DNA of 64,000 nt from Haloprofundus salilacus. Its GTDB lineage: Archaea > Halobacteriota > Halobacteria > Halobacteriales > Haloferacaceae. Below are positions 1 through 64,000 of the stretch, one piece after another. Positions within the stretch are counted from its first letter, which is position 1, and every line of letters starts with the position of its first letter. The stretch is from assembly GCF_020150815.1 (NCBI RefSeq), contig NZ_CP083723.1, forward strand, positions 434,001 through 498,000, written 5' to 3'. Below the pieces are notes generated by a model that saw only the letters and a program-made list of their open reading frames with translations, had not been told where the DNA came from and did no database searches. Position numbers and translations under genes: made by a program.

Positions 1-70
1 TAGCTTCGAAAGTAAGACGGGAGGCACCGGATTTCCAGAGAAGGCGACCAAAAGGAGTCTAAAGTATATC

Positions 71-232
71 ATGGATAGAAAAGTAGTACTCTGCACCGAC
101 TGTGGAACCCCATTCGCCGGGCGAATCGACGAAAAGGGAATAATCATCCTTCCGACCCAAGAGGGAACGTGTTCGGAGTGCGGCGGGGCCACGTTCGCGG
201 AAGCGAAAGATAACGCGACAGGAGACGACTGA
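71..232 (+). CDS. small zinc-ribbon protein, 53 aa
   Basis: Complete short frame from ATG to TGA, encoding 53 residues. It carries two CxxC pairs (CTDC near residues 8-11 and CSEC near 35-38) about 24 residues apart, the pattern of a single zinc ribbon, followed by an acidic tail. An AGGAG Shine-Dalgarno-like sequence lies about 13 bases before the ATG. Such small zinc-finger proteins are very common in haloarchaea and some affect stress responses or biofilm formation, but I cannot assign a role here. It is convergent with secY. Reality of the gene is supported by the spaced cysteines and the acidic composition; function is unknown. Confidence 0.65.
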   Translation: MDRKVVLCTDCGTPFAGRIDEKGIIILPTQEGTCSECGGATFAEAKDNATGDD

Positions 233-507
233 ACGTATCGCGGGGCCTGAATGGGTCGAACGCGGAAGCTTCGGTTTCGGCTCCCTCGCGAGACGCGCAG
301 CGTCGCGCTACCCGCTTCTTCGTTTTCGGGCTAGCGAGCGCCAGTTCTTTACATTCGTTTCATCTCATCTCGTCGGAGACCCGGATTGCCGTACTCACGT
401 GTAGACGGTCTGTATACGGCGTAATTGTTTACGCTGACTCACCGCTGGTGGATAAAACGAAGAAGAATGCGGAACTGTCGGTCGATTGCGTTCGGTGGCT
501 GATTCGC

Positions 508-2013
508 TCAGTCGCCGAACATCTGGCGCATCATCGGGTGCATCTCCATGAGCTGCTCCTCGGCGATCTCCTCGTACAGTTTGTACGTGATGGAGACCGT
601 CAGCAGCAGCCCCGTCCCGGAGACCTGTCCGATGGTGCCGAGCATGTTCGCCATGACGGCGAGCAGACCGACGAGCGCGCCGCCGATGACCGTCACCTGT
701 GGGATGTAGCGCTCCATCACCTTCTCGATGACCTGCGGGTTCCGACGGAAGCCGGGAATCTGCATCCCGGAGTTCTGAATCTGCCGCGCCGTCGACTCCG
801 GACCCATTCCGGTCGTCTCGACCCAAAAGATGGCGAATATCGCCCCGCCGATGACCATGAACGTCAGGTCGATGGCGACGCGGATGAAGATCTGCCACGG
901 CTCCGCCGCCGTCCCGGCGAGGAACCAGAGCCAGTCCTGCGGGGCCTGAATCGGCGCGAAGTAGTAGAACAGTCCGCCTACGGGCTGTCCGTTAGAGCCG
1001 TACTGACCGAGCCACGGCATCGACGTCCCGAACAGCGTAATCGCGTTGGCGCCGGCGGGACTCTGCGAGTAGAGGATGCGCCCGAGGAACTGGATGTTCG
1101 CCTGCAGCGCGCGGACGAGAATCATCGGCAGGACGGACGCGTAGATGAGCTTCACGGGGAAGCGACCGCGAGCGCCTTTCACGCGGGCGTGGCTGAGCGG
1201 AATCTCGACGCGGACGGACTCGGCGTAGACGACGATGGCGAAGATGAGCACCGTCGTGAACAGCGCGAGAATCTGTCCCGGTTGGAACAGCAGCGCCTGC
1301 AGCCCCGGGCCGGTGAGCAGCTGACCGTCGGCCAGTTGTTGGTTGCCGGTGAGGATGGCGAACCACGTCGGGATGAAGCCGGGCGCGCCGCCGAGCGACG
1401 GCCACGCGAACAGCCCGCCGACGAGCTGCTGGCTCACGCCAGCGATGATGAACAGTCCGACACCGGAGCCGACGCCCCACTTGCTCACGATCTCGTCCAT
1501 GAACAGGATGAGGACGCCGCCGACGAAGATCTGTGCGAACAGGAGCACCTGCACGCCGGTCGCGCTGATACCGAGGGCGCTCGCGACGGCCTGACTCGGC
1601 GGGAGGAAGTCCCCGGCGAACACCATCGGGATACCCGTCAGACAGATCATCACGACGACGAGGAACTTCTGCAGTCCCTGGTAGAGAATCTGATCGCGCG
1701 GGTCGTTCGTGTCCAACCCGAGCAGGTCGGCACCGCCGAGCAACTGGAGGACGATGCTCGCGGTGACGATGGGTCCGATACCCAACTGGAGAATCGACCC
1801 TTGCGCTCCGGCGAGGATAGACCGGAAGCGCCCGAACAGGTCGCTTTGCGTCGACACGTCGAGCCCGAAGAGGGTGACGTTCGTGAGGAAGAAGTACAAC
1901 ACGAGAATCCCGGCGGTCCAGCCGAGCTTGCGACGGAAGGGCACGTGCCCCTCCGGACGCTCGACTGCAGGCATCCGCGTTAAGACTGGTTCGGCCGTCT
2001 CTTTCCAACCCAT
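508..2013 (-). CDS. secY: protein translocase subunit SecY
   Basis: 501-residue multi-spanning membrane protein, the pore subunit of the SecYEG translocon. The start at MGWKETAEPVLTRMPAVERP is chosen because this N-terminus is the conserved haloarchaeal SecY opening; a further upstream in-frame Met adds 24 residues with no family likeness. About ten hydrophobic segments are visible, including the plug/TM2 region (GPIVTASIVLQLLGG), and the C-terminal cytoplasmic tail ends EMHPMMRQMFGD. In many archaea secY follows rpl15 at the end of the spc ribosomal protein operon; here its upstream neighbour is the intergenic origin region and orc1, so it is detached from that operon. Identification is very secure. 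Confidence 0.97.
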   Translation of the reverse strand: MGWKETAEPVLTRMPAVERPEGHVPFRRKLGWTAGILVLYFFLTNVTLFGLDVSTQSDLFGRFRSILAGAQGSILQLGIGPIVTASIVLQLLGGADLLGLDTNDPRDQILYQGLQKFLVVVMICLTGIPMVFAGDFLPPSQAVASALGISATGVQVLLFAQIFVGGVLILFMDEIVSKWGVGSGVGLFIIAGVSQQLVGGLFAWPSLGGAPGFIPTWFAILTGNQQLADGQLLTGPGLQALLFQPGQILALFTTVLIFAIVVYAESVRVEIPLSHARVKGARGRFPVKLIYASVLPMILVRALQANIQFLGRILYSQSPAGANAITLFGTSMPWLGQYGSNGQPVGGLFYYFAPIQAPQDWLWFLAGTAAEPWQIFIRVAIDLTFMVIGGAIFAIFWVETTGMGPESTARQIQNSGMQIPGFRRNPQVIEKVMERYIPQVTVIGGALVGLLAVMANMLGTIGQVSGTGLLLTVSITYKLYEEIAEEQLMEMHPMMRQMFGD

Positions 2014-2212
2014 ATAACCGCTACTTCGCATCGGGATTTGTATGTTCTTCGCTTTTGTTGCCGGACGGTTATGGACTGGTATCATCAGCTGACAGTCGGA
2101 AAGTCAGTAGTAAAATCGAAAGAGGGAGATGCAGTGATCCTACCCCGCGGTCCGTCAGTCACGGATCAGTTCCGGGTGACGAGTAGTTTGACCTCTATGT
2201 GACGACCGGAGA

Positions 2213-2806
2213 GACCCCCCGAACCGAGTGAAGTCGAACGGAGTCGGGCGTCGTCCGTCATCGCTCGACGACCGGTTCGGCGGTAACGAACGAGAGGTGA
2301 TCGAGAGAGCACCAAACCGGTCGAGAGAGCCACCGGAGACAGATCTCGAAGGGGGCGGTCGAAGAGCAACCGGAGACGGACCCCTCGTACCGACTGATTT
2401 CAACTCCGAGGGCTTCGTCGAACTCGCGGGAAAGGAGCGGGACGGTCACCCCTCAAACCGAGTGAAACGTGACGAAGAACACCAACCCGTAAAGCGGAAA
2501 TCAGCGTGAGCAACTCGCGTATATTATATATTTATCTGTATAAGCAAACAACAACAGACACAAATTGTACAGTTGGTTCGCTCACGCGGTGAGAAGCTAG
2601 ATCTACTGAGTGCCACGATACCATAGTGCGCGTTGTTTATCAACCTCTGCGTCTTCACCGCCTTGGCGACGCGACCCCACCCTCCCCCTGGACTCGAATT
2701 CACTCGGTACGGGGGGTGGGGGATCACCGCCTTCTCGGCGGGGTACGGCGGCCGCTCTCCTCGCGCCGTCGGTCGGAATTGCGCAAAGTTCACTCGGTAC
2801 GAGGTC
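2213..2806. other. candidate chromosomal replication origin (ORB repeats and AT-rich DUE)
   Basis: The 0.8 kb non-coding stretch upstream of orc1 holds five copies of one oriented motif, roughly TTCACTCGGTACGAGGGG. Three are on the minus strand (2215-2232, 2381-2400, 2449-2467) and two on the plus strand (2698-2716, 2788-2804). All G-runs point outward. Between the two groups, 2516-2575 is strikingly AT-rich in an otherwise GC-rich region and is a good duplex-unwinding element. Known haloarchaeal origins have this layout: inverted origin recognition boxes flanking a DUE beside an orc1/cdc6 gene. The repeats and AT tract are seen directly; origin activity is inferred. Confidence 0.8.
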
Positions 2807-2844
2807 GGCAGTTTTATCTCGGTGCCGCGTGGCTACGTGAGTCG

Positions 2845-4275
2845 ATGACCGACTCGGAGGAAGGGAAACGAGACTGTCGCAGTCGCGACCGGCCGTCCGA
2901 CGATGACGATAGGTCGTCCGGCGACAGCCGACGGGTCGACGAGTACGATGCCGACCTCCGATCGTACGCGACGACGGAGAACGCAATCGACTCCGGGAGT
3001 GCGGAGACGCAGAACGGTCGTCCGGACGTCGAGCGGGCGGTTACGACCGACGGGGGGGACCGTCGCCGATGCGATGCGCCCGAAGACGGCGACCCGTTCG
3101 CCGTCGGTTCGATCTTCGCGCGCGAGGAACTGCTCCGCGTCGGCTACGTCCCGGACCGCGACCGAATCATCGGCCGCGACGACGAGATTCGGGCGGTTGG
3201 CAAGGCGCTCGGCCCGGCGGTCAGAGGCGGTCCGCCGCGGAATCTCCTGCTGTACGGCAAGACGGGAACCGGAAAGTCGCTCGTCTCGAAACACATGGCT
3301 CGCGAGGCGGGCACGCGAGCGACCGACAACGGCGTGAACCTCATCTACCAGTACGTCGACTGCTCGAACGACGACACCGAGACGCGGGCGGCGCGCGAAC
3401 TCGCACTCGGCGTGCGCGACACGCTTGAACCGGAGCTCTCGATTCCGCGGAAAGGCATCGGCGCGGCGGAGTACTTCAGACACGTCTGGGACCTCCTCGA
3501 CGTCCACGACGTGCGGTCGCTCATCGTCATCCTCGACGAGGTCGACAAACTCGACGGCGACGACGACATCCTGATGACGCTCTCGCGCGCCGAGGAGTCC
3601 GGCAAGACCGACTCCTACGTCGGCATTATCGCCATCAGCAACAAGATTCAGTACCGCGAGTCCATGGGCGAACGCGTCGACTCCTCGCTGCAGGACCGTG
3701 AGTTCGTCTTCCACCCCTACGACGCGACGCAGCTCAGACAGATTCTCGAAAATCGGCGCGACGCGTTCCAACCCGACGTTCTGTCGGCGGACGTGATTCC
3801 GAAGGTCGCCGCGCTGGCCGCGCGCGAACACGGCGACGCGCGGAAAGCGATCGACATCCTCCGGTACGCGGGCGCGATCGCCGAGGAGTCGGACAGTTCG
3901 CAGGTGCTCGAAGAACACATCGACAGCGCGATGGAGCGCGCGGAGGCCGACCGCTTCGCCGAACTCGTCTCCGGCAGCACGCCGCACGTGAAGTACATCC
4001 TCGTCGCCCTCGCGTCGCTGACGATGCGCCGCGACGAGGAGGAGTTCGCAAAACAGGACATCTACTCGACGTACAAACGGGTCTGCGCGAACGAGGGCTC
4101 CGACCCCATCTCGTGGGACCGCGTCTCCCGCCTCCTGAAAGAACAGTCGTTCCTCGGAATCACCGAGAGCCGCCACACCGGCGGCGGCTACGAGAAAGGC
4201 AGCTATCGCGTCCACTCGCTGAACCGCGACCCCGAAATCGTGCTGAAGGCGCTGGACTCGGGCGCTGAGCTGTAG
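2845..4275 (+). CDS. orc1: Orc1/Cdc6 replication initiator
   Basis: 476-residue AAA+ initiator. The first ~85 residues are acidic and low-complexity. The ATPase follows, with Walker A GKTGTGKS (138-145), Walker B LIVILDEVD (226-234) and a sensor-1-like AISNKI, then a C-terminal winged-helix DNA-binding domain (from about 390) that binds ORB sequences. The ATG at 2845 is preceded by a TTTTATC box at 2812-2818, the spacing of a leaderless transcript; the open frame runs 73 codons further upstream but crosses the ORB repeats and is not protein-like. Haloarchaea carry several orc1 paralogues, usually each next to its own origin; this one flanks the candidate origin at 2213-2806. Confidence 0.95.
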   Translation: MTDSEEGKRDCRSRDRPSDDDDRSSGDSRRVDEYDADLRSYATTENAIDSGSAETQNGRPDVERAVTTDGGDRRRCDAPEDGDPFAVGSIFAREELLRVGYVPDRDRIIGRDDEIRAVGKALGPAVRGGPPRNLLLYGKTGTGKSLVSKHMAREAGTRATDNGVNLIYQYVDCSNDDTETRAARELALGVRDTLEPELSIPRKGIGAAEYFRHVWDLLDVHDVRSLIVILDEVDKLDGDDDILMTLSRAEESGKTDSYVGIIAISNKIQYRESMGERVDSSLQDREFVFHPYDATQLRQILENRRDAFQPDVLSADVIPKVAALAAREHGDARKAIDILRYAGAIAEESDSSQVLEEHIDSAMERAEADRFAELVSGSTPHVKYILVALASLTMRRDEEEFAKQDIYSTYKRVCANEGSDPISWDRVSRLLKEQSFLGITESRHTGGGYEKGSYRVHSLNRDPEIVLKALDSGAEL

Positions 4276-4322
4276 ATCGACGGAAGACGGTTCCGGAATC
4301 GGCTCCACCCGTATTAGCCGAG

Positions 4323-4341
4323 GTCGCCGTATTTCGGCGAC
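4323..4341. terminator. short perfect hairpin between convergent orc1 and nrdJ
   Basis: GTCGCCG (4323-4329) and CGGCGAC (4335-4341) form a perfect 7-bp inverted repeat around an AT-rich loop in the gap between two convergent genes. No clear T-run follows on either side, and archaeal termination depends mainly on T-rich tracts, so a terminator role is only possible. Confidence 0.3.
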
Positions 4342-4449
4342 GCCGTCGAGACGAGAGTCACAACGCTCGGGTACCGTCGCTGAAGAGAGGGAGAGAAGCG
4401 GAGAAAAGACGAGAGATGAGGCGGCGAGAGCCGTCTACTGCGCGTTACG

Positions 4450-7400
4450 TCAGCACTCGGACCAGCCGCAGGACTCGCAGGTCTTGCAGCCTTCCGAGAA
4501 GTACAGCGTCAGGTTCCCACATTCGGGACACTCGGGGCTCTCGCCCGCGGCCAGCAGGTCGTCCATGGCGTCCGACTTCGCGCCGTTCGAGACCGAGGCC
4601 CCGCCGTCGGGTTCGGGGGCCTCCTCGGCGTCAACGTCGACGTCGGTCGTCTCTGATTCGATCTCGGTGAGACTCTTCTGCTTGGGGTACGGCTTCTCGA
4701 TCTCGCCGTCGAGGTAGCGCCGCATCGCCACGCCGACGGCGTCCGGGATGGAGTTGATCTGCTCGCCTTTGTCCCACGCGACCTTCGGACTGCGGATGCC
4801 CTGCAGGTCGGCGGCGATCTCGCGCGGGTCGACGCCCGAGCGCAGCGAGTAGCTGATGACTTTCGCCAGCGCCTCCGTGAAGGAGTTGGTGAACCCGCCG
4901 GAGTTGCCGATGGTGGCGAACAGCTCGAACGGCTCGCCGTCCTCGTCCTCGTTGATGTTGACGTAGAGCTTCCCGTAGCCCGTGTCGATGCGCTGGGTGA
5001 CGCCGTGGAGCACGTCCGGACGGGGTCGCTCCTGCGCGTAGGCGCGGCCCTCGCGGGTCGCTTCCACGAACTCCTCGACGTCGCCGCCGAGCGCTTCGCG
5101 CACCTCCTCGTTCTCGAGGAACGCGTCGAGTCCGCCGAACGCCTCGCGAATCTGCTCGGCGATGACCTCGGCGGCCTCGTCCTCGTCAGCGAACTCCGCG
5201 TTGTCGGCGCGCGTCGTCAGCACCTGCTTCGAGCGGGTGCCGTCGCGGTAGACGGTGACGCCCTTGCCGCCGTGGTCGTAGATGTACCTGTAGACTTCGT
5301 CCATGTCCTCCTTCGTCGCGGAGTTCGGGAAGTTACAGGTTTTCGAGATGGCGGAGTCGACGCCCTGCTGGCAGGCGCACTGCACGGCGGCGTGGTCCTT
5401 CCCAGAGAGGTCGGCGGTAACGACGAACAACTCCGAAATCGAATCCGGAACCGTCGACAGCGAGTCGACGCCGTCGAACTCGTTGTTCGCCATCTGCTCT
5501 TGCGCCTCGCGCTTGACCTCCTCGACGTCGATGTCGTTGGCCTCCAGCACGCGGAGGAAGTAGTCATCGAACTCGACGAGCATCTCGTCGCCCTGCACGT
5601 CGTCGGAGACGTTCTTGTAGTAGGCGACGTTGTAGATGGGTTCGCAGCCACCAGTCGTGTTACCGACCATCGACGTGGTGCCCGTCGGGGCGATAGTCGT
5701 CGTGTTGTGGTTGCGGACGGGGAAGCCATCGGCCCACTCGTCGGCGTCGAGACCGGTGTGGTGCTCGAACCACTGGCGGTACTCGGTCGGGTTCGCGTAC
5801 TTCGAGTCGTCCCAGTCGTCGAACGAACCGCGCTCCTCGGCGAGCTCGTGCGACGCCCACTTCGAACGGTGGTTGATGTGGGTCATCAGCTGGCTCGCGA
5901 CCTCGTTCCCCTCCTCGGAGCCGTAGCGGATGCCGAGCTGGATGTAGAGCTGTGCAAGCCCCATGACGCCGAGGCCGATCTTGCGCATCTCGCGTACCTT
6001 CTGCTCTATCTTCGCGACGGGGAAGTCCGACATCGTGACGACGTTCTCGAGGAAGCGCGTCCCGAGTTCGATGCGGCGGTCGAACTCCTCGAAGTCGATG
6101 GCCTCAGAGAGGAACGCGTCGACAGCCTCCTGGTGGGAGTCGTACTCCTCGAGGTGCTCCCCGGACCAGACGCGCCAGTCGGGGGCGTCGAGATCGGCGA
6201 GCGTCGAGAGGTTGATGTGGCCGAGGTTGCACGCCTCGTACTCCTCCAGCGGCTGTTCGCCGCACGGGTTCGTCGCGAGGATGCGGTGGTCGGGGTGTTT
6301 CTCGACGTCGAAGGAGTGCTGTTTGTTGACGCGCTCGAGATAGATGATGCCCGGTTCGCCGTTCTCGTGGGCGCCGGAGACGATGTGGTCCCAGAGTTTG
6401 GCGGCCGGAATCGAGAGCACCTCGCCGACTTCGACGTGCTCGCCGAGACCGAACATCTCGTACAGTTCCTTCGTCTCGGGCGTCGCGACGTGCGGTTCCT
6501 CCGTCCGGGGGTTGGTGAAGACGAACTCCTCGTCGTCGTACAGCGCCTCCATGAAGTCGTCGGTGACGCCGACGGAGATGTTGAAGTTCGAGAGGTGACC
6601 CTCGACGGCGTTGCGGAGGTGTTTGGGGACCCGACCCTCCTCGTCGATGAGTTCACGCGCCTCGTCGAGCGCGTCGGCGAACTTCGTGTGCGTGTAGTCG
6701 TCGGGGTCGTTGAGGCGCAGCGAGTGCGCCAGCGAGACGTCCTTGTTCTTCGCGTGGATGAACTGGATGACGTCGGGGTGGCTGACGCGCATGACGCCCA
6801 TCTGCGCACCGCGGCGCGCGCCGCCTTGCGCGATGGTCTCGCACATCTGGTCGTACGTCCGCATGAACGTGATGGGACCGGAGGCGATGCCGCCAGTAGA
6901 GCCTACTGCGTCGCCGTAGGGCCGAAGCTTCCAGAACGCGTAACCCATGCCGCCGCCGGACTGGAACACCTCGGCGGCTTCCTTCATCGTCTGGTGGATG
7001 TCGGTGATGTCGTCGCCCGGCGAATCGACGAAACACGCCGACAGCTGCTGGAGTTCGTCGCCCGCGTTCATCAGCGTCGGCGAGTTCGGGACGAACGAGA
7101 GCATCTCCATTATCTCCTGGAACTGCTCGCGCCGCGTCTCGACGGTCGACCGAATCTCGTCGGGGAGTTCGGGGACGACGGTGTCGTAGGCGAACTTGTT
7201 GACGTTGTAGACGGAGAGCGCCGTCTCGACGTTGTCGCCGGCGGTGACGCCCTTGCCGAACACCTCGGCGGCGAGTTCGTCGCGGCGCGGGTGACCCGGC
7301 TTCAACTGGTCGGGCGTGACGGTCACGTCGACCTCCTGTCGCTCGGCCTCGTAGACGGCTTCCGCGAGCGCGATGTTCTTCGCGACACGGGCGAACAGCT

Positions 7401-7563
7401 CCTCCTGCGTCTCGGTGAGGTTGCCGTCGGCGTCCTTGCGGAGATACCGCGCGGGCAGGATGTTGTTGTACGCGTTCGAGGTCATCCGCGCTTCGAGGGT
7501 GTCGCCCTCGGTGCGCTTGACCGGGAGCACGAGTTCGTCCGCGCTCAGATCGGCGTTACTCAT
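4450..7563 (-). CDS. nrdJ: adenosylcobalamin-dependent (class II) ribonucleotide reductase
   Basis: 1037-residue reductase converting ribonucleotides to deoxyribonucleotides with a cobalamin-derived thiyl radical. Visible family motifs are NSPTLMNAG and CFVDSP (first active-site Cys), GGARRGAQMGVM, NPCGEQPL followed by CNLGHINLS (radical and redox cysteines) and TGTTSMVGNTTGGCEPIYN. The C-terminus ends in a cysteine-rich tail, CPEC...CKTCESCGWSEC, which fits a zinc ribbon or a shuttle for re-reducing the active site. The start chosen (MSNADLSADELVLPV) has GGAGGAG about 13 bases upstream; 36 more residues upstream in frame look non-coding. Length fits an intein-free protein. Being oxygen-independent, the class II enzyme needs no NrdB partner, and none is nearby. 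Confidence 0.96.
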   Translation of the reverse strand: MSNADLSADELVLPVKRTEGDTLEARMTSNAYNNILPARYLRKDADGNLTETQEELFARVAKNIALAEAVYEAERQEVDVTVTPDQLKPGHPRRDELAAEVFGKGVTAGDNVETALSVYNVNKFAYDTVVPELPDEIRSTVETRREQFQEIMEMLSFVPNSPTLMNAGDELQQLSACFVDSPGDDITDIHQTMKEAAEVFQSGGGMGYAFWKLRPYGDAVGSTGGIASGPITFMRTYDQMCETIAQGGARRGAQMGVMRVSHPDVIQFIHAKNKDVSLAHSLRLNDPDDYTHTKFADALDEARELIDEEGRVPKHLRNAVEGHLSNFNISVGVTDDFMEALYDDEEFVFTNPRTEEPHVATPETKELYEMFGLGEHVEVGEVLSIPAAKLWDHIVSGAHENGEPGIIYLERVNKQHSFDVEKHPDHRILATNPCGEQPLEEYEACNLGHINLSTLADLDAPDWRVWSGEHLEEYDSHQEAVDAFLSEAIDFEEFDRRIELGTRFLENVVTMSDFPVAKIEQKVREMRKIGLGVMGLAQLYIQLGIRYGSEEGNEVASQLMTHINHRSKWASHELAEERGSFDDWDDSKYANPTEYRQWFEHHTGLDADEWADGFPVRNHNTTTIAPTGTTSMVGNTTGGCEPIYNVAYYKNVSDDVQGDEMLVEFDDYFLRVLEANDIDVEEVKREAQEQMANNEFDGVDSLSTVPDSISELFVVTADLSGKDHAAVQCACQQGVDSAISKTCNFPNSATKEDMDEVYRYIYDHGGKGVTVYRDGTRSKQVLTTRADNAEFADEDEAAEVIAEQIREAFGGLDAFLENEEVREALGGDVEEFVEATREGRAYAQERPRPDVLHGVTQRIDTGYGKLYVNINEDEDGEPFELFATIGNSGGFTNSFTEALAKVISYSLRSGVDPREIAADLQGIRSPKVAWDKGEQINSIPDAVGVAMRRYLDGEIEKPYPKQKSLTEIESETTDVDVDAEEAPEPDGGASVSNGAKSDAMDDLLAAGESPECPECGNLTLYFSEGCKTCESCGWSEC

Positions 7564-7934
7564 CTGTCGCTCTCTCCTCCGTTCGTGGGTATGTGAGTGG
7601 CTGCATGTGGGGCATATTGTCGATTCCGGCTCGTCATCTATGACGGAACGTTTGATACGGCAGTGACCCATTAATGCTTTCGATGCCGGGTATTACCAAC
7701 TAAATGATTTATACGAATTTTGAGTGTTCCGTCGGCTCGACTCGCCTTCACCCGTCTATCGAGTCGGCGACGACATAACGATGTGCAGAGTGCAGTGAAA
7801 GTGATTCTCCGTCGCTTCGAACCGCAAGCCTGCCGCGGAATGTCCAGCGGAAGGAAAGGGGGGTTCCGCTTCGGCTCCGTCCCTGCTCGTTTGTTTCTCG
7901 TGTAGTATATTTTACTATTGTCCGACGCACGTTT
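7564..7934. promoter_or_regulatory. nrdJ upstream region with TATA box at about 7708-7714
   Basis: This 371-base gap lies between divergent nrdJ and the small membrane protein at 7935. On the minus strand CGTATAAATC (TATA core 7708-7714) is the strongest archaeal promoter-like sequence and would give nrdJ a leader of about 120 bases, in keeping with its Shine-Dalgarno sequence. On the plus strand TATATTTTAC (from about 7907) sits 25-30 bases before the ATG at 7935. I saw no cobalamin-riboswitch-like structure. The rest appears featureless. Confidence 0.5.
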
Positions 7935-8171
7935 ATGCCGACGGCGATACTATCGGAAGCCATGGATGCCCTCCCCGCCGTCGCACTGCTGTTACAGACT
8001 GCACTCGGCGAGACGCCGTACGGGTCGCTGTTCGTCGGACTGCTCACACTCGGGGCCGTCGTTCTCGTCGGGCGCGTCCTCCTCCGTCTCGCGTGGCGAC
8101 TCGTGACCATCGCGCTGGTCGTCGTCGGCGTGCTGGTAGTGGTCTCGATGGTCGCACCCGGGCTGCTGTAA
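7935..8171 (+). CDS. small two-helix membrane protein, 78 aa
   Basis: Hydrophobic protein with two predicted membrane segments (about residues 29-46 and 54-74) separated by a short basic turn (RVLLRLAWR). No enzyme motif is visible. A TATA-like element 25-30 bases upstream favours the ATG at 7935, although the second Met (MDALPAVALLL, 7962) is also possible. It stands alone, divergent from nrdJ and convergent with trpG. Hydrophobicity and promoter spacing suggest a real gene, but the family is not recognised. Confidence 0.6.
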   Translation: MPTAILSEAMDALPAVALLLQTALGETPYGSLFVGLLTLGAVVLVGRVLLRLAWRLVTIALVVVGVLVVVSMVAPGLL

Positions 8172-8269
8172 CGCCTGTCGGAGCGACTGCGGCGCGCGGA
8201 GTTCTCGTCGTCAGTCGTAACGCTCGTCGTCTACCGTACAGCAACTCTCAGTCCATCGTGCGGTACGCT

Positions 8270-8947
8270 TCAGTCCGCCGTCGGCCGCGGCGCGTCGGCG
8301 ACGCAGTTCGCCAGAAAGTTTTCCATGACCTCGTGACCGACGGCGGTCAGGACGCTCTCGGGGTGGAACTGGACGCACTCGATGGGGAACTCGCGGTGGC
8401 GCACGCCCATCACGAGTTCCGTTCCGTCGTGGTCCGTCGTCGCCGTGACATCGAAGCAGTCGGGCACCGTCGTCGCGACGAGCGAGTGGTAGCGACCGGC
8501 CTGAAAGCCCTGTTCGAGGCCCGCGTAGACCCCCTTTTCGTCGTGATCGACGGCGAACGCCTTCCCGTGGACGGGTTCGGGGGCGTGGCCGACTTCGCCG
8601 CCGTACGCGTACACCGCCGCTTCGAGACCGAGACAGACGCCGAGCGTCGGTACCTCGGGACTCAGTTCTCGCAACACGTCGAGCGTCACGCCTACGTCGC
8701 GGTCGTTTTTCGGATGTCCAGGTCCCGGACTCAGGACGATGGCGTCGGCGTCGACGGCGCGAATCTCGTCGAGCGACGCCGTGTTCTTCAGCACCTCGAC
8801 GTCGACGCGTTCGCCCGCGCCCTCGCGCTTGTCCGCGTCCTCGCATTCGCTCCTCCGGGTACCGTCGCGTTCGACTGTCGTCTCCGAGAGATACTCGACG
8901 AGGTTGTAGGTGAACGAGTCGAAGTTGTCGACGACGAGCACCTTCAT
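8270..8947 (-). CDS. trpG: anthranilate synthase component II (glutamine amidotransferase)
   Basis: 225-residue class I glutamine amidotransferase that supplies ammonia to TrpE in tryptophan synthesis. It opens MKVLVVDNFDSFTYNLVEYL, has the oxyanion-hole region SPGPGHP (73-79), the nucleophile in GVCLGLEA (Cys105) and the His-Glu of FHPES near residue 200. The usual GxCxGxQ motif reads GxCxGxE. Residues ~25-47 are an acidic, poorly conserved insertion. It is the last gene of trpD-F-E-G; its ATG overlaps the trpE stop (ATGA), implying translational coupling and matched production of the two subunits. PabA is the main alternative, but the trp operon context decides for TrpG. Confidence 0.95.
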   Translation of the reverse strand: MKVLVVDNFDSFTYNLVEYLSETTVERDGTRRSECEDADKREGAGERVDVEVLKNTASLDEIRAVDADAIVLSPGPGHPKNDRDVGVTLDVLRELSPEVPTLGVCLGLEAAVYAYGGEVGHAPEPVHGKAFAVDHDEKGVYAGLEQGFQAGRYHSLVATTVPDCFDVTATTDHDGTELVMGVRHREFPIECVQFHPESVLTAVGHEVMENFLANCVADAPRPTAD

Positions 8948-10569
8948 CGCGGCGCCTCCGCGGCGGTCCGCTCGTCGTCTGCTCCGCGCGCTTCGATGCG
9001 TTCGAGTGCGTCAAGCACGCCGCCCATCTTCTGTTCGGTCTCCTCGTACTCGGCGGTCGGGTCGCTGTCGGCGACGATACCCGCGCCGGCGCGCACGCGA
9101 ATCGAATCCTCTTCGCCCCCACGCTCGATGGTGGCGGTGCGGATGACGATGGCCACGTCGGCGTCGCCGGTCCACGAGTAGTAGCCGACGCCGCCACCGT
9201 ACAGTCCCCGAGGAGTCGTCTCCAGCGCGTCGATTATCTCCATCGCGCGGACCTTCGGCGCGCCCGAGAGCGTCCCCGCCGGGAACGACGCGCGAGTGGC
9301 GTCGAAGGCATCGGAGTCGGCGTCCAACCTGCCCGAGACGGTTGACTCGATGTGCTGGACGTGGCTGTACTTCAGCACGTTCATGAACTCCTCGACGCGG
9401 ACGCTCCCCGCCTCGGAGACGCGCCGCACGTCGTTTCGAGCGAGGTCGACGAGCATCGTGTGCTCGGAGCGCTCTTTGGCGTCGGCGAGCATCTCACCGG
9501 CGAGGCGACGGTCGTCGACGGGACTGTTCCCGCGCGGGCACGTCCCGGCGATGGGGTTCGCGACGACCCGGTCGCCGCGCACCGAGACGAGCGTCTCCGG
9601 ACTCGCGCCGACGACGGTCCGGTCGCCGTGGCGGAGCAGGTACATGTACGGCGAGGGGTTCACCTCACGCAGTGACGCGTAGAGACCGAGCGGGTCGATT
9701 TCGCCCCGAAGCTCTCGCGTCCGGGAGATGACGCCCTGGTAGATGTCACCGTCGAGGACGTGCCGTTTCGTCTCGCGGACCGCCGCCTCGTACGCCTCTC
9801 TCGATTCCGCCGTCTCGCCGTGCTTGCGAAAGCCGCCGTGATCGGGCGTCTCGGCCACGGCGAGTTTCTCGCGCAGGCGCGTCGCCTCCGCGTCGAGTTC
9901 GTCGTAGACGCTGTCGGGATTCTCGTCTGGACCGACGACGGGCGTGAAGACGAGCGACACCGAGTCGGTGGCGTGGTCGAAGACGAGCGTCTTCGTCGTT
10001 AGCACGAACTGCGCGTCCGGTGTCGCCGTCTCATCGGCGTGGGCGTCCGGGCGTTCGACGCCGACCTCCTCCAGCCAGAGGTCGTACACCGCGTCGTACG
10101 CGAGGAAGCCGACAAGTCCGCCGTCGAGGCGCTGGCGGGCGGTTCCCTCGTCGTCATCGAAGCCGACCCGTTCGACGTCGGGGAGCGCGCCGCGGAGCGC
10201 GGCGAGTACGTCACCCTCGTCGGGGTCGACGTATCTCGCCGCGCGGCCGCCGAGCGCCTCAACGCTCGCGCCGTCGGTGTCGACGGTGACGACGGCTTCG
10301 GGGTCGTAGCCGACGAACGAGTAGCGGGCGTGACGGTCGGTCGCCGTCCCGGGGCTGAACGCACCGTCGGGGTCGCTCGACGGCGTCTTCTCGGCGCTCT
10401 CGAGAAGGAAACCGTAGTCATTCTCGTCGCTCAGCGCGGCGTACGCCGACAGCGGCGGCGTCGACGGGAGACCGAGCGTCGCCGAGACACGCGCAACGGC
10501 CGGGCCGTCGACGCCGTCGAACAGCGACGCGAACGACTCGCGACTCCGGTCGAGCGAACTCCGGCTCAC
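8944..10569 (-). CDS. trpE: anthranilate synthase component I
   Basis: 541-residue chorismate-utilising enzyme that makes anthranilate from chorismate with ammonia from TrpG. The N-terminal part (to about 230) contains the likely tryptophan feedback site, including a PPLSAYAAL segment; the C-terminal catalytic domain carries YQGVISRTREL, FMNVLKYSHVQHIESTV and the signature FPAGTLSGAPKVRAMEIID. The start is GTG, sharing GTGA with the trpF stop; the trpG start overlaps its own stop. This 4-base overlap on both sides is strong evidence for one co-translated message. Confidence 0.96.
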   Translation of the reverse strand: MSRSSLDRSRESFASLFDGVDGPAVARVSATLGLPSTPPLSAYAALSDENDYGFLLESAEKTPSSDPDGAFSPGTATDRHARYSFVGYDPEAVVTVDTDGASVEALGGRAARYVDPDEGDVLAALRGALPDVERVGFDDDEGTARQRLDGGLVGFLAYDAVYDLWLEEVGVERPDAHADETATPDAQFVLTTKTLVFDHATDSVSLVFTPVVGPDENPDSVYDELDAEATRLREKLAVAETPDHGGFRKHGETAESREAYEAAVRETKRHVLDGDIYQGVISRTRELRGEIDPLGLYASLREVNPSPYMYLLRHGDRTVVGASPETLVSVRGDRVVANPIAGTCPRGNSPVDDRRLAGEMLADAKERSEHTMLVDLARNDVRRVSEAGSVRVEEFMNVLKYSHVQHIESTVSGRLDADSDAFDATRASFPAGTLSGAPKVRAMEIIDALETTPRGLYGGGVGYYSWTGDADVAIVIRTATIERGGEEDSIRVRAGAGIVADSDPTAEYEETEQKMGGVLDALERIEARGADDERTAAEAPR

Positions 10570-11237
10570 GGCGAGACCTCCTCGCGGAACTGCGTCCGTT
10601 TCGCTCGGCGGACGAACTCGCGGACCGCGTCGTGGTCCTTGATCCCGCCGGTGAGTTCGACGCCGCTGGCCACGTCGACGCCGTAGGGGTCGGCGGTCTC
10701 GACGGCTTCCTCGACGTTCTCGGGCGTCAACCCGCCGGCGAGGATGACCGGCGAGCAGAGCTTCTTCGCCAGCTCCGCGGTCGCCTCCCAGTCGTGCGTC
10801 TCGCCGGTTCCGCCCGCGCCGTTCTCGGCCACGGAGTCGAGGAGCACCGCGTCGACGACCTGGTCGAGATCGCGCGCCCGTTCGGCATCTTTGGCGTCTT
10901 CGGCGGCGATGGCGGTGACGAGTTTCGTCTTCGCCTCCGCGCGGATGTACTGGAGTTCGTCGACGGTGAACTCGCTGTGCAGTTGGAGCACGTCGGGGTC
11001 GACCAGCCGAGCGAGTTCGACAGCGCGCTCGGGCGTTTCGGGCATGAGTACCAGCACGGTCGTCACGAACGGCGGCGTCGTGGCGACGAGTTCCGCCGCC
11101 CGACTCGGCACGACTTCGCGAGGACTCTCGACGCGCTCGGGAAGTTCGGTGATGACGCCGACGGCGTCGGCTCCGGCGGCGGCGGCGACCCGCAGGTCGG
11201 CGGCGCGGGTGAACCCGCAGAGTTTGACGCGCGTCAT
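10566..11237 (-). CDS. trpF: phosphoribosylanthranilate isomerase
   Basis: 223-residue TIM-barrel enzyme converting N-(5-phosphoribosyl)anthranilate to the carboxyphenylamino-deoxyribulose phosphate. The N-terminus MTRVKLCGFTR holds the catalytic Cys of the KLCG motif; LQLHSEF, AVLLDSVA and the phosphate-binding ILAGGLTPENV plus GVDVASGVE follow in the expected order. The start overlaps the trpD stop as TGATG. The rest of the pathway (trpC, trpB, trpA) is not in this window; a separate trpCBA cluster is usual in haloarchaea. Confidence 0.96.
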   Translation of the reverse strand: MTRVKLCGFTRAADLRVAAAAGADAVGVITELPERVESPREVVPSRAAELVATTPPFVTTVLVLMPETPERAVELARLVDPDVLQLHSEFTVDELQYIRAEAKTKLVTAIAAEDAKDAERARDLDQVVDAVLLDSVAENGAGGTGETHDWEATAELAKKLCSPVILAGGLTPENVEEAVETADPYGVDVASGVELTGGIKDHDAVREFVRRAKRTQFREEVSP

Positions 11238-12256
11238 CAGCTGCTCCGAGTGGGTTCGACCGCCGTCTCCCGGAGCCGTTCCAGTTTCTCGGCCGCCGCG
11301 CCGGAGTCGACGGCCTCGCGCGCCCGGTCGACGCCGTCGTCGATGCTGTCGGCGAGTCCGGCGACGTAGACGGCCGCGCCCGCGTTCGCGAGGATAATAT
11401 CCCGTTTCGCCCCCGTCACGTCGCCTTCGACGATGCCGCGGAGGGCGGCGGCGTTCTCCTCGGGGGTGCCGCCGGAGACGGCCGAAATCGGCGCCGAGTC
11501 GAGACCCATCTCCTCGGGTACGAGCGTGTACTCGGTGATTTCGTCACCGTCGACTTCGGCGATGGTCGTCTCGCCGTGGAGCGCAATTTCGTCGAGCCCG
11601 TCGCCGTGGACGACGAGCGCTCGCTCGACGGGCATGTGCGACACCGCGCGCGCGATGACCGGTACGAGGTCGGCGTCGTAGACGCCGAGCACCTGCGCGT
11701 CGGCCCCGGCGGGGTTCGTCAGCGGGCCGAGCACGTTGAACAGCGTCCGCATCCCCAGTTCCTTTCGCGGGCCGATGACAGCCTTCATGGCTGGATGGAA
11801 CACCGGCGCGAGCATGAAACCGATGCCGTCGCGGTCGATCGCGCGCTCGACCGCCGGCGGTTCGGCCGCTACGTCGACACCTGCGACTTCGAGCACGTCG
11901 GCGCTTCCGGACGATGAGGAGACGGAGTAGTTGCCGTGTTTGGCGACGGCTGCGCCCGCGCCCGCCGCGACGATGGCGCTCGTCGTGGAGACGTTGATGG
12001 TGTCGTAGTCGTCGCCGCCGGTGCCGCAGGTGTCGACGAGCGGCGTCCGTTCGGGCGAGATGGTCCGGGCGGCGTCGCGCATCCCCTGTGCGAACCCGGC
12101 GATTTCGGCTTCGGTCTCTCCCTTCGCCCGGAGCGCGGCGAGCAACGCCCCGATCTGCGCCTCCGTCGCTCCCTCGAAAACGGCGGTTGCGGCCTCCTGC
12201 GCTTCCTCGACGGTCAGATCCTCCCCGTCCGTGACGCGTTCGATGTATTCCTGCAT
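11237..12256 (-). CDS. trpD: anthranilate phosphoribosyltransferase
   Basis: 339-residue enzyme transferring phosphoribosyl from PRPP to anthranilate, and first gene of the operon. The PRPP-binding glycine-rich motif DTCGTGGDD is followed by TINVSTTSAIVAAGAG, then KHGNYSVSSSSGSADVLE and FNVLGPLTNPAG, all standard TrpD landmarks. The start MQEYIERVTDGEDLTV is chosen because a slightly longer frame runs back through the promoter and operator sequence. The upstream region at 12269-12313 contains the candidate control sites for the operon. Confidence 0.96.
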   Translation of the reverse strand: MQEYIERVTDGEDLTVEEAQEAATAVFEGATEAQIGALLAALRAKGETEAEIAGFAQGMRDAARTISPERTPLVDTCGTGGDDYDTINVSTTSAIVAAGAGAAVAKHGNYSVSSSSGSADVLEVAGVDVAAEPPAVERAIDRDGIGFMLAPVFHPAMKAVIGPRKELGMRTLFNVLGPLTNPAGADAQVLGVYDADLVPVIARAVSHMPVERALVVHGDGLDEIALHGETTIAEVDGDEITEYTLVPEEMGLDSAPISAVSGGTPEENAAALRGIVEGDVTGAKRDIILANAGAAVYVAGLADSIDDGVDRAREAVDSGAAAEKLERLRETAVEPTRSS

Positions 12257-12268
12257 GGTGGACACCAA

Positions 12269-12313
12269 TGTACGTATTCGTGTTGTAGTGTACAAATCAG
12301 TACATCAGTATAA
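12269..12313 (-). promoter_or_regulatory. trp operon promoter with phased TGTACA-like operator boxes
   Basis: On the minus strand a TATA-like CTTATAC (12307-12313) lies upstream of trpD, so transcription should begin near 12284. Three GTAC-centred boxes follow: AGTACA at 12299-12304, perfect TGTACA at 12289-12294 and TGTACG at 12269-12274 (plus-strand reading). Their cores are spaced 10 and 20 bases apart, whole turns of the helix, and they cover the region between TATA and the early transcript. In Methanothermobacter the tryptophan repressor TrpY binds TGTACA boxes; that a comparable repressor acts here is inference. Confidence 0.6.
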
Positions 12314-12450
12314 GCCTGTCGCCGCGGTCGGCGCTCGCGCCGTCGCCCGTACTTGAGCGCGTCGAAAGTCGCCGACGGAACCGCGTTCCGAAACCTTCAA
12401 TTACTCGGCCGGGATACGTGTTACTGCGTTCAGCAAGTGAGCGCCGGACT

Positions 12451-12525
12451 GGGTTTGTGGTCTAGTCTGGTTATGACACCTCCTTGACATGGAGGAGGCC
12501 GGCAGTTCAAATCTGCCCAAACCCA
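12451..12525 (+). tRNA. tRNA-Val (anticodon GAC)
   Basis: Cloverleaf read directly: acceptor GGGTTTG pairs with CAAACCC (12518-12524) and is followed by discriminator A (12525). The anticodon arm is CCTCC-TTGACAT-GGAGG with anticodon GAC (valine), and the T arm is GGCAG-TTCAAAT-CTGCC. No intron interrupts the anticodon loop and CCA is not encoded. The 3' end is repeated 135 bases downstream (12646-12659). Confidence 0.95.
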
Positions 12526-12659
12526 CTCATTTTGTGGCGAGCAACACTGCGAGCCGCTAGTTCGTTTTGTGCGGGCAGTTTGAACTCGGGAGAGCGCAGT
12601 CTTGCGAACGAAGTGAGCAAAAGGAGCGTTCGACTAAAGCTCATCATCTGCCCAAACCC
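12511..12659 (+). repeat. 14-bp direct repeat of the tRNA-Val 3' end (att-like pair)
   Basis: ATCTGCCCAAACCC, the last T-stem and acceptor bases of the tRNA, occurs at 12511-12524 and again exactly at 12646-12659. Between them, near 12570-12590, GGGCAGTTTGAACTCGGG resembles the inverted T-arm of the same tRNA with one base missing. tRNA 3' ends are the usual targets of archaeal integrases, and such duplication is what an excised or decayed element leaves. The copies are seen; the integration history is inferred. No integrase gene remains nearby. Confidence 0.6.
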
Positions 12660-12772
12660 GGTTCAGTTCTGTCTCAAAATCCCAATCGCTTTCCTCCGAT
12701 CTACTGACTAGTACGTCAAACGAATATAGTTCTCAAACGGTATGTTCTGAACGATAAACGTAGGAATTCGTA

Positions 12773-13924
12773 ATGTCAGAGGACGAAAAACAAAGTACCT
12801 TCACTAATTCTAGTCACGAGATGGGCCAGAAGCAGGAGAGGTACAGCATCCGGGGATACGTCGACGCCGACAGAGCGGCGTTCTGCGAGCTCTTCGAGTC
12901 GGAGTGGTTCGGGGTCGACGAGGAGTGGTTCGAGTGGCGGTACTCGAGTCCGTATCTCGACGAGAAGGCCATCGCCGTCGCCACGGACGAGGGAACGCCC
13001 GTCGGATTCTTCCCGTGTATGGTGTTTCCGCTCCGGGCGAGGGGAATGGATACGATCGGACTGCAACCCGCGAGCGTTCTCGTCCACCAGGACCACCGGA
13101 AACGCGGACTGTTCACCAAACTCGCTCGATGGCTGTTCGAGACCTACGACGACGCCGAACCGTCGGTCTTCTTCAACTTCCCGAACGCTGCCGTAAGCCC
13201 GGGTCTCAAGAAGCTCGGATGGAGGGAGGCGACCACCCTTCCGTCGTACTTCCGCGTGCAGAATCCGAACGCCGTGCTCCGCTGTCAGGACCGAGGACTC
13301 GGTCGCGCCTGCGAAGCAGCGCTGAAGGCGTTGTCCAGGGCGTACTTCGCCTGCTGTCGGCAGTTTCGCTCGCGTAGTTCGGACATGGCGGTCACCCGCC
13401 ACTCGACGGTCCCCGCCGAGGAGTTCGCGTCGCTGTACGCCGAGAACGTCCCCGACCGGATTCACGTCCCTCGCGACCCGACGTTCTACCGATGGCGGTA
13501 CGACGTTCCGAAGTGGAACCACACCGCGTACGTCGCCCGAGACGACGGTCCCGTCGCGGGCGTCGTCGCCGGCACGCACCGAACCGAGAACGGTCTCCTC
13601 GTCACCAGCCTGATGGAGGCCCAACCGATGGGCGTGACCGACAGGAACGCGGCGTTCGAGCGGTTGCTCCACGCTGTCGCGGCCGACCACCCAGGGAGCC
13701 ACCTGATAGAGGCGACGAGAGCAACGCTCCCCCGCTCGGCGGCGTTGCAGTCGGGGTTTCTCGCCGACGACGAACTCCCGATGTCGGCGCTGCGAGGAGA
13801 GCCGACCGCGATGCTGACCCGACCGGTTTCGACGGACGGTCGGGAGTGGCGACTGAACGGCCTGTCGCTCACCGATCCCGACAGCTGGCAACTCATGCTC
13901 AGCGAGCGAGACCCGATATTCTGA
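12773..13924 (+). CDS. GNAT-family N-acetyltransferase
   Basis: 383-residue protein whose first half shows the acetyl-CoA-binding fold: GFFPCMVFPL (beta4), then QPASVLVHQDHRKRGLFTKL, where the (Q/R)xxGxG/A-type loop is represented by HRKRGL, then FFNFPN and a second, weaker GNAT-like half ending near residue 340 (SAALQSGFLADDELPM). Two-domain proteins of this kind occur in polysaccharide or cell-surface clusters and in Eis-like acetyltransferases; the substrate is unknown. It stands alone after the tRNA-Val repeat and could be cargo of, or inserted near, a former integration site, although its codon use looks normal. Confidence 0.7.
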   Translation: MSEDEKQSTFTNSSHEMGQKQERYSIRGYVDADRAAFCELFESEWFGVDEEWFEWRYSSPYLDEKAIAVATDEGTPVGFFPCMVFPLRARGMDTIGLQPASVLVHQDHRKRGLFTKLARWLFETYDDAEPSVFFNFPNAAVSPGLKKLGWREATTLPSYFRVQNPNAVLRCQDRGLGRACEAALKALSRAYFACCRQFRSRSSDMAVTRHSTVPAEEFASLYAENVPDRIHVPRDPTFYRWRYDVPKWNHTAYVARDDGPVAGVVAGTHRTENGLLVTSLMEAQPMGVTDRNAAFERLLHAVAADHPGSHLIEATRATLPRSAALQSGFLADDELPMSALRGEPTAMLTRPVSTDGREWRLNGLSLTDPDSWQLMLSERDPIF

Positions 13925-14058
13925 CCGCCGTCAACTCCTCGTTCCGTCGCGCGCTATCGACTCGGGCGCACGCAACTCACCAAGGACTGCACGCGACCTG
14001 CCAACGGGCGCAGGCGACCGGCTAACCCATCGCTACTCCGATATCTGTGGACGCAGAC

Positions 14059-14577
14059 CTACGTCCGCGCGTCGACGACCCGGTCGAACTGCGCCTCCAG
14101 CGCGCCGTCGAGCGTAACACCCGGCTGGACCGCGTGGACGCCGTGAAGCTGCCTCCCGGCGGTCTTCTGTAGCATCATCGAGAAGAATCGGAAGATCACG
14201 TCCTGTTCGCAGTACATGTTGAGCACGCCGAGTGCGTCGGTGGCGACGCAGTCACCCTCCGAGAGCGTCGAGAGCGCGTCGACGAGACGCATCCCGACGC
14301 CCGTCACGTCGCCGGGGTGGACGATGCCTGAGAGGTCGACCGGGCCGTCGTAGTCGAGTTCGACCGGCCACACCGAGAGGAGCGTCGCGCTCGCCGGGTC
14401 GCGCCCCGACTCGCGGAGAAATCGTTCGAGACGCTTGGGGTGGAGGCGGGCGCTCACGACGAGCAACCGGTCGCTTCGCGGCAGCGCCGACGCGGGCAGC
14501 GGGTCGGCGGTTCGCACGAGCGTCTGTTCGCCGGGGATGGGCGCGTTCGTCGCGTCTGCGTTTGCGTCGAAAACCAT
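14059..14577 (-). CDS. haloarchaeal conserved protein, degenerate RecA-like (DUF7504-type)
   Basis: 172-residue soluble protein. The pattern is a core beta-strand (DRLLVVSARL), a helix, a second strand (TLLSVWPVEL), a Walker-B-like strand (DCVATDALGVLNMY) and helix VIFRFFSMMLQKTAGRQ, then a strand HGVHAV. This order resembles the haloarchaeal KaiC/RAD55-related proteins that lack Walker A, and I recall similar sequences as DUF7504, but assignment is by eye. No catalytic residues are evident. It probably acts as a regulatory or partner protein rather than an ATPase. No operon partner: spacing on both sides exceeds 75 bases. Confidence 0.55.
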   Translation of the reverse strand: MVFDANADATNAPIPGEQTLVRTADPLPASALPRSDRLLVVSARLHPKRLERFLRESGRDPASATLLSVWPVELDYDGPVDLSGIVHPGDVTGVGMRLVDALSTLSEGDCVATDALGVLNMYCEQDVIFRFFSMMLQKTAGRQLHGVHAVQPGVTLDGALEAQFDRVVDART

Positions 14578-14655
14578 AGTGAGTAGCCGCGGCGTTGACG
14601 CCGCTTACCAGTCTGTAGAACGGCTTCCCTTATCGACATACGCCGCCTACCGAAC

Positions 14656-15135
14656 TCATAGCCTGTCGTTACCGCCCGGTTTGGTCGTCCCTTCTGACCG
14701 CCGCGCGGAGTCACCGGTCGCGCCCCCCGTTCGGGTTTCACTCCGTTCCGTCGCGGACTCACCCTTTCCTCGCGGCCTCGCCGTTCCATCGCCCGGCGGT
14801 CCGTGAACGAGTTCGTGGATGCCGATGACGAGCGACGGCACCACGACCATGAAGATATGTTCTTCCAACGGGATGCCGAGCAGTTCGACGCCGGTCCGAA
14901 GCGGAATCGAGAACACGCCCACTTCGAGCGTGTACCAGTCCCAGACGTAGGCGACGGGGTAGAGGACAGCGACAGTAGTCGCCGCGCGCCGAAACGCGTT
15001 CGCCCGCCAGAGCAGAGCGGCAGCGAAGCTTCCGAACAACACCTCGGTCACCAAGTACGTATACGGGCCGAAGACGCCGATATCCGGTAGCGTCGTGCCG
15101 ACGAGACGGACGGTATCGACCGCTCCAATCCCCAT
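14656..15135 (-). CDS. lycopene-cyclase-domain membrane protein (CrtYcd/CarR-like)
   Basis: 159-residue protein with three to four membrane segments in the first 110 residues and a polar, disordered C-terminal tail. The segment YVWDWYTLEVGVFSI followed about 20 residues later by GIPLEEHIFMVVVP (88-101) is the hallmark of the heterodimeric-type lycopene cyclase domain, whose PxEE motif is catalytic. Full haloarchaeal lycopene beta-cyclases have two such domains; this protein has one. It may be half of a heterodimeric cyclase, a related carotenoid enzyme, or a diverged membrane protein. The start at MGIGAVD is preferred over an upstream Met because the extension is basic and unlike the family. 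No other carotenoid gene is nearby. Confidence 0.65.
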   Translation of the reverse strand: MGIGAVDTVRLVGTTLPDIGVFGPYTYLVTEVLFGSFAAALLWRANAFRRAATTVAVLYPVAYVWDWYTLEVGVFSIPLRTGVELLGIPLEEHIFMVVVPSLVIGIHELVHGPPGDGTARPRGKGESATERSETRTGGATGDSARRSEGTTKPGGNDRL

Positions 15136-15233
15136 GATAGAGAACACCACACGGGGTATACGACGTGGTATCGGAAAGCACCGGGGGGTAAACAACCTTC
15201 AAGGCCTCAGGAGGAGTAGATGGCACTTGGGCC

Positions 15234-16376
15234 ATGGACATTACTGACATAGCACTCCAGGACTTCGTGGAACTGGAGGCCGACACCCGACTCGGGAAAG
15301 TCCGGTCTGCGTTCGAGCGCGAGAACCCGAAGGGTATCATCATCACCGACGACGGCGATTACGTCGGGGTGGTCGGCGAGAAGCAGTTGATTCAGTCGCA
15401 CATCGAAGATAACACGAAAGCCGCAGCGTTGATGCGCTCCGCGCCGCGCATCGACCGCCACGAAGACGTTCGCGAAGCGTCGCGGATGCTCATCGAAGGC
15501 GACACGCAGATCGCGCCGGTGTACGAAGGTGAGAAGCTCTGGGGAATCATCACCAGCGACGCAATTCTCGAAGCCGTCCACGACAATCTGGACGCGCTCA
15601 CCGTCGAGCAGATCTACACCGGAGACGTGGTGACCATCCGCGAGGAGGACAGCGTCGGCCAGGCGATCAACCGCCTGCGCGAGAACGGCATCTCGCGGCT
15701 CCCCGTTCTCAACGAGAACAGCAAACTCACCGGCGTGCTGACGACGCACGACATCACCGAATTCGTCGTCCGCAACGAGGCTCGCCAGGGAACCGGGGAT
15801 CGAAGCGGCGATCTCGAACGGATGCTCGACCTGCCCGTCTACGACCTGATGACGAGTCCGGTGTTCACGACGAACTCCGGTGAGTCGGTCAAGGACGCCG
15901 TCTCGCGGATGTTCGAGAACGACATCGCCGGACTGATAGTCACGCCATCGGACAACGACTCGAAGGTGCTCGGCGTCCTCACGAAGACTGACGTACTCCG
16001 GGCGCTCACCTACACCGAAGAGGAGCAGATGGACGTCCAGATTACGAACGTCGACCTGCTCGACACCGTCTCTCGGACCGAGCTCGTCGAGAGCCTCACG
16101 CAGGTCGTCGACAAGTATCAGGAGATGCAGGTCCACCACGCGCACCTCCGCTTCCACGAACACAAGGAGAAACTCCGTGGCACGCCGCTCATCCAGGCGC
16201 AGATCAGACTCCGGACGAGTCACGGACAGGTCGCAGGCTCCGGGGAAGGCTACGGCGCCGAACACGCCTTCCGCGTCGCCCTCGACAAGCTCGAACGCAA
16301 CGTTCTGGAGATGAAGGGCATCAACGCCGACGAGCAGTACCGCGGACAGCTGCTGCGGAAACTCGGCGAACTGTAA
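15234..16376 (+). CDS. four-CBS-domain protein with C-terminal ribosome-hibernation (S30AE)-like domain
   Basis: 380 residues: four CBS motifs in tandem (about 5-60, 65-118, 124-182, 201-262), each ending with the usual G(V/I)(V/I/L)(T/G)xxD/E element, for example GVLTTHDI and GVLTKTDV. CBS pairs bind adenine nucleotides and sense energy state. Residues ~266-362 form a different domain containing HHAHLRFHEHKEK, IQAQIRLRTSHGQ and GAEHAFRVALDKLERNV, which strongly resembles the end of bacterial HPF/YfiA ribosome hibernation factors. Inferred role: an energy-sensing ribosome- or RNA-binding protein. It stands alone and is followed directly by a copy of the 3'-flanking repeat. Confidence 0.75.
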   Translation: MDITDIALQDFVELEADTRLGKVRSAFERENPKGIIITDDGDYVGVVGEKQLIQSHIEDNTKAAALMRSAPRIDRHEDVREASRMLIEGDTQIAPVYEGEKLWGIITSDAILEAVHDNLDALTVEQIYTGDVVTIREEDSVGQAINRLRENGISRLPVLNENSKLTGVLTTHDITEFVVRNEARQGTGDRSGDLERMLDLPVYDLMTSPVFTTNSGESVKDAVSRMFENDIAGLIVTPSDNDSKVLGVLTKTDVLRALTYTEEEQMDVQITNVDLLDTVSRTELVESLTQVVDKYQEMQVHHAHLRFHEHKEKLRGTPLIQAQIRLRTSHGQVAGSGEGYGAEHAFRVALDKLERNVLEMKGINADEQYRGQLLRKLGEL

Positions 16377-16510
16377 AGCGGCCTGTTACGCTGCGCTCGG
16401 GCGGCTACGCCACCCTCGCTCGGTAAAAGCTCTCTTCGCGGCTTCGCCGCGAAGGCTGAGCAGACGCGAAGCATCTGCTCTCGGACCAAAAACACCCCTT
16501 CATCGCTTCA
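16377..16510 (+). repeat. 3'-flanking modular repeat, copy 1
   Basis: Starts directly after the CBS-gene stop. It has CTGTTACGCTGCG, a GC-rich stem region, GCTCGGTAAAAGC, then a CCAAAAACACC box and a TCGCTTCACTTCG tract. This is the most diverged of six copies; it carries an extra hairpin (TTCGCGGCTTCGCCGCGAA) between the modules. Confidence 0.55.
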
Positions 16511-16957
16511 CTTCGTGGTTCGAAAATCGCCAGCGGCGATTTTCGCGATCACGAGACGACAAAGCCGTCTCGAACGATTCCGCTCGGTCGTCGGTCCGCT
16601 CACTTGCTCCGGAAAAGTTTCGCGCTTCCGTGCTCCCGTTCGCTCCCTGCGGTCGCTCACGGGAACTCGCTCGTTCTCGGTAGAACACCTGGACTCCGTT
16701 GAAATCATCAGTAGTCGATGAGAAAATGCGTGATGGATACAGAGGATGTATTCATCATGGAGGCTTCGTTTACTTCATCTCACTAATGTGCCCTCTTCGA
16801 TAACCGGTAGTCAAAGCAGACTGAATACGCGCTGTATCCTGCAGCACCGGTGTGAAGGTAAACCGAACATCTGAAATTGTCAGAATATATAGTCACTCAG
16901 TTAATCAAAACACTATTTCTCTGTGAAAAAGACTTCCGTTAACCATCTACAACGGTT
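16511..16957. other. non-coding stretch, AT-rich from about 16700
   Basis: No gene or RNA could be supported here. The first part continues the TTCGCT-rich tail of repeat copy 1; from about 16700 to 16957 base composition falls well below the window average, matching the low-GC gene that follows. This may be a small region of recent transfer or decay. Confidence 0.5.
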
Positions 16958-17296
16958 ATGGGTAGTATGAAGTCAGTGGTTGTAAATCTATCATTTGATG
17001 AGACGCTTGATGCATTAGCTCACGTCCAGAGGCGCAAACTGCTGGTTGGATTGTTGGATCACAATCCCCAAAACGATACACCGGTCGTCATCGCTGACTC
17101 TGCGGACGAGGCTACTAGTCTCGAACGTCTGGTGAAAATGCACCACGTTCACCTTCCGAAACTGGAAGAGTACGGACTAATAGTGTGGAATGAAGATAAA
17201 CACGAAGTCTCGAAGGGGAAGAATTTTGACGAAATCAAACCCCTTCTCGAACTGTTGGCCACCCATGAAGACGAACTCCCTCCTGACTGGTTGTAA
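16958..17296 (+). CDS. winged-helix protein of the haloarchaeal DUF7344 type
   Basis: 112 residues with the family pattern DETLDALAHVQRRKLLVGLLD, a central segment, then LPKLEEYGLIVWNEDKHEVSKG (recognition helix and wing) and a short helix near the C-terminus. These proteins resemble ArsR/MarR-like winged-helix regulators and are abundant in haloarchaeal accessory DNA; the target is unknown. Codon use and base composition are clearly more AT-rich than neighbouring genes, as is the DNA upstream, which suggests acquisition. ATG at 16958 and a second in-frame Met at 16967 are equally possible. Confidence 0.7.
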   Translation: MGSMKSVVVNLSFDETLDALAHVQRRKLLVGLLDHNPQNDTPVVIADSADEATSLERLVKMHHVHLPKLEEYGLIVWNEDKHEVSKGKNFDEIKPLLELLATHEDELPPDWL

Positions 17297-17464
17297 CTCT
17301 GCTGCACTGCCCCCTCTACGGTCTATATCCTCTATCTGACTCGGTTGCCCATCGTCTAAGATAGATTCGATGGTGAGTATGCGCTGTGTAGTCAGCAAGT
17401 CTGCCGAAACCCATCACCGACTGAAGGTTTCGATAAGACCAACAACGAACGTCGATCCGCCAGT

Positions 17465-18163
17465 TCAGAACTCCTCTGTCGCTTCCAGTCCCGACCCCGT
17501 GATTCGGAACGTCGCGCTCTCTCCGGCGGCTTTCGAGCGGTGTTTCTCGAGCGTCGCCCGGCGGTTGCCGCCGCGGAACCGGTCGAGGCGGACGACGACG
17601 CCGGTCCAGTGTTCGAGCGTGTGGCCGCCAAGCGCCCGCGCTCGGTCGGTGTCGGGGTCGGTGAACACCTGATTCGTCAGCACGACGGCGATGTCGTGTT
17701 TCCGCGCCAGCGACAGCAGATGCGTCACCTGCCGCGCCACGCGGCGGAGCGACTCGCCGCCCTCACCCTCCATCGTGCGTTCGAGGCGGTAAAAGCCCGT
17801 GGCGCTGTCGAGCACCACGAGGTCCGCTCGCTCGGCGAACTCCTCGACGTCGCGGACGGCCTCCTCCTGTTCGGCGAAGTCGTACGCTTCGGTGACGATG
17901 ACCCGCGAGGCGACGTTCTCGAACGTTTCCTCGTCGTCGACGCGCGCGTCGACGAGTTGGCGGAACCGGTCGATAGAGAGCCCCTCGGTGTCGATGTAGA
18001 CGACGGTCCCGCCCGCGGCGGCGACGTCGACGGCAGCCGACAGCGCAACGTTCGTCTTCCCCGCCGCCGGTGCGCCGTACACCTGCGTCACGGTCCCGCG
18101 TTCGAGACCACCGCCGAGCAGGTCGTCGAGCGGCGCACACCCCGTGGAGAGAGTTTCGGTCAC
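17465..18163 (-). CDS. radB: DNA repair and recombination protein RadB
   Basis: 232-residue RecA/RAD55-family paralogue of RadA, lacking RadA's N-terminal DNA-binding domain. It starts at a GTG (MTETLSTGCAPLDDLLGGGL when read as Met), the standard RadB opening; a longer open frame upstream is basic and not conserved. Walker A GAPAAGKT is at 30-37 and Walker B is ADLVVLDSAT; the segment ALGGHTLEHWTGVVVRLDRF is typical of RadB. RadB acts as a recombination mediator helping RadA load. It is divergent from the RuvC-like gene at 18328 with 164 bases between starts. Confidence 0.94.
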   Translation of the reverse strand: MTETLSTGCAPLDDLLGGGLERGTVTQVYGAPAAGKTNVALSAAVDVAAAGGTVVYIDTEGLSIDRFRQLVDARVDDEETFENVASRVIVTEAYDFAEQEEAVRDVEEFAERADLVVLDSATGFYRLERTMEGEGGESLRRVARQVTHLLSLARKHDIAVVLTNQVFTDPDTDRARALGGHTLEHWTGVVVRLDRFRGGNRRATLEKHRSKAAGESATFRITGSGLEATEEF

Positions 18164-18327
18164 GGTCGGAGTTGGCGCGGTCGGCGGAAAAAGACCCCGG
18201 TACGCCCCCGACGTGCCTCGCAGACGCCGCTTCAAGGCGCGTGACTGGGTCGGCCCGGCTCGGGTTCTCGGCTCCGACCGCGCGCTTCGGACCGTGTTTT
18301 TTAGCTTCCCGGCGTCCAACGAGAGCC

Positions 18328-19140
18328 GTGATAGTCGTCGCGACGGACGATTTCGAACTGTACCACGAGGCGGTCTCCGCTCTGCGCGAGCGCGGCGTGA
18401 CGTTCACGACGGTCCGCCTGGACGACGAACTCCCGGAGACGACGAGCGTCCTCGTCACGGCGCCAGACGACCCCGTCACCGACCTGTCGCCCGACGTGAC
18501 CCACATCAGCACGACCGCCGACGACGTTCGGAAGGCCGTCGAGGAGGCGCTCGCGGTCCTTCGCGGCGGCGGCGACCGGACGGTTATCGGCGTCGACCCC
18601 GGAACACGGCCCGGTATCGCCGTCCTCTCCGGCGAGATGGTCGTCGCCGCGTTTCAGGTTCCGCTCTCGCAGGCGGTCGACGCGATTCGCCGCGAAGCCG
18701 GAGACGCCGTCGACCCGCTCGTCCGCGTCGGCGACGGGGCGCGCCTGCAGAGCGCCCAGATCGTCAACGACCTCGAAGACGTGCCGGTCGAACTCGTCGA
18801 CGAGACGGGGACGACGCCGTATCTCGGGACGGGTGCACGCGGAATGGGCGACGTGCTCGCCGCGGTCAACATCGCCCGTCTGGAGGGCGACCGCGTAGAC
18901 TCCCGGGAGATAGAGCCGACGCCGGGCGAGTTGCAGGTCATCAAGGACCGCTCTCGGAAGCGCTCGGCTCAAAACCGGTCGATAGACGAGTCGCTGGCGC
19001 GTCGCGTCGCCGCGGGCGAGTTGAGTATCGACGAGGCGCTGGACGAGCACCGAAACGGAGCGAGAAGCGACGACCGCGACGGCAGCAACGAGACCGACTC
19101 AGCCAACGGCGACGCCACCGACGATGACGACGAAAACTGA
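18328..19140 (+). CDS. RuvC/RNase H-fold-like protein divergent from radB
   Basis: 270 residues, starting at GTG 18328 with a T-rich TATA-like element (TTTTTTAG, around 18296-18303) at leaderless spacing. Residues 1-80 form a small alpha/beta domain. Residues 85-190 follow the RuvC/RNase H pattern: VIGVDPGTRPGIAVLSG (first strand with Asp90), MVVAAFQVPL, a helix, PVELVDETGTT (Asp158/Glu159) and a closing helix GMGDVLAAVNIARL with Asp175. The tail (190-270) is charged and acidic. The fold suggests a structure-specific nuclease or an inactive relative. Position beside radB supports a recombination role, but function is inferred. Confidence 0.65.
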   Translation: MIVVATDDFELYHEAVSALRERGVTFTTVRLDDELPETTSVLVTAPDDPVTDLSPDVTHISTTADDVRKAVEEALAVLRGGGDRTVIGVDPGTRPGIAVLSGEMVVAAFQVPLSQAVDAIRREAGDAVDPLVRVGDGARLQSAQIVNDLEDVPVELVDETGTTPYLGTGARGMGDVLAAVNIARLEGDRVDSREIEPTPGELQVIKDRSRKRSAQNRSIDESLARRVAAGELSIDEALDEHRNGARSDDRDGSNETDSANGDATDDDDEN

Positions 19141-20472
19141 CTACTCCTCGGCCCGCTCGAACACCGCGTTCTCCGCGCGCCGCATCACCTCGCGAACTGC
19201 CAGTCCCGTCTCCCGCGTCACGACCATCGCGTCGTCGAACTCGGCGCTCCGGTCGTAGACGACGCCGTCGGCGTCGCTGGCGACTTTCACGCTCACCTCG
19301 TAGCGCTCGCCGTCGACCTCCAGCGTCGCCGTCTCGAATACTCTGGAAGCGACCCAGCGATGGCCCGCGCCGTGTTCGCGCACGCCGAGCGTTCCGGTCT
19401 CCTCGGCGAGTTTGCGGGCGACGCGCTCGGCGTCGGCCGGACGGACAATGACCTTCACCAGGTGACCGGGTCGGGATTTCTTCATCGTCGCTGGGAGGAT
19501 GGATACGTCGCGCGCGCCCGCGTCGGCGAGCGTCTCCTGCAGTCCGCCGAGCACTTCGGGCGGTGCGTCGTCGAGATTCGTCTCCAACACGGTGATCTCC
19601 TCGCGCGTGAGTCGACTTCCGCCGTCGCCGACGAGCGCCCGGAGCACGTTCGGGTGGTCGGGGAAGTCGTACCCTCCGGCGCCGTAGCCCGACTCCCGAA
19701 CGCGAATCGTCGGGAGGTGGTCGACGCCCTCGGCGAGGTGGGCGAGAATCGCTGCGCCCGTCGGCGTCAACAGCTCCGCCTCGACGGGACCGCCCTTCAG
19801 CGACCAGTCGGCGCGTTCGGCGATTTCGACGACGGCGGGCGTCGGCACCGGATAGACGCCGTGGCTCATCGATGCCTCGCCGCCGCCGGTCGAAAGCGGC
19901 GTAGTCACGACGCGTTCGATGCCCAAGTCGTCTACCAACAGACACGCGCCGACGATGTCGGCGATTGCGTCGTCCGCGCCGACTTCGTGAAAGTGCGTCT
20001 CGTCGAGGTCGGTGTCGTGGACGGACGCCTCCGCTTCCCCGAGGATGCGGAAGATGCGTAGGGCGTTCGCCTCGGCGCTGCTCGGAAGCGTCATCGACTC
20101 GACGATGTCGACGACTTCGGCGTACGCTCGGTGCGGTCCCGCGCCTTCGGCGTGGGTATGCGCGTGGCTGTGGCGGTGACCGTCGTCGTGGCCGTGGTCG
20201 TCGTGGCCGTGATGATGGTGATGACTCTCGTGGTCGTCGTGATGGTGGTCGTCGTGATGATGGACGTCGCGTCCGTCTCCGTCCCCGACGAGTACTATGT
20301 CGACCGCCGTCGAATTGATGCCGTTTTTCACCGTCGACCCGACCTCGTATCGAACGTCGAGCGCCTCCTCGACCGGCGACAGCGCTTCGGGGTCCGCCCC
20401 GACCGCCAGCAACGCGGCGAGAATCATGTCGCCGCTCGCACCCATTCGCCCGTCGAACGCGAGTGTGTCCAT
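19141..20472 (-). CDS. larC: nickel-pincer cofactor biosynthesis protein LarC
   Basis: 443 residues opening MDTLAFDGRMGASGDMILAA, the LarC signature. LarC inserts nickel into the pyridinium bis-thiocarboxylate cofactor of lactate racemase and other alpha-hydroxy acid racemases. Residues ~72-116 are a His/Asp-rich stretch (about twenty His), a likely nickel store; DETHFHEVGADDAIADI and PTPAVVEIAERADW are also family motifs. In Lactobacillus the protein is made from two frames by ribosomal frameshifting; here one continuous frame covers both halves. larB, larE and a racemase are not in this window. It ends directly against the stop of the RuvC-like gene. Confidence 0.9.
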   Translation of the reverse strand: MDTLAFDGRMGASGDMILAALLAVGADPEALSPVEEALDVRYEVGSTVKNGINSTAVDIVLVGDGDGRDVHHHDDHHHDDHESHHHHHGHDDHGHDDGHRHSHAHTHAEGAGPHRAYAEVVDIVESMTLPSSAEANALRIFRILGEAEASVHDTDLDETHFHEVGADDAIADIVGACLLVDDLGIERVVTTPLSTGGGEASMSHGVYPVPTPAVVEIAERADWSLKGGPVEAELLTPTGAAILAHLAEGVDHLPTIRVRESGYGAGGYDFPDHPNVLRALVGDGGSRLTREEITVLETNLDDAPPEVLGGLQETLADAGARDVSILPATMKKSRPGHLVKVIVRPADAERVARKLAEETGTLGVREHGAGHRWVASRVFETATLEVDGERYEVSVKVASDADGVVYDRSAEFDDAMVVTRETGLAVREVMRRAENAVFERAEE

Positions 20473-20703
20473 ACAGGATGAGTCCCCGCGAGAGAGAAAA
20501 ACCCCCGTCGTCGACGGCGACTCGCCGCGTTCGCGACGTGTCAGTCGCGAGTGTTGGGGCGGTAGCGATATGTACGACGGCGTCGTACCGTGCTACACCG
20601 TGACATTGATACGTTCAACGGGGCTGAGTACGGCCGAAACCCCCGGGAGCAAAGAACTTATCCCGTGTGACCGCCGAACTGCACGTATCCCCGCGAGTAC
20701 ATT

Positions 20704-22929
20704 ATGAACGAAGTCCAACTCGAAGTGGCGAAAGCGTACCCGAACGATTCGGGGCGCGGTATCGCCCGTCTCGACCCGGACACGCTTCTCCACCTGAAGC
20801 TCTCACCGGGCGACATCATCGAAATCGAAGGCGGTGAGACGACCGCTGCGAAGGTCTGGCGCGCTGACCGCCAGGACTGGAACACCGACACCGTCCGCAT
20901 CGACGGCTTCACCCGCCAGAACGCCGACGTCGGCATCGGCGAACGCGTGACGATTCGGAAAGCCGAAGCGAAGAAGGCGAACAAACTGGTGCTCGCGCCG
21001 CCCGAAGAGGCGAGCGTCCAGTTCGGATCCGACGCCGCCGGAATGGTCAAACGCCAGATTCTGAAACGGCCGGTCGTCGAACGCGACATCGTTCCCGTGA
21101 TGTCGAGTACGAACCACCCGTTCATGCGCTCGCCGGGCCAAGCGATTCCGCTCATCGCCGTTGAAACGGACCCATCGGGCGTCTGTCTCATCACCGAAGA
21201 CACCGAGGTCGAACTCCGCGAGGAGCCGATTTCGGGCTTCGAGCGCGCGCAGGGCGGCATCACCTACGAGGACATCGGCGGCCTCCAGGGCGAGATTCAG
21301 CGCGTCCGCGAGATGGTCGAGTTGCCGATGAAGCACCCGCAGATCTTCAAGAAGCTTGGCATCGAGCCGCCGCAAGGGGTGCTTTTGCACGGCCCACCCG
21401 GCACCGGGAAGACCCTGCTCGCGAAAGCCGTCGCCAACGAGACCTCGGCGAGTTTCTTCTCCATCGCCGGTCCCGAGATCATCTCGAAGTACTACGGCGA
21501 GTCCGAACAACAGCTCCGCGAGATCTTCGAGGACGCCAAGGAGGAGTCGCCCGCCATCATCTTCATCGACGAACTCGACTCCATCGCGCCGAAGCGCGAG
21601 GACGTCACCGGCGAGGTCGAACGCCGCGTCGTCGCCCAACTGCTGACGATGATGGACGGTCTCGAAGCCCGCGGTCAGGTCATCGTCATCGCGGCGACCA
21701 ACCGCGTCGACTCCGTCGACCCGGCGCTTCGCCGCCCCGGTCGGTTCGACCGCGAGATCGAAATCGGTGTCCCCGACGAGGTCGGTCGCAAGGAGGTTCT
21801 CCAGATCCACACCCGCGGCATGCCGCTGTCGGACGACGTGAACCTCGACCACCTCGCCGACGAGACCCACGGCTTCGTCGGCGCCGACATCGAGAGCCTG
21901 ACGAAGGAAGCGGCGATGAAGGCGCTGCGGCGCTACCTCCCCGAGATAGACCTCGACGAGGAGGATATCCCGCCGAGCCTCATCGACCGGATGATCGTCA
22001 AACGCAAGGACTTCAGCGGCGCACTCGGCGAAGTCGAACCGAGCGCGATGCGCGAGGTACTCGTCGAACTCCCGAAGATATCGTGGGACGACGTCGGCGG
22101 CCTCTCCGACGCCAAGCAGTCGGTCAAGGAGTCCGTTGAGTGGCCACTAACGACGCCCGAGAAGTTCGACCGGATGGGAATCGAAGCACCCAAAGGCGTG
22201 TTGCTGTACGGCCCGCCGGGCACCGGCAAGACGCTGATGGCGAAAGCCGTCGCCAACGAGACGAACGCGAACTTCATCTCGGTGCGCGGTCCGCAACTGC
22301 TGTCGAAGTGGGTCGGCGAATCCGAGAAGGCGATCCGCCAGACGTTCCGCAAGGCGCGGCAGGTGAACCCGACTGTCATCTTCTTCGACGAACTCGACAG
22401 TCTCGCCCCGAGTCGAGGCCAGGAGATGGGCAACAACGTCTCCGAGCGCGTCGTCAATCAACTGCTGACCGAACTCGACGGTCTCGAAGAGATGGGCGAC
22501 GTGATGGTCATCGGCGCGACCAATCGGCCGGATATGATCGACCCCGCGCTCATCCGCTCGGGTCGCTTCGACCGCCTCGTGCTCATCGGCGAACCCGACG
22601 AGGAAGGTCGCGAGCAGATTCTGAAGATTCACACGCAGAACAGCCCGCTCGCGCCGGACGTGAGCCTCCGCGAGATTGCCGAGATAACCGACGGCTACGT
22701 CGGCTCCGACTTGGAGAGCATCGCCCGCGAGGCGGCCATCGAGGCGCTCCGCGAGGACGACGACGCCGACGAGATCGAGATGCGGCACTTCCGGAAGGCG
22801 ATGGAAAACGTCCGCCCGACTATCACCGAGGACCTGATGGACTACTACGAGCAGATGCGGGACCAGTTCAAGGGCGGCGGCCGCGATCAGTTCGCCGAAC
22901 GCAGCGGCGGTCGGATCGGCTTCCAGTAG
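20704..22929 (+). CDS. cdc48: Cdc48/VAT family AAA+ ATPase
   Basis: 741-residue unfoldase of the archaeal p97/VAT type. The N-terminal domain (1-190, double-psi barrel plus four-stranded barrel) is followed by two AAA modules, each with GPPGTGKT (around 231 and 503), a Walker B Asp-Glu ([28 protein letters not shown]) and arginine fingers in RRPGRFDRE and IRSGRFDRL. It probably extracts and unfolds substrates for the proteasome. The C-terminus ([18 protein letters not shown]) is short, with no hydrophobic-Tyr proteasome-docking motif. Length is standard with no intein. TATA-like ACTTATC (~20656) gives a short leader. A clear copy of the 3'-flanking repeat follows the stop at once. Confidence 0.96.
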
Positions 22930-23060
22930 AACCTTTTACACTGCGCTCGGCCGCTTCGCGGCCTCGCTCGGTAAAAGGTTCATCAAAAGCACTCCTCCCT
23001 CATTTCGCTCGTTTCACTCGCTCCGTTCGGTCGTCGGCCCGCTCGCTTCGCTCGCGGTAC
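22930..23060 (+). repeat. 3'-flanking modular repeat, copy 2
   Basis: Best-preserved copy. AACCTTTTAC (22930-22939) begins at the first base after the cdc48 stop and is perfectly inverted as GTAAAAGGTT (22971-22980), enclosing a GC-rich hairpin (CGGCCGC...GCGGCC). CATCAAAAGCACTC follows, then a pyrimidine-rich TTCGCTCGTTTCACTCGCTCC tract and TCGTCGGCCCGCTCGC. Confidence 0.75.
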
Positions 23061-23087
23061 GACTACTTGCGACGAATCCGCACGACA

Positions 23088-23828
23088 CTACTCCTCGTCT
23101 TCGACGATCTCCACGTGCTCGCGTAGCCACGCCACCGCCGCGTCGACGGCTCCGGGGTCCTGACTCGTCACCTTGATCCGGTTGTACTCCTCGCCGCTTG
23201 TCGGATAGCTCCCGACTGCGACCTGATACTGGTCGCGGACCTGCGCGAGTTGGGAGGTCACCGCGCCCTCGGGCGCGGGGGTTCGGAGCGTCTGCGAGGT
23301 CACGTCGCCGCCGAACTCGTCGGCGACGAGTTCGAACATCGCGTGCATCTCGCTCGGGATGCCGGGGAAGACGTAGACGTTCTCCATCACGCATCCGGGC
23401 GAGAGACCCGTCGGGTTGAGAAGCGGCCGCGCGCCGTCGGGAATCGACGCCTGCGCGTCGGCGTCGATTTCGAGGTCGTAGTTCTCGGCGAGTTCAGGGT
23501 TCGCCTCGCGGAACGCGGCGACGGTTTCGAGCACGTCCGCTCTCGCGTCGGCGTCGACGGCAAGCGAGATATCGAACGCGGCCGCGACGCCGTCCATCGT
23601 CAGGTCGTCGTGCGTACCGCCGAGACCTCCGGTGACGACGACGGCGTCGTAGTCGTCGCTCCACTCGCGAACCGTCTCCGCGATGACCGACTCCACGTCA
23701 GGGACGGTGAGAATCCGCGTCACCGTCGCGCCTCGCTCGGTCAACTGTCGGGCCAACCACGTTGCATTCGTGTTCTCCGTGTCCCCGGCCAGTAATTCGT
23801 CGCCGACCGTGAGAATCGCCACGTCCAT
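23088..23828 (-). CDS. CinA-like molybdopterin-binding-fold protein (COG1058)
   Basis: 246 residues. MDVAILTVGDELLAGDTENTNATWL and VVVTGGLGGTHDDLTMDGVA are the two signature segments of the MoCF-binding domain shared by CinA and MogA, here in the CinA N-terminal subtype with VFPGIPSEMHAMFE. In CinA this domain is an ADP-ribose/NAD(P)-related pyrophosphatase fused to a nicotinamide mononucleotide deamidase; the deamidase half is absent, as in most archaeal members. Its exact substrate is therefore uncertain. It is convergent with cdc48, with repeat copy 2 between the two. Confidence 0.85.
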   Translation of the reverse strand: MDVAILTVGDELLAGDTENTNATWLARQLTERGATVTRILTVPDVESVIAETVREWSDDYDAVVVTGGLGGTHDDLTMDGVAAAFDISLAVDADARADVLETVAAFREANPELAENYDLEIDADAQASIPDGARPLLNPTGLSPGCVMENVYVFPGIPSEMHAMFELVADEFGGDVTSQTLRTPAPEGAVTSQLAQVRDQYQVAVGSYPTSGEEYNRIKVTSQDPGAVDAAVAWLREHVEIVEDEE

Positions 23829-23885
23829 GTCCGCACTGCGTGCTACGACCGATTAAGCGTTGGTCCGACGGCAGGCAGGGCGGTG

Positions 23886-24038
23886 CGGAGAGTTCGAGTC
23901 GCTGCACCGCGAGCGAGTGAAACGAGCGAGCGGACCGAGGAGAGAACGGAAGCCGCGAAGCGGCTGGAGTGAACGACAAGTGCTTTTGATGCACCTTTTG
24001 CCGAGGGCGCGCGAAGCGCGCCTGCAGCGGAACAGGTG
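23886..24038 (-). repeat. 3'-flanking modular repeat, copy 3
   Basis: Minus-strand copy directly after the stop of the phoU gene at 24039. Reading downstream: GCACCTGTTCCGCTGC, a GCGCGCTTCGCGCGC hairpin, CGGCAAAAGGTGCATCAAAAGCACT, then TTCACTCC...GCTCGCTCGTTTCACTCGC. The inverted arm pair is partly decayed (CCTGTTCCG against CGGCAAAAGG). Confidence 0.6.
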
Positions 24039-24710
24039 CTAGTAGATAAGTTCGTCGTCGTTCTCGATCATGTAGAGCGTCCGAGCGGCGATGTTGACCC
24101 CGTGGTCGCCGACGCGTTCGAGGTCGCGAATCGTCAGGAGGAGTCGGGAGACGTCCTGCATCCAGCTCTCGATGTCCACGTCGGCCGCGGCCTCGCCTTC
24201 GATGAGGTCGCGGACGACGATTTCGCTGGCGGCCTCGCACATCGCGTCGATTTCGTCGTCACGGTCCGCGATAGCGTAACAGGCGTCGGAGTCGTCGTCG
24301 GCGTACGCCGCCATCGCCTCGTCGAGCATTTCCAGCGTCAGGTCGCCGATTCGCTGGATGTCGACGTCGGGGAACACGTCGCGCTTGGCGCTCTTGGCGT
24401 ACTGACCGAGGTTGGTCGCGAGGTCGGCGATACGTTCGAGGTCGGTGATGATCTTGAACGACGCCGCGATGAAGCGGAGGTCGCCCGCGACGGGCTGTTG
24501 GAGGGCGATGAGGTCGATGCACTGCTGTTCGAGGTCGAGGTACATCCGATTTATCTCGGCGTCGCCTTCGATTATCTCCTCGGCGAGTTGGTCGTCTTTC
24601 TGTTCGAGCGCGTCCATCCCCATCCGGAGGCGTTCGCTGACGACTTCGCTCATGTAGAGAACGTCCTCACGGAGAGATTCGAGCTGAGATTGGTATTCGT
24701 TGCGCGGCAT
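24039..24710 (-). CDS. phoU: PhoU-domain phosphate regulator (distal copy)
   Basis: 223 residues with two PhoU three-helix repeats; DLRFIAASFKIITDLERIADLATNL and RDLERVGDHGVNIAARTLYMIEND are the metal- and helix-bundle signatures (E/DxxxD). PhoU couples the Pst transporter to regulation of phosphate genes. The start MPRNEYQSQLESLRED aligns with the neighbouring paralogue; GGAGGT abuts it and a TTTAAGG box lies about 45 bases upstream, so it may have its own promoter. It is closely similar to the phoU at 25127, from which 416 bases separate it, indicating tandem duplication. Confidence 0.92.
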   Translation of the reverse strand: MPRNEYQSQLESLREDVLYMSEVVSERLRMGMDALEQKDDQLAEEIIEGDAEINRMYLDLEQQCIDLIALQQPVAGDLRFIAASFKIITDLERIADLATNLGQYAKSAKRDVFPDVDIQRIGDLTLEMLDEAMAAYADDDSDACYAIADRDDEIDAMCEAASEIVVRDLIEGEAAADVDIESWMQDVSRLLLTIRDLERVGDHGVNIAARTLYMIENDDELIY

Positions 24711-24924
24711 ACCTCCGACATGCGTCGGTCGGCGTAATGTATGTTGTGCCTTAAATGGAGGTGGCGAGTGAACTTCCAAAAAGAGAGGCACAATTCAGTA
24801 CTTCGACGTAGCAGCAGGTGCGGTAACCGTGCGCTCGGACCAGCGGACGACGGGCGGAAGAGTGGCACTTCGCTCCGCGAGCGAACGGAGTTCCTGTGAG
24901 CGACCGCAGAGAATGAACAGGAGC
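24711..24924. other. upstream region of distal phoU
   Basis: This stretch includes the TTTAAGG promoter-like element (plus-strand 24753-24760) and no supported gene. It runs into repeat copy 4, so the whole gap between the two phoU genes is control region plus repeat. Confidence 0.45.
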
Positions 24925-25126
24925 ACGGAAGAGGTTCGATCTTCCGGAGTGAGCGAGCAGGCCGAGGAGTGAGCGGAACGGAGTGAAGCGAACGACGAGT
25001 GTTTTTGATGAACCTTTTACCGAGTGAGTGCGGCGTAGCCGCCCGAACGCGGTTCGAGAGACGCCTGTGGCGTTTCTCGTCGTCTCGAAAGGCGCTGCGC
25101 GCCTTTCGGCGACAGCGTAAAAGGTT
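24925..25126 (-). repeat. 3'-flanking modular repeat, copy 4
   Basis: Begins at the base after the stop of the phoU gene at 25127. Reading downstream on the minus strand: AACCTTTTAC (25117-25126), an expanded GC-rich hairpin region of about 95 bases with several self-complementary stems, GTAAAAGGTT (25011-25020), CATCAAAAACACTC, then the TTCGCTTCACTCCG tract. The outer arms are a perfect 10-bp inverted repeat, identical to copy 2. Confidence 0.75.
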
Positions 25127-25792
25127 CTAGTAGATGAGCGCGTCGTCGCTTTCGACCATGTAGAGCGTCCGAGCGGCGATGTTGACCCCGTGGTCGCCGA
25201 CCCGCTCGATGTCGCGGACTGTGAGCAGAAACCGATTCACCTCGCCGAACAGCGTTTCGTCCCGTTCGTCGGGGTCGGACTCGACGAGGTCGCGGACGAC
25301 GAGTTCGCCGACGCGCTCGCAGAGACCGTCGAGTTCGTCGTCGCGGTCGGCGACCGCGTGGCAGGCGTCGGCGTCTTCGCGCGCGTACGCCGACAGCGCT
25401 TCTTCGACCATCTCGGCCGCGAGTTCGCCGAGGTCCTGCAAGTTCACGTCCGGGAACAGTTCGCGTTCCCGCGAGAGGAGGTAGCCGCAGAGGTTCGCCG
25501 CGAGGTCGGCGATGCGTTCGAGGTCGGTGATGATCTTGAACGAGGCGACGACGACCCGCAGGTCGCCCGCGACGGGTTGCTGGAGCGCGAGGAGGTCGAC
25601 GCAGCGACTTTCGAGGCGGAGGTACCACTCGTTTATCTCGTGGTCGCGCTCGGCGAGCGAGCGCGCGCGCTCGGCGTCGCGAGTTTCGAGCGCAGAGAGC
25701 GTCTTCCGAAAGCGGGCGACGACGGTCTCGCCCATCGCGAGGACTTCGTCGCGCAGTTCGTCGAGGTCGCGCTGGAACTGCTCGCGCGGCAT
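25127..25792 (-). CDS. phoU: PhoU-domain phosphate regulator (pst-linked copy)
   Basis: 221 residues with two PhoU repeats; VASFKIITDLERIADLAANLCGYL and RDIERVGDHGVNIAARTLYM match the family and the downstream paralogue nearly exactly. It starts 6 bases after the pstB stop, so it is the fifth gene of the pstS-C-A-B-phoU unit. PhoU proteins of this type bind the Pst ATPase and restrain uptake when phosphate is plentiful. Sequence divergence from the distal copy lies mostly in the middle (residues 60-120), the likely partner-specific surface. Confidence 0.93.
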   Translation of the reverse strand: MPREQFQRDLDELRDEVLAMGETVVARFRKTLSALETRDAERARSLAERDHEINEWYLRLESRCVDLLALQQPVAGDLRVVVASFKIITDLERIADLAANLCGYLLSRERELFPDVNLQDLGELAAEMVEEALSAYAREDADACHAVADRDDELDGLCERVGELVVRDLVESDPDERDETLFGEVNRFLLTVRDIERVGDHGVNIAARTLYMVESDDALIY

Positions 25793-25798
25793 ACCGAA

Positions 25799-26677
25799 CT
25801 ATCCGAACTTGCCGGTGATGTAGTCTTCGACGCGTTGGCTCTCGGGGTTCTCGAATATCTTCTGAGTGTCGTCGAACTCGACAAGTTCGCCGCCGGTGAG
25901 GAACACCGCGGTCTTGTCGGAGATACGGGCCGCCTGCTGCATGTTGTGCGTGACGATGACGACGGTGTACTCTTCGGCGAGGTCGGCGATGAGGTCTTCG
26001 ACCTGCGAGGTGGCGACGGGGTCGAGCGCCGACGCGGGCTCGTCCATTAGGATGACGTCGGGGTCGACAGCGATGGCGCGGGCGATGCAGAGTCGCTGCT
26101 GTTGCCCGCCGGAGAGGTCGAGACCGGATTCGTCGAGGCGGTCTTTCACCTCGTCCCACAGCGCCGCTGATCTGAGCGCCTGTTCGACCGCTTCGTCCAT
26201 GTTCTCGGTCTTACCCTGTATCTTGAGCCCGTAGGCGACGTTGTCGTAGATGCTCTTCGGGAACGGGTTCGGCGACTGGAATACCATACCGATGCGTCGC
26301 CGGAGCGCGACGGGGTCGACGTCGTCGTCGTAGACGTTCTTCCCCTCGAAGTAGAGTTCGCCGTCGATTCGGCAGGAGTCGATGAGGTCGTTCATCCGGT
26401 TGATACACCGGAGGAACGTCGACTTCCCACAGCCCGACGGGCCGATCATCGCGGTCACCTGTCGCTTCGGAATCTCGATATCGATGTTCTGCAGGGCTTG
26501 CGTCTCCCCGTAGAAGACGTTGAGATCCTTCGACGAGACGACGGTCTCGGTTCGCTTCGGACGGTTCAGTTTGTCGCTTTCGACCACCTCCGAACCGGGC
26601 CGTGGCGACGTCTGCGATTCGACGCTACTGTCGCTATCGGCGCTCGGTTCGGAAGTAGTCATGTTCTCCTTACTCAT
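25799..26677 (-). CDS. pstB: phosphate ABC transporter ATP-binding protein PstB
   Basis: 292-residue ATPase with Walker [10 protein letters not shown] (79-87), signature [16 protein letters not shown], and Walker [14 protein letters not shown], typical PstB. The first ~50 residues are acidic/Ser-rich and not part of the fold. The start at 26677 lies 3 bases beyond the pstA stop; a second Met five codons later (26662) is equally plausible. It energises phosphate import through PstC and PstA. The C-terminus (YITGKFG) is the canonical PstB ending, so the protein is complete. Confidence 0.96.
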
Positions 26678-26680
26678 TGT

Positions 26681-28306
26681 TTACGACCTCCGCTGATATT
26701 TGTTCCGGATAAGTATCGCTGCGGCGTTCATAGACAGCATCACGGTGATGAGCGTGACGACGCCGGCGGCCATCACGCCGTACTGGAACTCGTACGCCGG
26801 TTGCCCGACCCACGCGTAGATCTGCCGCGGCATCGCGCTGAAGATGTCGAAGAAGCCGTCCGGCGGTTGGAACACCGACGCCGCGGCCCCGATCATCAGC
26901 AGCGGGGCCGTCTCGCCGATGGCGCGGCCGAACGCGAGGATGCTCCCGGTGAGGATGCCCGGCAGCGCCTCCGGGAGGACGACGCGCCGAATCGTCTGCC
27001 AACGGGTCGCGCCCATCCCGTAGGACGCCTGGCGGAGCGAACTCGGGACCGCTCGAATCGCCTCCTGCGCCGAGATGATTATGATGGGGAGGATGAGCAG
27101 TCCGACGGTCATCCCGCCGACGACGACGATACCGCTGGCGAAGTTGAGCCAGTTGACGAACAGTGCCAGTCCCAGTAGCCCGTAGACGACCGAGGGGACG
27201 CCCGCGAGATTCGAGATGTTTATCTCGATGAAGCGGACGAGGACTCCGAGCGGACCGTCGTTGGGCGCGTACTCTTCGAGGTAGAGCGCTGCGCCGACGC
27301 CGATGGGGAACGACGAGACGGCGACGACGACCATCATCATCACTGACCCGATAAGCGCCGGGTAGATGCCGGCTTCCTCGGGGAACCGCGAGTTGGCGTT
27401 GGTCAGGAACTGGAAGTCGAGCCATGCCTCCGGGCCGGCGAATCCGAGCAGGTCGACCAGCACGGCACCGAGGAGCATCCCGGCGACAACGATGAGCGGG
27501 AACAGCAGTCCGAGCGGTCGTCGCTGACGGCTACGGACGACAGCTTCGACGTACAGCGCCGTCGGCATACCCGCGAACGTGAAGAGGATGACCCATATCT
27601 GCGGCGTGATTCCGGTCGATGGGTCGATGAACACACCTGCAGTCACGACCGCGAACAACGCACCGGCGGCGATGGCTCCCGCTCGCTGGTCGTTTCGACG
27701 CCGGGCGACGATCAGACCGCCGACGACCGCCCCGCTCAGTCCGAACGTAAACAGGTAGATGAGCCACGCTTGCGGGACGGTGGGGAACGTGGAGACGAAC
27801 TCGAACGTCAAGGGCGCGAGCACGACGAGGGAGGCCGCACCGACGACGAACTCCTCGACGAACGATGCGCCCGCTCGGAGCCGTCGATGACCGACGATGA
27901 CGCCTCCGGCGACGACGGCGGCGACGACGAATGCGAACCATTCGACGACGCTGAGGACGTCGATAAACAGCAGCAACACACCGCTGCCGAGCAGCAGTCC
28001 GAAGAACGGAATGCCGAGGGCGGTTAGCGCGACTGTCGCCTCGCCGTCGCCTCGTCGCGAGTAGTAGCCGAGCGCCGCGACCGAGGGCAGGACGAGCGTG
28101 AGGAAGAAGACGAGGAACCAGCCGGGGTTCGCGGTGAACGGACGGATGGCGTCCTTCGTCACGTAGACGAGCAGTCCGGCGACCATCACGATGCCGAACA
28201 GCGTCGCCGACAGACAGACCGCCGCGAACACCTTTCCGGGGAGGCGGCTGATATGTTCGGATTCGCCGAACCAACCGCCGGTCGCTCCCTCCTGCTCGGC
28301 CGCCAT
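26681..28306 (-). CDS. pstA: phosphate ABC transporter permease PstA with long N-terminal extension
   Basis: 541 residues, against about 280-300 for bacterial PstA. The C-terminal half (from about 260) is the permease domain, with the coupling loop EAIRAVPSSLRQASYGMGATRWQTIRRVVLPEALPG and the usual six helices. The N-terminal ~260 residues contain about eight further membrane segments without a known motif. The extension is continuous, begins with a good ATG and is bounded by a 43-base gap to pstC, so it is not a mis-called fusion. Long PstA proteins are known in haloarchaea; the extra domain's function is not. Confidence 0.94.
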   Translation of the reverse strand: MAAEQEGATGGWFGESEHISRLPGKVFAAVCLSATLFGIVMVAGLLVYVTKDAIRPFTANPGWFLVFFLTLVLPSVAALGYYSRRGDGEATVALTALGIPFFGLLLGSGVLLLFIDVLSVVEWFAFVVAAVVAGGVIVGHRRLRAGASFVEEFVVGAASLVVLAPLTFEFVSTFPTVPQAWLIYLFTFGLSGAVVGGLIVARRRNDQRAGAIAAGALFAVVTAGVFIDPSTGITPQIWVILFTFAGMPTALYVEAVVRSRQRRPLGLLFPLIVVAGMLLGAVLVDLLGFAGPEAWLDFQFLTNANSRFPEEAGIYPALIGSVMMMVVVAVSSFPIGVGAALYLEEYAPNDGPLGVLVRFIEINISNLAGVPSVVYGLLGLALFVNWLNFASGIVVVGGMTVGLLILPIIIISAQEAIRAVPSSLRQASYGMGATRWQTIRRVVLPEALPGILTGSILAFGRAIGETAPLLMIGAAASVFQPPDGFFDIFSAMPRQIYAWVGQPAYEFQYGVMAAGVVTLITVMLSMNAAAILIRNKYQRRS

Positions 28307-28349
28307 CAGTCGCTCACCCCTGCGGACGTGCCGTCGTTTCGACGACGGT

Positions 28350-29270
28350 TCATTGGTACTCCTCCCGGTACCGCGAAGCGACGAACGAACTGGCGAGATT
28401 CATTGCGAACGTGATAGTGAACAGCGTGATACCGATGGCGAACATCGCTCTGTAAGCGGTCGAACCGCCTGCGATGTCCGTCGTTACGAGTTGAACCATC
28501 GCGGCGGTCATCACTTCGAGCGACTCGAACGGACTCGGGACGAGTCGGGGTCGCATCCCGGCGGCGACGACGACGATCATCGTCTCGCCGATAGCTCGTG
28601 AGATCGCGAGAATGAACGAGGAGAAGATACCGGACGCCGCCGCCGGAATGACGATGCCGGTCGACACCTCCAGTTTCGTCGCCCCGATGCCGTAGCCGGC
28701 CTGTCGGAGCGAGTCGGGGACGGCGCTCATCGCGTCCTCGCTCAGACTCGACACCATCGGGATAATCATGATTCCGATCATGATTGACGCGCTGAGGGCG
28801 TTGAATGTGCTCAGCGGGAGTCCGAGCCACTCGAGCGCGGGAGTGAGGTAGACGAGTGCGAAGTAGCCGTAGACGACGGTTGGAATGCCAGCCAGGATTT
28901 CGAGCGCGGGCTTGATTATCGACCGCGTTTGGGTGCTCGCGTACTCGCTCAGGTACGTTGCGGAGGCGACGCCGACGGGAATCGCGATCAGTGCGGAGAG
29001 TGCGGTGACGAACAGCGTTCCTGCGACCAGCGGAAGAACGCCGAACTCCTCTTTGATGGTCGGACTCCACTCGGTCCCGAGGAAGAATCCCACCGGCGAT
29101 ACTTCGAGGAAGAAATCGATCGCGTCGAACAGGAGCGTCGCGACGATGGCGGCAGTGACTGCGACCGAAAGCGCCGCACAGCCGAACAACAGCCACTTGA
29201 TGCTCTGCTCCCGCGCGGAGCGGATTCCCGACTGGCCGACGAAGTCGGGCGTGTTGGTTTCCTGGCTCAT
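28350..29270 (-). CDS. pstC: phosphate ABC transporter permease PstC
   Basis: 306 residues with six membrane helices and the permease coupling loop SAVPDSLRQAGYGIGATKLE. The segment EFGVLPLVAGTLFVTALSALIAIP and SISRAIGETM-like region (AISRAIGETMIVVVAAG) are typical of PstC. It forms the membrane channel with PstA. It is spaced 101 bases from the pstS stop and 43 bases before pstA, consistent with one transcript led by pstS. Confidence 0.95.
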   Translation of the reverse strand: MSQETNTPDFVGQSGIRSAREQSIKWLLFGCAALSVAVTAAIVATLLFDAIDFFLEVSPVGFFLGTEWSPTIKEEFGVLPLVAGTLFVTALSALIAIPVGVASATYLSEYASTQTRSIIKPALEILAGIPTVVYGYFALVYLTPALEWLGLPLSTFNALSASIMIGIMIIPMVSSLSEDAMSAVPDSLRQAGYGIGATKLEVSTGIVIPAAASGIFSSFILAISRAIGETMIVVVAAGMRPRLVPSPFESLEVMTAAMVQLVTTDIAGGSTAYRAMFAIGITLFTITFAMNLASSFVASRYREEYQ

Positions 29271-29371
29271 CTTGTGGTGACTGTGTTGTGCGTCCTCAAA
29301 AGCGGCATGATTCGTGTTGTTTATTGGTGTGAACGTGTGTTTCCCCTGAGATTAGGGGTCGCGGTGTCGGT

Positions 29372-30397
29372 TCAGTTGCTGCTGTACTGTTCGAGCTTGC
29401 TCAAGTTCTCGTCGCGTAGCTCCGCGCTGGAGGGGACGTAGCCGATTCGACTGACGATGTCCGTCTCGGCCTGTTTGAGGTAGTACTCCATGAAGGCGTA
29501 CACCTGCTCTTTCTCTTCGAGCGAGGACTGCGCCGCGTAGATGAACAGCGGGCGCGCCATCGGGTAGTCGCCGTTTTTGGCGTTCTCGATGCTCGGTTCG
29601 GTACAGCTTCCGTCCGCGTTCTCCTTTATCTGCACCGCTTTGACGTTGTTCTTGTTCTCCTCGTAGTAGGCGTAGCCGAAGAAACCCATCGCGTACTTCG
29701 AGCCCTCGATACCCTGGATGATGCGGTTGTCGTCCTCGGTCGGTTCGTAGTCGTCGCGAATCGCGTCGGCGTCCTGGATGACGTTGTCGATGAACCAGTC
29801 GAACGTCCCGGACGACGAAGCCGGACCGTAGAGCTCGAACTCCTTGTCGGGCCACTCGGAGTTGATGTCGCTCCACTTCTGCGCGCCGTCGGGGCGCCAG
29901 ATCTGCGAGAGCTGCTCGAAGCTCAGGCAGTCGACCCAGTCGGCGTTGTTGTTGACTGCGACGGTGAGCGCGTCGCTCGCGACTTGGAACTCGACCGGTT
30001 TGACGCCGTTCTCCGAGCAGAGTTGCTTCTCGCTGTCCTTGATGGGGCGCGATGCGCCGTTGATGTCGGCGTTACCGGGACAGAAGTGGTTCTGGAATCC
30101 GCCACCGCTGCCGGTCGAGTCGACCGAGACGTTCACGTCGTGTTCCTTCATGAACTCCTCGGCCATCGCCTCGGAGACGGGGTACACCGTACTGCTTCCC
30201 TTGATGATGACCTCGCCCGAGAGGTCGCCGGAGCCGGAATTCCCGTTGTCGGAGCTTCCGTTTCCTCCCGAGTTGCCGGAGCTCGCACCCGGATTTGTCG
30301 TGCAGCCTGCGATGCCGACCACACCTGCGGTCCCTGCACCGACGAGGAATTTACGCCGTGATACGCCGTCTGTCCCCTTCGACGTCTGCTGCGTCAT
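29372..30397 (-). CDS. pstS: phosphate-binding lipoprotein PstS
   Basis: 341-residue substrate-binding protein. The N-terminus carries a twin-arginine signal (SRRKFL, 13-18) merging into a lipobox GIAGC (28-32), so it is exported folded by Tat and lipid-anchored, the haloarchaeal norm. A Gly/Ser/Asn-rich linker follows, then the PstS core with the phosphate-binding segments IKGSSTVYPVSEAMAEEF and STGSGGGFQNHF. The ATG at 30397 is preferred over an adjoining TTG. A TATA-like ACTTATG (30421-30427) is about 25 bases upstream, consistent with a leaderless message. It leads the pst operon. Confidence 0.95.
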   Translation of the reverse strand: MTQQTSKGTDGVSRRKFLVGAGTAGVVGIAGCTTNPGASSGNSGGNGSSDNGNSGSGDLSGEVIIKGSSTVYPVSEAMAEEFMKEHDVNVSVDSTGSGGGFQNHFCPGNADINGASRPIKDSEKQLCSENGVKPVEFQVASDALTVAVNNNADWVDCLSFEQLSQIWRPDGAQKWSDINSEWPDKEFELYGPASSSGTFDWFIDNVIQDADAIRDDYEPTEDDNRIIQGIEGSKYAMGFFGYAYYEENKNNVKAVQIKENADGSCTEPSIENAKNGDYPMARPLFIYAAQSSLEEKEQVYAFMEYYLKQAETDIVSRIGYVPSSAELRDENLSKLEQYSSN

Positions 30398-30729
30398 CAA
30401 TCATTCATGGCCGACTGAGACATAAGTACCCTGCTATGACAGCTATATAGATATGGGTATGAGAAAGAGTATACATAGTCGTCGGCACGGAGAATTAGAC
30501 ATATAGATGACATTGTTTCGAAGATGACGATATACGCCGCGGTAGAGCCGTGTTCTTCGATGCCCCGCGCCGCCGTTTTGCCCAACTGTTCACGCCGAGC
30601 TCTCCGGAGTGCACGAAGGTGGACGACTTACACGCGCTCACGGGCAAATATAGTTACACCACCATATCTCGTGCGACAAATATATAGATAAGAGGTAAAT
30701 TTATCAATTAGATACGCCCACTTCTGCAC
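30398..30729. promoter_or_regulatory. divergent phosphate control region with three ATATAGAT motifs
   Basis: 332 bases between pstS and the AbrB-PhoU gene. ATATAGAT occurs three times (30435-30442, 30501-30508, 30682-30689), the outer two 7-8 bases upstream of each gene's TATA-like element. Next to the regulator, GATAA (30687-30691) and TTATC (30701-30705) form an inverted repeat spanning the TAAATTTA box (30696-30703), an arrangement suited to autoregulation. The motifs are seen; binding by the AbrB-PhoU protein is inferred. I saw no small gene in this gap. Confidence 0.5.
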
Positions 30730-31731
30730 ATGGTCGAGACGCGAAAGGTGCAGGTGACGGGCGGGTCGACGTACACGGTATCGATTCCGAAGGAGTGGGC
30801 GACCGAAAACGGCGTCAGCGCCGGGAGCGAAGTCGAGTTCTACCCCGAGGGCGACTCGCTGTTTCTGACCCCGCGAACGGAGGAGGAGCGAACCGAGGGC
30901 ACGCTCGACATCTCGCAACTCGACGGCCAGGAACTCGTGCGCGCGGTCATGACGATGTACGTCAGCGGCTTCGACGTCATCGCGCTCGAGAGCGGCCGCA
31001 TCACCAACGACCAGCGCCGGACGGTCCGACAGGCGACGCAGGGACTCGTCGGTCTCGAAGTGCTGGAGGAGACCCGCGACCGAATCGTCATTCGCGACCT
31101 GTTGGACTCCTCGGAGCTGTCGATTCACAACGCCGTCACCCGGATGCGACTCATCGCGCTGTCGATGCTCGAAGACGCGGTGACCGCGCTCGCCGAACTC
31201 GACATGGACATGGCCCAAGACGTCATCCAGCGCGACGACGACGTCGACCGACTGTACATGGTCGTCTCGCGCATCTTCCGCGCGACGCTTCGCACGCCGA
31301 AAGCCGCCGAGGAGCTGGGTCTCCCGCGGGAAGTCTGTTTCGATTACCACTCCTCCGCCCGGCAACTCGAACGCATCGCCGACCACGCGACGAAGATTGC
31401 ACATCTGACGCTCAACATCGAAGAACCGGTTCAAGACGACGTGCTCGATGCGCTCTGGGAACTGCACGAAGACGCGACCACCGTCGTTGACGCGGGGATG
31501 GACGCGCTCTTCTCGGACGACAGCGTTGAAGCGACCGAAGTCGCGAACGAGGCCCGCGAGTCGGTCCAGGAGATAGACGAGCACGCGCGCACCATCGACG
31601 AACTGCTCCGCGACCTCGACCCCGTCCGCGCGCAGATGCTCGGTCTCATCGTCGACTCGCTGTCACGCAGCGCCGACTATGGCGGCAACATCGCCGAAAC
31701 GGCGCTGCAGAAGGCTGCTCCCACTCCCTAG
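30730..31731 (+). CDS. AbrB-PhoU phosphate uptake regulator
   Basis: 333 residues. An N-terminal SpoVT/AbrB DNA-binding fold (VETRKVQVTGGSTYTVSIPKEW through VEFYPEGDSLFLTP, about 1-55) is joined to a PhoU two-repeat domain (about 110-330; SSARQLERIADHATKIAHLT and SLSRSADYGGNIAETAL). This is the archaeal one-component design in which a phosphate-linked sensor carries its own DNA-binding domain, replacing the bacterial PhoR-PhoB phosphorelay. It is divergent from pstS across the motif-rich control region at 30398-30729 and probably represses or activates both. Repeat copy 5 follows its stop. Confidence 0.92.
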   Translation: MVETRKVQVTGGSTYTVSIPKEWATENGVSAGSEVEFYPEGDSLFLTPRTEEERTEGTLDISQLDGQELVRAVMTMYVSGFDVIALESGRITNDQRRTVRQATQGLVGLEVLEETRDRIVIRDLLDSSELSIHNAVTRMRLIALSMLEDAVTALAELDMDMAQDVIQRDDDVDRLYMVVSRIFRATLRTPKAAEELGLPREVCFDYHSSARQLERIADHATKIAHLTLNIEEPVQDDVLDALWELHEDATTVVDAGMDALFSDDSVEATEVANEARESVQEIDEHARTIDELLRDLDPVRAQMLGLIVDSLSRSADYGGNIAETALQKAAPTP

Positions 31732-31880
31732 CGACCTTTTGCGCTGCGAGGCGGTTTCGCCGCCTCTCGACAAAAGATCAAACAAAAGCACAGCGTCACC
31801 CCCTCAGGCGCTTCGCGCCTTCGAGGGTTCCTCGGCCCACTCGCTCGGGCTGCGCCCTCGCTCGTGGTGGAACTGCTTGT
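31732..31880 (+). repeat. 3'-flanking modular repeat, copy 5
   Basis: Starts at the base after the AbrB-PhoU stop: GCGACCTTTTGCGCTGCG, a GGCGGTTTCGCCGCC hairpin, CGACAAAAGATC, AAACAAAAGCACAG, then a CGCTTCGCGCCTTCG hairpin and a CTCGGCCCACTCGCTC tract. It faces copy 6 and together the two fill this convergent gap. Confidence 0.6.
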
Positions 31881-31904
31881 TTGCGACCTGTGGAGGCTGT
31901 TCTC

Positions 31905-32066
31905 GCTAACTCTCTGTTCCGCGAGCGAACGCAGTGATCGAGCGGGCCGACGACTGAGCGGAACGAAGTGAAGCGAGGGAGGAGTGCTTTTGGTCCAGCT
32001 TTTACCGAGCGAAACCGCTTCGCGGTTTCGCGCAGCGTAAAAGGTGGGCGTCGAAAGGTGGGTGTT
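31905..32066 (-). repeat. 3'-flanking modular repeat, copy 6
   Basis: Minus-strand copy downstream of the S8e gene, beginning about 21 bases after the stop: ACCTTTTACGCTGCG (32037-32045 core), a CGAAACCGCGAAGCGGTTTCG hairpin, CTCGGTAAAAGC (to about 31999), TGGACCAAAAGCACTCC, then CTCGCTTCACTTCG and the CGTCGGCCCGCTCG tract. Confidence 0.65.
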
Positions 32067-32441
32067 CTATTCCTCTACGAGCACGGCGTTGACCTGTCCA
32101 GTCTGGCCCGGACGGGAGGTCACGCGTGCGCGACCGGCGGAGGTGTCGATGATTGCGCCCTTCGTGATGATGTTCCGGCGCGCGTAGTTGACGTTCGAGG
32201 GGTTGTCGACGACGTTCTCGATGTCGGCCTGGCTGACCTCGCCGCCCTCCGCGACCTGCGCGACGTTCGTCGCCAGCGCGCGGATCTTCGTGTTGCTGCC
32301 GCGGGAGTCGATGGTCCGGAACCGGGGTTCGCCGACGGTCGTCTCCGCCGGTTCGCGGCCGAGTTGGTAGCGCTTCTTGTTCCGGAACGGTCGGAGGCGA
32401 CCGCCGGTCCGCTTCCGCTGGGAGCGTCCTTGGTCTTTCAT
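32067..32441 (-). CDS. rps8e: 30S ribosomal protein S8e
   Basis: 124 residues, complete. MKDQGRSQRKRTGGRLRPFR, RYQLGREPAETTVG and the C-terminal GAIIDTSAGRARVTSRPGQ are S8e signatures. It is an archaeal/eukaryotic small-subunit protein with no bacterial counterpart. The start is chosen at the conserved MKDQG; a few more codons upstream are open but not conserved. As is common for this gene, it lies outside the main ribosomal protein operons. Confidence 0.96.
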   Translation of the reverse strand: MKDQGRSQRKRTGGRLRPFRNKKRYQLGREPAETTVGEPRFRTIDSRGSNTKIRALATNVAQVAEGGEVSQADIENVVDNPSNVNYARRNIITKGAIIDTSAGRARVTSRPGQTGQVNAVLVEE

Positions 32442-32591
32442 ACCCCGAAGAACTGCCAGCAACTACTTGAATCGCTCGAACTTGTATCGCCGCGCGTCAC
32501 ACCCCGACGCGCGCCTCTGGTTCGCACGTCGCCACCCTCGGACCGACCCGAGTAGCAACTTTTAGTGGCCCGCCGCCCTCTCGTCTCCTCG

Positions 32592-33053
32592 ATGAGTCTG
32601 AAGACCGCAACGGCCGTCCCGTTCCGTCAGCGCGGGAGCGAACGCCTCGGCGAGGGGGAGTTCGTCGTCGTGCTGTCGCTGGACCGCGGGTGGTTCTCGC
32701 CCGACCAAGCCAAACGCCTTGTCGACGTGGCGGTCGGTCGCGGATTGCTTGAACGCGGCGACGACGGCGACCTCGTCCCCGCGTTCGATCCCGACGACGT
32801 CGAAATCCCCCGCGAGTTCGTCCCCGACGAGTCCATCCTCCGCGAGCAGTCGACGTTCGAGCGACTGCTCGACGCGCTCGTCGCGTCCGGCGTCGACAAA
32901 CAGACCGCCGTCGCGACGGTCAACGACCGCCAACGCCGTCTCGGCGTGACGCTGGAGACGGCGGCCATCCTCTCGGCGCGAAGCGAAGGTATCGATGTCG
33001 ACGGCGTCGCCGAAACCGTTCGCGCCGATCTCACCGGAACCGAAGCGAAGTAA
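32592..33053 (+). CDS. DUF2240 family protein
   Basis: 153 residues starting MSLKTATAVPFRQRGSERLGE, a recognisable archaeal DUF2240 sequence. The first ~60 residues look like a winged helix (GWFSPDQAKRLVDVAVGRGLL as recognition region), and the rest is helical with an acidic middle. A CTTTTAG box about 30 bases before the ATG fits a leaderless transcript. The function is unknown; a nucleic-acid-binding role is inferred from the helix pattern. It probably shares a transcript with the gene 23 bases downstream. Confidence 0.8.
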   Translation: MSLKTATAVPFRQRGSERLGEGEFVVVLSLDRGWFSPDQAKRLVDVAVGRGLLERGDDGDLVPAFDPDDVEIPREFVPDESILREQSTFERLLDALVASGVDKQTAVATVNDRQRRLGVTLETAAILSARSEGIDVDGVAETVRADLTGTEAK

Positions 33054-33076
33054 CCGCGCGCTGCCTTCTCTCCGCT

Positions 33077-33532
33077 ATGGTCGAACGCCGGCTCACCGAC
33101 GGCAAGCGAATCGCACAGTTGCTCGCCTCCGAACTGGAAGGGGGCGGCTCCTCCGACCGCCTCCGAGTCGTCGACGCCGACCCGGACGTCGAAGCGACGA
33201 CCGACGGCGCGTTCGCCTACGCCGTCGCCGCCGTCGCAGCGGAGACGACGGAGTCCGAAACGAACGACGAGGACGACGATGCCGACGAAGACGACGGTGC
33301 CGACGAAGACGCCGAACCCCGAACCCGTCTCGCGGCGGTGTATGTCCAACCCGACCGAGCGCGCGTGGAGTTTCTCGTCGGACCGTCGGCCGCCGCCGAG
33401 GCCGCCGACGCCGAGGGGCTTCGCGTCCGCCCGAAAGCCGTCCGGCCGCCGCGAACGCTCGTCTTCGTCGAGGACGGTGCGCAGGTGAAGTGGATTCTGC
33501 CGGTGTTCGAGGCCGTGCTTCGCCCTCGTTAA
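33077..33532 (+). CDS. conserved haloarchaeal protein, unknown function
   Basis: 151 residues following DUF2240 by 23 bases, likely in the same operon. The N-terminus MVERRLTDGKRIAQLLASEL is helical. A highly acidic low-complexity stretch (about 65-85, mostly Asp/Glu) splits an alpha/beta domain with strands RLAAVYVQPDRARVEFLVG and TLVFVEDGAQVKWIL. No catalytic motif is visible. I do not recognise the family with certainty. Confidence 0.7.
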   Translation: MVERRLTDGKRIAQLLASELEGGGSSDRLRVVDADPDVEATTDGAFAYAVAAVAAETTESETNDEDDDADEDDGADEDAEPRTRLAAVYVQPDRARVEFLVGPSAAAEAADAEGLRVRPKAVRPPRTLVFVEDGAQVKWILPVFEAVLRPR

Positions 33533-33651
33533 CCCGTCTCAGCTCTCGGTTAACCGTGGGTTCTCTCGGTCAACATCGAATTTAATGGTCATGATTGTAT
33601 TTACTCTATAATGAGTAAGTCTTTTCACGCGCCGTCGGCTCCCTCTAATCG

Positions 33652-33702
33652 ATGATTACCACCCCCTCCAAAGGTTCGATCGTCGAGGTGTTCGACCGAT
33701 GA
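33652..33702 (+). CDS. possible 16-residue leader peptide overlapping next start
   Basis: A short frame encodes MITTPSKGSIVEVFDR and its TGA overlaps the ATG of the 101-residue membrane gene at 33699. An AT-rich, TATA-like segment lies upstream (about 33590-33612). Such overlap is compatible with translational coupling, but a 16-codon frame can arise by chance. Low confidence. Confidence 0.25.
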   Translation: MITTPSKGSIVEVFDR

Positions 33703-34004
33703 TGTGGCAGGATCTCATCTTCCTGGCAGGCAGCGTCTTCTCACTCGTCGTCCTTGTGCCGACGCTGCGAGATTCGATGGCGAACGTCCCGCTCGGAACG
33801 ACGCTCCCCTCCGCCACCATCGGTGTCGTCTACGGAACCACCTTCTTCACGCTCGGCATGACGCTCTCCGCCGTCGGGTCGCTTCTGACCGGCGTCATGT
33901 GGAGTCTCATCGCGCTACTGCGCTCGCCGCACCGGTTCAGCGGTCGGTTCGATGCCGGGTCCGAGTCGCCGTCGCCGCGTTCGGCCCCGCAGAACGCCGA
34001 CTGA
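33699..34004 (+). CDS. small two-helix membrane protein, 101 aa
   Basis: MMWQDLIFLAGSVFSLVVLVPTL forms one hydrophobic segment and GVVYGTTFFTLGMTLSAVGSLLTGVMWSLIALL one or two more; the C-terminus is short and polar (SPSPRSAPQNAD). Two Met codons start it back to back (33699, 33702). No enzyme motif is seen. Similar short proteins occur as single genes in haloarchaea; the role is unknown. It lies just upstream of nurA on the same strand, 130 bases away. Confidence 0.7.
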   Translation: MMWQDLIFLAGSVFSLVVLVPTLRDSMANVPLGTTLPSATIGVVYGTTFFTLGMTLSAVGSLLTGVMWSLIALLRSPHRFSGRFDAGSESPSPRSAPQNAD

Positions 34005-34134
34005 ACCGCAGCGTCTCACGCTTCCGAGACGAGACGCCAGAAACGAGCGACGTTCCTACTGCTTCGCTCACGACGGTCCACCGTCCACCGAGCGACCGCG
34101 TGGCTTTTTATCGGATGAGAAACCCACTCCCGGT

Positions 34135-35391
34135 ATGACTCTCGATCCCGTCCACGTCGACGGTATCGCGGCGCTAGCCCGCACGCTCGCCGACAGCGTC
34201 GACGACACCGACCACACGGACCTCGCTCGGACGGTGTGGGAGGAGTGGCTCGACCCGCTTCGAGACGACGGGCGGACGGTGGTCGAACCGCTCGGCGAAC
34301 GGTCGCTCCGCGCGGCCGACATTGACGACGTGGCGCTCACCGAACGGCCGTTTCCGACGGTCCACGGTCTCGACTCCGGCACCATCAACCCGACCACGTT
34401 CAAGAACGGTCTGGTGATGGACATGGCGCACGCGGCGATGGCGAGTGTCCCGTCGAATCTCGATCTGCATCGCTCTCGGAGCATCGTCATCGCGGCGCAC
34501 ACGAACGACACGTACGACAAGCCCGAAACGGAGTGGCAGACCCACGACGAGGGGTACAGTCGCCTCCGAGTGCTCCAGTCGCCGCGGGTGAACCGCTACG
34601 CCGAAGGCGTCGTCCACGCGCTGTCACTGTACCTCGCCGAGAGCGAGCACGCGCTCCGACACGCCGACGAGGTGTCGGACCTCCTGATCCTCGACGGTCC
34701 CATCTACCCGAAGGAGTTGTTCAACTGGCGGGACCGCGAGGCGGAACTCCGCGAACTCGCCGAGGAGGCCAAACCGCAGCAGATCGTCGAGAACTACGTC
34801 CGACTCGTCGAGCAGTTCGTCGAACGCGACGTGCCGCTGGCGGGGTTCGTGAAGAATCCAGCTTCCAAACTCATCACGCGAACGCTCCAGGCGAAACGCG
34901 TCGACGCGCCGTGGGCCGACGACACGGCGCTGTTCACGCGTCTGTTGGAGCGTCGAGACGGGTCGAACGCGAACGGCGACGCCGAACGCCGGACAGACGA
35001 CCTGACGTTCACCTCGTGGTTCGTCTCCCGCGGTGGCTCCGACCGGACGCTCGCCGCCGACGGCGACGCGCTGGGCGTCGAGCGGAACCTTGACCCGGAG
35101 CTGTACGAGGTGACGTTCTTCGTCCTCTACGACCCGCGCCACGACGTGCTCTACAAGGTCGAATCGCCGTACGCGTTCACTCGCGACCCCGAGCGACGAG
35201 CGAAACTGACGCGACAGATACTGCGCGACGTCGCTGGGTCGCGCGGACCGCCGCCCGCCGTCGCGAAAGCCGACGAACTCGCGCGGATCAGCGCTCACGA
35301 GAAAGCGTCGCTTCGCCGCAAGCTGGAGGTGGACGTAGGTTCGGAGTACGTTCGGACGTACGACGGAGTTCGGTGGGGCGACGAGTTCTGA
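34135..35391 (+). CDS. nurA: NurA 5'-3' nuclease
   Basis: 418 residues with NurA motifs: the catalytic strand TVHGLDSGTINPTTFKNGL with its acidic residue, DLLILDGPIYPKELFNW, and VPLAGFVKNPASKLI. NurA degrades DNA ends with HerA, and with Mre11-Rad50 generates 3' tails for RadA. The ATG at 34135 has a CTTTTTATC TATA-like box at 34104-34112, 25-30 bases upstream, whereas the frame continues 61 codons further in low-quality sequence. A small minus-strand gene separates it from herA. Confidence 0.88.
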   Translation: MTLDPVHVDGIAALARTLADSVDDTDHTDLARTVWEEWLDPLRDDGRTVVEPLGERSLRAADIDDVALTERPFPTVHGLDSGTINPTTFKNGLVMDMAHAAMASVPSNLDLHRSRSIVIAAHTNDTYDKPETEWQTHDEGYSRLRVLQSPRVNRYAEGVVHALSLYLAESEHALRHADEVSDLLILDGPIYPKELFNWRDREAELRELAEEAKPQQIVENYVRLVEQFVERDVPLAGFVKNPASKLITRTLQAKRVDAPWADDTALFTRLLERRDGSNANGDAERRTDDLTFTSWFVSRGGSDRTLAADGDALGVERNLDPELYEVTFFVLYDPRHDVLYKVESPYAFTRDPERRAKLTRQILRDVAGSRGPPPAVAKADELARISAHEKASLRRKLEVDVGSEYVRTYDGVRWGDEF

Positions 35392-35425
35392 GGGGGACGC
35401 GCGCCGAGCGCGCGGCACGCGACGG

Positions 35426-35767
35426 TCACCGACGCCCGGGTTCGGTCTTCTCGACCTCTATCTCCACGTCGTCCTCGGCGACGCCGACGCGGGCGAACTG
35501 TGTCCGGACGTGTTCTTTCGCCGCGGCGAGCGCTTGGTCACGCGTGTCGAACCCGCGGGGCATCGGCGTCTCGAAGGCGACGCGAATCCTCTCGCCTCCG
35601 ATTTCGGTCGGCGACCCGCCGCTTTCGACCTCGTAGAACTCGTCGCAGACCCAGACGTACGGCGCGTCCTCGTTCGGCGCGCCCTTGAACGACGGGGCGA
35701 CCTCGCCGCGCTCGAAAATCGTCCCCGTGAGCGCCGTCCCGCCGCCATGTCCGCGCACCAAGAGCAT
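35426..35767 (-). CDS. conserved haloarchaeal protein (DUF7113-type)
   Basis: 113 residues: MLLVRGHGGGTALTGTIFERGE, then an alpha/beta core with APYVWVCDEFYEVESGG and RIRVAFETPMPRGFDTRDQALAAAKEHVRTQFARVGV, ending in a short basic tail. The conserved short strands and tryptophan suggest a small binding domain; no catalytic residues are evident. It lies between nurA and herA on the opposite strand, convergent with nurA and divergent from herA (its start is 94 bases from herA's). Context hints at a role near recombination, without proof. Confidence 0.65.
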   Translation of the reverse strand: MLLVRGHGGGTALTGTIFERGEVAPSFKGAPNEDAPYVWVCDEFYEVESGGSPTEIGGERIRVAFETPMPRGFDTRDQALAAAKEHVRTQFARVGVAEDDVEIEVEKTEPGRR

Positions 35768-35860
35768 ACCTCGGATACGTACGCGAGGGTAAAAAGCGGT
35801 GTGCGGCGGTTCGTCCCGAGGAGGGAAAGGACCATCATGGGGGGCGTCGTGTCCCGAGAT

Positions 35861-37711
35861 ATGTCCAACCTCGGTGACTTCACCGAATTCGACCCTGACG
35901 ACGGCGACGGCGACGACGCCGGTTCCCCCGACGAGTCACGGAGCGCCGACGTCGACGGTTCCGCCCCCGACGACCGCGGGGACGCTTCCGCGGACGCCGC
36001 AGAGGATTCGTTCGACCGCCTCGACGTGGACCCGACGGATGCCGACCGCGGTCTCGGTGCGCTCGCGGTTTCGCAGGGTCTCTGCGTCGCCGAGGACGAA
36101 CGCGACACCGCGCTTCGCGCGTTCGTCACGACCGGCAACCGCGACTCCGTCCGCCTCGGCAAGTATCTGCTCGTCCCCTACCCCGACGCGGAGACGTTGT
36201 TCTGCCGAATCACGGGACTGGAGTACGCCCAGGAGTTCCAGGCCGACGACGCGACCGAAATCCACGCCCGCCGCGCGATGCGGCGGACCGAGTTCCCCGA
36301 ACGCGACTACAAGTTCGTCGCGGCGCTCGATCCCGTCGCGGTGCTGTACGAGGACGGCGGCGAACTGAAGCGCCGGATGACCGACCGCGTACCCAAACCG
36401 GGCGCGACGGTGACGGAGGCGACCGACGCCGACGAGATCAAAACCGGCCTGAAAATCCCGGGCAACGGCGTCTTCCTCGGCCATCTCTCGGTCGGTGGCG
36501 AGAAGGTCCGCACCGCCGCGGACCCCCCGACCATCGACTACCGCGTCAAGGACGACTACAGCGAGGGCGACCCGCTGGTCTTCCGACACACGCTCGTCGC
36601 GGGCGGAACCGGGTCGGGGAAGACGCATGCGTCGAAGAACGTCCTCCGCCAGTATCTCGCCGACGAGCGCGCCTACGAGATGGGCGACGGCCGCACCGCG
36701 CGGCCCGCGGTCGTCCAGTTCGACCCGCAGGACGAGTACGCGCAGATGCACGACGACAACGACGAACTCGACCCTGAGTTCGCCCGTCGCCTCGAACGCG
36801 AGAGCGTCGCCTACGGCGGCCACGACGACACGACTGCGCTCGTCCCGCAGGTCGGTGACGCCTCCTACCCTGGCGAGGGCCACCGCGCCGAGCGCGTCCG
36901 CTTCACCATCCCCTTCTCGATGGTGCGCCGCTGGCCGTGGCTGGTCGCGGGCGCGGCGCTCAACGACAACCAGTACAACGCACTCACGCTCCTGCTCGAC
37001 CGGTTCTTCCGCCAGAACCCGTCCGGGACCTACCGAGGCTTCCAGTCGTTCCTCGACGACCCGGCGCTCCGCGAGGAGCTCAACGAGTCCGGCCACGTCC
37101 ACGAGGCGACGTTCGACGCCGTCAAGCGGAAGACGCGGACCAAGGCGGCAAACGACGTGTTCGACCAGGACGCACGCGACATCACCGACCTGGTCCACGA
37201 ACTCGTCCGGCCCGGCGGACTGACCGTCGTCCCGACGTACCACGTCTCGAACAGTCGGGCAGCGGAGATGGTCGTGCTCGCGGTGTCGAGTCTGATCATC
37301 GATGAGAAACTGTCGAACGACCCCGAGTACGACCGCATCGACGAGACGCCGGTCGTTCTGGGGATGGACGAAGCGCACAACTTCCTCGCCGACGCCGACA
37401 GCGTCCAGGCCCGAAACGTCATCGGGAAGTTCACCGAGGCAGCCAAACAGGGGCGCAAGGAACGTCTCGGCCTGTTCCTCATTACGCAGGACCCCCAGGA
37501 CATCGCCGACTCCGTGTTCAAGCAGATAAACACGAAACTCGTGTTGAACCTCGGCGACGAGGACGCTATCAAGTCGGTGAACATCCCACCGAACCTCGAA
37601 AGCAAGGTGCCGTACATGGAGAAGGGCCAGATGGTCGTCTACTCGCCCGACAACTCCGAACCGGTCGAACTCATCGGCCTATCGAAGTGCGTGACCCGCC
37701 ACGGGCGGTAG
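35861..37711 (+). CDS. herA: HerA bipolar DNA helicase/translocase ATPase
   Basis: 616 residues. Residues 1-60 are acidic and disordered. The HAS-barrel region (about 95-230) precedes the RecA-like ATPase with Walker A GGTGSGKT (around 248-255), Walker B VVLGMDEAHNFLAD, and LITQDPQDIADSVFKQINT (sensor region). HerA forms a hexameric translocase with NurA that resects DNA double-strand ends. The ATG at 35861 is chosen over an in-frame ATG at 35837 because MSNLGDFTEF is followed by acidic haloarchaeal-type sequence; either is possible. The gene is near nurA, as usual in archaea. Confidence 0.9.
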   Translation: MSNLGDFTEFDPDDGDGDDAGSPDESRSADVDGSAPDDRGDASADAAEDSFDRLDVDPTDADRGLGALAVSQGLCVAEDERDTALRAFVTTGNRDSVRLGKYLLVPYPDAETLFCRITGLEYAQEFQADDATEIHARRAMRRTEFPERDYKFVAALDPVAVLYEDGGELKRRMTDRVPKPGATVTEATDADEIKTGLKIPGNGVFLGHLSVGGEKVRTAADPPTIDYRVKDDYSEGDPLVFRHTLVAGGTGSGKTHASKNVLRQYLADERAYEMGDGRTARPAVVQFDPQDEYAQMHDDNDELDPEFARRLERESVAYGGHDDTTALVPQVGDASYPGEGHRAERVRFTIPFSMVRRWPWLVAGAALNDNQYNALTLLLDRFFRQNPSGTYRGFQSFLDDPALREELNESGHVHEATFDAVKRKTRTKAANDVFDQDARDITDLVHELVRPGGLTVVPTYHVSNSRAAEMVVLAVSSLIIDEKLSNDPEYDRIDETPVVLGMDEAHNFLADADSVQARNVIGKFTEAAKQGRKERLGLFLITQDPQDIADSVFKQINTKLVLNLGDEDAIKSVNIPPNLESKVPYMEKGQMVVYSPDNSEPVELIGLSKCVTRHGR

Positions 37712-37868
37712 TCTCTCTACGTCGTGCGATTCCGTTTCGCTGTCTCCTACGGCTTCCGCACTCGTTTCGAAGACTCCTCATTCTGCTCTATCTCGTCGCC
37801 GTCGGTGCTTCTGTAGAACTCGTCGTCGCCGCAACGTATTTTACTCCGAGGAGAACCAATATCGTGGT

Positions 37869-38294
37869 ATGATAGAACGTATCTTGGTTCCGGTCGACGG
37901 GTCGCCGCAGTCGACGGCCGCGCTCTCGTTCGTCGCCGAGGAGTGGCCGGACGCGGCGGTGACGATACTCCACGTCATCAACCCGGCGGACGCGGGCGGC
38001 AACCCGAGCGCCGGGATTCCCTGCGGCGCGGAGGAGTGGTTCGAAAGCGAGAAGGATCGTTCGTCGTCGCTTCTCGCGGACGCGGCGTCGATAGTCGACC
38101 AGTCGGTGACGATGCGGACCGAGGTCGGACGGCCGACGCAGACGATTCTCGACGTCGCCGAGGAAGACGAGTTCGACCACATCGTCCTGGGTAGTCACGG
38201 GCGAACCGGGGTCTCGCGCATCCTGCTCGGGAGCGTCACCGAAGCCGTTATCCGCCGGTCGCCGGTAACCGTGACGGTCGTGCGGGGAGAGTGA
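37869..38294 (+). CDS. universal stress protein (UspA family)
   Basis: 141 residues, starting MIERILVPVDGSPQSTAAL. The Rossmann-like fold has the ATP-binding motif G-2x-G-9x-G-S/T in GSHGRTGVSRILLGSVTEAV, so this is a nucleotide-binding type. A GTATTTTAC box lies 25-30 bases before the ATG. Such proteins respond to stress in haloarchaea by unknown mechanisms; it stands alone downstream of herA. Confidence 0.92.
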   Translation: MIERILVPVDGSPQSTAALSFVAEEWPDAAVTILHVINPADAGGNPSAGIPCGAEEWFESEKDRSSSLLADAASIVDQSVTMRTEVGRPTQTILDVAEEDEFDHIVLGSHGRTGVSRILLGSVTEAVIRRSPVTVTVVRGE

Positions 38295-38397
38295 CTGCTG
38301 GACGGTGAACACGACGGCCGAGCGGTGACCTCATAGCGCTCTCGACGTACCTGTCAGCTACATTACAAATGCACCCCACGACAGTTTCGAACCGAGT

Positions 38398-38573
38398 ATG
38401 AAACCGAGTCACCCCTATCTCGTGCTGCTGGCGTTGACGTTCAGATTCGTGGTCGGGGCCTGTTCTTCGGTCTTTTCGGTGCTGTAGTCGGAGGCGTCGG
38501 AGCGGCGGTCGCGTGGATGCTCACTGCAGGAGAGGTGAACGAAACGTTGGGTACGGACCGTGGTGCGTCGTGA
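38398..38573 (+). pseudogene. small membrane protein gene with a one-base frameshift
   Basis: From the ATG at 38398, MKPSHPYLVLLALTFRFVVG is a credible membrane segment, but the frame then reads into a TAG after 29 codons. One extra G in the GGGG run at 38454-38457 would join it to GLFFGLFGAVVGGVGAAVAW followed by MLTAGEVNETLGTDRGAS and a TGA at 38571-38573, giving about 59 residues with two membrane helices. The repaired protein is coherent, so I read this as a frameshifted gene. A sequencing error in the homopolymer is the alternative. Confidence 0.6.
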
Positions 38574-38675
38574 CTCGCACCGTCCTCCGGAACTGCGGCG
38601 TCCGCGAAAAGGGAGGTCCGCGACCGGACGGAGCCGACTGTTCCTGTTTCGCTTTTCGACGTTTCGCGACTTGGT

Positions 38676-39038
38676 TCAGGCGCCGGGGACGCCCAGCGCG
38701 GTCAGGCCGACGAGGCCGAAGAGGCTGAGGACGTACAACACCGCGACGGCGGCCAACCACGCGATGACGCCGATGGCCGTCGCGCTCCCCCACCCGCCGG
38801 GGTAGCGCCAGTTGATGACGCCGATCCAGGCCAGAAGCGTCAACACCGGCCCGATTATCGGGAGCCAGCCGAAGAAGAAGCTGACGAGACCCCAGACGAG
38901 CGCGCCGATGGCCGCCGTCACGACCGCGTAGCCGAAGCTCGCCTCCTTGTCGATGAGCAGTCTCACCCCGAGGTAGAGGCCGAGTCCTCCGACGAGCAGG
39001 TTGACGAGTACGATGAGTACGCTGTCGATGAGCGCCAT
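38676..39038 (-). CDS. small multi-spanning membrane protein, 120 aa
   Basis: Four hydrophobic segments (about 5-25, 36-60, 64-82 and 92-115), with a short loop RLLIDKEASFGYA and the motif FFFGWLPIIGPVL. No conserved charged residues within the membrane suggest transport. It ends 1 base before the amphi-Trp gene region begins at 39040, and both run on the same strand, so they are probably one transcript. The family is not assigned; similar short proteins are widespread in haloarchaea. Confidence 0.7.
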   Translation of the reverse strand: MALIDSVLIVLVNLLVGGLGLYLGVRLLIDKEASFGYAVVTAAIGALVWGLVSFFFGWLPIIGPVLTLLAWIGVINWRYPGGWGSATAIGVIAWLAAVAVLYVLSLFGLVGLTALGVPGA

Positions 39039-39039
39039 C

Positions 39040-39279
39040 TCACTTCACCGTCCACTCGGCGGTGAGCTCGATCGTCTCTTTGTTCCCTCGAAGTGCCGCG
39101 GACCGCTCGACCACCGTCACTTCGGTGTCGAACGACTCCGGCGGGTGTACGGTCACGTCTTTGTTTCCGACGGTCAGTCGAACTTCGTCGCCCGACTCCA
39201 ACTCGTCGGCCAGACTTCGCAGATAGCTTGCGAACTGCGACCTGGTCTGCTCCTGTTTGCTCTCAGTTTTGTCGGCCAT
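39040..39279 (-). CDS. amphi-Trp domain protein, 79 aa
   Basis: 79 residues starting MADKTESKQEQTRSQFASYL, a helix with conserved LxxLAxxL spacing, then beta strands ending IELTAEWTVK, the C-terminal tryptophan motif that gives amphi-Trp domains their name. The domain's role is unknown. It has low sequence complexity only at its N-terminus. Upstream of the small membrane protein gene, likely co-transcribed. Confidence 0.8.
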   Translation of the reverse strand: MADKTESKQEQTRSQFASYLRSLADELESGDEVRLTVGNKDVTVHPPESFDTEVTVVERSAALRGNKETIELTAEWTVK

Positions 39280-39364
39280 ACGTGTCTCTCTGTACAACGT
39301 AAAAGGAGATAAAAGTCGGCCGACTGTCAATTAGAACTGACACTCACCACGGAGAACCGTTCGC

Positions 39365-40462
39365 TCAGAAGATGTTCGCCTGCCGGTAGACGCTGATACC
39401 GTTCTGGGTGATTTCGTACGGTTTCGTCTCCCGAGAGTGGTTGGCGTCGCGTATCTTCTGAATCTCGATAGCGAGTCGCGTCTCGCGGAAGTTCGACGGC
39501 CGGACGTACTGCAGCACGAACACCGCGTCGGTGAGGTACTCGACGATGCCGTGTTTGGAGGTGTACGGACTCTCCTCGCTCGCCTCGGAGGTGAGCATCG
39601 TTGTCACGCCGACCTGCTTGAGCGAGCGGGCGAAGTCGAACACCTCGCTGCGCCGCTTCGAGGGGTGGTCGTACATCATCTCCAGCAGCGACACGGAGTC
39701 GAGGACGAGTCTGTCGGCCCCGAACTCCTCGATGAGTTCCGGGAGGTCGTTGCGGATGCTCGCGAGGCTGTTGGCCATCTCGATGGGGTCGAGTTCGACG
39801 ACGGCGAGGCGGTCCTCCTCGACGTACCGCCGGAACGGCCACCCTTTCTCCTCGGCCGTCGACAGCACGGCGTCGCGGCTCTGTTCGAGCGTGATGAACA
39901 CCGCCCGCCCGTCGTTTCGCAGCGCCTCGTCGAGAAACTGGAGACCGAACGTCGTCTTCCCGGTGCCGGCGCTTCCGATGGCGACCATCAGCGACCGCTT
40001 CGGCACGCCGCCGAGAATCATCTCGTCGAGACCGTCGATACCTATTCTGACGCGCTCGATGTCGGAGTCGAACGACGACTCGTCGAACTCGGCGTCGTCG
40101 AATGTATCGCCGCCGAAACCGAAGTCGCCACCGCCCGAATCCGAGGCGCCGAACTCGCCGAATCCGAAATCGTCGTCGCCTCCACCGAAGTCGTCACTGT
40201 CCCCGAATCCGAAGTCGTAGTCGCCTCCGCCTCCGCCGAACGCCTTGTCGCCGCTTACGTCGTCTCCACCGTCACGTTTGGAGTCGTCTGCCACCGACGG
40301 TGTCGATCCCGCGTCTTCGAGTGCTACGCCGTCTTCGACCGACTTCTCGCCATCCGTCTCCGCTTCCTCCGCCTCGTGGCCGCCTTCGCGTTCGTCCGTT
40401 TCGTCGGTTCCGTCCGACTCTTCGCGAAGCGCACGCTCGAACCAGTCGTCGTCTCCGCTCAT
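39365..40462 (-). CDS. KaiC/RAD55-type ATPase with acidic FG-rich N-terminus
   Basis: 365 residues. The C-terminal part (135-365) is a RecA-superfamily domain: [19 protein letters not shown], Walker A GSAGTGKT (163-170), Walker [17 protein letters not shown] and a final [11 protein letters not shown]. This matches the single-domain KaiC/GvpD/HTR-like ATPases that act as signalling partners in haloarchaea. The first 135 residues are highly acidic, then low-complexity with repeated GFG/DFG units (about 80-125). The start [15 protein letters not shown] is the first convincing haloarchaeal sequence; the frame upstream is basic. Role unknown. Divergent from NAD kinase. Confidence 0.78.
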
Positions 40463-40610
40463 CGGTCCTCCGTCTCGAATGCGGCGCGGCCGGGTCCGAC
40501 GCGACGATCCCACCCGAGCGGTCGACTGCTCATCGTCTGTTTGTCGGATGCCGCCGGTATCAATGTTGCCCGTACGGTGCGCTTTTGACGGCCGCGGGCG
40601 AAGTCGAGGC

Positions 40611-41480
40611 ATGAACGTCGGCATCGTCGCTCAGAAAGGAAATAGTCGAGCGACGTCTCTCGCTGGTGAGATTCGAGAGCGGCTCTCGACGATGGACGTC
40701 TCGGTGACGCTGGACGAGGCGACGGGCGAATCGCTCGGTCTCGACGGCCGGCCGGTCGAGACGCTCCACGACTGCGACCTCATCGTCAGTATCGGCGGCG
40801 ACGGAACGTTTCTCTTCGCGGCCAGCGGCGCGGACGGCACGCCGATTCTCGGAGTCAACCTCGGCGAAGTCGGCTTCCTGAACGCCGTCGGTCCCGACGA
40901 CGCCGTTGAGGCGGTGATGGCGGAAGTCGCCGCCGTCCGCAACGACGAACAGCGCGTCCGGGTCGTCCCCCGACTTGTCGCCGTCGGCGACGGGTGGCGA
41001 AGCGACCCCGCGACGAACGAAGTCGTCGTCCAGGGCGACCGCAGGGGACGCGGCGGCGGCATCGACGTGGAGGTCCGTATCGACGGTTCGCTGTACACCG
41101 GCGGTCACGCCGACGGTCTCCTCGTGGCAACGCCGACCGGGAGCACGGCGTACAACCTGAGCGAGCGCGGGCCGCTCGTCCACCCGAGCGTCGGCGGCCT
41201 CGTCGTCAACGAGATGTGTCCCGACGAGGGGATGCCGCCGCTTCTCGTCGCACCCGACGCCACGGTGACCGTGACGGTCAACGCCGTCGGTGGACAGAAA
41301 ACGACCGGCGGACGTCTCGCCAGCGACGCCGCCACCGACGAGGCTGTCGTCGTCAGCGACGGCAAACACTCCTACCCCGTCACACCGCCGACGGAGGTCG
41401 AGATTCGGCGGGCGGAGACGCCGCTTCGCATCGCCGGTCCGACCTCGGATTTCTTCGAGGCGCTCAACAAACTCGACTGA
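40611..41480 (+). CDS. nadK: NAD kinase (ATP/polyphosphate NADK)
   Basis: 289 residues. The catalytic GGDGT motif (62-66) and downstream [30 protein letters not shown] are the hallmarks of NAD kinases, which make NADP+ by phosphorylating NAD+. The start [14 protein letters not shown] is chosen because longer in-frame upstream sequence overlaps the KaiC-type gene on the opposite strand. A CTTTTGAC element is about 30 bases upstream. It is complete (C-terminus FFEALNKLD). Confidence 0.94.
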
Positions 41481-41709
41481 CCGGGCGGTCGGACACCGAG
41501 CAGTCAGGTGACGCTCGTTCTGCCAGCGGTCGGATGAAAAGGTCAGGACCGACCGCTGCGGGCACGCGAGTTGTATGGTGACCAGATCACCAATCCCGGT
41601 GCAACGGTCGGTCCTGTGTCGGTATTTACGGGTTCCGGCCGCATAACGGCTTTCTCACCGGCGACGGATAGTCAGTAAACGCTGACGGGCGCGGGAGCGC
41701 ACCGACCGC

Positions 41710-44700
41710 TCAGTTACGGCCCCACTCGGCGGCCCGGCGCGGACGGTCAGAGACGGCCATCACGTCGAGCGGTTCGTCGCGGACCGACAGCGCCTCCAGC
41801 GCCGCCTCGGTGCTCGCCTCCGTCGAGAAGTACGGCACCTCCTCGGAGACGCAGGTTTCGAGCGTCTCGCGGTCGTCGGAGACGACGAGGTCGACTTCGC
41901 CCCGACGAATCGCGGCCGTCAGGTCGTCGAACGTCGCGAGGTCGTAGAACTCCGCGAGACGCCCGCGGAGCGCGTCGGCATCGGCGCCGTCGGGTGCGGG
42001 GAACGATTCCCCCGTGAAGTTAGCGACGGCCGTTCCGCCCTCGGGAATCGGCGACCCGGCGGCCGACTGGGCCTTCCCGTACGCTTTGCCGAACGAGCGC
42101 GCGGTGCCCATCACCTCGCCAGTCGACTTCATCTCTGGGCCGAGACGGGGGTCGCTGCCCGGCAGGCGGTCGAACGGGAGCACGACCTCCTTGACGCTCG
42201 CGTGCTCGGGAATCTGCTCCTCCGCGTCGAGTTCGGCGAGCGTCGCGCCCGCCATCACCTTCGCCGCGAGTTTCGCGATGGGGACGCCCGCGGCCTTCGA
42301 GACGAACGGCACCGTCCGCGAGGAGCGCGGGTTCGCTTCGAGGACGTACACCTCGCGGTCCTTCACGGCCAACTGGACGTTCAACAGGCCGACCGTCGAG
42401 AGCGCGCGAGCGATGTCCTCGGTGACTTCGCGTACGCGACCCATCGTCTCGGCGTCGAGCGACTGCGGCGGGATGACGCAGGCGGAGTCGCCCGAGTGGA
42501 CGCCCGCGGACTCGACGTGCTCCATCACGCCGCCGAGTATCACGTCTTTGCCGTCGGCGACGGCGTCCACGTCGAGTTCGATCGCGCCGTCGAGGAACTC
42601 GTCGACAAGAATCGGTTTGTCGGGGCTCACGCGGACGGCTTCTTGGATATAGGTCTCCAGTTCGTCGTCGTCGTCGACGACGCGCATCGCGCGGCCGCCG
42701 AGGACGTAGCTCGGGCGGACGAGCACAGGGTAGCCGATGTCGTTGGCGAGTTCGAGTGCTTCCGCCTCGGTGGTCGCCGTCCCGCCGCGCGGTTGGGCGA
42801 CGCCCATCTCGTCCATCAGCGCGTTGAACCGGTCGCGGTCCTCCGCGAGGTCCATCGCCTCGACGGTGGTGCCGAGAATTTCGCAGTCGAGGTTTCTCCG
42901 CCGGAGTTCCTCCTCCAGCGGTTCGCCGACGTTCACCGAGGTCTGGCCGCCGAACTGCACCATCACGCCGTCGGCGCCCGTCACCTCGACGATGTCGGCC
43001 ACCTCCTCGGCGGTTATCGGCTCGAAGAACAGGCCGTCGGAGGTGTCGTAGTCCGTCGAGACGGTTTCCGGATTGTTGTTGACGACGTGGGCGTCGATGC
43101 CCATCTCGCGGAGCGCGCGGACCGCGTGCACCGCGCAGTAATCGAACTCGACGCCCTGCCCGATGCGGATGGGTCCGCCGCCGACGACGACGACGCTCGT
43201 CGCGTCGCGGTCGACGCGCACCTCGTCGAGCGGGTCGCCGTTGAGGAACTCGGGCTGGCGTGCGGAGTAGTAGTACGGCGTCGACGCCTCGAACTCCCCG
43301 GCGCAGGTGTCAACCTGCTTGAACGAGCGGTTCGGGACGCTCATCTCAACTTCCTCGACGCCGACGCCGGCGGTCGCGGCGACTTCGGCGTTCGTGAGTC
43401 CCGACGATGCGGCGGCCGAGAAGTCACCTTCGGCGGCGGCGACGGTCGATTCGACGATGCGGCCGTAGCGTTCGACGTACCACGACTCGATGCCCGTCAG
43501 TTCCGCCACGTCGGCGACGCTGTACCCGCGCTCGAACGCCTCGAACATCGCGTACGGGCGGTCGGGCGTAGGTCGTTCGAGGTACTCCGCTTCGAGTTCC
43601 TCGTCGCTCACGTTCGCCCAGTCGACCGCCGGGTCATACTCCGAGGAGCGAAGCGCCTTCAGCAGCGACTCCTCGAACGTCCGACCGATGGCCATCGCCT
43701 CGCCCGTCGACTTCATCGCCGTCCCCAACTCGAAGTCGACGTCCTCGAACTTGTCCTTAGGCCAGCGCGGCACTTTCGTCACGACGTAGTCGATGGCCGG
43801 TTCGAAGGCGGCGGTCGTCTCGCCGGTAATTTCGTTCTCTATCTCGTGGAGACGCTTGCCGAGGGCGACTTTCGCCGTCACGCGGGCGATGGGGTAGCCG
43901 GTCGCCTTCGACGCCAGCGCCGACGAGCGCGAGACGCGCGGGTTCACTTCCACCACGCGGTACTCGCCGCCGGGGGTGCCGTCGTCGTGCCACGCGAACT
44001 GGATGTTACAGCCACCTTGAATCCCGAGTTCGCGGATGACGTCGAGCGCCGCGGTCCGCATCTCCTGGTGGCCGTCGTCAGGAATCACCTGCGAGGGCGT
44101 CACGACGACGGACTCGCCGGTGTGGATGCCCATCGGGTCGAGATTCTCCATGTTGCAGATGATGATGCAGGAGTCGTCGGCGTCGCGCATCACCTCGTAC
44201 TCGAGTTCGACCCACCCGGCGATGGATTCGGTGACGAGCACCTCGCTGTTGCGCGAGAGGCGCAGGCCTTTGCGGACGCGTTCGACCAGTTCATCCATCT
44301 CGTTGACGACGCCCGACCCCGACCCGCCGAGGGTGTACGTCGTCCGCGCGATGACGGGTAGGCCGCCGACTTCCTCGACGGCGGCGTCGATGCGGTCGCG
44401 GAGCGCCACTTCGTCGAGGTTCGTTACCGACTCGCCCTCGTCGAGCGAGATGGTCGTCGAGCGCGGCATCGGTTGGCCGATCTTCTCCATCCGCTGGCGG
44501 AACAGGTCGCGATCCTCCGTCGCGTAGATGGTGTCGAGCGGCGTCCCCATGATTTCGACGTCGTGTTCCTCCAGAACGCCTTCCTCAGCGAGTTCGGCGG
44601 TGACGTTCAGTCCCGTCTGACCGCCGAGTCCGGCGATGACGCCGTCGGGTTGTTCCTTCTCGATGATTTCGGAGATAGCTTCGGTCGTGATTGGTTCGAT

Positions 44701-44922
44701 GTACACCCGGTCGGCCATCTCCGGGTCGGTCATGATGGTCGCGGGGTTCGAGTTGACGAGGACGACTCGCGCTCCTTCCTCTCGGAGCGCCCGGCACGCT
44801 TGCGCGCCAGAGTAGTCGAACTCCGCCGCCTGTCCGATCTGGATGGGGCCGCTACCGATGAGCAGGATGGTCCGGTCGTCGGACGCCGCCCGCTCGTCTG
44901 TCGAGAGTGCCTCGTCGGTCAT
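41710..44922 (-). CDS. carB: carbamoyl-phosphate synthase large subunit
   Basis: 1070 residues in the canonical order: first ATP-grasp (carboxyphosphate, 1-400) with LIGSGPIQIGQAAEFDYSG, oligomerisation segment (to about 550), second ATP-grasp (to about 930) with VVGGGPIRIGQGVEFDYC, and a C-terminal MGS-like allosteric domain ending RRAAEWGRN. It makes carbamoyl phosphate for arginine and pyrimidine synthesis with CarA, which is not adjacent. The start at MTDEALSTDERAASDDRT is chosen because 86 residues of open frame further upstream are basic and unconserved; a TTATTAC box (44946-44953) lies 25-30 bases upstream. Confidence 0.95.
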   Translation of the reverse strand: MTDEALSTDERAASDDRTILLIGSGPIQIGQAAEFDYSGAQACRALREEGARVVLVNSNPATIMTDPEMADRVYIEPITTEAISEIIEKEQPDGVIAGLGGQTGLNVTAELAEEGVLEEHDVEIMGTPLDTIYATEDRDLFRQRMEKIGQPMPRSTTISLDEGESVTNLDEVALRDRIDAAVEEVGGLPVIARTTYTLGGSGSGVVNEMDELVERVRKGLRLSRNSEVLVTESIAGWVELEYEVMRDADDSCIIICNMENLDPMGIHTGESVVVTPSQVIPDDGHQEMRTAALDVIRELGIQGGCNIQFAWHDDGTPGGEYRVVEVNPRVSRSSALASKATGYPIARVTAKVALGKRLHEIENEITGETTAAFEPAIDYVVTKVPRWPKDKFEDVDFELGTAMKSTGEAMAIGRTFEESLLKALRSSEYDPAVDWANVSDEELEAEYLERPTPDRPYAMFEAFERGYSVADVAELTGIESWYVERYGRIVESTVAAAEGDFSAAASSGLTNAEVAATAGVGVEEVEMSVPNRSFKQVDTCAGEFEASTPYYYSARQPEFLNGDPLDEVRVDRDATSVVVVGGGPIRIGQGVEFDYCAVHAVRALREMGIDAHVVNNNPETVSTDYDTSDGLFFEPITAEEVADIVEVTGADGVMVQFGGQTSVNVGEPLEEELRRRNLDCEILGTTVEAMDLAEDRDRFNALMDEMGVAQPRGGTATTEAEALELANDIGYPVLVRPSYVLGGRAMRVVDDDDELETYIQEAVRVSPDKPILVDEFLDGAIELDVDAVADGKDVILGGVMEHVESAGVHSGDSACVIPPQSLDAETMGRVREVTEDIARALSTVGLLNVQLAVKDREVYVLEANPRSSRTVPFVSKAAGVPIAKLAAKVMAGATLAELDAEEQIPEHASVKEVVLPFDRLPGSDPRLGPEMKSTGEVMGTARSFGKAYGKAQSAAGSPIPEGGTAVANFTGESFPAPDGADADALRGRLAEFYDLATFDDLTAAIRRGEVDLVVSDDRETLETCVSEEVPYFSTEASTEAALEALSVRDEPLDVMAVSDRPRRAAEWGRN

Positions 44923-45298
44923 CGTTCCACGAAAGTTCGCACATCGTAATAAGCCCGGCGAATTAATGCGATATCCGCAGCCTCTTTTCGAATATCGAAA
45001 TCCCCTCCGCGACCCCTGCTTCTCAGACCGAAGACGGGTCTCGAATCGCAGAAATTTGCCACCGAGAAACCGTGTACTCCGGACGAAAGCCACGACCTCA
45101 CGCCGCCGAGACTCGGTAGAAGCGACGTGTGGGGGCACGTCGTTCGTGGCTTCCGATTTCACACTCGAACCAGAAGCCACTCCGTCGTACGTGGTCGCTA
45201 CAATAACTGTTGGCGCCGGCTGCGGTGTGACGTGCCAGCCCGTCGGTCGGTTTTGGTCGGTTCGCTCGCCTTCGGCGCCTCCGTCCGACGGCGTCCGT
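44923..45298. other. carB upstream region
   Basis: 376 bases with the carB promoter-like TTATTAC (44946-44953) at its left edge. I see no gene, RNA or repeat in the rest; open frames here are extensions of carB or shadows. Confidence 0.5.
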
Positions 45299-45508
45299 TC
45301 AGTCGAGTCGATACCGGTACGGCGTCCCGCGGATGACGGTCACACCGCCGTTTTCGGCGTAGTGACCGAGCACCGTCGCGACGCGGTGCGAACTGTTCAA
45401 CTTCTCGTGCTCTTCGAGAGACGACGTGATCTCGCGCGCGGTCATCGGCTGCTCTGCCTCGGAGAGCACACCCTTGATACGCTCGAACTCCCCACGATGG
45501 GTGTGCAT
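45299..45508 (-). CDS. small winged-helix protein, 69 aa
   Basis: MHTHRGEFERIKGVLSEAEQ, then PMTAREITSSLEEHEKLNSSHRVATVLGHYAENGGVTVIRGTPYRYRLD. The arrangement of helix, turn with MTAREI, recognition helix, and a beta wing VTVIRGTPYRY fits a compact winged helix, probably a DNA-binding protein. It is isolated, with no cofactor motif. The target is unknown. Confidence 0.7.
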   Translation of the reverse strand: MHTHRGEFERIKGVLSEAEQPMTAREITSSLEEHEKLNSSHRVATVLGHYAENGGVTVIRGTPYRYRLD

Positions 45509-45682
45509 AAACGTGTAATCTCCTTCGAAGCTCTTAGTACTGCGTACGCCAGGCGTCTGACGCTCTCACTAGGTGGATAGAGACCAGAATCATATGAATA
45601 CAGTATCGAACAAAACACAGTCTTACGTTCCGTAAGACGATTCGAACGACACGATGCTGCAGTCGACGCTGCAGTCGGAGGG

Positions 45683-46219
45683 TTACTGCGCGTACACGTC
45701 GTCCGACGACAGGTCGCGCTGGGCGCGGTACTGCTCGACGAACTCGCTCACGTCGAACTCCAGCATCTTCGTCTCGAACTGCGAGAGCGCGTCGTCGTCG
45801 TCGGCGTGACTCACCGCGTGCTCCATCAGTTCGACGATGAGTTCGACGATTATCTCGTGGAGGCGACGCGAGTCGAAGTCGGTCACCCACACCATCGCGT
45901 AACCGACCTGCTGGTCTTCGCTCACGTCCTCGCTCGCGACCCGGTCGGGGAACTCTTCGAGGACGATACCCATCAGGTGCGGCGTGCCGAACTCGGGCAT
46001 CTCCTCGCTCGTCGTCTCGATCGCCTCGCGCAACACTTCGACGAGAAAGTCGGGGACGAACCGCTCGGGCGGGTGCGAGTCGGTGACGACGGCGTGCGTC
46101 TCGCCGCACGCGCAGTCGAACTCGCGCATCCCCAGATCGAGGTCTCTGATGTGTTTGGTCTCGCCGCAGGGAAGTTCGAGTTCGTCGCCCCCGCCTCCGG
46201 GGACGCGCGGTTGTGCCAT
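45683..46219 (-). CDS. DUF5815 family protein
   Basis: 178 residues. MAQPRVPGGGGDELELPCGETKHI and FDCACGETHAVV place Cys residues (PCGE, CACGE) suited to a small metal site. The middle, FGTPHLMGIVLEEFPDRVASED and VGYAMVWVTDFDSRRLHEIIVELIVELMEHAVSHAD, is mostly helical and the C-terminus is acidic. I recognise the haloarchaeal DUF5815 type; the function is unknown. An AT-rich divergent gap lies to its left. Confidence 0.75.
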   Translation of the reverse strand: MAQPRVPGGGGDELELPCGETKHIRDLDLGMREFDCACGETHAVVTDSHPPERFVPDFLVEVLREAIETTSEEMPEFGTPHLMGIVLEEFPDRVASEDVSEDQQVGYAMVWVTDFDSRRLHEIIVELIVELMEHAVSHADDDDALSQFETKMLEFDVSEFVEQYRAQRDLSSDDVYAQ

Positions 46220-46260
46220 ACCTTCGATTGCAGCCTCGAAGGTTTAAAAAACGCGCTTGC

Positions 46261-46575
46261 TCACTCCTCGTCGTCTTCGTCGTCACCCACTTCTTCCGAC
46301 TCCGCCTCCTCGATGTCGTTCTCGCTCTCGCTCGCGGCGTCGACGCCGCCGGGCGCCACGTCCTCCGTCGACTCCTCGAACTCGCTCAGTTCGGCGTCCT
46401 CCTCGTCGTTCTCGGATTCGACGCCTTCGATCTCGAGTTCGACTTCGATGGAGACGCCGTCGACCTCCAGTTCGGCCTCGGCGCTCCGCGTCTCGCCGAC
46501 TTCGATCTCGAGTTCCTGTCGGTCGACCTCCACCTCTACTTCGACATCCACGTCAACGTCAGGTTGATCTGCCAT
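46261..46575 (-). CDS. very acidic low-complexity protein, 104 aa
   Basis: Starts MADQPDVDVDVEVEVEVDRQ, then alternating hydrophobic/acidic strands (ELEIEVGETRSAEAELEVDG, SIEVELEIEG) and an Asp/Glu-rich tail. The first 55 residues could form a beta-sandwich-like or amphipathic beta structure; the rest is probably disordered. No function can be assigned. Its composition fits a salt-in cytoplasm. It follows the DUF5815 gene's start by 41 bases on the same strand, so it precedes DUF5815 in one possible transcript. Confidence 0.65.
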   Translation of the reverse strand: MADQPDVDVDVEVEVEVDRQELEIEVGETRSAEAELEVDGVSIEVELEIEGVESENDEEDAELSEFEESTEDVAPGGVDAASESENDIEEAESEEVGDDEDDEE

Positions 46576-46702
46576 GGATGGGGATACGTGAGAGAGCGCC
46601 AAATAGCTCCGTGGTCGCAGAACCACCTACGGAGTGATAACAAGCGCCTACCGCGGCGAACGAGCCACAAGCGACTTACCTCGATACGTCGCAGTACCGG
46701 GT

Positions 46703-48100
46703 ATGATAAGCGTCGTTGGCGGCGGCATCGCCGGACTCGCCTGCGCGTATCGTCTCCAGCAACACGGTCACGACGTGCGCGTCTTCGAGGCGACGGAGGA
46801 CGTCGGCGGACTGGCCGCCGTCTACGAGACGAAGGGCGACCCGATAGAGAAGTTCTACCACCACCTCTCGAAGTCCGAGGAGACCATCGTCGAACTCGCC
46901 GAGGAACTCGGCGTCGGCGACAAACTGGAGTGGCTCGTCGGCAAGAACGGCTACTACTTCGACGGCGAGGTGTACCCGATGGACACGCCGTGGGAGATTC
47001 TCGCGTTCCCCCATCTCAACGTCTACGACAAGTTCCGTCTCACGATGCTCACCCAGGAGATAGACGTGCGCGAGGGGAGACCGAAGTTCGACACCTACGA
47101 GAATATCGAGGATTTCGAACACGTCCCGCTCAAGGAGTTCATCGTCGACCACACGACGCAGAACGTCTACGACAACTTCTTCGAACCTCTGCTCGACGCG
47201 AAGTTCGGCAGTCGCAAGGACGACGTGAGCGCGGCGTGGCTCCTCGGCCGCGTCAAATTCCGCGGCGAGCGCGACCTGCTGCGCGGCGAGATTCTCGGCT
47301 ACTTCCAGGGCGGATTCGCGCCGTTCGTCGACGCGCTCGTCGACGCCGTCGGCCGCGAGAACATCGTCACGAACGCGCGCGTGACCGAACTGGAGATTGG
47401 CGACGACGGCGTGGAGTCGATAACGGTCGAAGAGGACGGCGCTGGCGACGCTGTGGCCGCCGCCGACGGCGGGGCCGTGGGTAGCGCGGCCGCGGAAGCG
47501 GCGGAACCCGACTCGACCGCGACGACGTACGAAACCGACGCCATCGTCTGCGCGACGATGCCGAACGTCTTAGAGGACCTCACCGGCTACCGCTGCGACA
47601 TCGACTTCCAGGGCGCGGTCTGCGCCGTCGTGACGATGGACGAGCAACTGACCGACACCTACTGGCTCAACGTCGCCCACGACGCGCCGTTCGGCGCGCT
47701 CATCGAGCACACGAACTTCGTTCCGCCGGAGCGCTACGGGGGCGACCACCTGCTGTACATCGCCAGCTACATCCAGGATTACGAGGAGGAACTCTGGCAG
47801 ATGTCGGACGAAGAGGTCGAGGAGACGTGGCTCTCGGAGTTGGAGACGATGTTCCCGAACTTCCACCGACGCCTCGTGAGCGAGTTCCGCCTCGCGCGCA
47901 ACCCCCGCGCCGCGCCCGTCTACGAGCGCGGCTACCGCGACATGGTCGTCCCGTACGACCTCGGCGACGACATCGGCGAGGGAATCTACTACGCGGGGAT
48001 GGCCAGCGCCGCACAGTACCCCGAGCGCAGCCTCAACGGCGGCATCGTCGCGGGCTACGAGTGCGCCGACAGAATCGACGAGAAAGGTCGACTCGACTGA
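46703..48100 (+). CDS. FAD-dependent amine-oxidase/UDP-galactopyranose mutase-like protein
   Basis: 465 residues. MISVVGGGIAGLACAYRLQQ is the FAD-binding Rossmann motif (GxGxxG), followed by VFEATEDVGGLA, and the C-terminal GIYYAGMASAAQYPERSLNGGIVAGYE is the second FAD segment. The family includes protoporphyrinogen-oxidase-like and UGM-like enzymes; the substrate-binding half, with DNFFEPLLDAKFGSRKDDVSAAWLLGR, matches haloarchaeal proteins annotated only as oxidoreductases. An Ala/Gly-rich insertion around residue 250-270 is likely a loop. It could act in sugar or isoprenoid metabolism; the reaction is unknown. Confidence 0.82.
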   Translation: MISVVGGGIAGLACAYRLQQHGHDVRVFEATEDVGGLAAVYETKGDPIEKFYHHLSKSEETIVELAEELGVGDKLEWLVGKNGYYFDGEVYPMDTPWEILAFPHLNVYDKFRLTMLTQEIDVREGRPKFDTYENIEDFEHVPLKEFIVDHTTQNVYDNFFEPLLDAKFGSRKDDVSAAWLLGRVKFRGERDLLRGEILGYFQGGFAPFVDALVDAVGRENIVTNARVTELEIGDDGVESITVEEDGAGDAVAAADGGAVGSAAAEAAEPDSTATTYETDAIVCATMPNVLEDLTGYRCDIDFQGAVCAVVTMDEQLTDTYWLNVAHDAPFGALIEHTNFVPPERYGGDHLLYIASYIQDYEEELWQMSDEEVEETWLSELETMFPNFHRRLVSEFRLARNPRAAPVYERGYRDMVVPYDLGDDIGEGIYYAGMASAAQYPERSLNGGIVAGYECADRIDEKGRLD

Positions 48101-48101
48101 G

Positions 48102-48668
48102 TCACGCACCGCTTTCTTCGCGCTGTTGGCGCCACTCGCGACGGAGTAGGCCGTACCGAACGGTGTCGACGTACTCGCCGTCGACGAAGCGGTCCATCCG
48201 GGTACACCCCTCTTCGGAGAACCCGAGCGACTCCAGTAGTCCGCGCGAAGTGTCGTTGAACTCGTACGCGCACGCGCCAACCGCCGGATGGGCGTAGGTG
48301 CGGAAGACGTAGTCGACGAGGAGCGAGACCGACTCTTTTCCGTAGCCCTCGCCGTGAACTTCGGAGACGAGCCAGTACGTGAGTTCGGGGCGACGCCAGT
48401 CGGCGTCTTCCACTGAGACGACGCCGATGGGTCTCACGTGGTCTTCGTCGGCGTCGCCGGGGCTCGCGTCGTCGGCGTCGAGAGAGACCACGAGTCGGAC
48501 CGCCTCGTCGTCGGTCCACGTTTCGAGTTCCGCTCGACTCTTCACCGGGCTGCCGAGGGGATATCGAATCTCGGGGTTCGCGTGCGCGCGCTGAAGAAAC
48601 GGGATGTCCTCAGGTTCGAACGTTCGGAGAGCGACTCGCTCACCACTCGTGACGACGGCTCCGGGCAT
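48102..48668 (-). CDS. RimJ/RimL-type GNAT acetyltransferase
   Basis: 188 residues starting MPGAVVTSGERVALRTFEPEDIP, the typical RimJ/RimL opening, with beta-strands RPIGVVSVEDADW, acetyl-CoA loop EVHGEGYGKESVSLLVDYVF and C-terminal LLESLGFSEEGCTRMDRFVDGEYVD. Such enzymes acetylate protein N-termini or small amines. It is convergent with the oxidoreductase gene and not part of an operon. Confidence 0.88.
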   Translation of the reverse strand: MPGAVVTSGERVALRTFEPEDIPFLQRAHANPEIRYPLGSPVKSRAELETWTDDEAVRLVVSLDADDASPGDADEDHVRPIGVVSVEDADWRRPELTYWLVSEVHGEGYGKESVSLLVDYVFRTYAHPAVGACAYEFNDTSRGLLESLGFSEEGCTRMDRFVDGEYVDTVRYGLLRREWRQQREESGA

Positions 48669-48760
48669 GCGAACTCCGAACCGGACAACCGAAATACGTG
48701 TTCCGGTCGACAACTTCCGTCCCGCGCTCCCCGAGCGGCCGACTCGAATGCGCTTCCCCG

Positions 48761-50437
48761 TCACTCGCTGAGTTCGAACACCATCGCGCCGCGGTTCTCG
48801 TAGACGAGTTCGTATCGTTCGGAGTCGACGAGCTCCTGTCGCATCTCCGACGACTGTATGCTCTCCATCCCGCGGATGGAGTACTCGCCCTTCGGGACGT
48901 ACAGATACTCCGGCGTCGTCCCCGATTCGGTGAGATACTTCGTGATACAGGCTTCGCTCCGACAGGTCGAGAGGCGGTTGAACAGGCCGAGCTGCTGCTC
49001 GTACTGCGCCTGCCCGCGCCACTCCACCCCCCACGGCCCGACCAGAATCGTCCGGTCGGTGTACAGCGGGAACCACTCGGCGGCGTCGCCGACGACGACG
49101 AAGGTGGCGTCGGGTTCGGTGTTCTCGTCGACCCACTCCATCGCTTCCACGTCCGACCCGTTGATGAACGCCGGCTGCGACGTGCTTCCGGCGTGCGAGT
49201 CGAGGTGTCCGCCCGCGTAGAACACCGAGACACTCATTCCGAGAATCGCGATGAGGAATATCGTTGCCAGTTCGGCCCGGCGGCGCCGCTGCGGCGATAT
49301 CGACAGCCGCCGATAGGCGAGACGAAGCACGTCGAAGAGGACGACGGCGGTCATGAGCGGGCCGAGCGTGAAAACGAACCGCGGTTTCGAGACGAAGACG
49401 ATACAGAGCGCGAACCAGCCGGGGAGGAAGAACTCGCGCCGCCACGCGAGGTAGACGCCCGAGAAGATGTACAGCACGAAGAACGCTGACGTGATCATCA
49501 TCCCGAACGACTGCAGGTTGAACAGCCCCGGTCGGATGGAGAACAGCACCGCCGGCGGGTTGAACGACGCTGACCCGGGGACGAACGTCGGCACTAACTC
49601 GAACAGTTGCTTGCCGATGCCGCCGTGGGTCCCCGCGGCCCCGGCGAAGACGCCGACGCCGTGGTTCGAGATCACCGTCAACCACCACGGCGAGGCGAGC
49701 GCGATGCCGCCGCCGGCGACGGCCGCGCCTTCGAGCAGACCGGTGAGACTCCGGTCGAAGTAGACGAACAGCCAGATGTACGACAGACCGAAGAACGCCA
49801 CGTACACCGGATGTGTCAGTATCGTCAGTCCGAACAGGAGCATCGACGGCCAGAGCCACCGCCGGTCACGCGTCGTGAACAGCTTCACCCCGGTGTAGAG
49901 ACCGCTGTAGAGCCACACAGCGCCGAGCGAGCGGACGAACCCGCCGCCGGAGATGTGCCACTGCAGAATCGGCGGGCCGACGGCGACGAGGATGGCCGCC
50001 AGTCCGGCCTGTCGCTCCGAGCGGAGCAGTTCGCGCGCGAGCATGTAGAACGGCACGAGGTAGACGACGGTCAGAAAACCGGGAACGTACCGGCTTATCG
50101 TCAGAAACGAGAGTCCGAACGCGTCGTGGAGCACCGCCGCGAGGTAGAACCCCAGCGGCGGGTAGGCGAAGGGGATGCCCTCGGGCGTGTAGTGGGGGAT
50201 GACTGCCGGGAGCGCGTACCCTTCGCGGAGTATCTGTTCGGCCATGTAGAGGAACAGCCCCGCCCCGAACGCGGGGTACGGGTGGGTGACGACGTACGCG
50301 GTGTACGTCGCTAGCGCGACGACGATCGCCGGCGTGAGCCACGCGAACTCGCCGGCGACAGTCTCGAGTCGGCCGAACATCGACTCCTGTCGTCGTCTCA
50401 CACCGTCCGTGTTCGTCAGTTTTCGTGGGTCCATCAT
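48761..50437 (-). CDS. multi-spanning membrane protein, PMT/GT39-like glycosyltransferase
   Basis: 558 residues with about eleven membrane segments and a C-terminal extracytoplasmic tail of ~100 residues. The first loop (YPAFGAGLFLYMAEQILREGY) and the paired acidic/His residues in YTPEGIPFAYPPLGFYLAAVLHDAFGLS resemble the catalytic loop of lipid-linked (C-type) glycosyltransferases such as PMT or ArnT; I do not see a decisive motif. It would transfer a sugar from a dolichyl carrier to a protein or lipid on the outer face. It follows the ASST-like gene by 6 bases, one operon. Confidence 0.7.
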   Translation of the reverse strand: MMDPRKLTNTDGVRRRQESMFGRLETVAGEFAWLTPAIVVALATYTAYVVTHPYPAFGAGLFLYMAEQILREGYALPAVIPHYTPEGIPFAYPPLGFYLAAVLHDAFGLSFLTISRYVPGFLTVVYLVPFYMLARELLRSERQAGLAAILVAVGPPILQWHISGGGFVRSLGAVWLYSGLYTGVKLFTTRDRRWLWPSMLLFGLTILTHPVYVAFFGLSYIWLFVYFDRSLTGLLEGAAVAGGGIALASPWWLTVISNHGVGVFAGAAGTHGGIGKQLFELVPTFVPGSASFNPPAVLFSIRPGLFNLQSFGMMITSAFFVLYIFSGVYLAWRREFFLPGWFALCIVFVSKPRFVFTLGPLMTAVVLFDVLRLAYRRLSISPQRRRRAELATIFLIAILGMSVSVFYAGGHLDSHAGSTSQPAFINGSDVEAMEWVDENTEPDATFVVVGDAAEWFPLYTDRTILVGPWGVEWRGQAQYEQQLGLFNRLSTCRSEACITKYLTESGTTPEYLYVPKGEYSIRGMESIQSSEMRQELVDSERYELVYENRGAMVFELSE

Positions 50438-50443
50438 CGAGAG

Positions 50444-51823
50444 TTACTTTCTCCGGAGCCGTGCGGGAGACTGCAGTCGAAGCCGATACGGCGACCAGCG
50501 CCACTCGAGGACGGCCCACCCGACGCCGACGACGACGAGCGCGACGAGCGCGCCCGCTTCGATCGGTCCCATCCACCCCGGAACGAGGTAGACGATACCG
50601 TTGAGCAGCGACCCCGGAACGACGCTCCGAACCGTGAGCCACGCGCTCGTCAGCAGCGTTTTGTCATCCCCGCCGGTGTCGTCGACGGTTCGCGACGGCA
50701 GTCCGAGGCTCGCGGCGCTCTCGCCGCCGCTGGACTCGTCGCCGGTTTCGAGTCGCTCGGACTCGTAGGGGAACGCGACGTCCGCCTGCCAGACGATCTC
50801 GCCGTTGCGGTCTATCTCGAACACGCGGTTGCCGTTGGAGTCGGAGATGAGCGTGTGGCCGTTCGGCAGTCGGTCGGCGTCGCGAACCCACTGCATCCGT
50901 GCGTCCTGCCACTGCCACGTCCGGTTCCACGTCCCGTTCTCGCGCTGGTATTCGACGACGCGGTTGTTCTCGGAGTCGGCGACCAGAACGGCCGGGCCGC
51001 CCTCGTTCTCGGGGATGTAGTCGGGGTTGTGCTGCTCGTAGAGGGTGTCGTAGTCGTCCTCCGCGCCGAGCGTCCAGTTCTCCTGAAGGCCTGTCTGCGG
51101 GTCCAAGAAGACGACGCGGTCCTGATTGCGGAGGCTGACCATCAGGCGGCCGTCGTCGAGCACCTCCACGTCGTTGACGTGGGTCCAGTCGCGCGGGTAC
51201 TCCCCGCCGCTTTCGAGCGAGAACTCCTGCTGAGCCTCCCACTCCCACGTCGTTAGTCCGGTCTCGACGTCGAAGACGAACACCCGGTCGCGGTAGATGT
51301 CGGCGACGGCGTAGTGCGTCTCGTTGACGCGGTCCACGTCGTGCCAGCGCGTCGAGTGTTTGTGCGGCGTGATGCGCGAGTAGAGGCGCTCCGTCTCGCC
51401 CGTCGAGAGGTTGGCGCGTTCGACGACGTTCCGGGTGCAGACGGTCGTCGCCGAGCACTCCTCGCCGTCGAGATGCATCGACGCGGTGTACAGCACCGTG
51501 TACTCGCCTTCGGGGCTCGGGTCGACGTCCCAGTACCGATTGTACGTGCTGTTGTAGTACAGCGTCGACCCGTCGGGGTTGAACGCGACCAGTTCGGATT
51601 TCGTCCGCGGGGTGTCGCCTTCGTCGGCGAGGACGGCGCTGGAATCGGTGGCGATCACCGTCGTGCCGTTGGCGGGCGGAACGGAGTCGCCCTCGCCGTC
51701 GAGAAACACTCCGGAAGCGTCGGCGCTGCTGGCACCGGCGGTCTGCTGCCCGGCGACCAGCGTCAGCGCCGAGAGGACAACGACTGCCGCGAGCGCCGCT
51801 CGAAAGACCGTTCGGGAGACCAT
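50444..51823 (-). CDS. ASST-like beta-propeller membrane protein
   Basis: 459 residues. An N-terminal signal/anchor (residues 6-27) and one C-terminal membrane segment (about 410-432) bracket a repeated beta-propeller. Repeats show HDVDRVNETHYAVADIYRDRVFVFD, WTHVNDVEVLDDGRLMVSLRNQD, and VRDADRLPNGHTLISDSNGNRVFE, the pattern of arylsulfotransferase (ASST) and related NHL-like propellers. The ASST catalytic His candidates lie in TPHKHSTRWHD. It is most likely a surface enzyme or binding protein. It precedes the membrane glycosyltransferase gene in one operon. Confidence 0.72.
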   Translation of the reverse strand: MVSRTVFRAALAAVVVLSALTLVAGQQTAGASSADASGVFLDGEGDSVPPANGTTVIATDSSAVLADEGDTPRTKSELVAFNPDGSTLYYNSTYNRYWDVDPSPEGEYTVLYTASMHLDGEECSATTVCTRNVVERANLSTGETERLYSRITPHKHSTRWHDVDRVNETHYAVADIYRDRVFVFDVETGLTTWEWEAQQEFSLESGGEYPRDWTHVNDVEVLDDGRLMVSLRNQDRVVFLDPQTGLQENWTLGAEDDYDTLYEQHNPDYIPENEGGPAVLVADSENNRVVEYQRENGTWNRTWQWQDARMQWVRDADRLPNGHTLISDSNGNRVFEIDRNGEIVWQADVAFPYESERLETGDESSGGESAASLGLPSRTVDDTGGDDKTLLTSAWLTVRSVVPGSLLNGIVYLVPGWMGPIEAGALVALVVVGVGWAVLEWRWSPYRLRLQSPARLRRK

Positions 51824-52328
51824 CTTAGACCCCGACCCGTGCGGACCGGAACTGTTCGAAGCGGCGCGTGGACCGTGCCCGTCTTCGGCGTGAGAAGCGG
51901 GTGGAACGCCCGAGGCGGCCGGCGACCGGAGGGGCCCGCCCGAGACGGTCCGAGACGGGAACCGCTCCCGTCGGTCGAAAACGTGCGCTCATTCAACCTT
52001 CCTTTCGTGCTTCGCCCTAATAATCGTCGCTATCGTTGCCGCGAGTTTGCTCCTGTTTCACCGCCCCTGACCGAAGCGGCGGCCCGAGGAAACTTCCAAT
52101 TGAAATACGGCAGAGGCGCCGCCGACAGCGCCTCTTTCGGACATTCTGCGCTCGCTCGCCGGTAAGATTCCCCTACGGTCGAACGGACCGGTCGGGTTCG
52201 GTCGACGCTCCCGGCACGGAGCGCGTTTCGCCGACGTACGGGCGATAGACCGGCGTTAGAAGTCGACTTCGGCAGATATTCCGGAATGTGGCCGCGGATG
52301 CGGTCGCGGAAACGACTCGTTGAAACTA
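51824..52328. other. 505-base gap with one hairpin
   Basis: No supported gene. AGAGGCGC (52112-52119) and GCGCCTCT (52128-52135) form a perfect 8-bp inverted repeat, roughly 195 bases downstream of the permease stop; a terminator or processing role is possible. A TATTAGGG-like element near 52020 may be a promoter for the ASST-like gene with a long leader. Everything else looks featureless. Confidence 0.4.
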
Positions 52329-53585
52329 CTACTCGTGTCTGAGTGCATCTATCGGGTCGACCGTTGCGGCGCTCCAGGCGGGGTACACGCCGGCGAACAC
52401 GCCGACGAGCGGTCCCACGACGATGGAGACGACGAACCAGAGCGGACGAATCCGCAGCGGCAAGTCGATGAGCACCGTCGCGGCGTAGCCGCCGCCGATC
52501 CCGACGAGCGCGCCGAACACCGACCCGAACAGCCCCAACAGTATCGCTTCCAGCAGGAACAACTGCATGATGTCGCCGCGCTTGGCTCCGACGGCTTTCA
52601 TGATACCGATCTCCCGGGTTCGCTCGGTGACGCTGACGAGCATGATGTTCGCGATGCCGATGGCGCCGACGACGAGTGAGATGACGGCGATGCCGGTGAT
52701 GTAGGCGGTGAACGTATTACTTACCTGTCGTATCTGGTCGACGAGTTGGTCGTACGTCGTCACCTCGAACTGGTAGCCCTCGGCTTTGAGAATCCGGGCG
52801 TCGGATCGCTCGGTGAGATACGAGATGATTCGACCCTGCACCGCCTCTATCTCCTCAATGCTGCCGGCGCTGACGAGCACCTGCGAGTACACCCGTTGCT
52901 GCTCCTGCGTGGTCGGACTGATGACCGTCCGCTCGTAGAACGGATTCGTCGGCGCGTAGATGCTCGGTCGTGCGCTGCCGGTGAGCGCGCCCGCGCCCTC
53001 CTGTGACGCCTCCGCGATACCGACGACGGTCGCGTTTATCGGCTGTCCGTTCGCGGCCCGCGCGAGCGTGATGTTCTCGCCGACGGTGACGTTCTCGGCG
53101 AACATCTGCGCTGCTGGTCGGTTCAAGACGACTTCCCGCTGGCCGGCACGGTACGATCTCCCTTCGACAATCCGCTGGCCCTTCAACTGGAAGTACTGCG
53201 GTCTCGACACCGTCACCCACTGCCTACCGACCGAGTCGTTCTGATAACTCACCTGCGACGTGGCGATGCCGCCGACGGGAACGGCGGCGGCGACGCCCTC
53301 TACCTGTCGGATCTGGGCCACGTCGTGCTGGGTGAACACCGACTGTCCGCCCTGCCCGAGTTGCGGAATGCCGCCTTCGGTCTGCGAGGACGCGGAGACG
53401 TACATCACGTCCTGGTTGTTCCCGGCGATGGTGTTGACGATGTCCGCCTGGAGACTCGCCCCCAGCGTGACGAACGCGATGACGGCGGCGACGCCGATGA
53501 TGACCCCGAGCGTCGTCAGCGTCGAGCGGAGTTTGTGGCCTACGATGCTCCGCCAACTCATCCGGAGGTTCTCTAAGAGGTCCAC
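52329..53585 (-). CDS. MacB-type ABC transporter permease
   Basis: 418 residues: an N-terminal membrane helix (HKLRSTLTTLGVIIGVAAVIAFV), a large extracytoplasmic domain (MacB_PCD, about 50-270) and three C-terminal helices forming the FtsX domain with RTREIGIMKAVGAKRGDIMQLFLLEAILLGLFG. This is the mechanotransmission-type permease. The start is GTG at 53585, inside the end of the ATPase gene (13-base overlap). Substrate unknown: lipoprotein-, antimicrobial- or metabolite-export are all possible. Confidence 0.9.
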   Translation of the reverse strand: MDLLENLRMSWRSIVGHKLRSTLTTLGVIIGVAAVIAFVTLGASLQADIVNTIAGNNQDVMYVSASSQTEGGIPQLGQGGQSVFTQHDVAQIRQVEGVAAAVPVGGIATSQVSYQNDSVGRQWVTVSRPQYFQLKGQRIVEGRSYRAGQREVVLNRPAAQMFAENVTVGENITLARAANGQPINATVVGIAEASQEGAGALTGSARPSIYAPTNPFYERTVISPTTQEQQRVYSQVLVSAGSIEEIEAVQGRIISYLTERSDARILKAEGYQFEVTTYDQLVDQIRQVSNTFTAYITGIAVISLVVGAIGIANIMLVSVTERTREIGIMKAVGAKRGDIMQLFLLEAILLGLFGSVFGALVGIGGGYAATVLIDLPLRIRPLWFVVSIVVGPLVGVFAGVYPAWSAATVDPIDALRHE

Positions 53586-54376
53586 GCTTCACCCTCCGGC
53601 GTTTCGTCGCCTGCGTTCGTGACGCTCCCGGCCTCGTCCACGGACGGAATCCGACGCTGTCCCCCGAGCTCCTCGATGCGTTCTATCTCGCCGTCAAGGA
53701 CGTGGACGATTCGCTCGGCGTGTTCGGCGATATCCCGCTCGTGGGTCACCATCAGAATCGTGTTCCCGCGGTCGTACAGTTCCTCGAGCAGTCGCATTAT
53801 CTGGCGGCTCGTCTCGCTGTCGAGGCTCCCGGTCGGTTCGTCGGCGAGGATGATCGCCGGGTCGTTGACGAGCGCGCGTGCGACGGCGACGCGCTGGCGC
53901 TGACCGCCTGAGAGTTCGGTCGGTTTGTGGTCGAGACGGTCCTCTAGCCCCACGTCGGCCAAAAGCGACTTGGCCCGTTGCGTCCGTTCATCACGCGACA
54001 CGTCCCGGAACGCCAGCGGCATGGCGACGTTCTCCAGCGCCGTCAGTCGCGGCATCAGATTGAACGTCTGGAAGATGAAGCCGATTTTCGTTCCGCGGAC
54101 ATCCGCTCGCTCGGCGTCCGACAGCTTCGTTACGTTCGTTCCGTCGATGCGTATCTCGCCCGCGGTGGGCGTGTCCAAACAGCCGATGAGGTTGAGAAGC
54201 GTACTCTTGCCGGAGCCGCTCGGTCCCATGATGCTGACGTACGACCCCCGTGGCACGTCCAGCGACACGTCGTCGAGTACCGGTACCGGCTCGCCGAGTT
54301 CGTACACTTTGTACACTCCCGATAGTGACACGACGGCGTCCTCGTCCGTTCTTCCGCCGTCGGTGCGCGCGTCCAT
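53573..54376 (-). CDS. MacB/LolD-type ABC transporter ATP-binding protein
   Basis: 267 residues. Walker A GPSGSGKST (51-59), signature LSGGQRQRVAVARAL, and Walker B IILADEPTGSLDSETS; VYELGEPVPVLDDVSLDVPRG is the LolD/MacB ATPase start. It drives the adjacent permease. The start MDARTDGGRTDEDAV is chosen because a 27-residue extension upstream is not conserved. The overlapping permease gene shows translational coupling. Confidence 0.93.
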   Translation of the reverse strand: MDARTDGGRTDEDAVVSLSGVYKVYELGEPVPVLDDVSLDVPRGSYVSIMGPSGSGKSTLLNLIGCLDTPTAGEIRIDGTNVTKLSDAERADVRGTKIGFIFQTFNLMPRLTALENVAMPLAFRDVSRDERTQRAKSLLADVGLEDRLDHKPTELSGGQRQRVAVARALVNDPAIILADEPTGSLDSETSRQIMRLLEELYDRGNTILMVTHERDIAEHAERIVHVLDGEIERIEELGGQRRIPSVDEAGSVTNAGDETPEGEAWTS

Positions 54377-54504
54377 ATACGCTAAACGAGCGTGTGATAC
54401 AAAAGATGTAGTGGCTGTCACAGGCCGATATCCGGGGTTTACTCCGGAAAACGTCAACGAAATACACAGTACGCAGCCGAGATAGCCCTTTCGACCCCGG
54501 CTGA

Positions 54505-55104
54505 CTACGTCCGCGCGTCCTCGTCGTCGAGGTCCTGCATGCCCGGAGCCGCACGCACATCCACGTCCTCGGGTTCCTCCTGCCCGCCGACGCGGAGTTC
54601 GCCGTCGTCGCCTTCGACGTAGACGTCGTCGGCGAAGCCGCCCTGTGCGTGCGGGTGTTCGGGGTCGTCGAGTTTCTCCGGCGTCGACGGGGCCTCAGGG
54701 ATCTCGCGCGCCCGGAACTCGCCGAGCGGGTCCGCGATGGTGATGTCGTGCTGCCGGAAGAACTCCTCGTAGCGCTCGAAGTGGGCTTCGAGTTCGTCGG
54801 CCGGGAACTCCATCATCTCGGTCCAGCCGTGGTTGTAGAAGTCGAAGTTCGCCTGAACGTGCGTGATTTCGCGCGCCTCCGCCTCCGGAAACCCGGCGTC
54901 CAGCGCAGCGACGTACGTGTCGAATGTGCAGCCGAAGAACGCCTCCATGTGCGGTTCGCGCTCCTCACGACGTCCCTCCTCGGCTTTCTTGGCGAAGATA
55001 TTCACGTGGAGGTCGACGAGTTTCCGTGTGGCGATGTCGCCGACGACGGGCATCGTGAGCGCCTGCTTGGCGGCGAAGTGTCGAACGTTCTGGCGGAGTT
55101 TCAT
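54505..55104 (-). CDS. DUF6149 family protein
   Basis: 199 residues starting MKLRQNVRHFAAKQALTMPVV, then VDLHVNIFAKKAEEGRREER, MEAFFGCTFDTYVAALDAGF and HVQANFDFYNHGWTEMMEFP with an acidic tail. The central 130 residues are helical with conserved His, Tyr and Trp. I recognise the haloarchaeal DUF6149 type; no function is known. It is transcribed away from the FAD reductase at 55374. Confidence 0.78.
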   Translation of the reverse strand: MKLRQNVRHFAAKQALTMPVVGDIATRKLVDLHVNIFAKKAEEGRREEREPHMEAFFGCTFDTYVAALDAGFPEAEAREITHVQANFDFYNHGWTEMMEFPADELEAHFERYEEFFRQHDITIADPLGEFRAREIPEAPSTPEKLDDPEHPHAQGGFADDVYVEGDDGELRVGGQEEPEDVDVRAAPGMQDLDDEDART

Positions 55105-55373
55105 GGTCGGTCGTTAGGACCCGGTAAACTTCAACTATGCGTGCGGACGTGGTACCGAGTGGCGCCTCGCGTTACTGGACTGTCTCTGATGTGAACAGAC
55201 ACTTCGGGCACTGCGGTCGCTCTACGCCGCAACTCGTGAAGAATAACCGACACAACTGCGGCGACAGCGATGCTCGGCCGAAGAGACGCCGTCTCGGCAG
55301 CCACCTCCCGCGTCGAGCGCGAGAATGCTCGGGATAGCAATCCACATTAACCCCCGTTACGAACTTCCCTCAC

Positions 55374-56612
55374 ATGACCGAATCGTACGTGATTATCGGC
55401 GACGGTATCGCGGGGAGTTCCGCCGCAGAGACGCTCCGCGAAGAGGCACCGGACGCCGAAGTCACCGTTATCACGGACGAGGGTGAAGCCCTCTACAATC
55501 GAATTCTCATCAAAGAGTTTGCCAAAGGCAAACTGCCGGAGGCCCCGATCTCGATTCACGACGAGTCGTGGTACGACGAACGCGACGTCGACCTGCGCCT
55601 CAACACGCACGTCACGAACATCGACCCGGACGCCCACCAGATAACGACCCACGAGGACGAGACGCTGACGTACGACAAACTGCTCGTCGCCACAGGCGGC
55701 ACGCCGACGCAGTTGCCCGTCGACAACTCCGACGCCGAGGGCGTCCGCCATTTCTGGACGTTTCAGGACGCGCGGCGCATCCGCGAGTCCGCCGAAGCGG
55801 GCGAGAACGCCGTCATCGTCGGCGCCGGCTTACTCGGCATCGACCTCGCGGCCATCTGCGGCGCGCAGGGCGTCTCCGCGAAGTACCTGATGCGCGGTAA
55901 CGCCTGGTGGCGCTACGCGCTCTCGGTGGAAGGCGCCGAAATCATGCACGAGGCAATGCGCGACGTGGGCGTCGAACCCGTCTTCGACAGCGGCGTCGAC
56001 CACTTCGAGGTCGACGACGACGGTCACGTCACCGCCGCGGTCGACCCCAACGGCGACCGCTACGACTGCGACTGGGCGGGCGTCGCCATCGGCCTGAACT
56101 TCAACACCGAGATTCTCCAGGGCACGGGCGTCAAGCAGGACCACGGCGTCGTCGTCGACCAGTACATGCAGTCGAGCGTCGACGACATCTACGCCGCGGG
56201 CGACCTGACGCGTTTCTACGACACCATCCTCGGCGAGTACGCCCAGAACGGGTCGTGGGGCAGCGCGCGCGAACAGGGTTCCATCGCGGGCTACAACATG
56301 GTTCACGGCGAGGAGAAGGAGTTCCGCTGGGTCTCGTCGTACTCCATCACCCACTTCGACTTCCCGTTCCTCTCGTTCGGCCACCCGACCATCGGCGACG
56401 AGGAAGCCGAGCGTAAGTACTCCGACACCGAGTGGCGGCGCATCGCGTTCAAAGACGGCAAAGTCGTCGGCGGGGTCCTCATCGGCGACCTCTCCGCGCA
56501 GAGCGCGCTGAAGAAACTGATGCGCGAAGAGCGCGTCGTCTCCGACCAGGCGGACGTGCTTCTGGAGAAGCAGATCGACCTCGACAACCTCGCGCCGACC
56601 CAAGAGCAGTAA
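55374..56612 (+). CDS. FAD/NAD(P)-dependent oxidoreductase
   Basis: 412 residues. FAD motif IGDGIAGSSAAETLREEAPD (7-26), second NAD motif NAVIVGAGLLGIDLAAI (around 145-160) and C-terminal FAD segment YAAGDLTRFYD. This is the pyridine nucleotide-disulphide oxidoreductase class without the redox-active CxxxxC, closest in look to NADH:rubredoxin/ferredoxin or nitrite reductase-type reductases. An acceptor is unknown. A CATTAAC box lies about 30 bases before the ATG. Confidence 0.9.
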   Translation: MTESYVIIGDGIAGSSAAETLREEAPDAEVTVITDEGEALYNRILIKEFAKGKLPEAPISIHDESWYDERDVDLRLNTHVTNIDPDAHQITTHEDETLTYDKLLVATGGTPTQLPVDNSDAEGVRHFWTFQDARRIRESAEAGENAVIVGAGLLGIDLAAICGAQGVSAKYLMRGNAWWRYALSVEGAEIMHEAMRDVGVEPVFDSGVDHFEVDDDGHVTAAVDPNGDRYDCDWAGVAIGLNFNTEILQGTGVKQDHGVVVDQYMQSSVDDIYAAGDLTRFYDTILGEYAQNGSWGSAREQGSIAGYNMVHGEEKEFRWVSSYSITHFDFPFLSFGHPTIGDEEAERKYSDTEWRRIAFKDGKVVGGVLIGDLSAQSALKKLMREERVVSDQADVLLEKQIDLDNLAPTQEQ

Positions 56613-56698
56613 CTCGGTCTCCTGCCCCGGTTCTCTTGTCTTTCGCAACCGTTAGCGCTGCCAAAAGATTCATAACTTCTCGTGCTAATTGTTGACGT

Positions 56699-56908
56699 AT
56701 GTCACAGTCGGCGAACACGACGGTCGCCGTGACGCGAACGGACAGCGTTCCGGCAGGCGCGCGCGTGCGACACTTCGACGAGTTAGACGAGAGCGCACAG
56801 CAACACGTCCTCGCGGCAGCGAACGGACAGCTAACGAACACCGCCTCGGTCTCCAACCTCCGGAGCGGGGATGTCGTCGTTTTCACCGATTACTACCGCG
56901 TTCACTGA
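56699..56908 (+). CDS. small haloarchaeal protein, 69 aa
   Basis: MSQSANTTVAVTRTDSVPAG, then VRHFDELDESAQQHVLAAANG and a short beta end, SGDVVVFTDYYRVH. The centre helix and final strands suggest a compact domain. TTCATAAC about 30 bases upstream supports transcription. Family not recognised; function unknown. It sits between the reductase and the DUF7124-like gene on the same strand. Confidence 0.6.
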   Translation: MSQSANTTVAVTRTDSVPAGARVRHFDELDESAQQHVLAAANGQLTNTASVSNLRSGDVVVFTDYYRVH

Positions 56909-56965
56909 GGAACTCCCGCCGGACGGACCGAAGCCGTTTTCGGCCGACGACGACGACAGACTGGT

Positions 56966-57382
56966 ATGCAAGGCGGCGGCTCAACCGATATGACCCTCGC
57001 GTTCGAGTTGGAGGCGCTGAAGCGCCTCGTCGACCCGAACATGGTGTTCAACGACGCCAGACAGTGGACCAAATACGTCGGCGTCGTCAGCGAGAAACCG
57101 ACGTACGTCGTGACGAACTTCACGCGCAAGGAGCGCATCAGACAGGATTTCTTCTCGGGACCGCGCGGCGTCGAGGAGAGTCTGGAGAACGTCAAGCGCC
57201 AGTTCGACACCGACCGCCACGTGTTCGTCGGCACGACCGACGAGGACCGCGAACTCGCCGAAGCGACCGACTGGGAGTACCTCCCGCTCGAACAGGCGGC
57301 GGAGGCGGCGAACTGGGACCTCGCGGGCGACGCACCGGAGGAGGACCCTTTCGAGGGAGAGACGCGCGACGACTGGCCCTGA
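56966..57382 (+). CDS. haloarchaeal conserved protein (DUF7124-type)
   Basis: 138 residues (or 130 if the second Met at 56990, MTLAFELEALKRL, is the start). An alpha/beta core includes WTKYVGVVSEKPTYVVTNFTRKERIRQDFF and FDTDRHVFVGTTDEDRELAE, ending in an acidic tail. The motif KxRIRxDFFSGPRG is conserved in haloarchaeal members. Function is unknown; the layout resembles a small nucleotide-binding-like fold, without clear active residues. Confidence 0.7.
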   Translation: MQGGGSTDMTLAFELEALKRLVDPNMVFNDARQWTKYVGVVSEKPTYVVTNFTRKERIRQDFFSGPRGVEESLENVKRQFDTDRHVFVGTTDEDRELAEATDWEYLPLEQAAEAANWDLAGDAPEEDPFEGETRDDWP

Positions 57383-57469
57383 TTCGACGACCGATTCTGC
57401 TTCGTCGACTGACTCTACGTCGACGACGCGGAGTGCCGGCGGTTTCTCCGCGAGCCTCCGTTTCTCTGG

Positions 57470-58309
57470 TTATCGCTCCTTGTGGTACATGCGGAGCGAG
57501 AGCGGCGCGAACACCGCGACGATGATGACTGAGGCGACGAGCACCCACGTCACATCTCCTATCGCGACGTTGCCGTGCATCAGGCCGCGGGCGGCGTCGA
57601 CGAGGTGCGTGACCGGGTTTAGCCGGACGACGGTCTGTAGCCAGCCCGGCATGGTCACCGGGTCGACGAAGATGTTGCTCACGAACGTGACCGGGAAGAG
57701 CAGCAGGAAGCTCGTCGTCATGACGGACTCGGGGTTCTCGACGGTCAACCCGACGACGATCCAGATCCAAGACAGGCTGAACGCGAAGAGGAGAACGAGG
57801 CCGAGCGCGAGGAGCACGCCCGTCACCCCACCACCGGGTCGAAAGCCTAAGAGGAGACCGAGACCGACGACCATGAACGCCGCCATGGAGTAGCGCAACA
57901 CGTCGCCGAGGAGCGCCCCGACGAGTGGCGCGGGCTGCCAGATCGGCAGCGACTGGAAGCGGTCGAATAGTCCCTTGTCGATATCCGTGTTCAGCCCGAC
58001 ACCCGTGTAGACGGTGATGAAGACGATGGCCTGGACGAGGATGCCCGGCAGGAGGAACTGTATGTACTCCTGAGGAGACCCGGCGAGCGCACCCCCGAAC
58101 AGGAAGGTGAACAGCAGGGTGTTCATCAGCGGGAACGCCGTGACGTCGAATAGTTGGAAGGGCACGTGCTTGATCTTCAGCAGCGCCCGCCAGCTGAGGG
58201 TGAGCGAGGCCGAGAGCGCCCCCGCACGTGGCGGGCGCTCGGTTCGCGAGAGGACGTCGCCGAGTTGCTCTTCCGCGAGGAGGTCGGGGTGCGCAATCTC
58301 GTCGTTCAT
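57470..58309 (-). CDS. ABC-2 type exporter permease (DrrB-like)
   Basis: 279 residues with six membrane helices: one near 45-65, then [35 protein letters not shown] and AALMV, with the ABC-2 signature FxSLPxxxxAxLxG and conserved [18 protein letters not shown]. The daunorubicin-type family exports drugs or lipids. It starts at an ATGA overlap with the ATPase stop, so it is co-translated. Specificity is unknown. Confidence 0.88.
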
Positions 58310-59283
58310 GCGGTCACCTCAGCCGTTCGGTCCGCAGTCGGTCGATCCTCGGCGAATCGCCCCGTGAGCGCGAGGAACACCTCGTCGAGGCTCGCCTGCC
58401 CGAGCGAGAACTCGGCGATGTCGACTCCGGCCCTAGCGAGCGCTAACAACGCCTCGGCCGACTTCTCGTCGTTCGGCACGCTCGCGGAGAGCGCGTCCCG
58501 GTCGGCCCCGTCGTGGAACTTGACGCCGAGGAGCTCGCCCAAGATGGCTTTCGCCTCGTTGCGCCGGTCGGGGTCACGGAGGCGAACGTCAAGTCTGCTC
58601 GCGCCGACCTCGGCCTTCAGTTCCTGGCTCGTTCCCTCGGCGATGATGCGGCCGTCGTCAATGACGGCGAGGCGGTCGGCGAGGTGGTCCGCTTCCTCGA
58701 GGTACTGGGTGGTGAGGAGCACGGTGGTTCCGCCGGCGGCGATTGCGCGGATGATCTTCCAGACCTGATTTCGACTCCGCGGGTCGAGTCCCGTCGTCGG
58801 CTCGTCGAGGAACAGTACCTCGGGTGTGACGACGAGGCTCGCGGCGATGTCGAGTCGCCGCCGCATGCCGCCGGAGTACGTCCGTACCTGCCGAGAGGCC
58901 GCGTCCGCGAGGCCGAAGGCCGCGAGCAGGTCGTCGGCGCGCGCTCGTGCCTCCCGCCACCGAAACCCGAGGAGACGGGCCACGAGGACGAGGTTCTCTC
59001 GACCCGTAAGGTCCTCGTCGATGGAGGCGTACTGGCCGGTGAGGCTCACCTTTCCGCGAACCGCCGCGGGGTCGTCGCCCACGTCGTAGCCGAGTACGGT
59101 CGCCGAGCCGGCGTCCGGGCGGAGGAGCGTCGCGAGAATTCGGATGATCGTGGTCTTACCGGCGCCGTTCGGGCCCAAGAGACCGTAGACGGTGCCGCGT
59201 TCGATTTTCAGATCCACGCCGTCGACCGCGCGTGTCTCTCCGAACGATTTCTTCAGGCCAGTCGTTTCGATAGCGAGCGTCAT
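58306..59283 (-). CDS. ABC-2 type exporter ATP-binding protein (DrrA-like)
   Basis: 325 residues. Walker [10 protein letters not shown] (37-45), signature [15 protein letters not shown], Walker [14 protein letters not shown], then a C-terminal domain of the DrrA type (about 230-325) that pairs with the permease. The start [16 protein letters not shown] is chosen because the preceding frame lacks homology. First gene of a two-gene operon, exporting an unknown substrate. Confidence 0.93.
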
Positions 59284-59560
59284 TTTGTTCCCTCTTTGGG
59301 ATGGATTAGTTACGGCGCTCTCGAGATTCAACGTAGCGGTCGTCGACCAATCCCCCGAATACCGGCGCATCTGGCGGATTTCACGGTGATTTTCGTTCCA
59401 GAGTACCCTCGGTTCGAGCAGGTGATTCGACCAGTTACAGAACGCTTCGCGAGTCCACTTCTCGTTCGCTGTGAGACACTGTCTCCGGGTCGTTCCGCCG
59501 TTCGTCGGCCGAGTGACGCTATCGAAAGCACTAATCGCGGACGGTCCCTGGATACGGACA

Positions 59561-60487
59561 ATGAGTCACCAGTTGCCTGACGTGCAGGCAAGCCAGCCCG
59601 ACGTCACCGTCGGCCTCAGTCAGGTCGGCGTCACGGGCGTCGAAAAGCTCGTGAAACTCGCCCGAGACGGCAAGCGACCCATCGTCCTGATGGCCGAGTT
59701 CGAGGTGTTCGTCGACCTCCCGGCGACCCGTAAGGGCGCGGACATGAGTCGGAACATGGAAGTCATCGACGAGACGCTAGAAGCCGCCGTCGAAGAGCCG
59801 AGCTACCGCGTCGAAGACGTCTGCGGCGACGCCGCCGAGCGCCTCCTCGAAAAGCACGACTACACCTCTACCGCCGACGTTCGGATGACCGCCGAACTCA
59901 TCACGCGCGAGCGGACCCCCGCCAGCGACAAGCAGACGCAGGGAACCGCGACCATCATCGCCAGCGCCGTCGCCACCGAAGAGGGGACGCGCGAGGAGAT
60001 CGGCGCGCGCGTCACCGGGATGACCGTCTGCCCGTGCTCGCAGGGGATGTCCGCGTCCCGCGCCCGCGAGGAACTCGCCGACCTCGGCGTCGACGACGAG
60101 ACGGTCGAGGCGTTCCTCGACGCGGTTCCGCAACCGGGTCACTCCCAGCGCGGTCACGCCACGTTCACCGTGACGAGCGAGGGGTCGCCGGACGTAGACC
60201 TCGGGGACATCATCGACGTGGCTCGCGACTCGATGAGCGCGCGCATCTACAACCTCGCGAAGCGTCCCGACGAGGACCACATGACCTACCACGCCCACGC
60301 GAATGCGAAGTTCGTTGAGGACTGCGTGCGCTCGATGGCCGAGGACGCCGTCGACCGGTTCGACCAACTGCCTGACGACGCCGTCATCCACATGAAGCAG
60401 TCGAACGACGAGTCCATCCACCAGCACAACGCCCACGCCGAGCGCGAAGTGACGATGCAGCAGTTGCGGAGCGAGCTGAAAATTTAA
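59561..60487 (+). CDS. mptA: GTP cyclohydrolase MptA (COG1469/FolE2 family)
   Basis: 308 residues. [34 protein letters not shown] and [22 protein letters not shown] (metal-binding Cys) are the family motifs. In archaea the enzyme opens GTP to a dihydroneopterin cyclic phosphate for methanopterin or folate-like pterins; in haloarchaea it also feeds archaeosine formation. The ATG at 59561 has a CACTAATC box at leaderless spacing. Its TAA overlaps the TAA of the convergent trmB gene. Confidence 0.9.
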
Positions 60488-61287
60488 AGCGAGAGCGGGT
60501 CGGCCTTCTCCCAGCGCGGGTCGAACACCGCGCGGACGTCGGCGGCGAACTCGGGGTCCTTCAGGTCTATCATCGCCAGCGCCTCGCCTGGGTCCAGCGG
60601 GTTCGGCACTTCGATGCACACCTCCACGTCGTCGATGAGGTTGAACGTCCCCGTCACGTTCTCGCTGGTCCGAACCTCGAACTCCGGATGCTCCGACAGT
60701 CCCTCTGTGTACCGCTCGCCGACGCTCGGCGGGAGCGTCGAGACGAGTTCCGGGGTCATGAGAAGCGAGACGGAGACGCCGCGGTCGAGCGCCGCCGTCA
60801 GTTCGTCAACGACGGCCACGCTCACCGTCCCAAGGTCGAACTGCGGGGAGGGCGTCGCCGCCACCATCACGACGTGGTCGTCGGCCGTCGCGAGGCGCTC
60901 GACGAGCAGGTCGACCGTCTCCGCTGGGCCGACGGCGGCCGTCCAGAACTGTCCCTCGACGGGTTCGCCCGCGTCGAGTTCGTCGACCAACTCGTCGACG
61001 ATTCCCTCGTACTGCTGGGCTTTCTCTTCGAGTTCGTGCCGCTTGTCCTCGAGTAACCGGTCGAGTGCGGCGTCGGGTTCGACGGCGACGTACTTCTTCG
61101 GTCGGCTCGCTGCCTGACTCCGGACGAGGCTGTACTGTTCGAGGCTGTTGAGCACGTCGTAGATGCGCCCCATCGGCACGTCACTCGCCCGTGACAACTC
61201 CTTGGCAGTTGTCGGCCCGGTTCGCAGGAGCGCTCGGTACGAACGCGCCTCGTACTCGGACAGTCCGAGGTCTCGGAGAGTCGCCAT
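60484..61287 (-). CDS. TrmB family transcriptional regulator
   Basis: 267 residues. N-terminal winged helix [23 protein letters not shown] to [20 protein letters not shown], a coiled coil ([27 protein letters not shown]) and a C-terminal sensor domain with a PLD-like or sugar-binding fold typical of TrmB. TrmB proteins regulate sugar uptake and carbon metabolism. It is convergent with mptA, sharing the TTAA stop bases, so there is no clear target; it is divergent from no gene in this window on the other side, where an AT-poor gap leads to the DUF255 gene. Confidence 0.88.
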
Positions 61288-61350
61288 GCGAGTTCATCTC
61301 ACGCCGCAGGCATAAACACACCGGACGTTTACACGGCCGAACCGGGACGT

Positions 61351-63030
61351 TCAGTTGTTTCTGCCGAGGCGACTGGTCGCCGCCGACACCTGCGCCATCA
61401 GTTCCTCGGGCGTCGACGCCGACAGCACGGTCTCGCCAACGAGAACCGCCGCCGTCCCGCGGTCGAGGTAGGCGTCGACGCCGTCTCTGCCGTCGAACAG
61501 CGCGTCGGCGTCCGGCACGACGATTTTCTCGTGGTCGGCGACGCGCAGCGCCGCCCGGTGCAGGTCGCTTCCGGGGTCGTCGGCGACGGCGACGACGAGC
61601 GGGTCGCGACAGAGTCGCGCCGCCACCGCGCCGTAGTCGGCCGCCTGCACGCCGATTCGGTCAGCGGCCCCGGCGAACGCCTCGACCGTCTCGCGGGCGA
61701 CCTCCCGATACTTCGGGTTTCCGCTCAACACTGCGAGGTCGCAGAGTGCCCCCGCCATCTCGACGTTGTCGTCCAACGGCCGGAACGGCCTATCGAGCAA
61801 CCCCGGTCCCTCGCCCGGCCCGTCGAGGAACGACCCGCGGTCGTGGAGTTCCGCGATCGCCCTGTCGGCGACCGCTTCGGCGACGCCCAGTCCCTCGCCG
61901 AGCACCTGCTGTGCGCGCGCGAACGCGCCGACGACGCGGGCGTGGTCGCCGAGCAGGAGTCGTTCCCCGACATCGTCGCCCGCGCGGTAGTGCGTCACCG
62001 CCCCCTCGTCGTCGACGAGGTCGGTTTCGAGGAAGTCGAGCACGCGCTCGGCGTACCGCTCGGCGTCGGCGTCGTCGGTGTAGCCCGCGTAGGTGAGCAT
62101 CGCTTCGGCGGCGAGGGCGTTGCCGCCCGCGTACGCGGTCAGATCGACCCGCGGTTGTCTGGCTTCGGCGCGCTCGTCGGCCGACAGCGCGTAGTAGTCA
62201 CTCCCGGCGGCCGGACCGACGCTCCCGCCGACGGCGACGCCCGTCCAGAGGTCGTCGGTGAGAAAGTCGATGGTCCGCTTCGCGGGACGACGGTAGGCGT
62301 CGTCGCCGGTGTAGAGGTAGGCGTCGGCGAACGTGCGGACGAGCGCCGCGTTCGTGTCGAGCAGTTTCTCGTGGTGGACGCCGCTCCAGTCGCGGCCGCT
62401 CGCGTAGCGGAAGAAACCCCCAGAGACGTCGTCGAACAGGTGGTCGCGGACTGCGTCGAGCGTCCGCAGCGCCTGATTTCGCTCGCGCTTGAGCGCGAAC
62501 TCGACGGTCCGCGGCAGCGGGAACTTCGCGTCGTCGCCCCACCCGGCGTGGACGTCGTCGTACTTCTCGCCGAGTTGGCCCGCCAGATACGCCTCGACGG
62601 CGGGCGAGAGGTCGCCCGCCGGCGTCGGCTCGTCGGCGAGCGCGCGCGGCACGCGTCCGCCGTCGGCGCCGCGTTCGGCCCACGCCTCGCGGACGCTGTC
62701 GAGCACCTGCCGCATCCCGTCAGGTCCGAGGTAGCCCGCACCCGAGAGAATCGCGCCCGAGGGTGTCGCGAACACCGTAGAAGGAAACCCGCCCACGTTA
62801 TACCGCTCGCGGACGCGCGGGTGCCGGTCGACGTCGATGCGTACCGGAACGAAGTCGTCGTTGACGTTCGCGGCGATGCGCGGTTCGGCGTACGTCTCGG
62901 CGTCCATCTCGTGGCACCCGGCGCACCACGTCGCCGACAGCGACAGCAACAGCGGACGCTCCGTCTCGGCCGCTTCGGCGAACGCCACCGGTCCCCACTC
63001 GCGCCACTCGACGCGCGTCTCGTCGTCCAT
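61351..63030 (-). CDS. thioredoxin-fold/DUF255 protein (YyaL/SSP411-like)
   Basis: 559 residues. The N-terminal domain is thioredoxin-like with WCAGC (35-39), followed by VNDDFVPVRIDVDRHPRVRERYNVGGFPST; the rest is an alpha/alpha toroid with the DUF255 features (FFRYASGRDWSGVHHEKLLDTNAALVR). Proteins of this family (YyaL, human SSP411) are usually about 680-720 residues; this one is shorter. Redox or glycan-processing roles are proposed; none is proved. It lies upstream of trmB and downstream of dnaG on the same strand, without overlap. Confidence 0.82.
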   Translation of the reverse strand: MDDETRVEWREWGPVAFAEAAETERPLLLSLSATWCAGCHEMDAETYAEPRIAANVNDDFVPVRIDVDRHPRVRERYNVGGFPSTVFATPSGAILSGAGYLGPDGMRQVLDSVREAWAERGADGGRVPRALADEPTPAGDLSPAVEAYLAGQLGEKYDDVHAGWGDDAKFPLPRTVEFALKRERNQALRTLDAVRDHLFDDVSGGFFRYASGRDWSGVHHEKLLDTNAALVRTFADAYLYTGDDAYRRPAKRTIDFLTDDLWTGVAVGGSVGPAAGSDYYALSADERAEARQPRVDLTAYAGGNALAAEAMLTYAGYTDDADAERYAERVLDFLETDLVDDEGAVTHYRAGDDVGERLLLGDHARVVGAFARAQQVLGEGLGVAEAVADRAIAELHDRGSFLDGPGEGPGLLDRPFRPLDDNVEMAGALCDLAVLSGNPKYREVARETVEAFAGAADRIGVQAADYGAVAARLCRDPLVVAVADDPGSDLHRAALRVADHEKIVVPDADALFDGRDGVDAYLDRGTAAVLVGETVLSASTPEELMAQVSAATSRLGRNN

Positions 63031-63078
63031 ACACGCCCTCCGAGAGCGCCGCGGGTAAGCGCTTCGAGGTTTCTGCGC

Positions 63079-64000
63079 TTACGCGCTCGCGCGCTGCAAC
63101 TGCGCGGCGGTTCGAACGCGCACGTCTACGGGTTTCTTCACGAACTCGCCGGTCGACCGCGCGACGACGTGGTCGACGCCGCGCTGGGCGGCCACGTCGA
63201 GGAGGCGCTGGTCGAGTTCGCCGTCGAGGACGACGGCGTACGGCACCCTGTCGGCGTCGACGAGGGCGTCGAACGCCTCCGATTTCCCGACCTCCGCGAG
63301 GAGATCCAGGTCGGCGTCGAGCAAGCGAGCGAGACCGCTCGACTCGTCGATTATCTCGGTAACGTGCTCCCTGAGGCTCTTCGGTTCCGGCGGGAGCGCC
63401 GACTGAGCGGCGTCGCCGTCCGCGTCCGAGTCGGCCTCGGCGCCTGCGGTAGTTCCGCTGCCGTCGTCCGACGCGCTCTCTCCCTTGGTCGGGTTTTCGC
63501 CGTTGGCTGCACCGTCGTCGTTGGCAGCACTGCCGCCGTTAACCGTTTCGCTCTCCGCCTGTTCGGCGTCGGTCGTCTCCCCTACAGCGGGGGAGGGAGT
63601 CGTCGGAGCGTCAGTCGTCTCCGGCGACTCCGTTCGAGGGTCCGACGGCCGCTCCGGGGCGGGCGTCGAACTGCCGTCGGTCGCCGCGACCGACGAGCGG
63701 ACGTCCGCGTCGTCGTCGACGGCGTCGTACGGAACTTTGCCGCGCAGCGCCGCCATCACCTCGTGACGGGCGAGGTCCTCGACGGAGCGACCCGGCGGCG
63801 CGAACGCGACGTAGTCGACGTCGCCGACCTGCGCGAGTTCGCGGAGGATGAGTTCGCCGCCGCGGTCCCCGTCGAGGAAGGCGGTGACGGTCCGGTTCTC
63901 GGTCAGTTCGGCGACGGCGTCGGGTACGTTGGTCCCCTCGACGGCGACGCCGTTTTTGATGCCGTAGCGGAGCAGCGTCAGAATGTCTGCGCGTCCCTCG
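63079..64000 (-). CDS. dnaG: DnaG-type primase-like protein, C-terminal part (runs off window)
   Basis: The frame is open at the right edge and stops at 63079, giving about 307 residues of the C-terminal half. The first visible residues contain the TOPRIM segment [20 protein letters not shown], with catalytic acidic residues, preceded by [21 protein letters not shown] long acidic, low-complexity linker follows (about residues 110-200 of the visible part), then a C-terminal domain ending [12 protein letters not shown]. Archaeal DnaG also associates with the exosome. The N-terminus lies outside the window. Confidence 0.9.

Follow-up and report, generated by a model that had tools for sequence, protein, structure and literature searches.

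A radB-adjacent archaeal gene for a putative nuclease with a predicted RNase H-like core of the YqgF/RuvX/Tex type

In Haloprofundus salilacus, a gene for a protein of 270 amino acids (18328-19140, plus strand) stands back to back with radB, the gene for a recombination mediator (17465-18163, minus strand). All positions are those of the window, the stretch of 64,000 nucleotides that was analysed. A preliminary description took the product for an RNase H-like protein with a RuvC-type active site, and proposed that it could be an extra nuclease or a scaffold lacking catalysis. This raises the question of which kind of RNase H-like protein is kept beside radB and what it might do there.

Gene and predicted fold

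The open reading frame begins with GTG, and the mechanical list of frames contained a longer one in addition, starting at 18070. The frame and the motif positions of the preliminary description are correct, with GVDPG at residues 88-92, VDETG at 157-161, and GMGDVLAAVNIARL at 172-185, which confirms how it numbered Asp90, Asp158/Glu159, and Asp175. Among 73 distinct haloarchaeal copies, 71 align from residue 1 and all 71 of these start with GTG, while for the remaining two, L055 and L064, the local alignment starts within the gene. The closest named match is from Haloprofundus marisrubri, with 86% identity. Since the gene is carried by 43 of 60 genomes of relatives, it is a real and conserved gene. 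It is under purifying selection (dN/dS 0.19-0.29 for the whole protein against four close relatives, calculated from the dN and dS columns).

The divergence from radB was also read correctly. We placed the start of radB at the GTG of VTETLST, which is a choice rather than a fixed position because the aligned codon is also GTG in only 11 of 47 relatives. With this start, the intergenic region (18164-18327), as read from the sequence, is 164 bp long. It contains a TATA-like TTTTTTA at 18297-18303, 25-31 bases upstream of the start of the 270-amino acid gene, and, mirrored on the radB side, an A-rich run at 18187-18196, 24-33 bases before the chosen radB start; both elements come from reading the letters only.

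AlphaFold2, run with 68 haloarchaeal sequences, modelled the 270-amino acid protein with a mean pLDDT of 88.0 and a pTM of 0.64. The predicted model has three parts, which are a Rossmann-like part (residues 1-82), an RNase H-like core (83-192), and C-terminal helices (199-249). The N-terminal part (18328-18573, plus strand) is predicted to be a small Rossmann-like alpha/beta domain with conserved T6, D8, and F9, and residues 1-83 by themselves gave an AlphaFold2 pLDDT of 88.7. Its structural matches were generic (Rossmann, receiver, and PurE-like, best Z 8.9) and reflect only a common Rossmann-like arrangement, so we claim no function for this domain. The C-terminal helical tail (residues 193-248; 18904-19071, plus strand) is conserved, the commonest residue having a mean share of 0.64 over residues 193-245; it has a basic stretch at 206-217 and is followed by a variable acidic end.

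The core (18574-18903, plus strand) was delimited with AlphaFold2, VIA-align, and hhalign. Its predicted elements are strands 85-90, 96-101, and 104-110, helix 113-125, strand 131-135, helix 139-148, strand 154-157, and helix 173-183. This is the beta-beta-beta-alpha-beta-alpha-beta-alpha order of the RNase H superfamily (resolvase/Tex clade). With VIA-align, we compared the core (residues 82-192) with Foldseek's best 1000 PDB chains. It matched Tex (3bzc; Z 11.3, rmsd 3.5, 108 aligned residues), RuvX (7ess; Z 11.1, rmsd 2.7, 106 aligned, 24% identity), Spt6 (Z 10.7), and Thermus thermophilus RuvC (6s16; Z 10.4, rmsd 4.1, 108 aligned). The IS110-type bridge-RNA recombinases IS621 and ISCro4 also reached a Z of about 11, equal to RuvX, through the shared fold only. 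The Z-scores of Tex, IS621/ISCro4, RuvX, Spt6, and RuvC lie within about 1 of each other, and thus we regard them as tied. Proteins of the actin-like fold matched the core lower (pantothenate kinase Z 9.5, Kae1 Z 8.5).

Foldseek returned nothing from PDB at E <= 0.001, its first rows including Argonautes, pantothenate kinases, and Ppx/GppA proteins. Against viral predicted structures, it gave three matches at E <= 0.001, and several of the viral models among the matches listed are named RuvC-like or Holliday junction resolvase. It is well supported, by the predicted model together with profile comparisons, that the middle domain has an RNase H fold of the resolvase kind. The preliminary description, which had proposed comparing a predicted structure with RuvC, YqgF, and DUF460, was therefore right in calling the protein RNase H-like, and the prediction did not return a different fold.

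Active-site layout and relationship to known families

Two alignments were used for the active site. The first comprised the 73 distinct haloarchaeal sequences, after the truncated copy at L047 and duplicates had been dropped. The second comprised 31 sequences, 11 of them haloarchaeal and 20 taken from the 28 genomes that belong to other families within the phylum. All 73 haloarchaeal sequences have the same five acids, Asp90, Glu155, Asp158, Glu159, and Asp175, and thus the order D...VDE...D pointed out earlier is not a chance arrangement. D90, E155, E159, and D175 are also identical in 31 of 31 sequences, the 20 distant relatives included, while D158 is kept in 29 of the 31 and is Asn in two. 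All four acids that had been proposed for a conservation check (D90, D158, E159, and D175) are therefore invariant in the haloarchaeal set, far from being lost.

Asp90 (codon 18595-18597, plus strand) is the first acid at a catalytic position and lies on strand 1. Glu155-Leu-Val-Asp158-Glu159 (18790-18804, plus strand) brings acids to strand 5 and just after it, at the position of DER in YqgF and SEAG in Tex. Asp175 (codon 18850-18852, plus strand) is the last acid at a catalytic position, on the C-terminal helix of the core. The acids of the RNase H superfamily on strand 1, in the sheet, and on the C-terminal helix are thus present as D90, E155/D158/E159, and D175.

The literature separates two layouts. 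As described in the passages on active sites in PMC9601230, a glutamate ends strand 4 in RuvC and two putative catalytic residues lie on the last helix, while in YqgF a glutamate ends strand 5 and one catalytic residue lies on the last helix. The strand-5 layout is likewise stated for RuvX and Tex, against strand 4 in RuvC, in the corresponding passage of PMC3985635. In the protein studied here, strand 4 covers residues 131-135. Directly after it, 72 of 73 haloarchaeal sequences have D136, whereas the 20 sequences from other families have S, R, H, or N there. Conserved acids are found at and after strand 5 (154-157), and D175 is the sole acid on the last core helix (173-183), as in YqgF and RuvX. 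Since the second acid follows strand 5 and not strand 4, the assignment of the active site to the YqgF/RuvX/Tex type rather than the RuvC type is well supported. The preliminary interpretation therefore stands in its outline, a resolvase-kind RNase H fold beside radB in a genome that separately encodes one Hjc, but its RuvC-type active-site order has to be replaced by the YqgF/Tex type.

Profile comparisons gave a similar placement. With single sequences of E. coli YqgF and RuvC, the comparison was too weak to be of use (a single Tex sequence scored 24.7), and thus alignments were built. With hhalign, a 39-sequence profile of the family was compared with shallow alignments of 8 YqgF sequences, 8 Tex domains, and 23 DUF460 domains. 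The family matched Tex with a score of 44.3 over 121 columns (probability 86), YqgF with 41.5 over 103 columns (probability 82), and DUF460 with 43.6 over 45 columns only (probability 87). The highest scores in 100 column shuffles per target were 19.8 for YqgF, 21.5 for Tex, and 23.6 for DUF460, and reversed targets scored 12.2, 14.1, and 10.2, respectively. YqgF and Tex scored 30.1 against each other, and DUF460 and YqgF 21.6. Because 41.5 and 44.3 exceed 30.1, the radB-side family appears closer to YqgF and to Tex than these two are to each other, as judged by this profile test with shallow alignments.

In the alignment with YqgF, D158-E159 is matched to the D-E of DER and D175 to the last-helix Asp. 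The alignment with Tex pairs GDGARL with GNGTAS, VDETGTTPYLGT with VSEAGASVYSAS, and AAVNIAR with GAVSIAR, and places a four-residue Tex insertion ahead of the last helix. In gapless register, the position of Asp175 is occupied by Ser or Thr in seven of the 8 Tex sequences and by Glu in one. A match to PHROG 1770, named Holliday junction resolvase, was also found over residues 84-182 (17.3 bits, E 0.0072).

Compared with these families, the protein is like each in part. As in the bacterial YqgF/RuvX family (PF03652), its RNase H core has an acidic residue in strand 1, a D-E pair following strand 5 with [ST][ST] two residues further, and a single Asp on the last helix. Unlike YqgF/RuvX, which is a single compact domain of about 140 amino acids (138 in E. 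coli YqgF), it is archaeal, has 270 amino acids with a separate N-terminal domain and an extra C-terminal part, and is missed by the Pfam model; the 8 YqgF sequences offer no fixed equivalent of its invariant Glu155. With the RuvC-like domain of Tex (PF16921), it shares the longest profile alignment and a structural Z of 11.3, but Tex is larger (773 amino acids in E. coli, with further domains) and the present protein is a single frame of 270; moreover, no acid is conserved in Tex at the Asp175 position, where the radB-side protein keeps one. DUF460/COG2433 (PF04312) is likewise archaeal and has the GxDPG strand, but its profile match is confined to 45 columns, and DUF460 matches above the cut-off sit in open frames of 393-1066 amino acids. 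The genome encodes one separate DUF460 protein of 657 amino acids. RuvC shares the RNase H core and the GxDPG start, but the radB-side family keeps no acid after strand 4 outside the haloarchaea and has one acid on the last helix, where RuvC has two. Hjc and Hef have folds that differ from that of this protein, and we propose that it would work on DNA intermediates like theirs.

None of the Pfam and NCBIfam models tried captures the family. For the window protein, Pfam listed only VbhA and DUF460, both under the cut-off (DUF460 at 15 bits against a 28-bit cut-off), and no NCBIfam model reached its cut-off. The DUF460 model scored 19-22 bits on five copies from family f28. RuvX is absent from the 20 Pfam families matched by any of the 68 family members, and no Tex-family Pfam match was found for the window protein or the 68 members. 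A scan of the whole genome gave no match to RuvX (PF03652) or Tex (PF16921), and PADLOC gave no match. VbhA, Big_3_3, PASTA, HTH_35, and others in Pfam (judged by best E-values only for members other than the window protein) and ANT(9) in NCBIfam are chance-level matches and were rejected. So were THR1 and an undecaprenyl synthetase, which came up in a PDB sequence search with the profile; the single-sequence query matched none. In the open literature searched, we found no paper on this family or on a YqgF/RuvC-like protein with RadB in archaea.

Distribution and gene neighbourhood

In a survey of 392 genomes of the phylum (match threshold E <= 0.01), 109 had some match. In 89 of them this was the radB-side gene, and 20 had weak matches of the DUF460 kind, which were not counted (E 0.001-0.01, 15-18 bits, within open frames of 408-691 amino acids; most are short and lie near strand 1). 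The weak matches in G061 and G127 and a second match in G076 are at the positions of DUF460 proteins. The 89 genomes comprise 61 in the window's own taxonomic order (one with the gene split over two contigs) and 28 elsewhere (one with the gene in pieces). At G078:C14:26816-27562, the gene is present as three matched pieces, one with an internal stop, which reflects decay or an assembly error. The gene is missing from 303 of the 392 genomes, while radB is present in 388. In genus g13, none of the 10 listed genomes has the gene, but all keep radB (G016, G120, G126, G138, G148, G157, G212, G269, G379, and G397), and no shared replacement gene was seen at three loci of this genus (L162-L164). Where the gene is absent, the neighbours at the radB locus vary from genome to genome by a crude gene call.

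Outside cellular chromosomes, no match was found in 50,697 phage records, and in IMG/VR 73 stretches fitted a pattern and none was confirmed. There is one plasmid copy, annotated as hypothetical protein. Natronorubrum bangense carries the gene with radB both on the chromosome (L010) and on the 828-kb plasmid unnamed1 (L009); the two copies have equal identity and extent against the query, suggesting a recent duplication or an assembly effect.

The positions of both the gene and radB were known in 85 of the 89 genomes (G240, G274, G009, and G102 were left out). The two are divergent within 600 bp in 57 of the 85 and divergent within 3 kb in 8 more, making 65 of 85, Methanocella included. In the remaining 20, they are far apart on the same contig (7) or on different contigs (13). 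In one of these, G249, the pair is split by a contig end, the first 31 residues lying 109 bp from radB, and thus 19 remain. Outside the window's taxonomic order, the close pair is kept in 15 of 28 genomes. The 12 genomes sampled from families f28, f40, and f44 that have the gene carry it at a distance from radB or on a separate contig, and in four f28 loci checked radB remains near larC. Setting G249 aside, the gene is also apart from radB in 7 haloarchaeal genomes.

A scan with single-sequence patterns, which reach close relatives only, found 48 loci among genomes of named species. At these loci, radB was in the fetched stretch in 47, always divergent, and the exception (L047) is at a contig end. 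The CBS gene was present at 39, larC at 17, and cdc48 at 16, so radB is the most stable partner of the gene among the 48. Other neighbours were seen in families f28, f40, f44, and f25. In family f28, two genomes place the gene shortly downstream of a FEN1/XPG gene rather than beside radB (L112, 6565-8652; L116, 6145-8237). In families f40 and f44, with neighbours scanned in two genomes each, DUF373 genes lie near it. On its other side, two f25 genomes carry a NERD nuclease-like gene (L108, 5825-6781; L114, 7719-8756).

Three more genes accompany the pair in the window. The gene at 15234-16376 (plus strand) presumably encodes a CBS-domain protein, a name taken from the literature. The gene at 19141-20472 (minus strand) we take to be larC-like, in agreement with the LarC annotation of HVO_2381, and that at 20704-22929 (plus strand) we likewise take to be a cdc48-type AAA ATPase gene. 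To our knowledge, larC and cdc48 have no role in recombination. The LarC-like protein has a very histidine-rich stretch, encoded at 20170-20260, which is possibly metal-binding. The three genes are the positional counterparts of HVO_2384, HVO_2381, and HVO_2380 of Haloferax volcanii. In the entries and passages concerned, HVO_2380 is entered for Cdc48a (PMC10470531), HVO_2381 is a LarC family protein (PMC8305020), HVO_2383 is RadB, and HVO_2384 is a CBS protein that carries a ribosome-hibernation domain. The order CBS, radB, gene, larC, and cdc48 and the locus numbers leave HVO_2382 as the counterpart of the 270-amino acid gene, and therefore it is probably the Haloferax volcanii member of the family. 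HVO_2382 appears in PMC10470531 as an uncharacterized protein of interest in a genome-neighbourhood network with Cdc48a and uncharacterized proteins.

Possible functions

Between the two options of the preliminary description, the putative extra nuclease is the better guess. We think there is about an even chance that the protein is an archaeal nuclease with a YqgF/RuvX/Tex-type core that processes branched recombination or fork intermediates alongside RadA and RadB. This processing role is proposed because of the divergent pairing with radB. The FEN1/XPG gene next to it in two f28 genomes adds a further DNA-repair context and was counted in favour of the nuclease. So was a report on the counterpart of the CBS neighbour, since the HVO_2384 protein is said to bind RadA and RadB in a personal communication cited in PMC3820547.

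From the site layout and the pairing, we infer metal-dependent catalysis, a branched nucleic-acid substrate, and a partnership with RadB. Asp90 on strand 1, Glu159 helped by Asp158 or Glu155 at strand 5, and Asp175 on the last helix would bind a divalent metal, and the metal-bound site would cut the backbone of a branched nucleic acid. The small N-terminal Rossmann domain and the basic C-terminal helices might supply binding to a partner or to the substrate. The substrates may be Holliday-like junctions, flaps, or R-loops made by RadA with RadB, and the role would be accessory to Hjc and Hef. Against a tight coupling with radB, radB is present in 388 of 392 genomes and the gene in 89, genus g13 does without the gene, and 19 or 20 of 85 pairs are separated. 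Moreover, larC and cdc48 are often nearby, and thus part of the clustering may be inherited order.

The protein might instead be an RNA-processing nuclease acting on rRNA, structured RNA, or possibly R-loops, and its place beside radB would then have other reasons. The literature on YqgF is split between junction and RNA substrates, and we therefore retained this explanation, though we consider it unlikely. The activity of YqgF is itself disputed: according to PMC9601230, some YqgF proteins are reported to cut junctions, the E. coli and Deinococcus proteins act on RNA, and the Deinococcus protein cuts RNA and not junctions. The active-site layout is the same as that of YqgF, and the ribosome-hibernation domain of the CBS neighbour's counterpart would also fit an RNA substrate. 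However, the pairing with radB in 65 of 85 genomes and the FEN1 neighbour in two f28 genomes speak against it, and absence from 303 of 392 genomes would be unexpected for a core rRNA-processing enzyme.

It is improbable that the protein is a scaffold or adaptor of RadB/RadA with a non-catalytic RNase H fold, which was the second option of the preliminary description and which Tex may be. Tex has the top profile score, and a passage in PMC3985635 notes that it lacks the third carboxylate and as of 2014 had no corroborated nuclease activity. The radB-side family, however, keeps acids at all catalytic positions, including Asp175 where Tex has no conserved acid, in 73 of 73 and 31 of 31 sequences except for two D158N, and this conservation argues against a scaffold lacking catalysis. 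About as improbable is that closeness to radB is an inherited gene order with no functional link and that the protein has another nucleic-acid or nucleotide role, since radB accompanies the gene at 47 of 48 loci, always divergent, against 39 for CBS, 17 for larC, and 16 for cdc48, even though larC and cdc48 travel in the same cluster, the gene is apart from radB in the 12 sampled f28/f40/f44 genomes and 7 haloarchaeal genomes, and radB is kept where the gene is absent.

For the putative nuclease that we prefer, the broader meaning is more tentative. Possibly, though we would not bet on it, this is an archaeal family of RuvX/Tex-type junction or R-loop nucleases dedicated to work with RadB in haloarchaea, Methanocella, and several further lineages. 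It would then be a resolvase in addition to Hjc and Hef and a catalytically intact relative of the Tex/Spt6 RNase H domain. A review of repair in Haloferax volcanii names Hjc and Hef as Holliday junction resolvases in its passage on these enzymes (PMC7776575). The gene beside radB would add a third, RuvX-like candidate, possibly an overlooked junction-processing enzyme of archaea. As its predicted counterpart HVO_2382 is in a genetic model organism, redundant junction processing would be directly testable there. The family may also be an archaeal link from bacterial YqgF to the Tex/Spt6 domain.
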